Below, piece by piece: positions 1-48,608 of a stretch of 48,608 nucleotides of DNA. The DNA comes from a virus. Each line of letters starts with the position of its first letter. The stretch's first letter is position 1. Position numbers and translations under genes: made by a program. The notes below the pieces were generated by a model, which worked only from the letters and a program-made list of their open reading frames with translations, searched no databases and had not been told where the DNA came from. The stretch is taken from positions 1-48,608 of IMG/VR virus record IMGVR_UViG_3300044638_005143; one strand, given 5' to 3'.

Positions 1-281
1 GCTTTTGTTTGATTCCACTGATTTTCTTGGTTAGTTACAATTCTTAAATTTTGTTTTCTATTATCTAATCTATTACCATTTATATGGTCTATTTGCATAT
101 CTTCTGGTGGTTTCATAATTACACGATGCATAAGTAAAGCTTTTTGTTTTCCAAGTTTCATTGAAGAGTATTTCATACAATAACCTTTACTATCAATACG
201 CCACTTCCCCATGCTCTCAAGTATGGGTCTGTCTTCTTCATCAATCAAGACACCATCAGGTATTTTATTCTTTGTTTCCAT
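1..281 (-). CDS. HNH homing endonuclease, 3' end beyond window
   Basis: The frame opens at ATG 281 and runs off the window edge, giving about 93 residues of an incomplete protein. A basic region with a tryptophan-arginine start (GKWRID, GYC) is followed by MHRV and the HNH-type core QIDHINGNRLDNRK and NLRIVT, the standard arrangement of phage freestanding HNH endonucleases (HNH_3 type), which nick or cut DNA to spread themselves. A GAGG Shine-Dalgarno precedes the ATG, and the start overlaps the end of the upstream zinc-finger gene by 17 nt. Any C-terminal DNA-binding domain would lie outside the window. Confidence 0.85.
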   Translation of the reverse strand, partial: METKNKIPDGVLIDEEDRPILESMGKWRIDSKGYCMKYSSMKLGKQKALLMHRVIMKPPEDMQIDHINGNRLDNRKQNLRIVTNQENQWNQTK

Positions 282-519
282 AAAAATCCTCAACAAGTTT
301 TGTTGCTTTTTCCCAACATGATGGGCAGTAAAGATTCACTTTATTCTCAGCATTCTTTACAACAACAAACCACGACTGAACTTGTTCTTTGTTCTTTCTA
401 TCAAATTCTTTCTGACAAGTCAAGCAACAATCTGGAAGACGATCAAACATATTAAGTTTCTGTTTGAGGTCTTTTTCTTTATCTTTATGTGATTTTGCTT
501 CTGGTTTTATTGGTTTCAT
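265..519 (-). CDS. Small zinc-finger protein, function unknown
   Basis: An 84-residue protein with a basic, lysine-rich N-terminus (about residues 1-24). It then has CCLTC near residues 31-35 and CPSCW near 65-69, a four-cysteine zinc-ribbon-like arrangement. ATG 519 overlaps the stop of the adenine methylase gene (ATGA), indicating translational coupling. Its partner and role cannot be told from sequence; a DNA- or RNA-binding role is only an inference from the zinc-binding and basic segments. Confidence 0.75.
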   Translation of the reverse strand: MKPIKPEAKSHKDKEKDLKQKLNMFDRLPDCCLTCQKEFDRKNKEQVQSWFVVVKNAENKVNLYCPSCWEKATKLVEDFYGNKE

Positions 520-1004
520 TTATTACTCATAGTCATCATAATTGGTAGTGTTGGTGGTTTTTTTGGTTCACAAAATTCAACAATCATTGATGGAAATGGG
601 GCAGAATTCTTTTGTCCACCAAACTTTAATCTTCCCTTAATAAAGGTCACGCTCTTAACAAGGATTGGATCCATACAAAACTCATGAAACCATTTTGTAT
701 CAGTTCTTGCTGGCAACAACATTACAACAGTTGTACTTCCCCCGGCAACTTCATGATATGCTTTTTTAACCCAATCATATGTTTTACTATATGGTGGATT
801 AATGAATACTGTTTCACCATGCCAACTTTGGCCTAATCCATTTGTCTGAATTGTATAGTGTTTAGCGCACTTGTTATTTACCCCATCACTTGCCGGATCA
901 AGAGTAAAGTTATATTTCTGATTCAATTTATCAAATATATGCTGTGGCGACGACCATTCATCGCTCTTGTGCGAAAAGAGAACGTTCATATCTTTTTTTA
1001 GCAT
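516..1004 (-). CDS. Phage DNA N6-adenine methyltransferase
   Basis: A 162-residue protein of the phage Dam family (DNA N-6-adenine-methyltransferase, PF05869 type). It begins with the family's SDEWSSPQHIFDKL segment, continues with LDPAS, and contains the catalytic NPPY motif (INPPYS near residues 68-73) that binds the target adenine. It would methylate adenine in phage DNA using S-adenosylmethionine, for protection from host nucleases or for regulation. ATG 1004 has GAGGA close upstream; an internal ATG (residue 6) is a possible alternative. It lies between dUTPase and the zinc-finger gene in one minus-strand operon. Confidence 0.9.
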   Translation of the reverse strand: MLKKDMNVLFSHKSDEWSSPQHIFDKLNQKYNFTLDPASDGVNNKCAKHYTIQTNGLGQSWHGETVFINPPYSKTYDWVKKAYHEVAGGSTTVVMLLPARTDTKWFHEFCMDPILVKSVTFIKGRLKFGGQKNSAPFPSMIVEFCEPKKPPTLPIMMTMSNK

Positions 1005-1010
1005 ACTTCC

Positions 1011-1505
1011 TCATTTCTTGTCTGTTGAGCCAAAACCACGATCACCGCGATCACTTATAGCGATATTATCTTTGTAAAGTTCGTCTCTGTCAACCAAAAT
1101 TGGACGAACATGAATAACTGGGAATAGAACAGCTTGTGCTATTTTATCTCCTGGCTTTATCATTTGCGGCTGCCGCCCGACATTGTGCATTATGATTACA
1201 ACTTCGCCATCGTAACCAGGATCAATTACTCCACCGCCAACAAGAAGTTCTTTTTTAGAACTTACACTACTCCTATTTTTAATTTCTAAACAGAAACCAT
1301 GAGGAATGGCAAAGCGCAAACCGGTTCGCAATTTCATACATTGATTTGGCATAATAACAACACTGCCAGCAGGCATATTTTTTTCATGATCATGCTCATC
1401 AGAATTTACATCTGGTGAAAAAAATAGATCAAGCCCAACATCGCTTGGATTTGCACGTGTTGGATCAAAAGCGTTTTCGTGTGTTGTTGTGTATTCCAGT
1501 AGCAT
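1011..1505 (-). CDS. dut: dUTP diphosphatase (dUTPase)
   Basis: Trimeric-type dUTPase that hydrolyses dUTP to dUMP and pyrophosphate, keeping uracil out of DNA and supplying dUMP for ThyX. Family motifs are present in order: SDVGLDLF (motif 1), NRSSVSSK (motif 2), the GGGVIDPGYDGEV block (motif 3), and the glycine-rich C-terminal DRGFGST (motif 5) that closes over the active site. Two in-frame ATGs exist; the one at 1505 is preferred because GGGAG lies 7 nt upstream and it overlaps the preceding stop as TGATG. An insertion around residues 35-50 (NSDEHDHEK) is longer than in many bacterial homologues. Confidence 0.95.
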   Translation of the reverse strand: MLLEYTTTHENAFDPTRANPSDVGLDLFFSPDVNSDEHDHEKNMPAGSVVIMPNQCMKLRTGLRFAIPHGFCLEIKNRSSVSSKKELLVGGGVIDPGYDGEVVIIMHNVGRQPQMIKPGDKIAQAVLFPVIHVRPILVDRDELYKDNIAISDRGDRGFGSTDKK

Positions 1506-1693
1506 CACCATTCTCCCTTCTTAAATTCCATTTCATATCCACCGAAATCTTCGGTAAGACGCATAAGTTTAACAACAGGTTTACATTCATGCAACATCAC
1601 ACGAAAGTCAATACCCATCATATTTTCACTAATAACTTCTTTTTCTGCTTCCATGCGAGCCTTTCTAATATTACAAAACATAATATCATTCAT
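1505..1693 (-). CDS. Hypothetical protein, 62 aa
   Basis: A small unrecognised protein ending GGYEMEFKKGEW. ATG 1693 overlaps the previous stop by 4 nt (ATGA) and its own stop overlaps the dUTPase start (TGATG). This tight coupling on both sides supports it as a real gene. No domain could be assigned. Confidence 0.6.
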   Translation of the reverse strand: MNDIMFCNIRKARMEAEKEVISENMMGIDFRVMLHECKPVVKLMRLTEDFGGYEMEFKKGEW

Positions 1694-1869
1694 GAATTTT
1701 CAACTTTCTTTTTTAGTTCTGATAGTAGACGATTTACATTTTCAATATTTCTCATATGAGAATTTGCATCAATATATTCTCGTGATGTAAGAGAGAAATT
1801 ATATGATTTCATTGTTCTTTCAATATTTGTAAAAAATGCGAGCAGTTCTTCTTTTAGTTTCTTATCCAT
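1690..1869 (-). CDS. Hypothetical protein, 59 aa
   Basis: An open frame of 59 codons fills the gap between dnaE and the next gene. It starts at ATG 1869, 4 nt after the dnaE stop, and overlaps the following start by 4 nt. The product is predicted to be mostly helical and charged, beginning MDKKLKEELL and ending LLSELKKKVENS. It matches no family that I recognise. Position and exact fit between coupled genes are the main evidence. Confidence 0.6.
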   Translation of the reverse strand: MDKKLKEELLAFFTNIERTMKSYNFSLTSREYIDANSHMRNIENVNRLLSELKKKVENS

Positions 1870-1872
1870 GTT

Positions 1873-4800
1873 TCACCCAATAAGTTTAAATGATTTACCG
1901 ATAGAGCGTGTACTAAATCCCCAATCTTCCTGATAGTCAAGCTTTGCAACATAAGGATGATTGAGGTGAATCACATCTTTCTTTGGATCATAACTCCAGC
2001 ACTTGATTTTTGTTACAATATTCGTTTCGTCAATCGCTTCAACAATCAAATAATGTTTTCCATTCTTTGTTGTTTTCTTTTCAAGCGCTTTTGGAATAAA
2101 CCAGCAAATACCAAGTTCTGCATCATATTCTCCAAGAGGAGGAACCATCTTTTCGGCAAGTTTCTTTTGAATTTCCTCGGAGACTATCATATTGATTGGA
2201 TACACTCCTGTCAACTCCAAAGTGTTCAAAATCTTTTCATCTCTGCTGAAATCACCTTCTGGTGCATAAGTTTTAATATTCTCTACCAGATTATCTGGTT
2301 TACGAGGACGATCAACAGCAATAGCAGACCAGAAATGTTTTGCTCCTGTAAAACGACTATCCATTAAACTTACAAGTGCTTCACTACGACAAAGAGCATC
2401 AACATTCTTCTTATTCAGTTTGCTATAACTGATTCGTGGATGGAAAAGGAAATCCTCAACTGTCTTAAATGGACGATGATCAAGAATTTCTTTAATTGCA
2501 GCATCACCAACACCTTTAATAGCTGAAAGTGGCTGAATTAATGTTTTTCCATCTTCGCTAATTTCCCATACGTTACCAGATTTATTTACATCAACACCTT
2601 GAACAATAAATCCGGCAGCTTTTACAATATTTACTGCTTTTTCTTTCTTACTGTCTGGCTGACTATCAAGGTAAGCAGCAAGCCACTCGCTTGGATAATA
2701 ATTGTATAGCCAAGCACATTGAAAAGAAATGATAGAATAGCTGACAGCGTGAGATTTATTAAATCCATATCCAGAGAAGTAAATAAACTTCTGCCACAGT
2801 TTTTCACCAATATCTTTTCCAATGCCCCTATCTACACAACCATTAACAAACTTATCATGTAGTTTTTCTTTTACTTCTGCTTCTTTTCCGGTTCCTTTCT
2901 TGGTCAATACCTTTCGTAGAGAGTTGCCCTCATCAAGAGAAATATCACGACCAAGTTTGTGAGCAAGAAGAGCAATTTGTTCTTGGAAGACGAGGTATCC
3001 ATATGTTTCGCTTGTTGCCTCTTTGATCAATTCATGTTCATAAACAACATCATCTGGATTATGCTTACTTTCGGCAAATGATTTATCAACGCCTGCCGAT
3101 AGAGGACCGGGACGGAAAATAGAGGTAATAGAAGAAATATCAACGATATTGTTTGGTTTTACTCGCTGACAAAAGTTCTGTGCTCCACTTTCTGTAAATT
3201 GGAATACACCTGCCCATTTACCAGCATGGAAGATATTTTCATATACATTCTTATCGTTCATATCCAATACATCTGGATGTAGATTCTTCATATAAAAATC
3301 TTTCACATCATTGAACGTTGGGTTCTTTACACCCTTATGGCGACGAAGAATATGCTGAATACACTTCTCAATCATGTTAAGAGTTTCAAGGCCAAGAACG
3401 TCAAATTTAATGAAACCCATTGGCTCAAGATGACGAACGTTTTGACCTTCACTCCACGGTGTTTGACGAACACCTTTGCTATTGATTAGTGGCATCCACT
3501 GATCAAGGTTTTCACCTACTACAATACCACCAGCATGACGAGACGCTGAACGAATTGAACCATGTAGCTGTTCAATATGCGTTTTGATATGTGGATATGT
3601 AGCAAGGAATGTTTGAAGGGTTGGTGAATATTTCATCACTTCTTCAAATGTTGGATTATAAATACCAGCAGTAATTCCATGCTCTGCTTTTGCAAGTGGA
3701 GTAGCTTCAAAAAGCATTTTATTGGTTACAGCATTTACTTCCTGGAAATCAACACCATAGAACTTACTAATATCCTTGATTAGTGAACGCAACTGTAGTG
3801 TATTCCAATTGGTGATTGGAACAACATTATTCTTTCCCCACTCGTCAATAAGGTTTTGCTTCAAACCCATAGCATCACTTACATCATAGTCAATATCGGG
3901 ATAATCTGTTGCTGTCTTTGAAAGGAAACGCTCAAATTGAAGACCGTGCCTAATAGGGTCAACTTGTGTAATTCCAAGAACATAAGACACAAGAGCACCT
4001 GCCGCAGAACCACGACCGGGACCAGTAATATAACTTTGGTTTGCGCGATCAGAAATAGCTTTCATTGTCAAGAAATACTTGGCAAATCCACGCTCTTTGA
4101 TTACATCAAGTTCACGCAATAGGCGATCATGATATTCTTTATTACTCCACTTCTTCATGTCTCGCAAACCTGCTTCGGCAAGTTCGTCAAGCACTTGCTC
4201 GGCAGTTTTATCTTTTGGAAGAATAAAATTTGGAAGACGAACAGTATTATCTGGAATAAATTCTTCAATACGATTGTGAGCAATATTCCAGGTTTCCTCA
4301 ATTGTATTGAGGACAAAGTTGTCATCGTACTTTACGCCACACTTTGCAGAATATTTCTTATACGCTTCCCACATCTGATCGCCATTCTTTGGGTATAGCG
4401 TATATTCCATATCATCAACACTATCTGGAAGTGTAGTGTCCATATTCTTGCTTCCAAGGAAGCCAAGTTTCTTGTAAATCTCGCGGTCCTTCCATGCACC
4501 GGGAGTTGGATAGTGACTATCACCGGTAGAAATAACTTTAATACCGAATTCTTCACAAACTCGGATAATAAGCCTATTCAATTTATGTTGTTCAAGAATG
4601 CCATTCCATTGAACTTCGCCATACCAACGATCACCAAAAATATCAATCATCTTGCGTGAAGTTTCACGCATAGCATTTAGTACAGCGTCATCACCGTTTT
4701 CCCAATTTTCCCAAAAGTCAGTAGCATACACTCCACCAAGACAGGCAGAAGATGCAATAATACCTTCGTTGAATTGCTTCAACATTTCATAGTCAATACG

Positions 4801-5289
4801 AGGAAAACGATAATAGTTTTCGTCAGCAAAACTCTTGCTGATGAGTGTGAAAAGATTATTCAGACCTTTCTGATTTTGTGCGAGAAGAACAAGGTGGGAA
4901 CGCCGATTGAGAATACTCTTTTTAGTCTTCTTTGTCTCTTCTTCGTTCTCAACAATCGCTCCGGTGATCTCCTCGTCCTCTTTTTTGCTTTTTGTAGTTT
5001 TTTCAATTTCTTCCTTGTCTTTCCGCCATTGTGCGATAGATGGATTGAAATACATTTCACAGCCATAGATCCCTTTGATCTGGCGTCCTTCTTTGTTCAT
5101 TTTTTTAATATGAATAACTTGCCCCGCCAAAGCATTCATATTCCCGTGATCTGTGATGGCAAAAGCATCCAGTCCATTTTCATAGGCAAAATCCAAATGT
5201 TCATCAGGCATACCAAGCCCATCGTGGATACTATAGCCAGTATGCGAATGAAGACCGACGAATTTGATTTTAGAAATCTTGCGTTCCAT
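1873..5289 (-). CDS. dnaE: DNA polymerase III alpha subunit (DnaE type)
   Basis: Replicative C-family polymerase, 1138 residues, close to bacterial DnaE length. An N-terminal PHP domain keeps a full metal-ligand set: H14-S-H16, D47-H48, E78, H132 and D257-S-H259. Then come the palm signatures GPGRGSAAGALVSYVLG (423-439) and PDIDYD (464-469, catalytic aspartates), the GYGFNKSHA segment, a helix-hairpin-helix (IKGVGDAA), and a C-terminal OB-like region. T4 relatives normally use a family B polymerase (gp43), so this is an unusual replacement. The intact PHP site suggests possible built-in proofreading (inference). The GTGGAG ribosome site lies inside the 3' end of the adjacent LAGLIDADG endonuclease gene. 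Confidence 0.95.
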   Translation of the reverse strand: MERKISKIKFVGLHSHTGYSIHDGLGMPDEHLDFAYENGLDAFAITDHGNMNALAGQVIHIKKMNKEGRQIKGIYGCEMYFNPSIAQWRKDKEEIEKTTKSKKEDEEITGAIVENEEETKKTKKSILNRRSHLVLLAQNQKGLNNLFTLISKSFADENYYRFPRIDYEMLKQFNEGIIASSACLGGVYATDFWENWENGDDAVLNAMRETSRKMIDIFGDRWYGEVQWNGILEQHKLNRLIIRVCEEFGIKVISTGDSHYPTPGAWKDREIYKKLGFLGSKNMDTTLPDSVDDMEYTLYPKNGDQMWEAYKKYSAKCGVKYDDNFVLNTIEETWNIAHNRIEEFIPDNTVRLPNFILPKDKTAEQVLDELAEAGLRDMKKWSNKEYHDRLLRELDVIKERGFAKYFLTMKAISDRANQSYITGPGRGSAAGALVSYVLGITQVDPIRHGLQFERFLSKTATDYPDIDYDVSDAMGLKQNLIDEWGKNNVVPITNWNTLQLRSLIKDISKFYGVDFQEVNAVTNKMLFEATPLAKAEHGITAGIYNPTFEEVMKYSPTLQTFLATYPHIKTHIEQLHGSIRSASRHAGGIVVGENLDQWMPLINSKGVRQTPWSEGQNVRHLEPMGFIKFDVLGLETLNMIEKCIQHILRRHKGVKNPTFNDVKDFYMKNLHPDVLDMNDKNVYENIFHAGKWAGVFQFTESGAQNFCQRVKPNNIVDISSITSIFRPGPLSAGVDKSFAESKHNPDDVVYEHELIKEATSETYGYLVFQEQIALLAHKLGRDISLDEGNSLRKVLTKKGTGKEAEVKEKLHDKFVNGCVDRGIGKDIGEKLWQKFIYFSGYGFNKSHAVSYSIISFQCAWLYNYYPSEWLAAYLDSQPDSKKEKAVNIVKAAGFIVQGVDVNKSGNVWEISEDGKTLIQPLSAIKGVGDAAIKEILDHRPFKTVEDFLFHPRISYSKLNKKNVDALCRSEALVSLMDSRFTGAKHFWSAIAVDRPRKPDNLVENIKTYAPEGDFSRDEKILNTLELTGVYPINMIVSEEIQKKLAEKMVPPLGEYDAELGICWFIPKALEKKTTKNGKHYLIVEAIDETNIVTKIKCWSYDPKKDVIHLNHPYVAKLDYQEDWGFSTRSIGKSFKLIG

Positions 5290-6067
5290 TAATTAAACTC
5301 CACTTTCTTTCTAATTTCGGTATTTGATAATCTTTTATTCTATTAAAAATAGTTATAAATGTTTTACCATTAAAACAAAGTTTATAAACATTCTTATGTT
5401 TTTGTATTTTTGGAAGAACAATATTTAACTCTTTTTCAAGAACTTCCTTGAACCATATCATCATTTCTTCTGTTCCTATTATCGCAGAATTTATATAATG
5501 ATATTTTTCTTTATATATCGTTTCGTAAATTGTACCATCTCCATCTAAATAACCAACAAAAAAAGATAAAATTAAATCTATATCATTTAATTTTGGTGGC
5601 TTCAGTATTAATGATTTTTTTGGAACTATATTAAAATTCTTCATTAAATCTTCATATATTTTACGAGAATTAATTGATAGTACAGCAGCACCAGAATAAT
5701 TTTTAATTTCTCCAGAATATTCAATATCTTGTTTTAATTTATTCAAATGTTCTTTATCGCCATTTTGCAGACAAACATAGGTTCTATAATCTTTTTTTCT
5801 TACATTTCCATCTGCTGCTAAAAATCCAGCCCAATAACAATTTAAAATATTTGGAACTTTAAAAAAACTTTCATTTATCTCATATTGTCTCTTGTGAGAC
5901 ATTTTGTTGTTTCCACAACCTTTTGAGTTATATAAAGACAATTTCCTAACTTGATTTGAAACAGATTCAATAGTTCTCTGTAAATTGACTGCTATCTCTT
6001 TATAAGAAATTAACTCGTAATTTTGTTTTAAATAAATATTTTCTTGTTCAGTCCATCTTTTACCCAT
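5270..6067 (-). CDS. Freestanding LAGLIDADG homing endonuclease
   Basis: A 265-residue monomeric two-motif endonuclease. The first motif is YWAGFLAADGNV (78-89) and the second FFVGYLDGDGTI (169-180); acidic residues close both, as needed for metal-dependent double-strand cutting. Residues 4-45 form a Myb/HTH-like segment (RWTEQEN, YKEIAVNLQRT) that may add DNA binding. ATG 6067 has GGAG 8 nt upstream. The last 20 nt overlap the dnaE start in another frame and hold the dnaE ribosome site, so it sits directly against its probable target. It is not an intein, because dnaE is an uninterrupted separate frame. Confidence 0.93.
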   Translation of the reverse strand: MGKRWTEQENIYLKQNYELISYKEIAVNLQRTIESVSNQVRKLSLYNSKGCGNNKMSHKRQYEINESFFKVPNILNCYWAGFLAADGNVRKKDYRTYVCLQNGDKEHLNKLKQDIEYSGEIKNYSGAAVLSINSRKIYEDLMKNFNIVPKKSLILKPPKLNDIDLILSFFVGYLDGDGTIYETIYKEKYHYINSAIIGTEEMMIWFKEVLEKELNIVLPKIQKHKNVYKLCFNGKTFITIFNRIKDYQIPKLERKWSLINGTQDF

Positions 6068-6124
6068 ACATTTCTCTCCTACTATATTTAGGCGTTGAAA
6101 TGTATTTTACCACAAAAGATAAAT

Positions 6125-6439
6125 TTATTTAAACACCTCACCATCAACTTCATCTTCATAGAAATAGTATTCTTTACCATCAACTTGTGAATACCAGATA
6201 TAACCATTATCATTTTCTGTTGAATTTTCTTTAAAAATTTCACTATGTTTTTCAACCTCCGTGATAATACCATAGGTATTATTAAGGCGAAGGTGAAGGC
6301 GAAGGAGAAGGAGAGGGCGAGGGAGAAGGCGAGGGCGAAGGCGAGGGAGAGGGAGAGGGCGAGGGAGAGGGCGAGGGTGAAGGAGAGGGAGAGGGCGAAT
6401 ATTTTTTACAAGAACAAGTTCGCCAACTTGATATTTCAT
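6125..6439 (-). CDS. Small MKYQVG-type protein interrupted by hexamer repeat
   Basis: About 104 residues. The N-terminus MKYQVGELVLVKNI matches the next gene upstream (6527-6709), so the two are paralogues of a small beta-rich phage family. After residue 14 a run of 38 residues made only of R, P, L and H follows, encoded by the GGNGAR/YTCNCC repeat. The frame then resumes as NNTYGIITEVEKHSEIF and ends with a YYFYEDE acidic tail. The start at ATG 6439 is chosen by comparison with the paralogue. The repeat is a whole number of codons, so both halves stay in frame. Function is unknown. Confidence 0.65.
   Translation of the reverse strand: MKYQVGELVLVKNIRPLPLLHPRPLPRPLPLPRLRPRLLPRPLLLLRLHLRLNNTYGIITEVEKHSEIFKENSTENDNGYIWYSQVDGKEYYFYEDEVDGEVFK
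6286..6399. repeat. 19-unit GGNGAR hexanucleotide tandem repeat
   Basis: Nineteen consecutive 6-bp units on the plus strand fit GGNGAR exactly (N is C, A or T, never G; R is A or G). Substitutions fall only at every third base. In one minus-strand frame this encodes (Ser-Pro)19 and in one plus-strand frame (Gly-Glu)19, and in both frames all variation is synonymous. In the frame actually joined to the flanking gene the changes alter amino acids. Confidence 0.97.
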
Positions 6440-6443
6440 ATTT

Positions 6444-6515
6444 TCACCAAATAGAAAAGCCCGAATGGGCATGAAGTCCAACAAACTTAATCTTGGACAC
6501 TTTACGATCAGTCAT
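6444..6515 (-). pseudogene. Remnant of a second dnaE 5' end
   Basis: Reading from ATG 6515, 23 codons give MTDRKVSKIKFVGLHAHSGF then SIW and a TGA stop. This aligns with the start of the intact DnaE, MERKISKIKFVGLHSHTGYS, including the PHP His-x-His motif, then the similarity ends abruptly. A good ribosome site (ACGAGG, 5 nt before ATG) is still present. Codons differ widely from the intact copy, so this is not a recent duplication but the residue of a diverged allele. The stop is followed within 5 nt by the start of the MKYQVG-type gene. Confidence 0.85.
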
Positions 6516-6526
6516 TTAAACCTCGT

Positions 6527-6709
6527 TTATTTAACTACGGGAAAATACTTTGTACCAGGATGTTTCTTTAACATCCAATCTATTTCATAAGTCCAAAGCT
6601 TCATGCTTTTTTTATCTGCTTGAAGCACAATATATTTGCGTTTCTCTCTGCTTACAATAGTCCAAAGAACTCCATTGTGCAAGATGAGATCGCCAACTTG
6701 ATATTTCAA
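6527..6709 (-). CDS. Small MKYQVG-type protein, TTG start
   Basis: A 60-residue protein starting with the MKYQVGDLIL motif shared with the gene at 6125-6439. The start codon is TTG at 6709, one base past the preceding stop, with no strong Shine-Dalgarno, so translation probably depends on coupling. The small beta-rich sequence with VGDLIL resembles KOW/SH3-like small phage proteins, but this is only a resemblance. Function unknown. Confidence 0.6.
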   Translation of the reverse strand: MKYQVGDLILHNGVLWTIVSREKRKYIVLQADKKSMKLWTYEIDWMLKKHPGTKYFPVVK

Positions 6710-6710
6710 G

Positions 6711-7079
6711 TCACACTTCGCTTTTACCTGACCAATTTATTGTAAGAATTTGTGCTTTAGAATTAGTTACAACGAAAAATTCTTTATATTTATATTTGAA
6801 CTGATTTGCAAGCTCAAAAAAGCAAGCTTTACTCAATTTAGTACAGTCATAATCAAATTCAACTTTACCTTGTTGAGCATATTTTTGAATATACCTTGCA
6901 ATATCATTGATATATAGAGGAATACTTTTTAGTTCGCTCTGTGTGATTGGCTTTTCCGAGACAATCATGGCTTGACGAGCCTTCTTTGTTATTTCCTTGA
7001 TTTTTTCAAAGTCAAGTTCATCCTCCATTTTAGGAGAACGAGCAATAAGTTTTTTTTCTTCTGTTAGAGCCATTTCCAT
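6711..7079 (-). CDS. Hypothetical protein, 122 aa
   Basis: The open frame extends further upstream, but ATG 7079 has a perfect GGAGG 4 nt before it and is taken as the start; the longer form would overlap the nucleotidyltransferase-like gene. The N-terminal part (EEKKLIARSPKMEDELDFEKI) is charged and helical; the C-terminal half is mixed and ends KAQILTINWSGKSEV. No family recognised. It lies just upstream of the MKYQVG-type gene in the same operon. Confidence 0.65.
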   Translation of the reverse strand: MEMALTEEKKLIARSPKMEDELDFEKIKEITKKARQAMIVSEKPITQSELKSIPLYINDIARYIQKYAQQGKVEFDYDCTKLSKACFFELANQFKYKYKEFFVVTNSKAQILTINWSGKSEV

Positions 7080-7096
7080 AATTCCTCCAAAAGTAA

Positions 7097-8032
7097 TTAC
7101 TCTTCCAAATCTTCTTTGTCCACAGCAATTGGACTCCATTCATGATATTTAAAGAACTTTGGCCTATACACTAAACGACTGTTTTCGGAACGCATAAATT
7201 CTTGATAATTTCTCCACGAATCTATGCGGGAATACCATGCAGTTTGGCCCACATTGTTGCCCTCAAGTGTAGCACACCCAAAGACCTTGTCAAGTGAGAA
7301 GGAACGCGCACTATATTGTTTTTCAAAAGGCAACCTCTCTTGCGTCATACGCCGTGTTTCTTCATTAAAACTGACATTTGTATACATTCCTGTTCCTTCT
7401 GATCTTATAACTCTGCGAAACTTTTTAAAATCTTCTTTGTCAAATGTAAATGGCAGATATTCTCCATCACGAATGGTCTTACCATCATATTCCATATAAA
7501 AATTTTTAGGAGAACTTATAAGAGAACGATTTTGATAAATGGAATCAAGCGATACAAGACCATATGGAAATGATACAAAATATTTATCTGGAACAACCCA
7601 AGAACTTATAGTTTTTGATATATGAAATGCTCGTAATGAACCATAAATAACACTCCAAGCAAGACAATCTCTGCGATCACGGTCTTTTGGATGAATAGGC
7701 ACATAATATATTGATGTTTCTTTTACTTGATCGCTCGCCATTCGTTGTTTAAATCTTGATTGCAAAAGAGAACCATACTCAAATATCCAATCACCTATAC
7801 GATCGCGTAAAATGGGCTGCATTTCACGATGAGCAACGATCCATATGCTTTCACATCCCGCATATGTGCATTGCAACACGGCCTGTTCTACTGCTGTTAA
7901 ATTATCAGCAACTGGCATAAGACAATCATGCCAAGGAAATTTAAAGTCAAGTTTTTGACCTGCTACTGGAACAATACCAGCAAGATGAAATGCCATAACA
8001 TCTTTTTTACCGTCTTCTATATCAGTCAGCAT
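7097..8032 (-). CDS. Nucleotidyltransferase-like protein
   Basis: A 311-residue protein whose first 110 residues look like a sugar-nucleotidyltransferase Rossmann fold: AGIVPVAG near residue 18, then CLMPVADNLTAVEQAV and GCESIWIVAHREMQ. The usual lysine of the family's PKxL motif is replaced (FPWHDCLMPV), so catalysis is uncertain. A conserved-looking block YYVPIHPKDRDRRDCLAWSV follows. I recall similar genes in marine T4-like phages annotated as nucleotidyltransferase or hypothetical. ATG 8032 has AGGA 8 nt upstream and overlaps the previous gene by 11 nt. Substrate is unknown. Confidence 0.7.
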   Translation of the reverse strand: MLTDIEDGKKDVMAFHLAGIVPVAGQKLDFKFPWHDCLMPVADNLTAVEQAVLQCTYAGCESIWIVAHREMQPILRDRIGDWIFEYGSLLQSRFKQRMASDQVKETSIYYVPIHPKDRDRRDCLAWSVIYGSLRAFHISKTISSWVVPDKYFVSFPYGLVSLDSIYQNRSLISSPKNFYMEYDGKTIRDGEYLPFTFDKEDFKKFRRVIRSEGTGMYTNVSFNEETRRMTQERLPFEKQYSARSFSLDKVFGCATLEGNNVGQTAWYSRIDSWRNYQEFMRSENSRLVYRPKFFKYHEWSPIAVDKEDLEE

Positions 8033-8780
8033 ATGGACTTCCTAACATTTTAGTTATTTTTTTCATTAGTGGACTTTTTGTTTCTTTTCTTTCAACTAAA
8101 ATTTTATCTTCTTGAACTCGCGTGTCAAGCAATACATCTCTACGAATTGTCATTGTGTTTAGTTTGTGAGTTCTACAACCCTTTTTCAACTGTTCTACTC
8201 TACCAACAATACCGTGGGTTTTCAATATCTCTGTTGTCTTTAAACGAGCATAAACTTCACTATATGCTTCGTTATTTACTTGTTCTTGAGTGAGTGAAGA
8301 TATTGCTGCTATTTGTGTCATTTTGTTTTCTATCATAGTATAAAAATGATTTACAAAATCATCACCAGTATTGATTTTGTTTATTGTTTGTATTTCTGGT
8401 AGTTGTATATTTATCAGTTTGATATAATCAAGAACACGCAGTTTTTCTGTTGGTTGAACTTGATCGTATCTAATAATATTGTTATACTGGACTTCTATTT
8501 TATATGCCGACTTACCAAATACTGTTAGTATATTTTCTTCATCAAAACGATATGTTCCTGCTTTTTCTCCAAATGGATTCAATCCTGCATAAGAAAGATA
8601 ATAACTGAACTTTCTCCAAATTCTTGCTTTATTAGAACCAAGTGGATCAACATCACGATAAAAAGGAATTTGAGGGTTTACCATTATTAGTGGTATTCCC
8701 TCAACATAACTGTGTATAAGTGCTTCTATGGTTCCACCAAGTATTATGGTATCATAGGTAATTTTTTCTAATTTTTCCAT
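8022..8780 (-). CDS. Hypothetical protein with Rossmann-like N-terminus
   Basis: A 252-residue protein. The start YDTIILGGTIEALIHSYVEG has the beta-strand, glycine turn and helix pattern of a nucleotide- or FAD-binding fold, but GGTIEA lacks the full GxGxxG motif, so cofactor binding is not assured. The C-terminus is basic (KETKSPLMKKITKMLG). Its start overlaps the PQ-loop gene by 29 nt and its end overlaps the nucleotidyltransferase-like gene by 11 nt, so the three form a translationally coupled set. No family assigned. Confidence 0.6.
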   Translation of the reverse strand: MEKLEKITYDTIILGGTIEALIHSYVEGIPLIMVNPQIPFYRDVDPLGSNKARIWRKFSYYLSYAGLNPFGEKAGTYRFDEENILTVFGKSAYKIEVQYNNIIRYDQVQPTEKLRVLDYIKLINIQLPEIQTINKINTGDDFVNHFYTMIENKMTQIAAISSLTQEQVNNEAYSEVYARLKTTEILKTHGIVGRVEQLKKGCRTHKLNTMTIRRDVLLDTRVQEDKILVERKETKSPLMKKITKMLGSPYAD

Positions 8781-9021
8781 ACAAATATTTGTAATACATT
8801 ATTATAACAACAAATACAAAATTTAAAGAATAATTCATCAAAAGAGGAAAAGAAAATTGCTGAAACAAAACATACACTAGCATGAACACTTCGCCAAATA
8901 GCCAAAACCACAAGTTTAAATGACTCATCCCATCTGCATTCTTTTCACGATAAACTTTTACAACTTGTGGAAAAGCACAAATAGATAATAATATTCCACC
9001 TATCCAACCAACGATTTCCAT
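8752..9021 (-). CDS. PQ-loop (SemiSWEET-like) membrane protein
   Basis: An 89-residue integral membrane protein with three hydrophobic segments (about residues 3-19, 37-55 and 58-76) and the PQ motif at P18-Q19 followed by KVYREKNADGMS, the signature of a single PQ-loop triple-helix bundle. Bacterial SemiSWEETs of this size dimerise to move sugars across the inner membrane; some PQ-loop proteins have other substrates. It overlaps the next gene by 29 nt. Family membership is well supported; transport of any particular solute is inference. Confidence 0.8.
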   Translation of the reverse strand: MEIVGWIGGILLSICAFPQVVKVYREKNADGMSHLNLWFWLFGEVFMLVYVLFQQFSFPLLMNYSLNFVFVVIIMYYKYLYGKIRKNYL

Positions 9022-9030
9022 ATTGTGACC

Positions 9031-9615
9031 TTATTTTATCTTTTCAAAATCTTGATCAGTTTCTTTTTTGCCAGAGAAAAAAATAGCAACATTATATAGC
9101 TTTTCTTTATCTTTTCCCATATCATGCCATCTATCCACAAACTCTTTAACTGGTAAAGTTCCAACTTTATTATAAATGCTTGGATCTCTCATATAAAGAT
9201 TTTCTTCATCCATTCCAACGAGAACAGCATAGTGTCCATCTTTCCAATCTTTTTTCCAATTTGGTTTTTTATCTTTAGACCATGCTTGAAAATTTAGTAT
9301 TACTGGATTACCATCTGATAAAGAAGATTTTAATTCTTCTAAATCACACTCTTTTCTAACACTACAATTTAAACCGTGTTTTTCGGCAACTCGTTTAATT
9401 GCTTTTAACGAAGTTCCATCTTCGCTATTGGTATTAAGTTCTTTTGTTAATTCTTTCTCATTTTTATCATAAAGATCATAAAATGCAAGAATTGCCAACA
9501 AACATGCAGAACCACAACTATAATCATTAAACTGACGTATATCTGGAACATCAAGAAGTTTTGGTTCTTTCTTTTCTAAAAGAAATTTACGCCATTCAGT
9601 CAAAAATTGTTTCAT
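9031..9615 (-). CDS. C39-like cysteine protease with N-terminal packaging-type tag
   Basis: A 194-residue protein with a papain-like C39 peptidase layout: Q28 and C34 in RQFNDYSCGSACLLAI, H128 in DGHYAVLVGMD, and D144 in MRDPS. C39 domains usually cleave double-glycine leaders in bacteriocin exporters; here no transporter is attached, so the substrate is unknown. The first 17 residues, MKQFLTEWRKFLLEKKE, closely match the N-terminus of the next gene upstream and resemble T4 internal-protein capsid-targeting sequences (MKTYQEFIAE). LTE and LLE fit the [L/I]-x-E cleavage rule of the T4 gp21 prohead protease. Capsid delivery is inference. No clear Shine-Dalgarno precedes ATG 9615. Confidence 0.8.
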   Translation of the reverse strand: MKQFLTEWRKFLLEKKEPKLLDVPDIRQFNDYSCGSACLLAILAFYDLYDKNEKELTKELNTNSEDGTSLKAIKRVAEKHGLNCSVRKECDLEELKSSLSDGNPVILNFQAWSKDKKPNWKKDWKDGHYAVLVGMDEENLYMRDPSIYNKVGTLPVKEFVDRWHDMGKDKEKLYNVAIFFSGKKETDQDFEKIK

Positions 9616-9636
9616 AATCTTAAATAGAAATTAATA

Positions 9637-10692
9637 TTAGTATTCTACTTCAACATACTTAGTTTTACAAGGGTTTCCATCGCCATAAACAAACTTTCTT
9701 TCTCTGGGAAGAAATATGATTGAAAATACTGTTGCTGTGTCTTTTTCATCTTCTACATGACGACAAAGACCGCCTTCACCATGAGATTTCATTACTTCTT
9801 TCATATCTTCTACAGACATTTTATTGCCTTTTTCTTTAGCATCTGTTAGTGCTCTTTCGAGTCTTTTCATGGAACGTTCTAAATTATCACCTTTTCTTCC
9901 CTCTTTGTTTTTAAGGGATATAAAATGATTTGTATGGGCGTCTATACCATCACTATGATTAGTTTTCTTTTCTTCTTCTGAACTGGCTTCTAAACTTACA
10001 ACTTCTCCACTATCATCGGCAAGTATATTATTGAAAGAACTTGCTCGTTTTGAGTTTAATAATATATTTTGTGCTTCTTTCATATTTTTACTGAAAAGTG
10101 CTTCAAAATATAGCACCATTCTCGGAATTCCTGGTTTTGTATCATTAGCATCTATTTGATTACCAGAAATAACAAGACCATCCTCATTTAATCCTATCGA
10201 TGGAACACCTCTAGTAAAACATCCATATATTACTGGCTTATCTTTAATTGATAATTTTATTAATTTTGAACCATCACCGGGAGTTTCATCATTCGTGTGA
10301 CCTATCATAACTGTTTTATTGTTTATAACAATAATGTCAGTACAACCTTCATCTTTTACTTTTTCTTTATTTTTTGCATAATTTAATTCTTCATACCAAG
10401 TACCAAAAGCCACATCAAAATCAATATCCGCACCATCAGCCATACCATCAATAAATTCATAGGTATTAGGTGCTTCTTTTTTTGTTAGTTTTTTTGCCTT
10501 TTCAAGCCATTCTGGAAATTCTTTTATTAAATCTTCTGTTTTGTGTTTTTTAACAGCGTTATTGATTTGCTTTTTTAGCAATTCACCAATAGAAAAACCA
10601 GCATCTTTCATATTGGATGCTGATATTTCTTTTATTAATTTGGTTTTTTCTTCTTTTAAGAATTTACGCCACTCGGTTAATAGTTCTTTCAT
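9637..10692 (-). CDS. C45-like Ntn acyltransferase with N-terminal packaging-type tag
   Basis: About 351 residues of the acyl-CoA:6-aminopenicillanate acyltransferase (peptidase C45) family. The likely catalytic cysteine is C117 in DEGCTDIIVIN, exposed as an N-terminal nucleophile after self-cleavage, followed by MIGHTNDE, IPSIGLNEDGLVISGN-like and FNNILADDSGEVVSLE segments typical of the fold. Family members hydrolyse or transfer amide-linked acyl groups. The N-terminus MKELLTEWRKFLKEEK repeats the tag of the downstream C39-like gene. ATG 10692 is chosen because the tag begins there; the frame is open further upstream into thyX. Confidence 0.82.
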   Translation of the reverse strand: MKELLTEWRKFLKEEKTKLIKEISASNMKDAGFSIGELLKKQINNAVKKHKTEDLIKEFPEWLEKAKKLTKKEAPNTYEFIDGMADGADIDFDVAFGTWYEELNYAKNKEKVKDEGCTDIIVINNKTVMIGHTNDETPGDGSKLIKLSIKDKPVIYGCFTRGVPSIGLNEDGLVISGNQIDANDTKPGIPRMVLYFEALFSKNMKEAQNILLNSKRASSFNNILADDSGEVVSLEASSEEEKKTNHSDGIDAHTNHFISLKNKEGRKGDNLERSMKRLERALTDAKEKGNKMSVEDMKEVMKSHGEGGLCRHVEDEKDTATVFSIIFLPRERKFVYGDGNPCKTKYVEVEY

Positions 10693-10700
10693 ACCACTAA

Positions 10701-11315
10701 TTAGAGGCCAAAAGCGGTTAATGTATGCTCGTATTCGCCACATTCTTTCACAAGACGTAGCATTTCTTGTGCAATTTCACGAATTTCTACCTGTGCTGCT
10801 TCATCATTTCGTAGACGTTGGAAATGAACAAATGAACGCATATTAAACATTACATCAAATGTAAGCTGTGTTGCATATGGTAGATAAAAACGAGCACTTT
10901 CTTTTGCACGCTTACGACCAAGTGTAGGTGTTAGACGAGCAAGTGCTTCATGATATTTCTTTAAACTATCTTCACAATGATCTTGTAATAGTTTTTGTTC
11001 TTCTACTGACCAATCATGAGGAATATAATACTTATCATCTTTTAGTTCTTTATATCTTGCACTTTCACAATTGATTGATACACCAATGCGATGTTTTAGG
11101 CAATGAATATGTGATGCGATTTCAGCGGTTACAAGAAAATGAAGCGATGACTTTTCAAATGGAGTTTCGTGTCCGTTTTCAGCAAGCATCTTCAATAGTG
11201 CTGGAATACGGTTTTGTTTTTCTTCTGTTAATTCACGAGAAGTGCTTGTCCAAGCAGACATTGCATGAGATTTATCAGACCCATAAACACCAATTAATAC
11301 AATTTCGTTTTTCAT
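10701..11315 (-). CDS. thyX: Flavin-dependent thymidylate synthase ThyX
   Basis: 204 residues; converts dUMP to dTMP with FAD, NADPH and methylenetetrahydrofolate. GHETPFEKSS (48-57) and KHRIGVSINCESARY (74-88) are the ThyX substrate and flavin-binding signatures; the latter is a variant of the RHRxxSxNxxSxRY motif with K for the first R. The C-terminal FNMRSFVHFQRLRNDEAAQVEIR block is also typical. ATG 11315 overlaps the upstream gene by 4 nt. Together with dUTPase and class II RNR it completes a host-independent dTTP route. Confidence 0.95.
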   Translation of the reverse strand: MKNEIVLIGVYGSDKSHAMSAWTSTSRELTEEKQNRIPALLKMLAENGHETPFEKSSLHFLVTAEIASHIHCLKHRIGVSINCESARYKELKDDKYYIPHDWSVEEQKLLQDHCEDSLKKYHEALARLTPTLGRKRAKESARFYLPYATQLTFDVMFNMRSFVHFQRLRNDEAAQVEIREIAQEMLRLVKECGEYEHTLTAFGL

Positions 11316-11626
11316 TTCTTCCTCTTTCTTTTCTGTAGTGCCATTTCTCTAACTTCTTCCAAAGTATAGAGCCATTTCATTCTATAATGGGCTTCTCCCA
11401 TTGCCATACTGTAGCACAAACCTAATTCACCATTATGAAATCGGCCTTTTCGCCAGTAATTAAGAGTATCATATGGAACTTTTAAATACCAGCGATATCG
11501 CCACAGTTTAACATACCACGGCTGATCTTGGAAGCGATTACTCATTCTTGAAGCAAGACCACCGTGTGGTGGTTTTGAAACTTTACTTAAAAGTTCTGTA
11601 AACTTACTTTTTTGTTTTTCGTTCAT
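11312..11626 (-). CDS. Hypothetical protein, 104 aa, basic
   Basis: A basic, aromatic-rich protein with WYVKLWRYRWYLKVPYDTL in the middle and a QKRKRKK C-terminus. It starts at ATG 11626 inside the end of the upstream gene and stops 4 nt into thyX. No family was recognised; the charge suggests nucleic-acid contact, which is only an inference. Confidence 0.6.
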   Translation of the reverse strand: MNEKQKSKFTELLSKVSKPPHGGLASRMSNRFQDQPWYVKLWRYRWYLKVPYDTLNYWRKGRFHNGELGLCYSMAMGEAHYRMKWLYTLEEVREMALQKRKRKK

Positions 11627-11867
11627 CTTTTCTCACCGGCAAATATTTCCAAGTTCCATCAGTGATCCACTTATTTATTTCTTTAATAGAATAATAATCA
11701 CCTGTGCCTGGATTTGGGTTTAGCCAAAAAATGCCATAAAGTGTTTTATAAGTAATATTTCTTGAATATTCATTATCTACATTAATGTCATAGACGTATC
11801 CAACATTCTCTACTCCTTCTTCGCTATAATCAAGGATGAGATCCCCCAGATTTATTTTCTTTATCAT
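11604..11867 (-). CDS. Hypothetical protein, 87 aa
   Basis: An 87-residue protein starting MIKKINLGDLILDYSEEG and ending in a basic KWKYLPVRKDERKTKK-like tail. The LGDLILD segment recalls the VGDLIL start of the MKYQVG-type genes near 6.5 kb, so distant kinship is possible but not shown. It overlaps both neighbours (23 nt downstream, 38 nt upstream), which supports a coupled small-gene operon. Confidence 0.6.
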   Translation of the reverse strand: MIKKINLGDLILDYSEEGVENVGYVYDINVDNEYSRNITYKTLYGIFWLNPNPGTGDYYSIKEINKWITDGTWKYLPVRKDERKTKK

Positions 11868-12057
11868 ATTTATCCTGCAGTTCTTTTATCAGAAGTAGGA
11901 GGTTTTTTACAACCTCTACTCCTTGCGGCATTACATCACCATCTTGAAGAAGATGGGAACAAGCCACATCAGCAACATACAGAAATTTTTTTAGTTCGTC
12001 AAGTTCTTTTCGTAGTCTATCATTTTCCTCAATGAGAAAATTATACATTACACTCAT
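11830..12057 (-). CDS. Hypothetical coiled-coil protein, 75 aa
   Basis: Residues 8-28 (IEENDRLRKELDELKKFL) have heptad-like leucine spacing typical of a short coiled coil, and the C-terminus (LLLLIKELQDKYDKENK) is also helical. The start overlaps the upstream gene by 4 nt. No homologous family recognised. Confidence 0.6.
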   Translation of the reverse strand: MSVMYNFLIEENDRLRKELDELKKFLYVADVACSHLLQDGDVMPQGVEVVKNLLLLIKELQDKYDKENKSGGSHP

Positions 12058-12527
12058 CCAGTCAACCTCTTTTTAAGTTCTTTCTGCTTGTTCTTAAGCG
12101 CATCAATTTCCTTCTGCAAACGCTCTGTTTCTGCCTTCTTTGCTGCTTCTTCACGAAGCTGCTTTGCCTTTTCACGATTTACCTTTGCTTGTGATACCTT
12201 CTTCTTGAAAAGAGGACGTGTTGGAAACTGTGGACGTTCCCAAATTTCAGTTTCACCCAACATTTCACCCTTATAGAAGAACCAAGTGTAGTTTTCATCA
12301 CCCTTTGCATCAAGGCGGAAAACAACATCAATATTCTTTGAAATGTCAGCAACAAACTGAAGTGCCCACCACTTTACTTCTGGGGACCACTTACGCCACA
12401 TAAAGTTCTCAAACTTTGGACCATCCTTTTCATTCTTGAATTCAGGATGATCGTTAGAGGCGTCAATAATAAACTTCTCGCCAGAATGGATATCAGCATC
12501 AAGTTTCCAAGCGATATAACTTCCCAT
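12054..12527 (-). CDS. Hypothetical protein, 157 aa, with C-terminal coiled coil
   Basis: The N-terminal 100 residues are tryptophan-rich (MWRKW, KWWAL, TWFFYKGE), compatible with a compact beta fold. Residues about 108-155 form a long charged helix with repeated alanine, lysine and glutamate (coiled coil). ATG 12527 has AAGGAG upstream and lies just after a promoter and hairpin at 12551-12598, so it is the first gene of the run down to thyX and beyond. Function is not recognised. Confidence 0.65.
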   Translation of the reverse strand: MGSYIAWKLDADIHSGEKFIIDASNDHPEFKNEKDGPKFENFMWRKWSPEVKWWALQFVADISKNIDVVFRLDAKGDENYTWFFYKGEMLGETEIWERPQFPTRPLFKKKVSQAKVNREKAKQLREEAAKKAETERLQKEIDALKNKQKELKKRLTG

Positions 12528-12569
12528 ATTTTTAACTCCTTAAAAAGCACGATCCGTGGTGCTCTGGCG

Positions 12570-12598
12570 AGCATACCACGGACCACACGGCGGATCAA
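12570..12598 (-). promoter_or_regulatory. Sigma70-like promoter with overlapping dyad
   Basis: On the minus strand TTGATC (12593-12598) and TATGCT (12570-12575) are separated by 17 bp. The -10 region lies inside an inverted repeat: TCCGTGGT with ACCACGGA (arms 12553-12560 and 12575-12582) plus an inner GCTC/GAGC pair. The repeat may act as an operator or as a terminator for the small gene upstream; five T residues follow 6 nt after it. It serves the gene starting at 12527. Confidence 0.55.
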
Positions 12599-12616
12599 AC
12601 AGCGGGGAGAATTAGT

Positions 12617-12718
12617 TTATTTCTTTCCCTCTTTCTTCGCCTTTTTCTTTTCTTGTTTTTCTTTTGTTGTCAGTTTTTCTTTATTATTCTTATTACTTTT
12701 TTCTTGACCTTTACCCAT
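12617..12718 (-). CDS. Very small lysine-rich protein, 33 aa
   Basis: A 33-codon frame starting MGKGQEKSNKNNKEK and ending in a run of lysines (KKEGKK). AGGAG lies 6 nt before ATG 12718. Tiny proteins of this composition, starting MGKGQEK or similar, are familiar in T4-like phages, but their role is unknown. It lies between the glycosyltransferase gene and the promoter at 12570-12598. Confidence 0.6.
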   Translation of the reverse strand: MGKGQEKSNKNNKEKLTTKEKQEKKKAKKEGKK

Positions 12719-12727
12719 ATATTTCTC

Positions 12728-13903
12728 CTATATTTTACTATCCATAGCAAGTTCAATCAATCTTTCATATCCACGAACATTTTCTGGATTGTTTATCATA
12801 TAGCGATATGAAAATTGTCGTGATTTTTTAAGATATTCTTCATTCACATATTCATTATCATCAAAATATTCAGCAATATAGGCAAGATGTTCAACGGCTT
12901 TGTTGCTATCATTTTCTTCATAATACCATCCAAGTTCTTTCATGAATGGACTATTATGAATAACTGGATATCCTAACCAAGAAGCGTCCAGATATACATA
13001 ATTTAATTCACATTGGTTTTGATGACTTAAAACTATATCTGTATGTTTTTGTAAAGTCCAAACCATTGGATATCTTGCTTCAAAGAACATTTTCTTTGCG
13101 AGATAAGAATCTAATTCTTTTACGAAAGTTACCATGTCTGGCTTCTTTCTTATATTTTCCCCACAAAAAACACTTAATCTTTCTAATAAGTCAGGATGTT
13201 TTCTATAAAATAATTCAGTTGTTATGATTGGAACCAAACTGGTTTTTACCATATTAATATTTGGCTCCATTGTTGAGATGCGTTTTTGTTTTATGCCAGA
13301 TGGAACATATTTTCCTGGATAGTCTTTTGGATTTGAAGTGTTTAATAGTTTTGCATGCTCCTCAATAAATCGCGGGTCCCAAATGTATGGGCCAATATGT
13401 GTTGGGCAACCATATTGTGCCTCAAATAGAAAACGATCTCTCTCAAAAAAATGAGGAGATAACCATACAGCACTAACAGTTCCTGCGTTTCTCAAATAAA
13501 TATTTCTTGCCTGATCATCTGGCTTGAAAAGCACGGTTTCATTAAAAACAGATAATTCTGCTCCCATTATTTGTTTTACTATTTTTTTACCTAAACCTTT
13601 AAACTCTTTGTATCTATCACGCGACATTGATCCTTGTCCAACAACAATTAAATCACATTTTTGTTTAGCCTCTTCTAAAGTTATTATATGTTTGGCATAT
13701 TCTTTCCATGGGCCGTTTGTGTCTGGTTTTATTTCAATACCGGCTGCAGTATTTATTATATATGCGGCTTCAACATTACGACATTTTTCATAAACATCTC
13801 TTAATGTTATAACATTTTGACGAATACCATTCGTAAAAAGAGAATCATTTGGTTTGTCTATCAAAACAGTTATGCCAATTCTTACTTTTCTTTCAATTTT
13901 CAT
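12728..13903 (-). CDS. DUF2827-type glycosyltransferase-like protein
   Basis: A 391-residue protein with the DUF2827 start RIGITVLIDKPNDSLFTNGIRQNV. It has a two-lobed GT-B-like pattern: an N-terminal lobe with CDLIVVGQGSM and a C-terminal lobe with TDIVLSHQNQCELNYVYLDASWLGYPVIHNS, where a sugar-nucleotide would bind. Members are found in bacterial surface-polysaccharide clusters and in some phages. A role in decorating virion proteins or altering host surface glycans is inference. It lies directly downstream of the lysozyme gene, separated by 21 nt. Confidence 0.75.
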   Translation of the reverse strand: MKIERKVRIGITVLIDKPNDSLFTNGIRQNVITLRDVYEKCRNVEAAYIINTAAGIEIKPDTNGPWKEYAKHIITLEEAKQKCDLIVVGQGSMSRDRYKEFKGLGKKIVKQIMGAELSVFNETVLFKPDDQARNIYLRNAGTVSAVWLSPHFFERDRFLFEAQYGCPTHIGPYIWDPRFIEEHAKLLNTSNPKDYPGKYVPSGIKQKRISTMEPNINMVKTSLVPIITTELFYRKHPDLLERLSVFCGENIRKKPDMVTFVKELDSYLAKKMFFEARYPMVWTLQKHTDIVLSHQNQCELNYVYLDASWLGYPVIHNSPFMKELGWYYEENDSNKAVEHLAYIAEYFDDNEYVNEEYLKKSRQFSYRYMINNPENVRGYERLIELAMDSKI

Positions 13904-13924
13904 AAAAAGTCCTACTTGGCATAA

Positions 13925-14389
13925 TTAGTTTTTAAAGTATAGTTGAGCCTCTGCTGTTCTACGATTTGTCAATCCCTTTAGTGTTCTTCCAGCGGCTTTA
14001 TTCCACCTTAAGAATTGAGTTCTTATTTCAGGGTCATTTGGGTTGGTATTAACAAGTTTAAGCAAAGTAGAAGATTTTAAAGCACCTACACCAACATTAT
14101 AAGCAAAACACACAAGAGCATCAAACTGACTTTGTGTTATATCATCTCTGGCAAAAGAATCAACATGTTTTTCAAATATTTTTAAAACATTTAATAAAAG
14201 TTGTGTTGCTCTCTCTTCACTTATGGCTGGATCATTCATTTGAACTTTTTTACCATCCTCATAAAATGTTGCTCCATAGCCTATGGTTGGAACATTTGCA
14301 GAGCAAAGATATGGTTGAGCGCAAAATCCTTCAAATCTTTTTATAAGTTCTATAGCATCTCTTGAAACTCTTGTTATTTTTTGTGTCAT
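13925..14389 (-). CDS. GH24 lysozyme (endolysin)
   Basis: 154 residues from ATG 14389; cleaves the glycan strands of peptidoglycan at lysis. The catalytic triad fits Ex8(D/C)x5T: E20 (RFEGF), C29 (YLCSAN) and T35 (PTIGYGAT); AFAYNVG and RWNKAAGRTLKGLTNRR are further family hallmarks. A strong AAGGAG precedes this ATG. The frame stays open upstream to a TTG at 14458 that would add 23 residues including KKLILLLLLVVFIKND, a possible signal-arrest-release segment, so a longer membrane-tethered form may exist. Confidence 0.92.
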   Translation of the reverse strand: MTQKITRVSRDAIELIKRFEGFCAQPYLCSANVPTIGYGATFYEDGKKVQMNDPAISEERATQLLLNVLKIFEKHVDSFARDDITQSQFDALVCFAYNVGVGALKSSTLLKLVNTNPNDPEIRTQFLRWNKAAGRTLKGLTNRRTAEAQLYFKN

Positions 14390-14461
14390 ATTTATCATCT
14401 CCTTTGAGTCATTTTTTATAAATACAACAAGCAATAACAATAATATTAATTTTTTCAAAAC

Positions 14462-14492
14462 ATATACCTACCTTGCTTAAGGGTAGGTATAT
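14462..14492 (-). terminator. Hairpin terminator after the adhesin gene
   Basis: ATATACCTACC pairs perfectly with GGTAGGTATAT across a short loop, and a weak U stretch (GUUUUG) follows. It lies between the adhesin stop and the lysozyme gene. The 3' arm also contains the AGGTAGG that could serve the upstream TTG start of the lysozyme, so folding may hide that site. Confidence 0.7.
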
Positions 14493-14517
14493 ATCATACA
14501 ATCAGTTTTGTAAAGAT

Positions 14518-16728
14518 TTATAATGCATCTGGCGGTGTAAAATTTGCTGTATATCTTGCGATAGACTTTATAACGCGGAAATCATCAATAAATCCATTAA
14601 AATACAGTGGGCCACCTACTGGTTCAATACCAATAACAGCACCGTTTTCAATAAAGTTAGTAGAATTTGCAACACTACCATTTAAAACACCATTTTGATA
14701 TATTGAAAGAGTGCTTCCGTTTCTAACAACTGCAATGTGTGTCCAAGTTGCTAATGGTATGGCGTTTGTTGCAAGCAAGAATTGTGTTGTTTGATTTGTA
14801 ATGCGAATTCTGTTTGTATTATTAATTTGAATATGAAGCGAATTGCCAGCGCCCGTTGTAGAACTGACGAAAATTGCACCAAGATTTTGATTGCCATTCA
14901 AATATACCCATCCCTCAACAGTAAAATTACCTGTTCCAAATGAGAATACTTGGTTTGATGGTAATGTTAGCCAATCAGCATTACCATCAAATGCTATACT
15001 TGAACCTCCAAACTTACTTTGGACAGTGCTGATTCTTACATCGCCATTTCTTGTAACGGCTAAATTATTTGCACTACTATCAATTATATTAGTGCTATTA
15101 TCTGCACCGTCGCCTCTTAATAATAAAGAGGTTATTTGTGATTCTCGTAGTGGATATCTTACAATAACTATACCAGAACCGCCTTCACCGCCGGCTTTAC
15201 TGAATCCGGAATTGTCTCGTTGACCACCGCCACCACCACCGCCAGTATTTGATAAACCCGGATTTCCTGACCAATTAATACCGCCAGAACCACCGCCACC
15301 TGCGCCACCGGGAGAACCACCACCAGCACCACCACCACCGGCATAAAATGTTGCTGTTCCATTTATAGAAGATTGAAGACCATTTGTTAAACCACTTGCA
15401 CCAATGCCACTCGTTGGACTGAAATTTGAACCTCTAAAAGCACCGCCAGAGGCAGTTATAGTAGAAAACGACGATGAGTTTCCTGTGCCTGTTGATAGGG
15501 CACCAACTCTGATAGGATAGTTTTGCGCGACAACAGTAGTAGAGCCAGTCAGCATTTGACCTGCATTACCACCGTTTCCTATATAAAAACCGCTTCCTTG
15601 GGGGCCACCTCCAAGATAGCCAGTTCCGCCAGCAGCACCGCCACCAACAACAAGATAATCAACTGTTCCACCAGAATTAAAATTTAATTGTCCATTTGAA
15701 GTAAATGTATGAACTCTATATATGGTATTGCTAATATTTATATCATTTGTTGTTCCGCCACTTGCGGAAATTGGCCTAAATGCAGCCAAGCCTTGTAAAT
15801 TAACATTTGTTAAAGAACCACCACTTGCACTTAAAGTTAATACAGCAGTTTTAACACCTTCTGAGGTTGGACTAAATGTTGCAGTAACAAATTGACTTGC
15901 ACCACCTCCTGTTAAACTAAATGAACTTGGTGAAAAACTAAATTGATTTGAATTATCACTAACTGCTACTGTTTCTGTGCCGCCAATACCACCAGCAGAA
16001 ACTGTGAATGTGCTACTTGAATTTTCATTAATAAATCCAGTTCCAAAATCAATTGATGCAACGCTTGAGGTTAATATAAGAGGTCTAAATATACCAGAAC
16101 CCATTAATGACACATGCGCTACATCGCCACCACTCGCCGACAATGTCAAAATACCCACTTTTGAACCACTACTGGTTGGAGTAAAATATACTGTAATATT
16201 TTGTGCTTGATTTGCTCCATTCATGCTAAATGAAGTTGGAAAAAAATCAAATTGATCAGAATTGTCAGAAAGCAACACTATATCTTGAACTGCACCACCA
16301 GCAGACACAGTAAATGATGCGCTTGCTATTTCTTGAATATATCCATTACCGAAATTAATATTTCCAACGCTTGAAGTTATTATAAGGGGATTTGCGATAC
16401 AAACACCGGATAGTGCAACAGTTTTAGTTGAACCACCAGATGAAGCAATCGTTATTTCTCCAGTTTTAACACCCCAACTTGTTGGCTCAAATGTTACAGT
16501 AACTAATTGACTTGAAGTTGCAGAAAGTGTAAATAAACTTGGAAAGAAACTATATTCTCCAGTATTATCGGTCAGTGTTACAGTTTCTATTGTATTTCCA
16601 CTTATTGCACTAACAATAAATGTTTTTTGCTCTGTATCGCCAATATAAGCATTGGAAAAAGATAAACTTGAACTATTGGTTGATAAAACCAATAATATAT
16701 TGGGATCTGGCTCATTATAGAAAAACAT
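14518..16728 (-). CDS. Modular adhesin / tail fibre-like virion protein
   Basis: 736 residues. Three repeats of about 100 residues (roughly 10-110, 112-214, 216-318) share SxxxxFGNxxI, TFTVSAGG, LTLSASGG and look like ASH/HYDIN-type immunoglobulin folds. Then comes a glycine-rich domain (about 325-535) opening with YRVHTFTSNGQLNFNSGG and DYLVVGGGAAGG, a form common in phage tail adhesins. The C-terminal 190 residues form a LamG/concanavalin-like domain (SSIAFDGNADWLTLPS, FTVEGWVYLNG, GFIDDFRVIKSIARYT), likely to bind glycans. A late-type promoter element precedes the gene. Host binding is inferred from architecture. Confidence 0.82.
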   Translation of the reverse strand: MFFYNEPDPNILLVLSTNSSSLSFSNAYIGDTEQKTFIVSAISGNTIETVTLTDNTGEYSFFPSLFTLSATSSQLVTVTFEPTSWGVKTGEITIASSGGSTKTVALSGVCIANPLIITSSVGNINFGNGYIQEIASASFTVSAGGAVQDIVLLSDNSDQFDFFPTSFSMNGANQAQNITVYFTPTSSGSKVGILTLSASGGDVAHVSLMGSGIFRPLILTSSVASIDFGTGFINENSSSTFTVSAGGIGGTETVAVSDNSNQFSFSPSSFSLTGGGASQFVTATFSPTSEGVKTAVLTLSASGGSLTNVNLQGLAAFRPISASGGTTNDINISNTIYRVHTFTSNGQLNFNSGGTVDYLVVGGGAAGGTGYLGGGPQGSGFYIGNGGNAGQMLTGSTTVVAQNYPIRVGALSTGTGNSSSFSTITASGGAFRGSNFSPTSGIGASGLTNGLQSSINGTATFYAGGGGAGGGSPGGAGGGGSGGINWSGNPGLSNTGGGGGGGQRDNSGFSKAGGEGGSGIVIVRYPLRESQITSLLLRGDGADNSTNIIDSSANNLAVTRNGDVRISTVQSKFGGSSIAFDGNADWLTLPSNQVFSFGTGNFTVEGWVYLNGNQNLGAIFVSSTTGAGNSLHIQINNTNRIRITNQTTQFLLATNAIPLATWTHIAVVRNGSTLSIYQNGVLNGSVANSTNFIENGAVIGIEPVGGPLYFNGFIDDFRVIKSIARYTANFTPPDAL

Positions 16729-16765
16729 TTTTATATCTCCGGAGACTCCTCTCCTTTAACAGATA

Positions 16766-16773
16766 TAAATAGT
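16766..16773 (-). promoter_or_regulatory. CTATTTA element before adhesin gene
   Basis: ACTATTTA on the minus strand, followed by TATC, lies 38 nt upstream of the adhesin start, with AAGGAGAGGAG in between. The same octamer precedes four other virion or putative virion genes in this window (26303, 26705, 43844, 47157). It is proposed as the -10 region of phage late promoters. Confidence 0.5.
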
Positions 16774-16774
16774 T

Positions 16775-17197
16775 TTAATTAATAGTTAATACTTGTTTTC
16801 TATTGCCCTTTGAATTCCAACTTACATGGACCCATCCACTATCTGGAACTCCCTCTTTATGGAATTCTAATATCAATTGATCAAAGTTTAAATTATCTCT
16901 GATCCAGCAAAACAATATCTTATTGCTTATGCCAGGAATTTCTATGTCTGCTGCTTGTCCAGTCATATGTTGACTGGTTTTTGCTCCACCAATTGCTTTA
17001 TTTAACTTTGGACCACGATAACCACTATTAACCATAATAGGTCTTCCAAAGTGTAGTCTAATTTTTTCTAACACATTCTCGCAAAGTGCCTTTAGATTTT
17101 CTACTACTTCTGGTGGAGCAGTATTATCTATTTTTTTACGAACAGCAGTTTGAGATTTTGTCATCTCTTCTAATGAGAAATGTTGGGATAGTTTCAT
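16775..17197 (-). CDS. M15-family peptidoglycan peptidase
   Basis: 140 residues with the zinc ligands of M15_3-type D-Ala-D-Ala carboxypeptidase/endolysin proteins: H77 (TSQHMTGQAAD), D84 (ADIEI) and H124 (GWVHVSW). SGYRGPKLN is the usual substrate-pocket strand. It would cut peptide cross-links of the cell wall, complementing the glycan-cutting GH24 lysozyme. AGGAAA lies before ATG 17197, within the end of the small membrane-protein gene. No signal peptide is seen, so export would need a holin. Confidence 0.88.
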   Translation of the reverse strand: MKLSQHFSLEEMTKSQTAVRKKIDNTAPPEVVENLKALCENVLEKIRLHFGRPIMVNSGYRGPKLNKAIGGAKTSQHMTGQAADIEIPGISNKILFCWIRDNLNFDQLILEFHKEGVPDSGWVHVSWNSKGNRKQVLTIN

Positions 17198-17199
17198 GA

Positions 17200-17313
17200 C
17201 TATTTTTTCCTACTTAATATATCTGATATAACGGCAAGACATATACCGATAAACCATACTGGCATACTCACTATAAAACTTGACATTAAAATATATGCAC
17301 CAATAGATTCCAT
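17200..17313 (-). CDS. Small single-span membrane protein (holin candidate)
   Basis: A 37-codon frame encodes one long hydrophobic stretch (AYILMSSFIVSMPVWFIGIC and on to AVI) ending SDILSRKK, a typical positive cytoplasmic tail. It ends 3 nt before the M15 peptidase start and has its own sigma70-like promoter at 17322-17349. Size, topology and position beside an endolysin suggest a holin or lysis regulator; this is inference, as small phage membrane proteins have many roles. Confidence 0.55.
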   Translation of the reverse strand: MESIGAYILMSSFIVSMPVWFIGICLAVISDILSRKK

Positions 17314-17321
17314 TACATATA

Positions 17322-17349
17322 ATTATATCTTAATCCCAAAATCTATCAA
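17322..17349 (-). promoter_or_regulatory. Sigma70-like promoter before lysis genes
   Basis: On the minus strand TTGATA (17344-17349) and a perfect TATAAT (17322-17327) are 16 bp apart. It lies in the last codons of the preceding gene and ahead of the small membrane protein and M15 peptidase. Confidence 0.5.
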
Positions 17350-17863
17350 GCGTTTCCAGAATACCAATAAAATCATGGAAAGCATCTCCACTACGGAAAG
17401 CACCAATTTGACCTGGATAATCTCCGTAACGGCAGAAATTATTATCAATATGCCATTTCATTTCTTCAAGTTGGTTCACACAAGCGTTTGTAATATAATT
17501 TGATGAAATAAGCTGGTGATAACGATATTTTCCATCTCCAAGTTCTTGGATACAATCTGTTCCCTGACACTCCATGTTCTTGCAATATCCAAGTTCATAT
17601 GGACTCTTTGATTTGAACTTGATTTGTGAAAGTTCGCTTCCTTCAATTTTTTCAAAATACATATCATCATTAGGCATATTATCATAATGCTCTTCATATT
17701 TCTGTTTATCAAACATCACAAGAGCATTGAAATACTTACCAAGCATTCCAAAATGAACATCTTTATCATCATTAAAGAATTCAACTGATAGTTCAAACCA
17801 AGAACTATTTTTACTATGTCCTTGTTTTGTTTCGCTCTTTTCAATTTTGAGAATCTTAAACAT
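17330..17863 (-). CDS. Hypothetical protein, 177 aa
   Basis: Starts MFKILKIEKSETKQGHSKNS; an acidic protein with a cysteine cluster in the middle (GYCKNMECQGTDC) and a C-terminal half with WHIDNNFCRYGDYPGQIG. ATG 17863 has GAGGAG 5 nt upstream and overlaps the preceding stop as TGATG. The cysteines could bind zinc, but spacing is irregular. No family recognised. Confidence 0.65.
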   Translation of the reverse strand: MFKILKIEKSETKQGHSKNSSWFELSVEFFNDDKDVHFGMLGKYFNALVMFDKQKYEEHYDNMPNDDMYFEKIEGSELSQIKFKSKSPYELGYCKNMECQGTDCIQELGDGKYRYHQLISSNYITNACVNQLEEMKWHIDNNFCRYGDYPGQIGAFRSGDAFHDFIGILETLDRFWD

Positions 17864-18258
17864 CAATACTCCTCAACTTCTCCAAAAACTGAACGAATAG
17901 CAAATTCCTTGATAAAATCCGAACCAGCATCCAAACTTACATAATCACTACCTTGCATACCTTGTTCACTAAAGGTTACAGCATTTGCTGCTTTTTTAGA
18001 AAAGCCGTTCTCAATAAGTTTTTCACGAAATTCTTTCAACCAACCACGATCTGTGTAGATAAGACCATGCTTACCAGTATCCCAATCTTTGTCTGAAAAA
18101 ATGGCCCTTAATTCGCCACAAAATACTGTGTTGTCATATGCTCTACGAAAAGGGCGAACAACTTGAAGTTCTTTAATTGTAACATTTGCTTTATGACGCG
18201 ACCAAAGACCACTACCATCGGTAGCCGCTGAAATATTGATTTTGATTTTGTTGCTCAC
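17863..18258 (-). CDS. Hypothetical protein, 131 aa, GTG start
   Basis: Starts at GTG 18258 with a perfect AGGAGG 5 nt upstream; GTG overlaps the end of the upstream gene. The sequence begins SNKIKINISAATDGSGLWSR and includes RPFRRAYDNTVFCGELRAIF. It lies within a four-gene coupled run (17330-19213) of small proteins without recognised domains. Confidence 0.65.
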   Translation of the reverse strand: MSNKIKINISAATDGSGLWSRHKANVTIKELQVVRPFRRAYDNTVFCGELRAIFSDKDWDTGKHGLIYTDRGWLKEFREKLIENGFSKKAANAVTFSEQGMQGSDYVSLDAGSDFIKEFAIRSVFGEVEEY

Positions 18259-18830
18259 TTGAACCTCCTTGTTTTGTATTCATGTTCACAATCATCACAA
18301 AGTGTGCGAATCCAACCACCTTCGCGGGCTTTTCCTGGAACACCACAATCTTCACAAGTTACAGAACTCATACTTTCTGCCATATCAATAACACCTTGGC
18401 AAAAGTCATCACCACCACTGTAATAAACTCGTAGTGTTCCATATTTTTCTTTGATTTGAGTAAATACGAGTTGCGTTGGTGGCTTTCTAAATTCCTCTCG
18501 GAATTCTTTTCTCTCCAAATCTCTTTGGACAAATTCTTCTACTTGCTCATCACTCCAACCAAGACGATCTTTATAGTAATGTCTGAGGTTTTTATCATTA
18601 CCATTAATCGCTTGCTTTAGAACACGGTTATATCTGCGAATAACAGCAGATTGTTTCCTTGTTTCTTTAATATGATGTTGAATCAAACTGCACATTCGTT
18701 CAATAATATTATACCAACCGTCACCGTGATCGCAGCCAAATGCCATACAGCTTCTTGCGGGCGACATTCCAACTTCAGCAAATAGTTTTGGATACTTCTT
18801 ATAAAGTTGTTCTTCAAGTTCCTTTTTCAT
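18255..18830 (-). CDS. Hypothetical zinc-ribbon protein, 191 aa
   Basis: The first half is helical and charged. The C-terminal 60 residues carry IKEKYGTLRVYYSGGDDF, then CEDCG and CDDCE, forming a four-cysteine zinc ribbon. I recall phage proteins with a KEKFGTLRFY-like motif next to a CxxC pair, always of unknown function. ATG 18830 overlaps the upstream stop by 4 nt. Confidence 0.7.
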   Translation of the reverse strand: MKKELEEQLYKKYPKLFAEVGMSPARSCMAFGCDHGDGWYNIIERMCSLIQHHIKETRKQSAVIRRYNRVLKQAINGNDKNLRHYYKDRLGWSDEQVEEFVQRDLERKEFREEFRKPPTQLVFTQIKEKYGTLRVYYSGGDDFCQGVIDMAESMSSVTCEDCGVPGKAREGGWIRTLCDDCEHEYKTRRFK

Positions 18831-19213
18831 ACTTTTCCTTCTTCAACGAGATCAAAAAATGTTAATTTGCCTTTTGCAAAAAAAGCAATATATTCAATCC
18901 AAATATCTTTTTCAGTATCCCAATGATAAAAACGAACTTCTCCTGTGTGTTCAATCTTTACTGGTTCTTTTGGTTCTTGTTTGAGAGAACCAATCCACTT
19001 AAACTTATCCCAACTTGGATCTTTGTAGTATGGTCGTTCTTCTTCTGGGACGGTTTCCCAGTTAAAAGAATGATGAACTAACTCACCATCCTTTGTGATC
19101 ACATATTTATCAAGACAATTTACCAAACTTTTTGTTTGAAAGACTTCGTTTTGATATTTTTTATGTTTCTCAAGCAGAGGATATTCGCAAGTTAGTTCAT
19201 CATACATTCCCAT
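18827..19213 (-). CDS. Hypothetical protein, 128 aa (MGMYDE type)
   Basis: The N-terminus MGMYDELTCEYPL is a recurrent start of small phage proteins that I have seen annotated only as hypothetical. The rest is mixed strand and turn with HSFNWETVPEEERPYYKD. ATG 19213 follows the GroES-like gene by 3 nt, and the stop overlaps the next gene by 4 nt. No function can be offered. Confidence 0.65.
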   Translation of the reverse strand: MGMYDELTCEYPLLEKHKKYQNEVFQTKSLVNCLDKYVITKDGELVHHSFNWETVPEEERPYYKDPSWDKFKWIGSLKQEPKEPVKIEHTGEVRFYHWDTEKDIWIEYIAFFAKGKLTFFDLVEEGKV

Positions 19214-19216
19214 CGT

Positions 19217-19495
19217 TTACTCCTTGATCAGACCAATAACAAAATTTTCTTTACAAGTTAGAAATTTTGCATCTCCAACATGGCTTTCTTCAACCATGTT
19301 GCCTTCAATTAAAACCAACGCCCCAATATGGACAGATACTGTGCAATCATCTGAATAGTCCAATACACGGAATACCTCATTATCGGGCCTTACTTTCTTG
19401 AGATTTGTTGGAAGAACAAAAGCAGATTCAGTTTTTTCTTCTTCTGATTTTACTCTCTCCAATACAAGTCGCTTATTTCTTGCTTCAAGTTTCAT
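19217..19495 (-). CDS. GroES-like co-chaperonin candidate
   Basis: 92 residues with a Cpn10-like course: RNKRLVLERVKSEEEKTESA near the N-terminus matches the DRVVVKR...KTAGGI strand and mobile loop of GroES, VFRVLDYSDDCTVSVHIGAL fits the central barrel with its VGD-type turn, and it ends ENFVIGLIKE like GroES's DILAVI. T4 uses gp31, a GroES replacement, to fold its capsid protein; this could be the functional counterpart. The similarity is recognisable but not strong. Confidence 0.5.
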   Translation of the reverse strand: MKLEARNKRLVLERVKSEEEKTESAFVLPTNLKKVRPDNEVFRVLDYSDDCTVSVHIGALVLIEGNMVEESHVGDAKFLTCKENFVIGLIKE

Positions 19496-19496
19496 T

Positions 19497-19778
19497 TCAT
19501 ACTCCGACTTTAAGTTTGTTCTTGATTACGCTGATAAACTCCTCAAAATCTTCAAGTTCTTCACCCTTTTGTGCCATACGATAGGCACGAAGAAGTTTGC
19601 TTTGATCTTCACGGGAAAGAAAACTATTATCAGCATAATGCTTTTTAAGTGCAAGTTTATGCTCACGATATGGTTCAATAGCCTGCTCAATCTCGTTAAG
19701 TGTTTTGAGATAGTTTACAATATGTTCTTCACGGGTCAATTTCTTATCATTTTGTTCAAGGGTCTTTAGATCAGTCAT
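19497..19778 (-). CDS. Hypothetical helical protein, 93 aa
   Basis: A wholly helical, highly charged protein (LTREEHIVNYLKTLNEIEQA, LSREDQSKLLRAYRMAQKG). AGGAG lies 7 nt before ATG 19778, and a promoter plus hairpin precedes it, so it is the first gene of the 17.3-19.8 kb run. No family recognised. Confidence 0.65.
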   Translation of the reverse strand: MTDLKTLEQNDKKLTREEHIVNYLKTLNEIEQAIEPYREHKLALKKHYADNSFLSREDQSKLLRAYRMAQKGEELEDFEEFISVIKNKLKVGV

Positions 19779-19795
19779 TGTATTCTCCTAATAGA

Positions 19796-19820
19796 AAGCG
19801 CCCCGATCTATGGGACGCTT
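19796..19820 (-). terminator. GC-rich hairpin between RNR and downstream genes
   Basis: AAGCG(T)CCC pairs with GGG(G)CGCTT around a short loop, followed by UUUCU. It lies downstream of the RNR stop and right at the expected 5' end of transcripts from the promoter at 19823-19850. It could therefore be a terminator for RNR or a 5' stabilising hairpin of the next transcript. Confidence 0.5.
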
Positions 19821-19822
19821 CC

Positions 19823-19850
19823 AGTCTAACAGGTTTTCTGCGGAAGTCAA
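19823..19850 (-). promoter_or_regulatory. Sigma70-like extended -10 promoter
   Basis: TTGACT (19845-19850) and TAGACT (19823-19828) on the minus strand are 16 bp apart, with a TGT just before the -10 (extended -10 form). It overlaps the last codons and stop of the RNR gene and would drive the genes from 19778 downward. Confidence 0.5.
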
Positions 19851-21916
19851 GTCACGACACAAGCACCACCAACACAAGCCGCTTCGCCAGATAGATTTGT
19901 ATAATCTTGATCTTCACGGATCATATCAATATCAACATCTACCAGTTTTTCCATACGCTGCTTGTATTCTGCTTCTCCAATGTCTTCAAAGGGAGCCTGA
20001 TGGTAAGTGTGATCTGAATGAGGAAGAAGTGAAATAGCTGCATAACTATCTTTATTTTTCCACATCCAATCAGTAACTTCTGCCCATTCTCCATCGCGAA
20101 CAGAAACAGTGATAGAAACATTGTGTGTATTATCACCTCTCTTGTGTCCACCCTGAACCCAATCAAGATATACTTTCTTCATGCGTTCAAGTTGCTGAAT
20201 AGCAGTTTCTTTTCTTGTAATAGCACCTTCTGGAGCCTTTTGTGGCAATGTAAGAATACCATTATTCTTGTTGAATGCATCATCTTCAAGAAGTTCTGGA
20301 TGGAACATTTTCAAATAACCATACATGGCTTCTGTCTTCAATAGGCGCATACGGCGTAAATAGAAATCATTGTGCCAAGCATGAATGCCTGAACTTGAAC
20401 CGAGAACACAAGAAGTTGTGCCACTTGGTTTTACTGTTGTTACGCGGGCTGCTTTATTAATACCAAGGACTTTTGACATTCTTTCATTTTCTTTTGTTGC
20501 TACTTCTGCTGCTGCAGCCATATCAAGCTGCAATACTTTTCCACTTGCAATACCAGTCATACCAATACCAAGTAGGGCTTCTTTTTCTGTTGTTTTACGC
20601 CAAACATCACGCAGATAATGGAAATCTGTATATGATGCTTGTAGAGTGCCAATAAATGCAGCGGCTTTTACGCGGGCTTCATAATCATCTTGATCAACTA
20701 TATCACTCGCATTGATTTCACAAAGATTGCAGAACTGATTTGTTCTTAGACCAATTTCACCACATGGATTTGTGCCCCAATCTGGATTATTAGTCCAGAA
20801 TATACCTGGTTCACCGGCCTTGCTTTCTTCGGTGATCTTTAGAATACGCTCAAAGTCTTTTTTATTCCTCATCTTATGACGAACAATAACAACACTATTA
20901 TTTGCACGACCACGCTGTTCTTGGACATAGAACCATGGAACAATACCGCTGTCTAAAAAGAACGGTATATCATGTTCACCAACATCAGCCTCAACTGTGC
21001 GGACACCATACGCAGGGTCGTTATAAACGATTTTAAGGCGTTTATAGGTGGTATTTGTAGCCTCATCTACTGTGCGCACTTCAAGTTTTACTTCATTACC
21101 AAACTGATCACGCTTTGTAATTGTAACTGGCTCATAACTTACAACTTTGAAGTTGCTCTTACAAGTAAGCATGACTTCATCATCAATATCAAACAATGAA
21201 ATCATTGCTGAACGGCGAATACCACCAGCAAGAACAGCATCAGCCAAATGACAAAGAATATCATGGATCTGAACTGAACGGAGTTGTTCTCCATTATCTA
21301 CACTATCAAGAATACCACGAACATTATCAAGAGCACGCTTTAATGGTTCTGGACCTGGTGCTTTGCCACCACCAGTTTTAATTGGTGTTCCTTTAGCACG
21401 AATTGATGAATAATCAAAACGAACTTTTGGTGAATTTGGTTGCATATATGACTTGAGCAATACTTTTACAGCATCAGCCCAGCCTTCAATACTATCGCCA
21501 ACAAGGAATTTCTTTTCACCTTTTGATGGTTTTGTTACTGGTGGAAGTTTTTCAATGTGTTTTTTCTGGACTGAATAACCTACACCACAACCGGCAAGCA
21601 ATAGAAACATAGTTTCACTAAAACTATGAACACTATCAATATGCTGGAATGAACAGTTATAAATGCGTGAATTGTTTACTTCAATTGCTTTACCACCAAA
21701 CTGCATTGAACGCATTGATGGAAGAACTTTTTTATCATAAACAAATTTATAAGCTTCTTCAATCTGATCTTTTAGATCAGGAAATTTAGCAAGGTGCATT
21801 GCTTTATTGCGATCAACCAACTCAACCCAATTCTCACGGCGACCAAGTTTCTCATCAAACTTCGCATATCGTGAAAAAACTGTTACATCTGATAATATTT
21901 TACTTGCCTTATCCAT
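19847..21916 (-). CDS. nrdJ: Class II (B12-dependent) ribonucleotide reductase
   Basis: 689 residues, of the monomeric adenosylcobalamin ribonucleoside-triphosphate reductase type. Hallmarks are IYNCSF (redox cysteine), LLAGCGVGYSV, the active-site segment NPCGEIGL with NLCEIN just after, KPSGTTSCVLG, and a C-terminal GEAACVGGACVVT that carries the swinging redox cysteine pair. It makes deoxynucleotides without a separate small subunit and without oxygen; the cofactor must come from the host. The product ends at the start of the downstream promoter, and its ATG lies 3 nt after the helicase stop. Confidence 0.95.
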   Translation of the reverse strand: MDKASKILSDVTVFSRYAKFDEKLGRRENWVELVDRNKAMHLAKFPDLKDQIEEAYKFVYDKKVLPSMRSMQFGGKAIEVNNSRIYNCSFQHIDSVHSFSETMFLLLAGCGVGYSVQKKHIEKLPPVTKPSKGEKKFLVGDSIEGWADAVKVLLKSYMQPNSPKVRFDYSSIRAKGTPIKTGGGKAPGPEPLKRALDNVRGILDSVDNGEQLRSVQIHDILCHLADAVLAGGIRRSAMISLFDIDDEVMLTCKSNFKVVSYEPVTITKRDQFGNEVKLEVRTVDEATNTTYKRLKIVYNDPAYGVRTVEADVGEHDIPFFLDSGIVPWFYVQEQRGRANNSVVIVRHKMRNKKDFERILKITEESKAGEPGIFWTNNPDWGTNPCGEIGLRTNQFCNLCEINASDIVDQDDYEARVKAAAFIGTLQASYTDFHYLRDVWRKTTEKEALLGIGMTGIASGKVLQLDMAAAAEVATKENERMSKVLGINKAARVTTVKPSGTTSCVLGSSSGIHAWHNDFYLRRMRLLKTEAMYGYLKMFHPELLEDDAFNKNNGILTLPQKAPEGAITRKETAIQQLERMKKVYLDWVQGGHKRGDNTHNVSITVSVRDGEWAEVTDWMWKNKDSYAAISLLPHSDHTYHQAPFEDIGEAEYKQRMEKLVDVDIDMIREDQDYTNLSGEAACVGGACVVT

Positions 21917-21919
21917 ATT

Positions 21920-23308
21920 TTATTCTCCCTTTATTTCTTTCTGTTCTTTTCTGTGTTTAGCATACTTTTCTTTCAATTTCTTGGCTTGATCTGCTGCAGC
22001 GTTTTTATTAATTTCTTCAACTGTTTCATTTGTTGGCTCCATTACTTTAATTGCTACATTTGACGTATCCATGAAAATTGGGAGAACTATTCCATCAGGA
22101 CCATTTCTATTCTTTGCAACAAAAATGCGTCCTGTATTGTTTTGTTTGTGAGTTGCAGTTCTGGAAAGAGAGAATATGAAATCTGCTACGAAACATTTAT
22201 TAAACGCTTCGCTGATACTTTCCATTGTAACAACTTCAGCATTTAAACCGGAACGATTGGTTTGTGAGGCTGTCCAGAGAGGACATTTAAATTCTGCCGC
22301 AATACCACGAAGTTCCTCATAAATACCTTCCAGTTCATTTCGTTTCTCTCTTTGAGCCGTTACTGGCTTTAGCAGATCACCGTAATCAACCACTATCATA
22401 TCTACCTTAAAATCTCTTTGTTCAAGTTTTTTAAGATGATTTCTCAACGTTTCTGTTGAGACAGATTTGGTCGGGTATTCCTTAATTATGAGCTTCCCAG
22501 GAATCTCTCTAACTTTTTCAAAAACTTCTTCTTTGACAACATTTAAACCTTTTAGGGGAAATCCAGTCAAACAACTATCAAAACGACGCCCAATAACCGT
22601 ATCGCCAAGTTCTAATGTATAATAAACAACATTTCTTCCTTGTTTCATCGCTTGAGCAGCAAGATGAACAAGTGCCATACTTTTACCAGCACCGGTTGGA
22701 GCAACAACAACACCCAATTCTCCTTTGCCGTGGCCACCCTGAATAAAATTGTCAATAACATCCCATCCAGTTGAAATTGGATCGCGTGCTTTTAATTTAT
22801 AGCGTTCCTCAAAGTGTTTCATAAAGTCATAGCCGTGTTCATTGTCAAGGCCAAGTTTTAGAGCATTGTTGATGATTTTAGAAACCTCATCAAAAGATGA
22901 CGATTCCATCAATCCAACACTCTTCAACATCGCTTCTTTGAGTTTCTGCTTCTTACAGAAATCAAGACTTTTATCTTTTACATATTCATCTTCAATATCT
23001 TCAATTGTTCCGGCAAGAACACGGGCAAAATAATCGCGCACCTGTTTCTGCATTACAGGTGTTTGTTTGTCAAGTTCTGATCGTAGAATAGTTTCTACGG
23101 TTGAACGGTTTGGAAAACAACCATATGTTGTATTATATTTGAATACATAATCTACAAATACCTGTAGATATTTTAGTTCAAAGAAACTAACATCTAACAC
23201 CTCATTAATCTGCGAGGCGAAAACAGAATCGTCCAATATGAGTTGGACAAGTTTCTCTTGGAACTCTTTTCCAAAAGAACCAAGTGATGGTTCATTTTTT
23301 ATAGCCAT
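21920..23308 (-). CDS. Replicative DNA helicase (gp41/DnaB type)
   Basis: 462 residues; the hexameric 5'-3' helicase of the fork. The RecA-type ATPase core has Walker A APTGAGKS (203-210), a TLELGD segment, and Walker B MIVVDYGDLL near residue 305, followed by sensor-type WTASQTNRSG. The N-terminal 150 residues are the T4 gp41/DnaB helical collar. A sigma70-like promoter at 23329-23357 and an SD (GAGGAG) precede ATG 23308. A primase (gp61) was not found in this window. Confidence 0.93.
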   Translation of the reverse strand: MAIKNEPSLGSFGKEFQEKLVQLILDDSVFASQINEVLDVSFFELKYLQVFVDYVFKYNTTYGCFPNRSTVETILRSELDKQTPVMQKQVRDYFARVLAGTIEDIEDEYVKDKSLDFCKKQKLKEAMLKSVGLMESSSFDEVSKIINNALKLGLDNEHGYDFMKHFEERYKLKARDPISTGWDVIDNFIQGGHGKGELGVVVAPTGAGKSMALVHLAAQAMKQGRNVVYYTLELGDTVIGRRFDSCLTGFPLKGLNVVKEEVFEKVREIPGKLIIKEYPTKSVSTETLRNHLKKLEQRDFKVDMIVVDYGDLLKPVTAQREKRNELEGIYEELRGIAAEFKCPLWTASQTNRSGLNAEVVTMESISEAFNKCFVADFIFSLSRTATHKQNNTGRIFVAKNRNGPDGIVLPIFMDTSNVAIKVMEPTNETVEEINKNAAADQAKKLKEKYAKHRKEQKEIKGE

Positions 23309-23328
23309 ACGCTCCTCAAAGGAATGTC

Positions 23329-23357
23329 AGCATACTTGAAGTGCTTTGCGCTGTCAA
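23329..23357 (-). promoter_or_regulatory. Sigma70-like promoter before helicase
   Basis: A perfect TTGACA (23352-23357) and TATGCT (23329-23334) on the minus strand are 17 bp apart. The promoter lies within a long imperfect inverted repeat: GTCAGCA/TGCTGAC arms at 23326-23332 and 23360-23366, with CTTGA/TCAAG inside. The RNase H stop codon lies inside the -35 box. Confidence 0.65.
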
Positions 23358-24334
23358 GGTGCTGACTTGTGATCACTAATTATACGGTTAAATGTTGTAA
23401 ACAACTCGTTTAAGTTTAAATCAGCAAAACCATCAAGAATAGATGATTTTAGAAAATCAGTTTTATTAAATTCTGGATTGAAGTTCTCTAAAACATAATC
23501 AGTTTTACTCTGTGCTTGCAGAGACATATTTGGTTGATAAAGTTGCATAATTTGATAGTTTAAATATACTTTATCTTTGTCTGCAAGGATGTTCTCAAAA
23601 ATCTTTCCATCTACTTTTGTAGTTTCACATTTTTCCAAAATATCATCTACTGTATAACGGTTTTGTTCGGCAAGAATAGGAAATTTTTTTGCTAAACTTA
23701 CAAGTCCAACACCACGAACACCTTCTAAATTATCGCTCTTATCTCCCGCAATAGAACGAGCAAGAGCAAAGTTATTTGGATGAATATTAAACTCTTCAAG
23801 AACACGGTTCTTGTTCAATATTTCATCTTGAACTGGTCGCATTAATATAGTTTTATCATCTAATAACTGAATAAAATCTTTATCGCTGGATACAATCACT
23901 TTTACACAATCTGTAAATTGTTTATGTTGAACAATAAAAGATATTAAATCATCTGCTTCAACATTTTCTTCCATCAGCTGGATTACTGGACAAAGATTTA
24001 GGTATTCAAACGTTTTTAATTGCTGCCAGATACGATTTTCAAACTCTTGCTTATCATCCAACACCTTTACATTACGATTGAGCCGTAATGGGTTTCTACC
24101 TTCTTTATAATCCTTGTGAAGTGCCTTCTTCTTACGACTTCCACCTGGACCATCGTGGCATATAATAATTTTGTCTGGTTTTGTTTCTCGGCTAATCTTT
24201 TGCAGAGATTTAAAAACACCAACAATTCCTCCAATTGGTTGACCTTGTTTAGATATTGACGGATTTACAACATAGGAACGAATAAACAGGTTTAAAAAAT
24301 CAATTATCAGTATTTTTTTCATTTTATTTGCCAT
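23354..24334 (-). CDS. rnh: RNase H / 5'-3' exonuclease (T4 Rnh type)
   Basis: 326 residues of the FEN/PIN-type nuclease family that removes RNA primers. Acidic metal ligands are seen in IIDFLNLFIRS (start), HDGPGGSRKK, MEENVEADDLIS, VSSDKDFIQL and AGDKSDNLEGVRGVGLVSLAKKF-like helix-hairpin segments (SIAGDKSDNLEGVRGVG). ATG 24334 sits after a terminator hairpin; no strong SD is visible (TTTTTATGGC), although an internal ATG at residue 5 lies nearby. Since the phage polymerases lack a 5' nuclease domain, this enzyme would supply it. Confidence 0.93.
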   Translation of the reverse strand: MANKMKKILIIDFLNLFIRSYVVNPSISKQGQPIGGIVGVFKSLQKISRETKPDKIIICHDGPGGSRKKKALHKDYKEGRNPLRLNRNVKVLDDKQEFENRIWQQLKTFEYLNLCPVIQLMEENVEADDLISFIVQHKQFTDCVKVIVSSDKDFIQLLDDKTILMRPVQDEILNKNRVLEEFNIHPNNFALARSIAGDKSDNLEGVRGVGLVSLAKKFPILAEQNRYTVDDILEKCETTKVDGKIFENILADKDKVYLNYQIMQLYQPNMSLQAQSKTDYVLENFNPEFNKTDFLKSSILDGFADLNLNELFTTFNRIISDHKSAP

Positions 24335-24343
24335 AAAAAGTAA

Positions 24344-24365
24344 ATCCCCACTTTGCAGTGGGGAT
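24344..24365 (-). terminator. Rho-independent terminator
   Basis: ATCCCCACT and AGTGGGGAT form a perfect 9-bp stem with a GCAA tetraloop on the minus strand, followed by UUUACUUUUU. It lies just after the small basic gene at 24377-24472. Confidence 0.85.
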
Positions 24366-24376
24366 CATACCATACT

Positions 24377-24472
24377 TCATTTCTGTTTGCGACCCTTTTT
24401 CATCGCTTTACGCTTTTTACTTCCAATCTTTCGTCGACCTTTTCGAGGTCGATTTTTGTGTGGCCATGGCAT
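24377..24472 (-). CDS. Very small arginine/lysine-rich protein, 31 aa
   Basis: A 31-codon frame, MPWPHKNRPRKGRRKIGSKK and on to MKKGRKQK, more than half basic residues. It stops shortly before a strong terminator, supporting it as a true transcript. Tiny basic proteins like this occur in other large phages and may bind nucleic acid or ribosomes; that is inference. The SD is weak (GTGAG). Confidence 0.55.
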   Translation of the reverse strand: MPWPHKNRPRKGRRKIGSKKRKAMKKGRKQK

Positions 24473-24526
24473 ATTATTTTCTCACTTTCTTTGGTCTATT
24501 CTTATACGACCAACTAATTACTGCAT

Positions 24527-25123
24527 ATGGATACTACCAAAATCTGCCGTGTATGTCAAGAGCAAAAATCTCTTCTTGATTTCAATAAAGATGCATCAAA
24601 AAAAGATGGACATCAAACTATTTGTCGCCCTTGTAAACACTCTAAAGATAAAGAATATTCTGCTCAACGTAAAGATATTGTCAATGAACGTTCTCGTAAA
24701 TGGAGAAAAGAAAATAAAGAGCGTCAAAAAGAAAACATTAAACGTTGGAAAGAACAAAACCCAGAACGCTATAAAGAAATACAAAGAAAACACTGGAAAA
24801 AAGCATACGAAAAACGCGGCTGGTATAAGAACCTTTTTGTATCTATTAAACGTGCTTTGAAAAATGGCTGGCCATCTAAAAAGATATTTGAAAGATTAGG
24901 ATATACACCAGAACAACTTAAACAGCATTTAGAGAGTAAATTCCAAGAGGGGATGACGTGGGATAACCACGGTGAATGGCATATTGATCACGTCATTCCC
25001 CAATCTTGGTTGCCTTATGAAAGTATAGATGATGAAAACTTTCTAAAATGTTGGAGTTTAGAAAATCTCCAACCTCTCTGGGCAAAAGACAACATATCTA
25101 AACAAAATAGATATGCTGGCTAA
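24527..25123 (+). CDS. HNH homing endonuclease on the opposite strand
   Basis: 198 residues and the only convincing plus-strand gene. The N-terminus has a zinc finger, C7-x2-C10 and C33-x2-C36. A long basic helix follows (residues 40-95), then the HNH core WHIDHVIPQSW (151-161) and WSLENLQPLWAKDNISKQNR (176-195). Such freestanding enzymes cut intron-less or marker-less alleles to spread. No clear ribosome site or promoter is visible upstream, so expression may be low. It sits between two minus-strand genes and ends 4 nt from the stop of the next. Confidence 0.92.
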   Translation: MDTTKICRVCQEQKSLLDFNKDASKKDGHQTICRPCKHSKDKEYSAQRKDIVNERSRKWRKENKERQKENIKRWKEQNPERYKEIQRKHWKKAYEKRGWYKNLFVSIKRALKNGWPSKKIFERLGYTPEQLKQHLESKFQEGMTWDNHGEWHIDHVIPQSWLPYESIDDENFLKCWSLENLQPLWAKDNISKQNRYAG

Positions 25124-25127
25124 TGTA

Positions 25128-25322
25128 TTAAGTTTTATCCTTTCCATTAAATGCTAATTCTACTGTAAAATGCTCGCCTCCAATACAATCAAAGGCAAGT
25201 ATATTTTTATCTTTTAGATTAATACCTTTTTTAGCACACCACATCGTCAACGCTTCAAATACTTCTGCTTTATTCCACGAATAAAGACCATCACTTGTTT
25301 GCTTATCAAATTTACTTTCCAT
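25128..25322 (-). CDS. Hypothetical protein, 64 aa
   Basis: Starts MESKFDKQTSDGLYSWNKAE and contains a cysteine-tryptophan segment MWCAKKGIN. It follows the deaminase gene by 6 nt and ends against the plus-strand HNH gene. Last gene of the unit driven by the promoter at 25854-25882. No family recognised. Confidence 0.6.
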   Translation of the reverse strand: MESKFDKQTSDGLYSWNKAEVFEALTMWCAKKGINLKDKNILAFDCIGGEHFTVELAFNGKDKT

Positions 25323-25328
25323 AAATCC

Positions 25329-25824
25329 TCATGCTGCAATGAATTCTTGAACCATAAACTTGCCGTGGTGTGCATCACCAAATCGTTCAAGAAAATAATT
25401 TGTAATATTACTCGGCTGACCAATAAGCTCCATCATATCACGATTTTTAAGAATGTTCATTTCACCATCGTCATCAACATATACAACTCGGGAAACTCCT
25501 GCGTTCTTCAAGGCGTGCTGACAGAGCGGACAAGGCTTTCCGTTCTTGTTTTCACGAGCCTTTGGGCACGAAGTGTTATTAAAGCGATAAAGATAAATTT
25601 TGCAACCATTTGCCTTATCTCCCATCTTGCTCAACAAATCAATTTCAGCGTGCATAGAACACTTGAAAACACTCTTATTGCGCGAATAACGACGCTTATT
25701 GACACCAAAACTAACAATCTTGCCACCCTTCACAGCAAAGGCGACAATCTGATGCTGAAGACTATCATCACGGAATTCCGTTGCAATAGATTCAGCGAGG
25801 TACTACAAAATCAAGATACTTCAT
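25329..25824 (-). CDS. Cytidine/dCMP deaminase-like protein, needs +1 frameshift
   Basis: A zinc deaminase with CSMHAEIDLL (zinc His and catalytic Glu) and PCPLCQ (two zinc Cys). ATG 25824, with AGGAG 9 nt upstream and a consensus promoter, starts MKYLDFVVPR and meets TGA at 25792-25794. Shifting by +1 at CGC-TGA joins the frame reading ESIATEFRDDSLQHQIVAFA and on to VKGGKIVSFGVNKR, which looks like natural deaminase N-terminal sequence. In the zero frame the only start for the domain is a GTG at 25733 without ribosome site. Either a mutation/sequence error or programmed +1 frameshifting explains this; the sum is about 164 residues. Confidence 0.75.
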
Positions 25825-25853
25825 GGTATCAGGCTCCTATGTTGGTTGCTCTG

Positions 25854-25882
25854 ATTGTAGCAGCGGATCGCTGCGGTGTCAA
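25854..25882 (-). promoter_or_regulatory. Near-consensus sigma70 promoter before deaminase
   Basis: Minus strand TTGACA (25877-25882), 17 bp, TACAAT (25854-25859). The spacer contains the dyad GCAGCG-ATC-CGCTGC, so here too an inverted repeat sits between or over the promoter boxes. Confidence 0.75.
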
Positions 25883-25911
25883 GCAGCGAGAGTAAATTCT
25901 TATAAAAAAGA

Positions 25912-25931
25912 AACCCGCATTTCTGCGGGTT
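25912..25931 (-). terminator. Rho-independent terminator, copy 1 of 3
   Basis: AACCCGCA and TGCGGGTT pair perfectly around a 4-nt loop, followed by UUCUUUUUU. The same hairpin follows the next two minus-strand genes upstream (26353-26372, 26753-26772). Confidence 0.9.
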
Positions 25932-25946
25932 CTGTTTATTTTATAT

Positions 25947-26303
25947 TTATTTATTGCTGAGAACTTTATTTCTTAACGGCTGTAATTCAGATGGCAATGA
26001 TTCGCCAGGACGAAAGGTATGAACAGCTTTTGACATTTGGCCTCTATTAGTCGCATCAAAATCAAAAAGTTCAAACCCTTTCTTACCATCATAATATCCA
26101 TATCTTTTTCCATCCAAAGGAGTACCGGTATTTTTTAATTCTGGAGTAACACCGTGTAAACCCATAGATATTGCTACGTGCTGTAAAATTTGTTCTTTCC
26201 GATCAACTGGAGATACTGAGACTTTTACTTTTGCTTCTTGTCCCAATATTTCTTCTAATTCTTCTTTGATTATCTGTTTTAATCTATCACGTGATAGCTT
26301 CAT
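25947..26303 (-). CDS. Putative capsid-packaged protein with MKLSRDRLKQ tag
   Basis: 118 residues. The first 18, MKLSRDRLKQIIKEELEE, are almost identical to those of the neighbouring gene at 26379-26705, while the rest differs (SMGLHGVTPELKNTGTPLDG, FELFDFDATNRG). IIKEE offers [L/I]-x-E sites for a T4 gp21-type prohead protease. I recall similar basic-then-acidic N-terminal tags on many proteins of large marine phages. The gene is monocistronic: own CTATTTA promoter element, GGGAG ribosome site and own terminator. The downstream domain is not recognised; packaging is inference. Confidence 0.7.
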   Translation of the reverse strand: MKLSRDRLKQIIKEELEEILGQEAKVKVSVSPVDRKEQILQHVAISMGLHGVTPELKNTGTPLDGKRYGYYDGKKGFELFDFDATNRGQMSKAVHTFRPGESLPSELQPLRNKVLSNK

Positions 26304-26328
26304 TTATACAAATCTCCCATACAAAAAC

Positions 26329-26372
26329 TAAATAGTCAGTTCAAAAAGAAGAAACCCGCATTTCTGCGGGTT
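26329..26372 (-). repeat. 44-bp promoter/terminator repeat, copy A
   Basis: Identical over 44 bp to 26729-26772, exactly 400 bp away. In transcription order it holds the AACCCGCA hairpin terminator (arms 26353-26360 and 26365-26372), the U-rich tail, and GAACTGACTATTTA with the putative late promoter octamer (26329-26336). It terminates the gene at 26379-26705 and starts the next. Confidence 0.9.
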
Positions 26373-26378
26373 CTTTCA

Positions 26379-26705
26379 TTAAAGAAGAAACATTTCAATT
26401 TGTTGTTTTAATTCTTCATCCTTAATCTTATTCAATAATTGTTCAGTATTAATAGAATCACGGTATTGTTCCATACCTGAAAAAATAAAATTCCCTAAAT
26501 TTATTAGTTCAGCATCCTTCATTTGAGAACCCAAACTAATAAGCTTCATGCCTAAAGTTGGATCTTTTTTACCAACTGTTTTTTTCTGAACATATCTTGG
26601 ACTTGGCTCACCTAATCCAACATTAATTTCTCTGCTTCTCTCGCGAGATATCTCTTCCAATTCTTCTTTGATTATTTGTTTTAATCTTTCGCGTGTTAAT
26701 TTCAT
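26379..26705 (-). CDS. Putative capsid-packaged protein with MKLTRERLKQ tag
   Basis: 108 residues: tag MKLTRERLKQIIKEELEE, then a basic linker (SRERSREINVG) and a helical C-terminal domain (MKLISLGSQMKDAELINLGN, LLNKIKDEELKQQIEMFLL). The tag's nucleotide sequence is also close to that of the gene at 25947-26303, whereas the cargo regions differ. It is flanked by the two copies of the 44-bp promoter/terminator repeat, so it is a self-contained unit between recA and the deaminase. Function of the cargo is unknown. Confidence 0.7.
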   Translation of the reverse strand: MKLTRERLKQIIKEELEEISRERSREINVGLGEPSPRYVQKKTVGKKDPTLGMKLISLGSQMKDAELINLGNFIFSGMEQYRDSINTEQLLNKIKDEELKQQIEMFLL

Positions 26706-26728
26706 TGGTTATTTCCTCATACAAACAA

Positions 26729-26772
26729 TAAATAGTCAGTTCAAAAAGAAGAAACCCGCATTTCTGCGGGTT
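26729..26772 (-). repeat. 44-bp promoter/terminator repeat, copy B
   Basis: Second copy of the repeat at 26329-26372. Terminator arms are 26753-26760 and 26765-26772 and here end the uvsX transcript; the promoter-like octamer ACTATTTA is at 26729-26736, 24 nt before the ATG of the tagged gene at 26705. Confidence 0.9.
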
Positions 26773-26779
26773 TTTTTAA

Positions 26780-27940
26780 TCAGTGCTGAACGTCTTCGCC
26801 TTTTCCATCATTCAAAAAGTCTTTAGCATTACCCAGTTTCTTATCAAATTTCTGGATTACCTCATAATCAAAGATTTCCATAATACGGGTTTTGAACTTT
26901 TCATTTGTCTTCATAAGGTTTACGAAGCCTTCTTCCAAACCTTGCCATTTTTCAACTGTTCCATCAGCATAAGTTAGTTTATTCCAAGTTCCAGTTTCAA
27001 GGTGTTCGGTTTTTCCTTTAATCGCTTCAAGGATACTTTCTTCATTCATTACACCAACTGTATCGCCCCATAGAATTTTAAATTCTGCAACACGATTCTG
27101 TGTTCCAAATCGTGATTTTTCAATACGGGCTTTTACATATGAACCAACTTGATAGCCTTTATCATCATACACCATTGAATCTTTGGCAAATGATTTAGTT
27201 AGCCAGATACGAAGACTTGTAAAGAAATCTGGTGAACTGCCACCAGGTGTATTGTATTTCTGACTATCAGTTAGATACTTGCCACCCATTGGGGCTTCAC
27301 TTGTTGCTTTGATATTAACTTTCAACTGATTAAGGATTATTAAGGTGCATTCACGCTGCGCAAGTGGTGTTGTGATTTTCTGGAATGCTTTTGCTAATAG
27401 TGCGGCTTTTACACCAATTCGTTCATTTGGATTAAATGTTCCTTCAATATCAACTTTTGTTGGTGTTGCTGCCAAACTATCAATTATGAAAAGAAATTTT
27501 TCTTCACTTGCCGCCATAAGTGTTTCCATTGTTTCAAAAACACTTTCAAGATCTGGTGGTTGAACATAAATTAAATTTTCTAAATCACATCCGGCTTTTT
27601 CAAGGAATTCACTATTCAACGCACTTTCAGCGTCAAAATAAACTGCTGTAATACCTTGTTTCTGTGCGTTTCCTGCAATCTGTGCTGCAAGAAAACTTTT
27701 ACCTGTGGCTTGAATACCAGCAATTTCAACGATCTTTCCTACTGGAATTCCTCCCATTTTTCCTTTTGCCACAATACCATCTAACCAAGTTGATCCAGTT
27801 GAAATCCATTGTTTTACATCTGTTGGATTTTCTTCACGAAGATCATAAACAGCACCTTTTAGTTTGCTATTAAGTGCCTTTCTCAACTCACTAACATCTA
27901 CTTTACCGGCTTTGACTTCTTTTAATTTTGCCATGCTCAT
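26780..27940 (-). CDS. uvsX: RecA-family recombinase (UvsX)
   Basis: 386 residues; pairs single-stranded DNA with homologous duplex in recombination-dependent replication. Walker A is GIQATGKS (75-82), Walker B FLFIIDSLAA, and the loop segment LIILNQLKVNIKATSEAPMGGKY corresponds to RecA's MAW and L1/L2 regions. An SD (AGGAG) lies 7 nt before ATG 27940. It has its own promoter (27988-28016) whose -10 lies in a perfect inverted repeat. GC and codon use look like the neighbouring SSB gene. Confidence 0.95.
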   Translation of the reverse strand: MSMAKLKEVKAGKVDVSELRKALNSKLKGAVYDLREENPTDVKQWISTGSTWLDGIVAKGKMGGIPVGKIVEIAGIQATGKSFLAAQIAGNAQKQGITAVYFDAESALNSEFLEKAGCDLENLIYVQPPDLESVFETMETLMAASEEKFLFIIDSLAATPTKVDIEGTFNPNERIGVKAALLAKAFQKITTPLAQRECTLIILNQLKVNIKATSEAPMGGKYLTDSQKYNTPGGSSPDFFTSLRIWLTKSFAKDSMVYDDKGYQVGSYVKARIEKSRFGTQNRVAEFKILWGDTVGVMNEESILEAIKGKTEHLETGTWNKLTYADGTVEKWQGLEEGFVNLMKTNEKFKTRIMEIFDYEVIQKFDKKLGNAKDFLNDGKGEDVQH

Positions 27941-27976
27941 TGTTTCTCCTAAAGTATTTATGGTCCAAAAAGAAAA

Positions 27977-28006
27977 CGACCTAAGAGATTTTACACTCTT
28001 AGGTCG
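27977..28006 (-). terminator. Perfect 11-bp inverted repeat: SSB terminator and uvsX operator candidate
   Basis: CGACCTAAGAG and CTCTTAGGTCG form a perfect 11-bp stem with an 8-nt loop, followed on the minus strand by UUUUCUUUUU, so it should terminate SSB transcripts. The loop TGTAAAAT contains the -10 of the uvsX promoter, so the same DNA could bind a dimeric repressor. Confidence 0.85.
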
Positions 28007-28016
28007 CCTCTGTCAA
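27988..28016 (-). promoter_or_regulatory. Sigma70-like promoter of uvsX
   Basis: Minus strand TTGACA (28011-28016), 17 bp, TAAAAT (27988-27993). The -35 lies just after the SSB stop codon and the -10 is in the loop of the terminator hairpin. Confidence 0.7.
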
Positions 28017-28029
28017 CTACTGATTTGTA

Positions 28030-28767
28030 TCAGAGATCAAGTTCTCGGATTGCAGCGTCTACAGCATTATCAACGCCACCACCCTTTTCAACTCCAACAC
28101 TTGTTTCATCTGGTTCCGCCAGATGCTTATCAAGTGCAGCCTGAACTTCCTTGGTGCTCATTCGTGTAAAGATTGTTGAAAGATCTGGAATACTGTCCAG
28201 CAGATCTTTACATTCCTGACTACCAAGACCCTTACACATCTGGGTTGACTTTGGTTTTGGTTTTACACCCATTGTTGAATAACGAGCGCCATTCTTCTTG
28301 CCCTTATCAACCTTCAAATCAAATCCGTTCTCTGGATCAGTAATATCGCCAAAGTCTGGGTCAAGAACAGTCTTAAGAAGTTCTTCATAAACTGTCTTGC
28401 TGTATGACCAAACCTTTACTCCGTCCTTTTCACTTCCACGAACAAGAATTGGTGAAAGGAAACGCTGACGGACGAAAAGATCCTTTGCTGCAGCAACACT
28501 ATCAGGTTCACCTGACTTGAATAGTTTTGTTGCAAAATCGCAAATCGGACAATCTTCTCCGAAGTTGCGCTTTGGACACATTACGCTCTGGTTTCCAACA
28601 TTATAATGAAACCAGAACTCCTTGAATGGATCACCGTCTGGAGTTGGAAGAACACGAACTTCGTGAATTCCATCTTCTGGTTTCCAGAAGGCCGATTCAG
28701 CACTTGATTTACCCTTATTGTTGAGTTTATCAAGTTTTTTCTGCATAGCGCGAATATCAATACCCAT
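28030..28767 (-). CDS. Single-stranded DNA binding protein (gp32 type)
   Basis: 245 residues. The zinc site H54-C64-C73-C76 (HYNVGNQSVMCPKRNFGEDCPICD region) matches T4 gp32's His-Cys-Cys-Cys arrangement with similar spacing. The N-terminus (MGIDIRAMQKKLDKLNNKG) is the basic cooperativity segment, and the C-terminus is acidic (DAAIRELDL), used for contacts with other replication proteins. AAGGAG precedes ATG 28767. A structured leader of about 220 nt without genes precedes it. Confidence 0.92.
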   Translation of the reverse strand: MGIDIRAMQKKLDKLNNKGKSSAESAFWKPEDGIHEVRVLPTPDGDPFKEFWFHYNVGNQSVMCPKRNFGEDCPICDFATKLFKSGEPDSVAAAKDLFVRQRFLSPILVRGSEKDGVKVWSYSKTVYEELLKTVLDPDFGDITDPENGFDLKVDKGKKNGARYSTMGVKPKPKSTQMCKGLGSQECKDLLDSIPDLSTIFTRMSTKEVQAALDKHLAEPDETSVGVEKGGGVDNAVDAAIRELDL

Positions 28768-28819
28768 AATTATCTACTCCTTGTGGCACGACAACTTACT
28801 GTTGCGTTGACCGTTAATG

Positions 28820-28878
28820 TTGGCTTTCAATGCCAATCATATCGTCGGTAAGTTTATCAAATAACTTACAATACCGAC
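28820..28878 (-). promoter_or_regulatory. Structured leader of the SSB mRNA
   Basis: Two stem-loops can form in the minus-strand RNA: GTAAGTT with AACTTAC extended by GTCG/CGAC (28844-28878), and TTGGC with GCCAA (28820-28836). They lie 50-110 nt before the SSB start. T4 gp32 represses its own translation by binding a structured leader; an analogous role is inferred only from position. The rest of the 28768-28990 gap holds a terminator and no gene; no clear promoter was found. Confidence 0.4.
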
Positions 28879-28914
28879 CTCTCTATAACTAACATGCTCT
28901 CATAAAAAAGTAAA

Positions 28915-28932
28915 GGGCAGATTTCTCTGCCC
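28915..28932 (-). terminator. Rho-independent terminator
   Basis: GGGCAGA and TCTGCCC pair perfectly around a GAAA tetraloop on the minus strand, followed by UUUACUUUUUU. It ends the transcript of the gene at 28991-29356. Confidence 0.9.
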
Positions 28933-28990
28933 AATACCCCAGGATAAACAAAACGAACTAACCTAACAGACCAACACTAACACGGACCTA

Positions 28991-29356
28991 TCAACGACGC
29001 GAACGACGCTTGGCTTTTACAACCTTACGAGCACGGGTTGTAGTTGCTGAACGCGAAGCGCGAGTGCGTGAAGTATTCACACGCTCACGAACTGTCAATG
29101 AACAATCTACTGGAACAACTGTGCGACTATCTTCTGTCGCATAAATCTGTCCAGTAGATACATTTGAAAACATAAATGAATCTACTTCGTCAAGTGTTCC
29201 TTCTTCCACGGAACGGTTGCTGACTGAAAGCAACTGATAAACTGTTCCTGGAGCGGAACGAGGAAAGCGGAATGTTTCACCGGCTCGTAGGTGTGAGAGA
29301 GTTACACGGCCAGCATTTCCAACTTTTCCACGACGATTAACTGATACTTTTGACAT
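28991..29356 (-). CDS. Hypothetical protein with basic C-terminal tail
   Basis: 121 residues. The middle (SHLRAGETFRFPRSAPGTVY, YQLLSVSNRSVEEGTLDEVD) looks like a small beta fold. The last 35 residues are rich in Arg, Thr, Ser and Lys (SRTRASRSATTTRARKVVKA and on to RRSRR), like DNA-condensing tails. A promoter and a leader hairpin precede it and a terminator follows, so it is a single-gene unit. DNA binding is inference. Confidence 0.7.
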   Translation of the reverse strand: MSKVSVNRRGKVGNAGRVTLSHLRAGETFRFPRSAPGTVYQLLSVSNRSVEEGTLDEVDSFMFSNVSTGQIYATEDSRTVVPVDCSLTVRERVNTSRTRASRSATTTRARKVVKAKRRSRR

Positions 29357-29376
29357 TTGAGTTTCCTTTGTTATTC

Positions 29377-29405
29377 CGCCGTCACAACACTCTGTGTGAA
29401 CGGCG
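29377..29405 (-). promoter_or_regulatory. Leader hairpin
   Basis: CGCCGT pairs with ACGGCG and CACA with TGTG, in the short leader between the promoter at 29417-29445 and the ATG at 29356. It lacks a U-run, so a 5' stabilising or translation-control role is more likely than termination. Confidence 0.45.
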
Positions 29406-29416
29406 ATGATGGGACC

Positions 29417-29445
29417 ATCCTACCAGAGATCAGATCGCTTGTCAA
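29417..29445 (-). promoter_or_regulatory. Sigma70-like promoter
   Basis: Minus strand TTGACA (29440-29445), 17 bp, TAGGAT (29417-29422). The -35 overlaps the stop codon of the tubulin-like gene; it drives the gene starting at 29356. Confidence 0.7.
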
Positions 29446-30284
29446 GCCTTGCTCGGCTGCTGGATGAACTTTGTTCGGGCAACGCAATAAACAAAATTTT
29501 CCTGATATGTTGTTTCATATATATTAAACAGAACTCTAACATTTTCTTTCTGTCTTTCTTTTACTTGACCCTTGATCGTTTGCAATAAATTTTTTTCTTT
29601 TTTAAGTGTATTAGAATTTATAGCAAAATAGTATGTAATTTCTTCTATATTGTTTAAATCAAAAAACCACTTAATATCTGTTGATCCTATTTCTGATAAA
29701 CCAATTGTTTGAATTCTGGCTATATCATTTAGTTCTATATTATTTGATAATATAGGCTTGATATTATTATAAATGTTTATGTAATGAGAAGTAGTGGATA
29801 TTAAATCTGTTAATTTATCATTTATCTCTAAAATACTAACATTATTTAATAGTTTTTCTAAACTGATTTTATCAAAAGCAATAAAACCTTGAAACAATCC
29901 CGATCTTGTATATTCTTGTAAAATACTAAAAGTTATTTTATCTTGTAATTTTTCTGTATTACCCATCAGTTCAAGATCGGAACGAACATAGTAAATATTA
30001 ATTTTACGATCTTTAAAATTCTCTAAAAACCTCAATATTATTCCACTTATACCTTCTGAACCATCAAGGAATACAGATATTTCACTATTTTTATCATCAA
30101 TAAAAGTTTTTAATTTTTCTGGGTAGTTCTTTTCATATTCCTCTGCATTCTTTAAATCCGGAAGAATATATGTATCACATTCATTTTCCACTGTATCAAT
30201 ACTATACACATCGTATTGTGGATATTGAGAAAATTTATTTACAAGTTCAGAACAAAAACTGCCTATACCAACAAGAGAAATCAT
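29442..30284 (-). CDS. Tubulin/FtsZ-like protein (degenerate)
   Basis: 280 residues. The start MISLVGIGSFCSELVNKF resembles the first glycine loop of FtsZ (GxGGxGxN), and VFLDGSEGISGIILRFLE (71-88) sits where tubulins have the GGGTGTG signature, here strongly altered. IYYVRSDLELMGNTEKLQDK and YTRSGLFQGFIAFDKISLEK suggest the rest of the Rossmann-like GTPase domain. I recall related genes in marine T4-like phages, usually uncharacterised. The start overlaps the polymerase stop (ATGA). GTP binding and polymerisation are unproven. Confidence 0.55.
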   Translation of the reverse strand: MISLVGIGSFCSELVNKFSQYPQYDVYSIDTVENECDTYILPDLKNAEEYEKNYPEKLKTFIDDKNSEISVFLDGSEGISGIILRFLENFKDRKINIYYVRSDLELMGNTEKLQDKITFSILQEYTRSGLFQGFIAFDKISLEKLLNNVSILEINDKLTDLISTTSHYINIYNNIKPILSNNIELNDIARIQTIGLSEIGSTDIKWFFDLNNIEEITYYFAINSNTLKKEKNLLQTIKGQVKERQKENVRVLFNIYETTYQENFVYCVARTKFIQQPSKA

Positions 30285-31462
30285 AATATTTTCCTCATAT
30301 CTCCAAGTGTTTTACCAATCTTCACACTTGATTTAAACTTACCAAATTCAGTATTATTATATGTATCAACAATTTGTTTAATCAAATGTTTTTCTTCTTT
30401 TTTCATATCAATCACAATATTGTCATGAATAACAATTTTAATTTTTGATTCACAGCCTTTTAGTATTTCATTAACTTTTAACGCTTGTCGTAGTGCCATG
30501 CCAGCCGTTGTGCTTTGAACAATATAATTTACAGAATGAAATTCATCTGCTTCAATAACTTTTCCATAGTGGTTTTTAACCACTCTTCCATCCCAATATT
30601 TATTCTTAATTAAATCTGAATTGTAAAATTCTTTAAATTGCTTTTCTTTTTCGTTCTTTTTACCATATAGCCAGGAAATAAATTCATTTTTAGCAGTTTT
30701 TCTATCTTCATATCCGAATTTAACACGATTCCATTCATGAACATCGTTTATTGGTTGCTTATAGCCACTTAAAGCAAGAAATACACGAACCTCGGCAGCA
30801 TTATAATCAATATCAAGCAAGAAATCTCCATCTGGCTTGATATAACCACGCAGTTCTTTGCTTAAATTGAGGATTGGAAAACTATTTTCTTCTGTTGTTA
30901 AACGACCAGTCTTTGAGTGAAACTGATTGTAGGAAATATAGTTTTCTTTATTAAAGTATTTTTGATAGAAGTCTTTAGTTTTTTGATCGTGCAAGTTGTT
31001 TTTAATCAGTTCTTCATCAAATGATAGTTTCTGAAATGAGATGTCTTGGATCAAGATTGATAGATCTTTTCTGAAATCATAATCAATTGGTTTTGGATAT
31101 GTATTGATTATATGATCAATAATCTGACACTTAATCTCGCAAAAGTCAATCAAAAACTTGCGAGGAACAAGATCATAAAAACAATTTTCTTTTAGAGAAA
31201 CTTTTGATTCAAGGAAAGAACGAACAAACGCTTTTGCTTGTTTGTTTAATTTATCCCATGTATCTCTCAGATGTTCTGGACATACTTCATCGTAGTCCTT
31301 TCCATCGCAAAATAAATTTGCATATAGTGTATTGCTATCACCATACTTAGAATATTTCCAAGTTTTATCTAAGTTTTGTTTTGGATCTTGACCAAATAGC
31401 AGATCGCCATTAGAGTAGAATCCAACGCATTCAGTTTTGTCGTCCAAAGTGAGAAAAGTCAT
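30281..31462 (-). CDS. Short family A DNA polymerase (polymerase domain only)
   Basis: 393 residues. NQFHSKTGRLTTEENSFPIL is the family A TGRL segment; motif A is DYNAAEVR (219-226), motif B R254-x3-K258-x7-YG (RKTAKNEFISWLYG), and motif C IVIHDNIVID with HDN (346-348) in place of HDE. No 3'-5' or 5'-3' nuclease domain is present; Pol I is over 900 residues and T7 polymerase about 700. The catalytic aspartates D219 and D347 are kept. It may act in repair, in primer gap filling, or as a non-replicative polymerase beside DnaE (inference). A promoter lies immediately upstream. Confidence 0.88.
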   Translation of the reverse strand: MTFLTLDDKTECVGFYSNGDLLFGQDPKQNLDKTWKYSKYGDSNTLYANLFCDGKDYDEVCPEHLRDTWDKLNKQAKAFVRSFLESKVSLKENCFYDLVPRKFLIDFCEIKCQIIDHIINTYPKPIDYDFRKDLSILIQDISFQKLSFDEELIKNNLHDQKTKDFYQKYFNKENYISYNQFHSKTGRLTTEENSFPILNLSKELRGYIKPDGDFLLDIDYNAAEVRVFLALSGYKQPINDVHEWNRVKFGYEDRKTAKNEFISWLYGKKNEKEKQFKEFYNSDLIKNKYWDGRVVKNHYGKVIEADEFHSVNYIVQSTTAGMALRQALKVNEILKGCESKIKIVIHDNIVIDMKKEEKHLIKQIVDTYNNTEFGKFKSSVKIGKTLGDMRKIL

Positions 31463-31470
31463 AGGGCCAG

Positions 31471-31499
31471 ATCGTAGCCGAACTTAAGTCAGCCGTCAA
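31471..31499 (-). promoter_or_regulatory. Sigma70-like promoter of the family A polymerase
   Basis: Minus strand TTGACG (31494-31499), 17 bp, TACGAT (31471-31476), only 9 nt from the ATG at 31462, so the transcript would have a very short leader or start near the ATG. No SD is visible before that ATG. It marks the boundary between the virion module and the DNA-metabolism module. Confidence 0.6.
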
Positions 31500-31500
31500 G

Positions 31501-32778
31501 CTAATAGAACGTCCTTGTATATTTTATATCTCCGGTGTCTTTTAAATGTTTGCATTTATTATTAATAAAATCAAATGCAGCAATATTTCCACTGTATTTA
31601 TTGATTGTTAAAATTTCTTGAACCATTTGCTGGAATTGAGATTCAGATGAAATAATGTTGTTTTCTTTTGTTTTAATATAAAAATATAATTTAATTAAAT
31701 CATCATCAGTAATGTGTTCGTTTAATTTATTATACTCAATAAGTTCTCTTGAAATCTTTTTTTCATAAATACATGCTTTATTATTTTTAAAAGTAGTAAT
31801 TGTATTTCTAACTGTAGGGGTTTCATTAACAATAAAATTATATAAATTTAATAAATAAATTTTTAAACTTTCAAAATTAAAATATTCAGTAAAATAATAA
31901 AATTGATCAAAATAAGAATTTAAATCTTGAACATCATAAGACTGTAAATATGGTTGTGCATTTGCGCCAGCAATATCAAATGTCAATCGCCAAGGTGAAT
32001 GTTTGTCCATCACAAAACCATGTTGTTTTGATAATGTATCAAATATTCCAAAAGCATCATCTCTTAAGTAATTTTCATATGAATTTTTATCATCTCCGTG
32101 CTTATCACTCGCAATCTCAACAATCAAACCAGAACTAAACGGAGAGCATAAAGAGGTTTTAATAAATTCTGTTTTATTAATAATTTTATTATCATTTTGA
32201 TTATAAAAAAATATAAAATATTTTATAAATGATTTAAAATTAATAATTTTGTTATTTAAATTATTGTTATTAATAAAATTGTAAAATTGATTAAAATAAA
32301 CATTGATATATTCAGAATGTTGCAAATTAGGTGAAATAAAAGCTTTTTTAGGTTTTATATTATAAAATTTACTATTAGAATTTATTACATTTGAATTTGT
32401 TATTCTTTTATGTTGCTTAATTAAGCCATTAAAAGCATCAGCTGCAGGTGAAACAAGCATTAATTTTGGATCTGAATCAAGACTTTTTAACCTACTTTCA
32501 TCAATATTAACAATATCATTAGTTAAATTAATTTTTCCATATAATTGATGAAAATAAAGATAATCTTTAAAATTTTCTGGTATAATTCCATTTATTGAGT
32601 TCGTATTATTAAATTCAATTTCATAATTTAATCTTTGATAATAAAGATTTTTTGTTGTTAAATTATTATTTCCTTGAGGAATTATTCTGTGTCTTGGATC
32701 GATAGAATATAAATTTGCTTGATCTGCTATTCTATTCATTTCTTGAAGATATTTGTCTTGTGTGTTTTTGTATTTCAT
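31501..32778 (-). CDS. Predicted virion structural protein, 425 aa
   Basis: Asn- and Tyr-rich and very AT-rich at DNA level. Contains SDKHGDDKNSYENYLRDDAF and PWRLTFDIAGANAQPYLQSY, which read like folded structural segments, flanked by low-complexity NNNNLNNKI stretches. It starts 2 nt before the preceding stop of the hub-like gene ends, so it is the last gene of the tail operon. Role in baseplate or tail is inferred from position only. Confidence 0.6.
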   Translation of the reverse strand: MKYKNTQDKYLQEMNRIADQANLYSIDPRHRIIPQGNNNLTTKNLYYQRLNYEIEFNNTNSINGIIPENFKDYLYFHQLYGKINLTNDIVNIDESRLKSLDSDPKLMLVSPAADAFNGLIKQHKRITNSNVINSNSKFYNIKPKKAFISPNLQHSEYINVYFNQFYNFINNNNLNNKIINFKSFIKYFIFFYNQNDNKIINKTEFIKTSLCSPFSSGLIVEIASDKHGDDKNSYENYLRDDAFGIFDTLSKQHGFVMDKHSPWRLTFDIAGANAQPYLQSYDVQDLNSYFDQFYYFTEYFNFESLKIYLLNLYNFIVNETPTVRNTITTFKNNKACIYEKKISRELIEYNKLNEHITDDDLIKLYFYIKTKENNIISSESQFQQMVQEILTINKYSGNIAAFDFINNKCKHLKDTGDIKYTRTFY

Positions 32779-32780
32779 GA

Positions 32781-35318
32781 CTATTGCCCAGCTCCAGCAG
32801 CGCCAGCACTACTTCTCGTTTCTTCTCTGATTTTTTCTGCTTCTTCTTCGTCTTTTTGTTGTTGAGTTCTTGCTTGTTGTTGGGCATTAATTTCACCAAA
32901 TGGTTTAGAAAGTTTTACAACCTTAAACGGCAAATGACTTAGATCTGTAAATTCTCCTGTTCCTGTTGCAACCCAATTTGCTTCTAATGTTGTAATATAT
33001 TTGCCTGATTCAATAGATGTTTTTATTGATATTACAACAAAATATCCACCAATACCATATTCAATTGGATCTCCGAAATTTATAACACCAGGAAAAGAAG
33101 GAGAAATATAAATCATACTTCCAATTCGGAAATTTACAGTTCCAAGCATATCAATAACAACATTATATTTGCCCCTTAAAAATACGCCTGCTTTCCAAGG
33201 TTTTTTATCAACTTGAGTTTGTATGTTGGCTTCTCTCACGAAAGGCATGTTTTCTTCTCTAAAAGTAATTTTATTAATAATACCTTTATTTTGTCCATAA
33301 AAAAAGTGAGGTATTCCATCTTCAAGATCTTTCATAAAATTATTTTTTCTTATATTGTGAGAAGGCATTGAATAAAATATTATAATATTTTTTTTAATTA
33401 ATTTTGAAGATTTTATTTGTTTGTTGATAAAAAAATCTTTAATTGAACCATATGTTGATTTTGTTATTATTTCTGATGGGCCTTGATTGTTTCTAATGGT
33501 TTGTAAAAATAAATCGTCTTCATTCAACTCAACTTTATCAAAGAAAAATTTAAATTTTATGTTTTGAGCTGGCACATAATCTTCATTTGTAGATTTAACT
33601 GCTAAATTTAATAAATCTGTAATAGATAAATTTAAAAAATTTATTAGATTCATTTGTGTAAGATTTTGAGAAGTTATGTTTTTATTTATCCAATATTGAA
33701 ATGTAGAAAGCGCTATTGGTATTTGTGTAATATTAATTGGAATAATTTCATTTCTTAATACTACCAAATTGTCTCCTATCACAAGACCATTATCAATAAA
33801 AATTTTGTATTCTGGGTTTTGTGATAATTCTTTTGCATCAAGAAAACTTCCATCTCCGAAAGAAGCTATATTACAGTCAGAACATAATATTATAAAATCA
33901 CTTTCTTTTTTCTGCTGTCCTTCTTCGGTTCTTGATCCAAGAGATTGAATTGCTTTTAATAGTCTGCCAAAGGTAAAAAATGGTGTATTATAATAAGAGT
34001 CTTCTCCTTGTTTGGCTAAAGGATCTTTTTCTAATTCTTCTAAATATTTTTCAACATTAAAATTTGCAGCTTCTTTATTGTCTTTAATTAAATTTTCTTT
34101 AAATAAAACATTATTAGGATTTCTTTGAATTGAAATTAAACTATTAGCTTCTTCTATTTTTTTTAATTTTTCAGCTTCATTGAGAGAAGAAAAAGATTTT
34201 ATTAAATTACGACGATTTAAATATTCTGTTTCATTTATTTTTAATACTGGAAAACTTCCACTATATTGTTCTTGAATATTTTTTATTATTCCATTTAAAA
34301 ATTCTTTTCTATTATTTGTTTCAAGAGAAGATTGTTGCTCATATAATCTTTCTAAATCTGCTTTTTCACTTAAAGAATCTTTTTCATTACCGTCAGAATC
34401 AATAATTTTTACTGTAAATTTACCATCTTTTTCTTCTGGCTGTGAGGGTTTATATCCATTTTGTTGTAATCTTTCTTCAATAAGTGTTATTTGACGAGAT
34501 ATTCCATCTAATTCGTCAAGTTGTTTGCTTGATAAAATTGTTAATTTAGTTGAATCTCTTGCAATAGCCTCAAGAGCACCTATATATTCAACTTGTAAAG
34601 CAACTGAACCATCTTCGTTAATTGTTATTCTGTGTATAACATAACTTAAAAATAACTCACTACCAGAAACTTCAGAAAACACTTGTAATTGTTTTGGGTT
34701 TAGATCAGAGGGTATTTCTTTATTAAAATTCCAACCAAATTTTAATTTTATTTGATAATATTTTGGATCTCTATCTCCTCTGCCAAGTTTTCCTGTTTTT
34801 TTAGGAGGATTAAAAAGTTCTAAATATCTTGATTTTTCATTAAATAATGTTTGAATTGAATCAAATATTATATTTATTTTTACTTGATATATAAAAGTTG
34901 TTGCTGTATCTTTTCCTTGAGATACAAACTCTAAATTTACCAAATTTGCTTGATGACCTCTATCTGAGCCAGTATTTGTTATGGCATCAATTGCTGATTT
35001 AGGGTAAAAGTTATTAAAAGGTATGGGGAATTCTGTGTCATCTTCATAAACTTTAGAAATTTGTATATAAGGAACCAAAGTTGATAAAGATGCAGGAGTT
35101 AGTTGATTGTATGCTTTAATAAATTCTTTAAAATTATAAAGTTTATTTATTATTGTGCCAGAATTTTCAAGTCCACCTTCTTCGTCAAGAGATATTCCAT
35201 TTACAAAAGGACCAGAATCGATTTTTTCAAATTTTGCATCTTTTAAAACTGCAATATTCTGCATTAAAGCAGACTGATCAATTATTCGTCTTAAATTTAA
35301 TTTTTCTTTGTCTGCCAT
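32781..35318 (-). CDS. Large baseplate protein, hub-like C-terminus
   Basis: 845 residues. N-terminal half: extended beta-rich domain plus a coiled-coil section (LEEGLQ-like, ADLERLYEQQSSLETNNRKE). C-terminal 180 residues contain RGKYNVVIDMLGTVNFRIGS, MIYISPSFPGVINFGDP and GGYFVVISIKTSIESGKY, a barrel pattern like phage hub proteins (T4 gp27 / gpD type). The last 35 residues are charged and alanine-rich. It follows the gp53-like gene by 3 nt. Assignment as hub is tentative; baseplate location is well supported by neighbours. Confidence 0.55.
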   Translation of the reverse strand: MADKEKLNLRRIIDQSALMQNIAVLKDAKFEKIDSGPFVNGISLDEEGGLENSGTIINKLYNFKEFIKAYNQLTPASLSTLVPYIQISKVYEDDTEFPIPFNNFYPKSAIDAITNTGSDRGHQANLVNLEFVSQGKDTATTFIYQVKINIIFDSIQTLFNEKSRYLELFNPPKKTGKLGRGDRDPKYYQIKLKFGWNFNKEIPSDLNPKQLQVFSEVSGSELFLSYVIHRITINEDGSVALQVEYIGALEAIARDSTKLTILSSKQLDELDGISRQITLIEERLQQNGYKPSQPEEKDGKFTVKIIDSDGNEKDSLSEKADLERLYEQQSSLETNNRKEFLNGIIKNIQEQYSGSFPVLKINETEYLNRRNLIKSFSSLNEAEKLKKIEEANSLISIQRNPNNVLFKENLIKDNKEAANFNVEKYLEELEKDPLAKQGEDSYYNTPFFTFGRLLKAIQSLGSRTEEGQQKKESDFIILCSDCNIASFGDGSFLDAKELSQNPEYKIFIDNGLVIGDNLVVLRNEIIPINITQIPIALSTFQYWINKNITSQNLTQMNLINFLNLSITDLLNLAVKSTNEDYVPAQNIKFKFFFDKVELNEDDLFLQTIRNNQGPSEIITKSTYGSIKDFFINKQIKSSKLIKKNIIIFYSMPSHNIRKNNFMKDLEDGIPHFFYGQNKGIINKITFREENMPFVREANIQTQVDKKPWKAGVFLRGKYNVVIDMLGTVNFRIGSMIYISPSFPGVINFGDPIEYGIGGYFVVISIKTSIESGKYITTLEANWVATGTGEFTDLSHLPFKVVKLSKPFGEINAQQQARTQQQKDEEEAEKIREETRSSAGAAGAGQ

Positions 35319-35321
35319 ATT

Positions 35322-35663
35322 TTATATTTCCATGTATTGAAATAGATTATTTAAATCAGTTGGTATATAAAAAACATCACCTATTGTAAAATGTGCATCA
35401 GTTGGTTTGTTGTTGTATAATGCAATAATCCACCATAATTGAGGGTTATTGTAATATTTTTCAGCATATTTGGATAGTCTATCTCCTCTTTTCCAAACTG
35501 CTCCAACTGTTTTAATGTTTATTCTATCTAAATAAGTTGGAATTTTAATCTCCCCAGAAGCATAATGCCTTATTCCATTGACATTTTTAATATCTAATAT
35601 TTTTTCTATTAATTCGCTGGTATTATATTTTATTTTTCTATTTTTATATCTTTTTATTGTCAT
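35322..35663 (-). CDS. gp53-like baseplate wedge protein with LysM-type domain
   Basis: 113 residues. VGAVWKRGDRLSKYAEKYYN (53-72) and LWWIIALYNNKPTDAHFTIG then DVFYIP form a LysM-like fold as in T4-type gp53 and P2 gpX-like proteins, which act in baseplate assembly. N-terminus is basic. It lies between two baseplate genes. No enzyme motif; the LysM-like domain here is structural rather than for cell-wall hydrolysis. Confidence 0.72.
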   Translation of the reverse strand: MTIKRYKNRKIKYNTSELIEKILDIKNVNGIRHYASGEIKIPTYLDRINIKTVGAVWKRGDRLSKYAEKYYNNPQLWWIIALYNNKPTDAHFTIGDVFYIPTDLNNLFQYMEI

Positions 35664-35674
35664 TTAATAATACC

Positions 35675-36466
35675 TCAAGATCCGTAATTTAATATATTTC
35701 CGGGAATATCTTTATGCAACACTTTAAAGCTTATATTAATACTAAATTCACCTGGTATTACTTTGCCATCTGCAGAAAAACTTGTATCGGCGGCATCAAA
35801 CTTCATTTTATGCTTAAAGCTTGTAATTGCTGCAACAAATTGCTGTTGAGTTAATAAATTCATAAACGATATTTGAAATAGTGGAGATTTATTTATAACT
35901 TTTACTCCAAAATCACGCGCAATTTGAAATTGCTGAGTTATTTGTGCTTCGTTTTTTTGAACTTCTTGTTCATTTGTGATAATTTCAGATTCTAATTGTT
36001 GTCCTGTAGTAACATTAAGAGTAGTGCCATCACCGTCAACATCTCCAGCTTCTATTAATCCGGCACTTGAATGTAAATCTGCAGCTTCTTGTCTTCTAAT
36101 TAATTCTTGTTGTTGTGCTAAAAGTTCATCTCTTTTTGCTTGCAATATATTTGCAGAAGTTGATAATATATCTGCATCTTGATATGTTGGATACAAACAT
36201 TTTATCAAAGTTTGTAAATTATTAAAGTTACTTCGCGCAGTTGTTTCGTCTTCAGCAACAACATTAAAAGACAAATTAACATCTCGTGTTGTTCTTTTAT
36301 AAGTCATTATTGGGTCCATTCTTCCAAATGCATCATATGTGCCCCAATCAGGCTTATAGGAATCATCAATATCAAAATCATAAGGAAAAAAAGAAACAGT
36401 TTGTTTGTGAGCCAAAGAACTTATAATAACTTGTGCTTTTACATTTGTATTTGGAATATTAACCAT
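35675..36466 (-). CDS. Baseplate / tail-initiator structural protein, 263 aa
   Basis: The N-terminal part (VKAQVIISSLAHKQTVSFFP, TYKRTTRDVNLSFNVVAEDE, NNLQTLIKCLYPTY) and the C-terminal part (INKSPLFQISFMNLLTQQQF, GEFSINISFKVLHKDIPG) are beta-rich like tube-cap proteins. Between them is a helical, Gln-rich linker with a DVDGDGT turn. It lies directly after the tape measure gene, where tail-tube cap genes (T4 gp48/gp54 analogues) are expected. Specific equivalence is not shown. Confidence 0.6.
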   Translation of the reverse strand: MVNIPNTNVKAQVIISSLAHKQTVSFFPYDFDIDDSYKPDWGTYDAFGRMDPIMTYKRTTRDVNLSFNVVAEDETTARSNFNNLQTLIKCLYPTYQDADILSTSANILQAKRDELLAQQQELIRRQEAADLHSSAGLIEAGDVDGDGTTLNVTTGQQLESEIITNEQEVQKNEAQITQQFQIARDFGVKVINKSPLFQISFMNLLTQQQFVAAITSFKHKMKFDAADTSFSADGKVIPGEFSINISFKVLHKDIPGNILNYGS

Positions 36467-36483
36467 AAAATTTATTATCCTTA

Positions 36484-39183
36484 TTATGGAACTTTATTAG
36501 CTGATACGCGATTTACGACTTCGAAGCTACTCTGTACAAGACCAGTAGCATCAAGAACATTCTGAGCTTGACCTATTGCTATACCTTCTATATCTTTTTG
36601 TAATATTTTAACTATAGTTTCTTTATCTATTTGAACAACAAGTGGAACAAATGCGGTTGTTTGTTGTGCTGGTATTAATGCTTGTGAATTGATATTTGCT
36701 GTTGCATTAGAAACTGATTCAGATGTTTTTGTAACTGCAGTCGCAGCAGCATTAACTTGTTCAGTTAAAACAGTTTTAGCATTTCCACTAACATTTACAG
36801 CCATATTTGAAGAAACAGAAGCTAATTTTTGTAAATTTTCAGCTAATAAACCAATAGCATTAGCAAGGTCGTTTATTGGAGATACACTTGTATCAGCTAA
36901 GTCATCAAGGAAACTTATTAGATTACTTGATAATTCTCCTATATTTTTTAATTCCGATAATGTTTTAAAAGATGTTGATATTTTTTCTAATGAATTTCCT
37001 AATATAAGAAGGGCGCCTGCTATTCCAATAACCATTGCTATTCCGGCTGCAATAAAAAGTGCTTGTGGACCACTAACTGCCATGCCAAATCCCACAATCG
37101 CAAGTCCAAGACCAAGAATTATGGCGCCAATACCAGCAACCAGTTTCCAATCAATTCCGCTAAATTGCTTAAGAGCCATTCCAAGAATGAATAAAGAACC
37201 AGCAATTAGTATTATAGCAATTGAGCCAGTAGCAAAAGATACACCAACTCTTTCTAAAAGTTTGGCCATCCCAGCAAGAGCGATAATAGAAAAGAGAGCA
37301 AGTCCAATACCTTCTTTTTTTATAGAATCACTACTGAGTTCCTGTAATGCTTTGGCAAGAGCCAATAGAGCGAGTGAAAATAGTAATATCGCACCAGCTG
37401 CCTTTAACATGTTTCCAGCATTAGCAAGAAGTCCACTGGTTGCACTTGATGCTGGAGAAGTAGCAGCAGGAGCGGCAGATGCAATAGATGCTGGGCCATC
37501 TTTAAATTTTGTTATACCTTCCATGCCACCACCAGCAGCATTTGCGGCTTTCCATGCTGCTAATCTTGCTGTAGCGTTTGCTATACTATTTGCTATATAA
37601 TTCCAGCTTCCACCAAGAACTGTGTTTTTTATTGCTAATAAACCAACAAATATTGCAATACTTGTTATAGCACTAAGAATCGGACTTCCAGCTTCTGCTA
37701 TTTTTCTTGGAATAAAAGTTAAAAAGTCAACAATCATTCTAAACGCTTCTATAAGAGGATCTAAAGCAATAAATAAACCATTTAAAGTACTTTTTAATTT
37801 ATCCATTCCCAAACTTACACTTGCAGCTTGTTCTGCAAGCGTTTTTTGAACTGCTGCTGATTCTGCTTGTTGTCTTGTGTTTTCAAGAGATGTTTTACCG
37901 AATAATTTTGATGCTTCGTTCAAATCACTAATTCCAGCTGCATTTGCAATAGCCATTTTTTGAAAACGGTTCATACTTTCCCATTGCATTCCACTTGCAG
38001 CAACACCGTCTTTTAATAATTTTATTCTCTCTTCATCACTTGCTGTTAAAAGTTCAATACTATTAAAATAATCTCCACCCAATAATGCGTTTAAATTACC
38101 AACAGCTTTGGCTGCACCTTCAAATGTATCAAATTGTTGAGCTATTGCCACTAATTTTCCAATAGCAATGCCTGTTTTTAATGATTGTTCTGCAAGACCA
38201 TCAAGAACTTTTTTCATCTGTTCGCCATAACCAACAAAACGACTTGAATTTTCTGCAAACGCCTGACTTACTGCACCAAGAGCAAGACGATTTTTTGCTG
38301 CCATTTGAACAAAACTTTCTTGTATCTTTCCTGCTTGTTCTGGAGTTTTACCCATAGCAAGTACAAGACTATCAAAACCTTTTGCTGCTACCGTGGAACT
38401 AACTCCTACTTTTGTCAATTGAGCAGTAGCAACCTGCATATTAGATATTGATTGTGCCGAATATGTTGTAAGACCTATAAATCCGTCTGATAAGGATTCA
38501 AGTGCTCTCATATTTTCTTCGCCGGTTATACCGGTACCTAATGTAACCGCTTGTGAGAGCCTTCCTGCTTCTCTTAAATTACTTAAAAGACCAGCGTATC
38601 CACCATTTGATTTACTTATTGCAATAATGTGTTTTTCTAATTCGCTTCCATATTGTTTAGACATTTCCCATGTTTGTTTTACAATTGAAAGTATGCCTTC
38701 TTTTAATTCTTTTTGTTTTTTATCTTTTTCTAATAATTCAGCTTGTTTTTTTATTTGTTCATCAAGTGCATCAATTTTTGCCTTTAAAGTAATTGCTTCT
38801 TCTGAATTTTTTTCTTTTATTAAATCATATTGTTTTCTAAGTTCCAATAATACTAATTGATTTTGTCGGAACTCTTGCTTTATTTGGCTTATTCTTTCTT
38901 CTTTTAATTCATTTATTATTTGTTCTGAATCAATTGTTTCTTTTGCGTTTTTTTCTGCAACATCAATATTTTCTAAAATCTTTTTACTAAGATTTTCTTG
39001 TTCAGCAATAAATTTATTTAATTCGCCTAAATCTAATTCAGAAACTCGCTTTGAAACTTCACCTTGTTCTGTTGATAGTTTTACCGATGGAGATTTAGTT
39101 GGAGAGGTATATTTATCTCCAGCCGCAGCTTTTAAAGCAGTAATCAACTGATCGATTATAGAATTTAGATCTTTATCTGCCAT
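36484..39183 (-). CDS. Tape measure protein
   Basis: 899 residues, the longest helical protein of the tail module; sets tail length and enters the host membrane at infection. Residues 50-190 form coiled coil (KNSEEAITLKAKIDALDEQI), the centre has TMP-type helices with alternating polar/apolar repeats, and residues about 500-760 hold several hydrophobic segments (LSAITSIAIFVGLLAI, AGAILLFSLALLALA, GSIAIILIAGSLFILGMALK, IGAIILGLGLAIVGFGMAV). T4 gp29 is 590 residues, so a longer tail or larger domains are suggested. It follows the gp26-type/chaperone region as expected. Confidence 0.85.
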   Translation of the reverse strand: MADKDLNSIIDQLITALKAAAGDKYTSPTKSPSVKLSTEQGEVSKRVSELDLGELNKFIAEQENLSKKILENIDVAEKNAKETIDSEQIINELKEERISQIKQEFRQNQLVLLELRKQYDLIKEKNSEEAITLKAKIDALDEQIKKQAELLEKDKKQKELKEGILSIVKQTWEMSKQYGSELEKHIIAISKSNGGYAGLLSNLREAGRLSQAVTLGTGITGEENMRALESLSDGFIGLTTYSAQSISNMQVATAQLTKVGVSSTVAAKGFDSLVLAMGKTPEQAGKIQESFVQMAAKNRLALGAVSQAFAENSSRFVGYGEQMKKVLDGLAEQSLKTGIAIGKLVAIAQQFDTFEGAAKAVGNLNALLGGDYFNSIELLTASDEERIKLLKDGVAASGMQWESMNRFQKMAIANAAGISDLNEASKLFGKTSLENTRQQAESAAVQKTLAEQAASVSLGMDKLKSTLNGLFIALDPLIEAFRMIVDFLTFIPRKIAEAGSPILSAITSIAIFVGLLAIKNTVLGGSWNYIANSIANATARLAAWKAANAAGGGMEGITKFKDGPASIASAAPAATSPASSATSGLLANAGNMLKAAGAILLFSLALLALAKALQELSSDSIKKEGIGLALFSIIALAGMAKLLERVGVSFATGSIAIILIAGSLFILGMALKQFSGIDWKLVAGIGAIILGLGLAIVGFGMAVSGPQALFIAAGIAMVIGIAGALLILGNSLEKISTSFKTLSELKNIGELSSNLISFLDDLADTSVSPINDLANAIGLLAENLQKLASVSSNMAVNVSGNAKTVLTEQVNAAATAVTKTSESVSNATANINSQALIPAQQTTAFVPLVVQIDKETIVKILQKDIEGIAIGQAQNVLDATGLVQSSFEVVNRVSANKVP

Positions 39184-39207
39184 TTAATAGATTCCCTAAA
39201 TAAAATT

Positions 39208-39242
39208 ATACCTTGCTACATTATTATTTAGTAACAAGGTAT
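39208..39242 (-). terminator. Hairpin upstream of the tape measure gene
   Basis: ATACCTTG-x-TAC pairs with GTA-x-CAAGGTAT (11 bp with one mismatch, 11-nt loop), followed by AAUUUUAUUU. It could attenuate transcription between the gp26-type gene and the tape measure. The loop contains CTAAATA, a motif reported for late promoters of some T4-like marine phages. Confidence 0.55.
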
Positions 39243-39252
39243 AATATTTTCT

Positions 39253-39445
39253 TTATCTGCCTTTAGAAGCCTTCTCTATTTGTTCTGCTTCTTCTTTTTT
39301 CTGCTTTACGAGTCTCTTGACAAACCAGTCGCGTATTGGTATTGGTAAGTTGTATGCTTCTGTGAAACTCCATCCTCCATGATATTTGAGAGCAAAAAAC
39401 ATCTCATACACACTTTCTATATATTCATCACTTAGACCAAAAAAA
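39253..39445 (-). CDS. Frameshift extension of the gp26-type protein
   Basis: The frame encodes FFGLSDEYIESVYEMFFALK and on to KKEEAEQIEKASKGR (about 64 residues after the shift site). It overlaps the end of the gp26-type gene by about 18 nt past T7. Upstream in this frame the only start is a GTG at 39486 without a ribosome site. At the heptamer TTTTTTT (39439-39445), a +1 or -2 slip from the gp26 frame enters this frame. Location just before the tape measure gene is where phages place frameshifted tail-assembly chaperones. Independent translation cannot be excluded. Confidence 0.6.
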
Positions 39446-40297
39446 TTCCAAATTAAATGGAACCTCCATGTCTGCGCTGTAGTCACAGGCTTTACATTCG
39501 AATTGTTGAGTTAAATCAACATTTGGGGTTATAGCTTTATAGGCTTCTTTAAGAAATCTTGAATCTCTTACTGGCATGACATCAACAAACTGAGATATGA
39601 GCTTTTTATCTTTTTCGCCTTCTGCGCTATCAATCAACAATTTTAGTTGCTGTGTATTACTACTGTCGACAGTGCTGCTTTTATTTGCTTCTGTTATTTG
39701 GACAATAGCTTTTTCATCATTACCATCCATCAAACGAATGTGGACATTTACTCCTGTTTGTGGAAGAGTTATCGCAAATAATTTACCTTCAATATGTTTA
39801 ACTTTATCACAAAGATGTTCTGGCACACTTCCATCAGCTAATTTCTTATTCTCATCTAATAAGAATGCGTGCTTTGAAACTGTATTACAAGCAGGGCAAG
39901 CAACACTTGTAACATATTTACTTCCAAAACCTGATATTCTTGAATCAATAAGGAGAGCATTTCTGTCTCCAACCAATAAATCATTTACACTTATTGATTT
40001 ATCAACTAATACACTTTCTAACAATCTATCAAGAACTACGCCTTTCTTGATAAGAGCTTTAGAAGTAAGAATATCTTCTTCTTTGGCTGTCATGAACTTT
40101 ATTTCTAAAGTTTCTTTTCCATGTAAAGGACTTCCCGGTTTATAGAATTTTCCTTTTGATGGAAGCTCTACAAAAAGAGTTGGAGCGGCAAAGGCCAAGT
40201 CTAATTTTGACTTTAGCCCGCCGCCTGCAACTACATTTGTAGAGACTGGATCTTCAGCTGCTAATTGCAGTCTTCGCTCATTGTCTCTATCATTCAT
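39428..40297 (-). CDS. T4 gp26-like baseplate / tail-assembly protein
   Basis: 289 residues of the T4 baseplate protein family (PF12322 type). FVELPSKGKFYKPGSPLHGK near residues 42-61 is the family's typical start, then KFMTAKEEDILTSKALIKKG and, in the C-terminal half, VDVMPVRDSRFLKEAYKAIT. Two CxxC pairs (C134/C137 and a second near residue 273) may bind one zinc ion. The gene ends with TTTTTTTGG just before its stop, a likely frameshift site. It precedes the tape measure gene, with which these proteins probably work as chaperone. Confidence 0.85.
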   Translation of the reverse strand: MNDRDNERRLQLAAEDPVSTNVVAGGGLKSKLDLAFAAPTLFVELPSKGKFYKPGSPLHGKETLEIKFMTAKEEDILTSKALIKKGVVLDRLLESVLVDKSISVNDLLVGDRNALLIDSRISGFGSKYVTSVACPACNTVSKHAFLLDENKKLADGSVPEHLCDKVKHIEGKLFAITLPQTGVNVHIRLMDGNDEKAIVQITEANKSSTVDSSNTQQLKLLIDSAEGEKDKKLISQFVDVMPVRDSRFLKEAYKAITPNVDLTQQFECKACDYSADMEVPFNLEFFWSK

Positions 40298-40325
40298 TTA
40301 TCACCTCTATATTTTATAATATATT

Positions 40326-40955
40326 TTATGGAGTTGGCGGAGGGTTACCTACTGGTGGAGCACCGCCAGGACCAAATCCATTAATTGTTGTGCCGGCGCC
40401 TTGTGCTTTAAATTGCGCCCAATCATATCTTACTTGAATAGTAACAGTTAATATATCTTCTGAACCATAATCAAGAGCATCTGGTTTAAATGATTCTAAC
40501 CAAGAATTTTTAAGTTCCCACTCTTCAGCTACGGATGAATCAGCATTTATTACTCTTATGTGTACAGTTCCAAGAGCACTATTACTTGTCGCCTTTGCTT
40601 TGCTTATAGTTTGTACTGTGCCTGATGGTGTTCCAGCATTTGAAATAAGACCACTTAAACCAGAACCAGCAAATACTTTTAATAATTTTTCATTTGTATC
40701 AATAGTTGTATTAGCGCCTTTTTTTTGAATATCAACAAGTTTGATACTAAGAGGATTTGGGTCCCACGTTACGCGACCTGGATGATAATAAGTTTTATCA
40801 AAATATTTATGCTCAGTTGCTCCGACTTTTACACCGGGACGATCACATGTTTGTGCAAGAAATTGAAAGTCGGCTAATTCGGTACCAGTAAAAGTAACCA
40901 CATATTTAAATTTACGTTTTGGCTCTAGTGTAGCATCTGTCCATATTAAACTCAT
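40326..40955 (-). CDS. Tail tube protein (gp19 type)
   Basis: 209 residues; T4 gp19 has 163. The core matches the tube fold: KYVVTFTGTELADFQFLAQT, CDRPGV, KTYYHPGRVTWDPNPLSIKL, and the closing EEWELKNSWLESFKPDALDY followed by a beta strand TVTIQVRYDWA. A Gly/Pro-rich tail (GFGPGGAPPVGNPPPTP) is extra and probably lies at the tube surface or lumen. The gene directly follows the sheath gene. Confidence 0.88.
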   Translation of the reverse strand: MSLIWTDATLEPKRKFKYVVTFTGTELADFQFLAQTCDRPGVKVGATEHKYFDKTYYHPGRVTWDPNPLSIKLVDIQKKGANTTIDTNEKLLKVFAGSGLSGLISNAGTPSGTVQTISKAKATSNSALGTVHIRVINADSSVAEEWELKNSWLESFKPDALDYGSEDILTVTIQVRYDWAQFKAQGAGTTINGFGPGGAPPVGNPPPTP

Positions 40956-40994
40956 TTTATAAATCCTCTTTTATAAGTTATATTAGTATATATA

Positions 40995-43844
40995 TCACTC
41001 GTCAAAACTTGCACCAGTATTTGTTATAATAAAGTCAATTGCGATAAATTCAATTGCACGTGCTGGTTTGATATATACTTTAGCATACATTATATTACGA
41101 TCAATCAAATCTGCTGTAGTTGTTGTATTATCAAGAACAACTTTGTAATCGCTCAAACCAAATCTCGCTTTTGTATCTGCCATTAATGGATTAACATCTG
41201 CGAGGAAACGATCCCAAGTAACTTGTAGATTTGGATCAAACAAGATGCCTCTTGAAATCTTGGCAATTCTGTCTTTGAGGTAGATTGCAAGACGACGAAC
41301 GTTTATACGGTCAAGAGCACTTGCTGTTGCTTGTAGAGTCTTCTGACCGAAGATTACAATACCTTCGCTTGGGAATGAAGCAATTGGATTAACATTTACT
41401 TCATATAGAGCATCACGCTGCTTAAGTGATAATCTTTCACGAACATCAAGAACAGTTAAGCCTGATGAACCATTACTTAGACCACCGCGATTAAATCCAG
41501 CTGGAGCAAACCATACAGCTGTTGCTTCTTGACTACTTGCCATAGTTCCAAGAGCGACAACACTTGGTGGAATCCATAATGGAATACCGCCGCCTGCATC
41601 AATTGAAACCCATGGATAATAAGCACAACCAAAGCTATTATTTAATGCTCTTGATTTAATCATTGCAACAGCAGTATTAACATTGCCAGTTCTTGAGCGT
41701 TCTGCTGTTGCTTCTTCTGTTGATGGTTTATAACCACCTTCAATATCAATTATAGCAAGAACATCGTTTCTTGTTTTAGCAGTGTCTAATAGTTTATTTG
41801 TAACAGTTGTATTTGTTACACCAGGAATTGTTACAAGATTCATTTCAACAACTTCTGGATCTGAAACCATATCAATTGCTTTTTGAGCGCTGTATAGAGC
41901 GTAATTGTCTCTTGGTTCTGATGTTACACCAAGAACACGATTTGCAAATGGTTCTTTTTCTTTGATGTTTAGACCATCAAAACCACCAAATACTGGTATA
42001 ACGAACTTGTCAACGCCTTTATCAAGAACAGATTTATATGATGCACTAACGGCACTTATTGAAGTTCCATTAACACGACTATCTTTCTGCCAGAAGAATT
42101 TTCCTGCAGCGGCTGGGACTTCTCTAAGGTCATCAAGTGTGAATATTGTTGAGTATTCTGTTAATGAGCCGGTTGGAACGAAAGTATCTAAGTTAAATGG
42201 TTTAACTCTAACAAGATCAACATATTCTTCGTTAAATTGAGTGCGGGTTCCAACATTGCTGACAACGCCGAAATATGTATCACGATCGTTTAATACGCCA
42301 GCTTCAGAACTTGAAACTCTCATCTTTAATTCTGGGAACAGTATTGATGCAGTTATTGCAGCTATACCAGTAACATCAACTGAACCAGCTGTGCCTGCTG
42401 GGGCAAGTGGAATTTGTGATACTGCTTTAAGTAAATCTGTGCCAGTTGTGGCTGAACCACTTAGCAATGTTACTGTTTTATATTTAACTGGACCAAGGAA
42501 GCCGAATGGTAGTGATTCTGGATCAACACCGCCTTCTTCAACGAGTGAATTCATTTCAACACGAACAAGTTTTGAAACATTATCATAATTTCCAAATACC
42601 TTGTGTCTCTTTTCTCCAGTTAATGTATCATCTGTCCATTCAAGATATTTATCACCAATTCTCTTGGCAACATAATTTTCTGAATTTGGATTTAAATTAC
42701 AATTTGTAAAGACTTCTAATACTGCTGGTTGAGCATCATTATCGTCTGTTTTGCGGATTTCTACGGTGAATGAACCATATTTTTCAAATGGAGTTGGCGA
42801 ATATTTAATATCTCTTATCGCAACCTTTAATGAACGCTGTGTCCAATCACCGGAACCTTCACCACCAAGAGCCACAAATCTAAACAATTTAGACATGTTC
42901 TGTGGATTAAATGAACCAGTTACGTTACTAAGATCTTGTGAGAATATCCAACCAGTTTTAGCAGCTTGTGCTTCTAATTGGAAATCTGAAAGATCTGCAG
43001 TTGTGCTCTTTAAGCCTGCGATAAATGCATAAGCACCACCCTGAAGACTGCCGGTAATATTATCATTCAAGAAATCAGTAAATGTTTCGCCAAGCCAGTA
43101 TCTTTCACGATTATCAACTGAAGTAATACTTGTATTAACTAAGGTTGGATTTGTGTTGAATACTTTGCGGATATATTTATCTGATGTTTTATCAAAATTA
43201 AATGATGTATCTAATAATGGAGCAGTGTCATTTACATTATTGGTTCCAAGAACTTTCATTCTAAATTCAAAATTGTTGCCAATTGATTTAACGAAAGTTG
43301 CTGAACCTGTTGTCATTGAACCACTTGGGTTTTGTCCAACAAGAGCCAAGCCAGCACCGCCATTAACATAAAATATGGCTGCTAATGTGCCAGTAACTTG
43401 TGGATTTGAGCTTGATGGAACAACGAATAGACCATAAGCACCACCACCTGTGGCACCAACTGAACTTGAAATGGTGAAATCTGTTTTCCAGCCAGCATAA
43501 CCTTGAGTATTTGCTTCTGGGTGTTCTGAACCCATAAGGCGAACGAATGTTAGTGGACTTGAATTAGCTAAATAAGCTTTTGCAGCCCATGTTGCATATG
43601 CAGGAGCTGTTAAGTTTCCTTCACGCCAAATATCACCATCTGTTGAACCACGAACAGGTTCACCGAATATTTGCACGAATTCTTCATAAGAACGAACTTT
43701 TACAGGGACCATGCCTGGACCGCGACGGGCACGACCAATTATAACTGGACCAACTGCGTCATTTAAATTATTGATCTGTGAGCGATCAATTTCTTTTATT
43801 TGAATTCCTGGGGAAACGAAACGATACTTATTTGCACCACTCAT
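40995..43844 (-). CDS. Tail sheath protein (gp18 type)
   Basis: 949 residues, about 290 longer than T4 gp18 (659). The start has FVSPGIQIKEIDRSQINNLN and GPVIIGRARRGPG, and the C-terminal half contains the conserved sheath domain with SSGLTVLDVRERLSLKQRDA, LYEVNVNPIASFPSEGIVIF and RINVRRLAIYLKDRIAKIS. The extra length lies in the N-terminal and central region (about residues 110-480), probably surface domains. A CTATTTA element and GTATAGGAG ribosome site lie upstream. Confidence 0.92.
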   Translation of the reverse strand: MSGANKYRFVSPGIQIKEIDRSQINNLNDAVGPVIIGRARRGPGMVPVKVRSYEEFVQIFGEPVRGSTDGDIWREGNLTAPAYATWAAKAYLANSSPLTFVRLMGSEHPEANTQGYAGWKTDFTISSSVGATGGGAYGLFVVPSSSNPQVTGTLAAIFYVNGGAGLALVGQNPSGSMTTGSATFVKSIGNNFEFRMKVLGTNNVNDTAPLLDTSFNFDKTSDKYIRKVFNTNPTLVNTSITSVDNRERYWLGETFTDFLNDNITGSLQGGAYAFIAGLKSTTADLSDFQLEAQAAKTGWIFSQDLSNVTGSFNPQNMSKLFRFVALGGEGSGDWTQRSLKVAIRDIKYSPTPFEKYGSFTVEIRKTDDNDAQPAVLEVFTNCNLNPNSENYVAKRIGDKYLEWTDDTLTGEKRHKVFGNYDNVSKLVRVEMNSLVEEGGVDPESLPFGFLGPVKYKTVTLLSGSATTGTDLLKAVSQIPLAPAGTAGSVDVTGIAAITASILFPELKMRVSSSEAGVLNDRDTYFGVVSNVGTRTQFNEEYVDLVRVKPFNLDTFVPTGSLTEYSTIFTLDDLREVPAAAGKFFWQKDSRVNGTSISAVSASYKSVLDKGVDKFVIPVFGGFDGLNIKEKEPFANRVLGVTSEPRDNYALYSAQKAIDMVSDPEVVEMNLVTIPGVTNTTVTNKLLDTAKTRNDVLAIIDIEGGYKPSTEEATAERSRTGNVNTAVAMIKSRALNNSFGCAYYPWVSIDAGGGIPLWIPPSVVALGTMASSQEATAVWFAPAGFNRGGLSNGSSGLTVLDVRERLSLKQRDALYEVNVNPIASFPSEGIVIFGQKTLQATASALDRINVRRLAIYLKDRIAKISRGILFDPNLQVTWDRFLADVNPLMADTKARFGLSDYKVVLDNTTTTADLIDRNIMYAKVYIKPARAIEFIAIDFIITNTGASFDE

Positions 43845-43879
43845 TATAAAATACTCCTATACAGCATGTATTTCTTAGG

Positions 43880-43887
43880 TAAATAGT
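43880..43887 (-). promoter_or_regulatory. CTATTTA element before sheath gene
   Basis: ACTATTTA on the minus strand, 36 nt before the sheath ATG, with TATAGGAG between. The 43845-43922 gap otherwise holds no gene. Confidence 0.5.
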
Positions 43888-43922
43888 AAGATTTATTTTC
43901 AAAAGAAACAAACCCCTATATT

Positions 43923-44777
43923 TTAATAATACTTCTTTTTGTCTGCATCCGTTGATTCGCCAAACATTTCTCTTTCTTTTGGTATTTTTACTTCAACAAT
44001 AGTTTCAGAGGTTACTATCTTTGGCTTATCTGAATTTGGTCCCGCTCCCAACAAATAACCAAGAACATTAATTGAAAAATCACTTGTAAATAAACGATTT
44101 TCTTGTTCAAGTTTTGTTATATTTCCACCATTTTTAAACGAAGAGTCTTTTTCAAAAAAAGCTTCATATCTATGCTCTTCTTTGCTTATCATAAAATGAT
44201 TTATACCAGCTGTATAGGTCATGAATGGTTGAATTATTTCATTTACTTGCTGCTGGTATTCAGTATTTACAGTTATCGTATATTTTACATCAATATAAGT
44301 TGGTAGTGGAATTTTTGTGACTTCATATACAACTTTATCGTTTTTTTGTTTTACATTATATTGAACTGTATTTTTATAGTTATTATTTTTAGCATAATTA
44401 TTTGACTTTTCTTGAGAGACTAATTTAGTGACAGTTACAACTCCACCGCGAAAATCATCCGGTGGCACATTAGCATAAAAAGTGCCTTTTTTTGTTAAGC
44501 TTTTTGTTATTGTTTCTCTTTGAAGAGTTATAACGGGTAATATAAAATTACCATTAATGTCTCTTAAATTTCTATCAAATTTAATTTGATGCGCTCTTTC
44601 TCCATTTACCCAAATAACTGGGACCTTTTTCCAGCCACGATTTGTATTAGAATGAATATTCATTGTTTTATCAAGCCATTCATAGATGGCAAGATCTATT
44701 GTTTCTATTGTTGACGGTTCTATTGAAACTTGTGATTGTTCTAAACCTCTTCTTTCATATTCGGTTTTATCTGTCAT
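43923..44777 (-). CDS. Tail terminator / sheath stabiliser (gp15-like)
   Basis: 284 residues (T4 gp15: 272). KKVPVIWVNGERAHQIKFDR and NFILPVITLQRETITKS are segments expected of gp15-type proteins. A long beta region VDVKYTITVNTEYQQQVNEI is followed by LFTSDFSINVLGYLLGAG, the usual closing strand. Position between neck and sheath genes agrees with gp15's place at the neck-tail junction. The match is by pattern and position rather than strong identity. Confidence 0.65.
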   Translation of the reverse strand: MTDKTEYERRGLEQSQVSIEPSTIETIDLAIYEWLDKTMNIHSNTNRGWKKVPVIWVNGERAHQIKFDRNLRDINGNFILPVITLQRETITKSLTKKGTFYANVPPDDFRGGVVTVTKLVSQEKSNNYAKNNNYKNTVQYNVKQKNDKVVYEVTKIPLPTYIDVKYTITVNTEYQQQVNEIIQPFMTYTAGINHFMISKEEHRYEAFFEKDSSFKNGGNITKLEQENRLFTSDFSINVLGYLLGAGPNSDKPKIVTSETIVEVKIPKEREMFGESTDADKKKYY

Positions 44778-44786
44778 GTTATATTC

Positions 44787-45023
44787 CTATTCTATTACTT
44801 GGTTATGATAATCTGTGCTTTGCCAAAGACCGCCTTCATTCATATAAAAAGTCCCAGGGTGATCAAAAGGTTCATATATTTCATCGTCATCTATGTCTTT
44901 TAAATATACAATATATCCTTTATAATTGTTTGGATTATTTATCATATCTAAAAACAAGCCTCTTTGTGTGCTCGTTCTCTTGCCGGAAATATGCCTAAAT
45001 CTTTCGTATATTAATGAAGTCAT
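44787..45023 (-). CDS. Small paralogue of the neck-protein C-terminal domain
   Basis: 78 residues. From residue 12 on, SGKRTSTQRGLFLDMINNPN and YIVYLKDIDDDEIYEPFD match the last 65 residues of the gene immediately upstream (SGKRTSSQRSKFLDYVNNPQ, CIIYLTEIDEDEIYGEFD). This is a tandem partial duplication of a domain to a separate gene. It lies 6 nt after the neck gene stop and 9 nt before the gp15-like start. Function unknown, possibly a virion or assembly accessory. Confidence 0.75.
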   Translation of the reverse strand: MTSLIYERFRHISGKRTSTQRGLFLDMINNPNNYKGYIVYLKDIDDDEIYEPFDHPGTFYMNEGGLWQSTDYHNQVIE

Positions 45024-45029
45024 AAAGTT

Positions 45030-45836
45030 TCACAAAGCAAAGAATTGACTAACATACCATGTGCCTTCTTCGTTAAAATAAAATTTATCTGGCTGATCAA
45101 ATTCTCCATAAATTTCATCTTCATCTATTTCGGTTAAATAAATAATACAACCTTCATAATTTTGTGGATTATTGACATAATCTAAAAATTTACTTCTTTG
45201 AGAGCTTGTTCTTTTCCCTGAAATTAGTTGAATTTTACCCTCACATGCTCCTTCAACTGGTGTATTGTTTATTATGTCAAATAAATTTTCTTGTGTTTGA
45301 CGATATTTTTCTCTTATTTGTAATGCTGCAATTGGTTCATTAAAAAAACCTTGCCTTACACGATTACATGATGCTTGAATTTCAAACTTATGATCTATTT
45401 GTCCAAATAAAGCTCTGGGTTCTGATAATTTTACAATTTCATAAAAATTTAAACCATAAAAAATAACGTCACCTTCTCTTACAAACAAATCTTGATCTTC
45501 TGTTAATCTACGACGATGAAAATTAATGGTTATTTTAGAGCTTTTATCTAAACCATATAATTCAGTAGAAGTTTGATCTTCGTCAATTTTAATTAAAGCT
45601 TTTATTATTATTGGTCTTAAAAATTCTTTATTTATTGCCTCTCCATAAACAGGGTGAAAATTACTATTTTTAATATTTAATGGAAAATAAATAATAGTTT
45701 GACCAATAACTCGTTCAATTAATTCATCATTAACTTGTTTAGTTAAGTCTCGTTCTTTCTTCCCCAAAAACATTGGAGGAGGTGGCTGTTCTGGTTGAGA
45801 CCATTTATTTTGATCTATTTTCTTTTTTTTAGCCAT
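45030..45836 (-). CDS. Neck protein (gp14-like) with extra C-terminal domain
   Basis: 268 residues. FLGKKERDLTKQVNDELIER, FHRRRLTEDQDLFVREGDVI, FYGLNFYEIVKLSEPRALFG and FEIQASCNRVRQGFF follow the gp14 neck pattern, completing the head before tail joining. From about residue 205 there is a further domain (SGKRTSSQRSKFLDY onward), which is repeated as the next gene. The start is lysine-rich (MAKKKKIDQNKW). It lies between the gp13-like and gp15-like genes, as in T4. Confidence 0.75.
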   Translation of the reverse strand: MAKKKKIDQNKWSQPEQPPPPMFLGKKERDLTKQVNDELIERVIGQTIIYFPLNIKNSNFHPVYGEAINKEFLRPIIIKALIKIDEDQTSTELYGLDKSSKITINFHRRRLTEDQDLFVREGDVIFYGLNFYEIVKLSEPRALFGQIDHKFEIQASCNRVRQGFFNEPIAALQIREKYRQTQENLFDIINNTPVEGACEGKIQLISGKRTSSQRSKFLDYVNNPQNYEGCIIYLTEIDEDEIYGEFDQPDKFYFNEEGTWYVSQFFAL

Positions 45837-45840
45837 TTAA

Positions 45841-47157
45841 TCAACCCACAAATATAACATTTGGAACTGCAGAAAGTAATTTATTAGTATTATCGGACAT
45901 TGCTGTTCGTTTTTCTGCAAGAGTGTTGTAATCTGTTTCTTCAAGTATCTTAACAAGCTCTTCTTTGAGAGAATCTTTTTCTTCTTTACTTTGACTTCTT
46001 AAATCTGCACCATTTAATGTAACACTTTCACCTGGAATTGGTATTGTTTGAAATTTACTGCGCACTTCTGCCAACATGCCTTTTGCAACGGCGAGAGCAT
46101 AACGACGAATCCAGTGTTTACCAATAGCATTAATGTTTTCAAATGGAATATTTGAAAATGGAAGAGTATTGATGTTATTAACACCACCAATTCTTGGATC
46201 TTTTCCACTTGATGCCACATATGAAGAACCTGAAAGATTTCCTATTCCAAGATTTGCTCCACTTCCCGCACCTACACTGAATTCAAACCAAAAGACATTA
46301 ATATCAGTTGTATCCGGTATTGGATAAAGACATATTTTATTATTCTTGATTTCATATGAATAATGTGATATACGCGTATAGATGTTATCTTCATAAGCCA
46401 TCGCTTGAAGTTTATTATGCCATGCTGGAATAACTTCAAAAGTGCTATCGTCAGCATACTGACCATAAGTTGAAAGGTTTCCTACAGCGTTTAAACCACC
46501 GTAGTAACCATAAAACCTCCACATTGCACGTGCAGATTTATAGAATACTTTGCGAACAGTTATTCTTGAGCCTGGAACAATTTTACCATACAAATTAGAT
46601 GTTGGATCTGAAGCTGAAGCTGAAACTATTTCTTGTAAATCATAGTCTTGTTTCTCTGCTACGGTATTAAAAGAAGCCTTATATATATCTATTTTTCCAC
46701 CAATACCTGCTTCGTGTGAAAATGCATCAGCAACATCACGAACAGCAGTTATATCATACATTGGATATGCAAGACTTAAGGAGCCAGAAGCATTAACAAG
46801 ATTAAAAAGAGCACTCCCACTCTTTATTTCGCCATCACTATTAAATGTGCCAGTTGGAGAACCAAGCAACATTCCAACAGAACTTTTTGCTTGATGAAGA
46901 TTGACAAAATATGAATAAGTCAATACAGCATCTTCATATGCCGCATATATCTGTCCTTCAGTTACTTCTATATCAAGAACATCGCCACCTATCATTTTAT
47001 AGGTATATGCAACCTGATCTACTGCTCCGCTGATAAAATCATTGTTGTTGGCATATACACCAATAGGCAAATTTGCTGGAACATTTGAAAAAGTCCCAGT
47101 TGGTGGCAATATTATTGCACTGGTTTGACTCTTGGGTGTTAAGACGGGAACAGCCAT
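45841..47157 (-). CDS. Neck protein (gp13-like)
   Basis: 438 residues (T4 gp13: 309). The first part has VAYTYKMIGGDVLDIEVTEG and YAAYEDAVLTYSYFVNLHQA. The most characteristic part is near the end: IGKHWIRRYALAVAKGMLAE and IPGESVTLNGADLRSQSKEE, which resemble the gp13-type C-terminus that I recall in large T4-like phages. Gene order (capsid, this, gp14-like, gp15-like, sheath) supports the assignment. A CTATTTA element and TATAGGAG ribosome site precede ATG 47157. Confidence 0.7.
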   Translation of the reverse strand: MAVPVLTPKSQTSAIILPPTGTFSNVPANLPIGVYANNNDFISGAVDQVAYTYKMIGGDVLDIEVTEGQIYAAYEDAVLTYSYFVNLHQAKSSVGMLLGSPTGTFNSDGEIKSGSALFNLVNASGSLSLAYPMYDITAVRDVADAFSHEAGIGGKIDIYKASFNTVAEKQDYDLQEIVSASASDPTSNLYGKIVPGSRITVRKVFYKSARAMWRFYGYYGGLNAVGNLSTYGQYADDSTFEVIPAWHNKLQAMAYEDNIYTRISHYSYEIKNNKICLYPIPDTTDINVFWFEFSVGAGSGANLGIGNLSGSSYVASSGKDPRIGGVNNINTLPFSNIPFENINAIGKHWIRRYALAVAKGMLAEVRSKFQTIPIPGESVTLNGADLRSQSKEEKDSLKEELVKILEETDYNTLAEKRTAMSDNTNKLLSAVPNVIFVG

Positions 47158-47183
47158 TTATATAAGTCTCCTATACACTATTA

Positions 47184-47191
47184 TAAATAGT
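47184..47191 (-). promoter_or_regulatory. CTATTTA element before neck gene
   Basis: ACTATTTA followed by TAATAG on the minus strand, 27 nt before the neck-gene start. It directly follows the capsid-gene terminator, so the neck/tail operon has its own start. Confidence 0.5.
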
Positions 47192-47212
47192 TATGTATAT
47201 ATTAAAAAAAGA

Positions 47213-47238
47213 AAACCCACCATATTTCAGGTGGGTTT
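47213..47238 (-). terminator. Rho-independent terminator of the capsid gene
   Basis: AAACCCACC and GGTGGGTTT form a perfect 9-bp stem with an 8-nt loop on the minus strand, followed by UCUUUUUUU. It lies 23 nt after the capsid-gene stop. Confidence 0.9.
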
Positions 47239-47260
47239 CTTATTCAATCACTCGTTACTA

Positions 47261-48608
47261 TCAGCCGAGCATATCTTGTACGACAACGAGGCCGTAAAGA
47301 TCTGGGCGTACCATCTTCTTGGCGTAACGGGTCATGACACCCTTACGTGGTACGAAGTCTTCAGTACCAAAGATGGTTGGTGTAACTTGTAGTGGGACGT
47401 ATGGAGCATATACGAATCCGCTTTCGAGGAAGCTATTGCCCTTACGACCTACGAGAACAACGTTACGTGGGAAGTATGGATCAACGAATACATCCCATTT
47501 CTTGCTGAGTGAGCCAGATTTAACTGCACCGATTGTGCCCTTGGCATCATCATGGACAACGTTTGCACGGAATCCACTGGTGAATTCAAGGATATTAGCA
47601 ACTTCTGGTCCGCAAACAACGAAGTTTGCACCACCGCGAAGTGTCTTACGGTGGATAGCAGCACTTACATCATTGATTGTTTCAACAAGGGTTTCATACC
47701 ACATTGAAACGTTACCAGTGAAGTCAGCACCACCAGCGCCAATTGTAGCTTCGCCAGCAATTGGTAGACCGGTTACGCGGTCAACGAATTTACCTGGACG
47801 ACGTGACCAGTATAGAGTTGCAGCGGTTGCACCTTTAACGAGTTCACCGAGCATTTCTTGATCAATTTCAAGACCAATCTGTTCTGAGAGAATTGAAGTT
47901 AATTCAACTTCTGCATCAAGATTGTGATAAGCATTTAGATCTTGACCAAGTTCTGGTGTCCATTTTGCTTTGAGCTTGCGGCTCTTGGCAGTTACAGCAA
48001 CACTGTCAACTTTGATGTCAATTTCTGGAATTGCTGCTTCGCCTTCAAATGTAACTTGTGAAGCTACGATTGCACCGAGCGAATTGGCAACATTACCGAG
48101 AACATCAGCAATTGGCCATGAAGCAGCACGTGAACCGGCATTATCGTCAAGAGCAGTTGGAGCAAGAGTATCACTTGCAACTACAAGACGAACATGTGTA
48201 TAGGTATCACCGCCAACATCAACAAGACCAGTTGAATCGGTCTTAGCAGATAGACGACGAACAAGTGAACCACTTGGTAGTGGGCTAACATTGATAGCAA
48301 TTAAACTACTCTTATCAAGAGTTGTTAATTGAGCAACTGGAACAGTGAATACTGCAACGTTGGTTGTACCACTGACAAAGTCTGCATCAAATTTGCAGAG
48401 TTTGTCAAGAGTGCCACCAGCACCGAAAGTGCCTGATGTAACGAGAGTTAGAGTAACGTTACCTGAACCGGTTGGAAGTGAATAACCTTGGTTTAATGCA
48501 CGAAGTGAATTTTCAGCATTTGGACCTGAGAGGCTGACACCACCGGTTAATTGTGAACCAACAACGCCACCACCGAATAGTGAAGTGTCTTGTAGATTTG
48601 CACCACGG
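47261..48608 (-). CDS. Major capsid protein (gp23 type), 5' end outside window
   Basis: About 449 C-terminal residues; the frame is open to the window edge, so the start and the propeptide are missing. EIDIKVDSVAVTAKSRKLKA followed by KWTPELGQDLNAYHNLDAEV matches the T4 gp23 region AKSRALKAEYTMELAQDLKA. HK97-fold segments follow (GANFVVCGPEVANILEF, WDVFVDPYFPRNVVLVGRKG). The C-terminus ends PDLYGLVVVQDMLG. gp23 is cleaved by the gp21 protease in T4; gp21 and gp22 homologues should lie just beyond this end. Confidence 0.95.
   Translation of the reverse strand, partial: RGANLQDTSLFGGGVVGSQLTGGVSLSGPNAENSLRALNQGYSLPTGSGNVTLTLVTSGTFGAGGTLDKLCKFDADFVSGTTNVAVFTVPVAQLTTLDKSSLIAINVSPLPSGSLVRRLSAKTDSTGLVDVGGDTYTHVRLVVASDTLAPTALDDNAGSRAASWPIADVLGNVANSLGAIVASQVTFEGEAAIPEIDIKVDSVAVTAKSRKLKAKWTPELGQDLNAYHNLDAEVELTSILSEQIGLEIDQEMLGELVKGATAATLYWSRRPGKFVDRVTGLPIAGEATIGAGGADFTGNVSMWYETLVETINDVSAAIHRKTLRGGANFVVCGPEVANILEFTSGFRANVVHDDAKGTIGAVKSGSLSKKWDVFVDPYFPRNVVLVGRKGNSFLESGFVYAPYVPLQVTPTIFGTEDFVPRKGVMTRYAKKMVRPDLYGLVVVQDMLG

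Follow-up and report, generated by a model that had tools for sequence, protein, structure and literature searches.

Phage T4 offers the closest described counterpart to the genes reported here. Its internal proteins Ip1-3 have the leader alone in common and block distinct restriction enzymes, and at least ten internal proteins have been found by their leader in T-even relatives (PMC12373910). As summarized in that part of PMC9026906 which cites Mullaney and Black (1996), residues 4 and 7 of the IPIII leader, MKTYQEFIAE, serve targeting, and residues 8 and 10 serve processing; this leader was confirmed in the T4 sequence. The Alt ADP-ribosyltransferase of T4 is likewise packaged in the virion, processed by gp21 and injected; it is much larger, and is processed at both ends (PMC9026906). 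In phiKZ and SPN3US, which belong to a different phage group, large sets of inner-body or ejection proteins carry propeptides that are cut after glutamate by a gp21-related protease, and the excerpts of the sources available on these phages mention no comparable short tag common to their N-termini.

Here we describe a 14-residue N-terminal tag that resembles the leaders (CTS) of IPI, IPII and IPIII in being a short leader on unrelated proteins, in ending with [IL]xE, and in occurring several times per genome, in accessory clusters, in phages with a T4-like capsid and an S77 prohead protease. It differs from them in length (14 versus 10 residues) and in sequence, with no significant overall homology; in its payloads, which are often recognisable enzymes and comprise at least 70 families; and in coming from an uncultured clade. 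When both are aligned on their final glutamate, T4 residues 4, 7, 8 and 10 correspond to W8, [FY]11, L12 and E14 of the tag, and the core [YW]xx[FY][IL]xE is common to the two, too short a stretch for a claim of homology. With a shared core of this length, and with packaging, cleavage and injection as predictions, we do not count the tag system among the T4 internal proteins. Some tagged proteins match ART-PolyVal and DUF3990, which recalls Alt; homology of Alt to the two enzymes discussed first is not expected.

Two adjacent enzyme genes with a common N-terminus

The window, that is, the whole 48,608-base IMG/VR contig that was analysed, carries the features collected in Table 1. The sequence-only reading had singled out an adjacent, unrelated C39-like protease and C45-like Ntn acyltransferase with near-identical N-termini. 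Both open reading frames are indeed present, and MKQFLTEWRKFLLE and MKELLTEWRKFLKE share 11 of their 14 residues (joint form MK(E/Q)(L/F)LTEWRKFL(K/L)E), with no recognisable likeness between the two proteins beyond the tag.

Table 1. Positions in the window of the tagged genes, their tags and upstream boxes, and the capsid gene.
Feature	Position	Strand	Remarks
C39-type cysteine peptidase gene, tagged	9031..9615	-	194 aa; from ORF call, Pfam and alignment
14-codon tag MKQFLTEWRKFLLE of C39 peptidase	9574..9615	-	E14 (codon 9574-9576) precedes the predicted gp21 cut
CTATTTA box of C39 gene	9621..9627	-	C exactly 12 nt before ATG; late-promoter-like
C45/AAT-type autoproteolytic Ntn hydrolase gene, tagged	9637..10692	-	351 aa from ATG 10692
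14-codon tag MKELLTEWRKFLKE of Ntn hydrolase	10651..10692	-	E14 (codon 10651-10653) precedes the predicted gp21 cut
CTAATTA box of hydrolase gene	10698..10704	-	C exactly 12 nt before ATG; overlaps thyX stop
Gene with second N-terminal tag (MKLSRDRLKQIIKEELEE)	25947..26303	-	from N-terminal comparison
Gene with second N-terminal tag (MKLTRERLKQIIKEELEE)	26379..26705	-	from N-terminal comparison
Major capsid protein gene (T4 gp23 type)	47261..48608	-	phrog_138, 1e-50; 5' end beyond contig

In profile searches the first product matched Peptidase_C39_2 (PF13529) with E = 5e-15 (56.7 bits, cut-off 24), and the catalytic-type residues C34, H128 and D144 are invariant in an alignment with relatives; the fold match and the Cys-His-Asp set identify it as a C39-like peptidase. 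It has the C39-type catalytic core in common with C39-like peptidases such as the endoisopeptidase PeiR (8z4h), to which the sequence match is weak, and differs from these in being a stand-alone domain that bears the tag. The second product matched AAT (PF03417) with E = 1e-18 and C45_proenzyme (NF040521) with 164.9 bits (curated cut-off 85), which identifies it as a C45 Ntn acyltransferase/hydrolase. Its G116-C117 is invariant in relatives and aligns with the GC of the Penicillium acyl-CoA:6-APA acyltransferase (2x1d), the autocleavage site of that enzyme. The likeness to the Penicillium enzyme and the C45 family extends over the full length; the window enzyme differs in being phage-encoded and in the added tag. 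A hydrolase start at 10743 was dropped in favour of the ATG at 10692, because the corresponding proteins of three related contigs (L002, L004 and L200) all start at the tag. AlphaFold models of the two enzymes, built on alignments of 3-4 sequences, reached mean pLDDT values of 36 and 48 and were set aside as being of low confidence.

At the DNA level 11 of 42 bases differ between the two tags by our own count, about half of them silently, so that neither tag is a recent DNA duplicate of the other. Both tags are retained in L002 (96%) and in L004, where a third tagged gene lies just upstream of the pair; its product (MKQLLNEWYKYLQE, 209 aa) belongs to no family and is unrelated to the other two. 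L200 also has both tagged genes, separated by a PQ-loop gene, and here the tag is varied (MKEFLTEWRRFLEE). The C39 homologue of the 595-kb phage LR756511 is without such a tag. Of the two cut sites proposed earlier, LTE and LLE, the latter ends the protease tag, while the hydrolase tag ends in LKE; LTE (residues 5-7), which the tags do not conserve, was rejected as an unlikely cut site.

The PQ-loop gene, which adjoins the tagged genes in the window, encodes a small, SemiSWEET-like membrane protein (8752-9021, minus strand; PF04193, 5e-13). It is replaced in L004 by a transporter-like and an acetyltransferase-like gene.

Recurrence of the tag and a second tag class

The window record is a 48.6-kb contig only, and the sequence-only reading had advised a search for the same tag in other genes. 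Extended to relatives, such a search was rewarding: there the tag occurs on at least 70 unrelated families, and the phenomenon is much larger than the pair first reported. IMG/VR was scanned with the pattern ATGAAR-N{3,18}-WRK[FY]LxE, in which the gap was left free. Among the IMG/VR matches listed, the gap was exactly 15 nt (MKx5WRK[FY]LxE) in 131/147; with the same pattern in cellular genomes the gap distribution was flat, 6/119 falling at 15. The 126 usable gap-15 proteins formed 70 unrelated clusters, which at E ≤ 1e-5 resemble one another in the tag alone; this number is a lower bound.

The consensus of the tag is MK[LK][LI][LFM][ET][NE]WRK[YF]LxE. Positions 3-7 and 13 were left unfixed by the pattern; L12 and E14 were fixed, the boundary of conservation was not. 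Pairwise identity between clusters was 48% at positions 3-7 and 8% at residues 15-19, and the sharp drop falls directly after E14, the predicted gp21 [LI]xE cut. Codons at the fixed residues vary freely across clusters (five codons for R9, six for L12); since the residues hold while the codons vary, selection acts on the protein. A loose form of the motif, [LIVMF]xxWxx[FYLW][LIVMF]xE, never occurred internally in a set of 827 genes from structural regions, which total 227,600 residues. A looser pattern applied to 27 long T4-like records gave 103 matches in 25 of them, with 1-10 copies each, and the reversed pattern gave none; copies within a record were mostly co-oriented and clustered. Four of the 27 records had been picked by their capsid gene alone: two of these had tags (2 and 5 copies) and two had none. 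The sharing of the tag seen in the window is thus far beyond chance.

Most tagged proteins had no known family in family scans. The families recognised include C45, C39, AAA_33/PNK-like kinases, ART-PolyVal, DUF3990, protein kinase and M23 peptidase, and further zeta-toxin kinase, NUDIX, GNAT, RNase T-type exonuclease, 2H phosphodiesterase and ParB-like proteins. Going by these assignments, the tagged set has the appearance of a toolkit of effectors and nucleotide/RNA-repair functions, and not of assembly factors. The same scans found an M23 peptidase in one member and a Tat signal in one member. In L103 (4158-5348, minus strand) a twin-arginine segment, SRRSFLKKAATAAGAVAA, lies ~70 residues past the tag; simple injection would not lead one to expect a Tat-type signal there.

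The window holds a second kind of shared N-terminus, on two adjacent genes for small unrelated proteins that start with MKL(S/T)R(D/E)RLKQIIKEELEE and sit upstream of the recombinase gene. In IMG/VR, the N-terminus MKITKxQLKQIIKEELxxVLxE was found on 158 proteins in 141 unrelated clusters. Here identity falls after residue 22; LxE occupies residues 20-22, and the next residue is in most cases G or A. This second tag was present in all 36 long T4-like records tested (1-20 copies each), and gp21 was present in 12/13 records picked by it. The second tag probably serves the same purpose as the first. The highest count, 20 second-tag genes, was in G034, the 273-kb record of L379. In the window, GACTATTTA lies upstream of both second-tag genes.

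Neither tag pattern matched T4, KVP40, Syn9, P-SSM2, HTVC008M, immuto, Mel-JY01 or RM378, and among these isolates none carrying the tag was found. Bare tag peptides gave no tblastn match in phage records, the queries being too short for this to inform. A search of open-access papers for the tag strings WRKYL/WRKFL and LKQIIKEE returned nothing relevant; the novelty of the tags rests on open-access text only.

Capsid genes, gp21 and an upstream box

By its gp23 gene, next to which lie a tail sheath, a baseplate hub and a head-tail adaptor match, the window phage, which is marine and uncultured, is assigned to the T4-like group. The phage records closest to the gp23 C-terminus were LR756508, Flavobacterium phage immuto, Microcystis phage Mel-JY01 and LR756511, and in this hit ranking, made without a tree, RM378 gp23 scored well above T4-types. 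These neighbours (uncultured giants, immuto, Mel-JY01 and RM378) fit the Far-T4 group (PMC4360716, PMC7198788). Virion proteomics was sought for the tag-bearing clade and for Flavobacterium phage immuto, and none was found.

The contig ends inside gp23, before the region that holds gp21 in relatives. Matches to gp23 occur in 23 of the 27 long records and matches to the S77 prohead protease gp21 in 24; those without one or the other are fragments of 101-123 kb. In T4, the genes surrounding gp21 are prohead core genes. In structural-gene loci, chosen by gp23 or gp21, N-termini with the W-motif of the tag occurred within two genes of gp21 in 5/103 genes versus 1/757 elsewhere (p = 1e-4), the sole gene elsewhere (in L205) lying in a short locus that had been fetched for its gp21 match. 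For the second tag the corresponding figures were 7/103 versus 2/757 (p = 9e-6).

The gp23 propeptide of relatives ends with LLENQAKELLRE before AS and resembles the tag. Tag scores in the first 80 residues of major capsid proteins (MCPs) exceeded those of other genes with p = 1e-36, a value that overstates independence, the MCPs being homologous. The gp21 N-terminus gave p = 2e-4 but low scores; as a relative of the tag (for example MKKLLQEYFAL in L041) it is suggestive by eye and weak by scoring, and we do not use it as a main argument.

Upstream of structural-region genes, CTATTTA (usually ACTATTTA) ranked first of 105 letter permutations (140/692, mean 7.7), mostly 24-47 nt ahead of the start. 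It was likewise top of the 105 permutations upstream of tagged genes (15/166, mean 1.1). In tagged genes of the window and its relatives, the C of CTATTTA or CTAATTA lies 12 nt (once 11) before the ATG, and the spacer CTATTTAAGATT-ATG recurs in distant contigs. The box looks like a late promoter of this phage group, as judged from its position and enrichment. Were it a -10-type box, the transcript would start near the ATG, which would yield leaderless mRNA at some tagged genes. We rejected the notion of a separate -12 box for each tagged gene, as about 20/194 have one; most of the others show a Shine-Dalgarno-like stretch instead. ACTATTTA/CTAATTA also occurs upstream of window positions 45841-47157 and in L005-L084.

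Possible function of the tag and alternatives

The sequence-only reading had proposed a capsid tag of the T4 internal-protein kind, cut by the prohead protease. We observed a tag that is modular and of fixed length, that ends in LxE, co-occurs with gp23 and gp21, recurs beside gp21 and shares an upstream box with structural genes. Together with the core common to the T4 CTS, these properties argue strongly, though indirectly, for that proposal; core binding, cleavage, packaging, injection, late expression and host targets are what we infer. At a probability of roughly 0.78, we consider the 14-residue tag a cleavable capsid-targeting propeptide, like that of T4 internal proteins in function, with a sequence of its own and a large enzyme repertoire. 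On this model the C39 protease and the C45 hydrolase would be made from their own late-type promoters, presumably late in infection. The amphipathic tag would bind the prohead core through its aromatic residues 8 and 11, and the tagged enzymes would be enclosed as the gp23 shell forms. The S77 protease gp21 would then cut after E14 ([LI]xE) and free the enzymes from the core; these would travel with the packaged DNA, enter the host with it and act, on putative host targets, before any phage gene is expressed. The host peptides and acyl-amide signals named as substrates in the sequence-only reading are conjectural. Several observations tell against the model: the isolates compared lack the exact tag, the likeness to the T4 CTS is confined to a short core, the N-terminus of gp21 resembles the tag weakly, roughly a tenth of the tagged genes have the -12 box, and one tagged protein has a Tat-type signal.

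Tag-like N-termini beside gp21, in the head cluster where T4 core proteins are also encoded, would equally suit proteins whose tag binds the core and is cut by gp21 and which act in the assembling head or ride as passengers, injection being incidental. This we consider unlikely: the majority of tagged genes are found at a distance from the head genes, in clusters of payloads, ART, kinase, NUDIX, PNK-like, C39 and C45 proteins have no obvious role in assembly, and the T4 precedents of this architecture are injected (PMC12373910). Less likely still is that the tag, unrelated to the capsid, is an address inside the infected cell, such as the membrane, the nucleoid, RNA polymerase or a phage-made compartment. 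The amphipathic nature of the tag would suit this, as would an envelope role, which some payloads (M23 peptidase, Tat-like signal) may have, but such an address leaves unexplained the sharp end at LxE, the co-occurrence with gp21 and gp23, the location beside gp21, the core shared with the T4 CTS, and the fact that two unrelated tags both end in LxE. Finally, recombination or promoter-start cassettes copied between genes with no targeting function would account for tag DNA that is near-identical within some genomes (e.g. ATGAAACTCCTACTTGAAAATTGGCG, repeated in G008) and for a box at fixed distance before the ATG in a subset, but are highly improbable given that codons vary freely across clusters while residues do not, and that several of the differences between the two window tags are silent.

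A capsid-targeting propeptide would have wider consequences. We think it rather probable that Far-T4-like phages, which are common in water, carry two undescribed capsid-loading tags able to make nearly any protein head cargo, and that up to about 20 swappable enzymes or inhibitors per virion reach the host before transcription. In that case injected effectors can be read off a sequence by their tag. T-even injected proteins of known function disarm host defences; if the tag works likewise, hundreds of unrelated unknown proteins from widespread uncultured phages are predicted injected effectors, ART, kinases, NUDIX, proteases and C45 hydrolases among them. This would supply a set of candidate factors for early host takeover and counter-defence that can be tested directly, and would add a loading signal to those known from phage heads.

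Several other genes of the window were noted by eye. On its minus strand lie genes for a DNA polymerase III alpha of bacterial type (1873-5289) and for a short piece of 393 aa that resembles a family A polymerase (30281-31462). Directly upstream of the polymerase III alpha gene, 5270-6067 appears to encode a homing endonuclease, in place of which L002 has a different, GIY-YIG-like one (14725-15501). A protein with an alternating P/R/L run, PLPRPLPLPRLRPRLLPRP, is encoded at 6125-6484 on the minus strand of the window and at 14348-14662 in L002; the run is apparently a simple DNA repeat expanding inside the gene.
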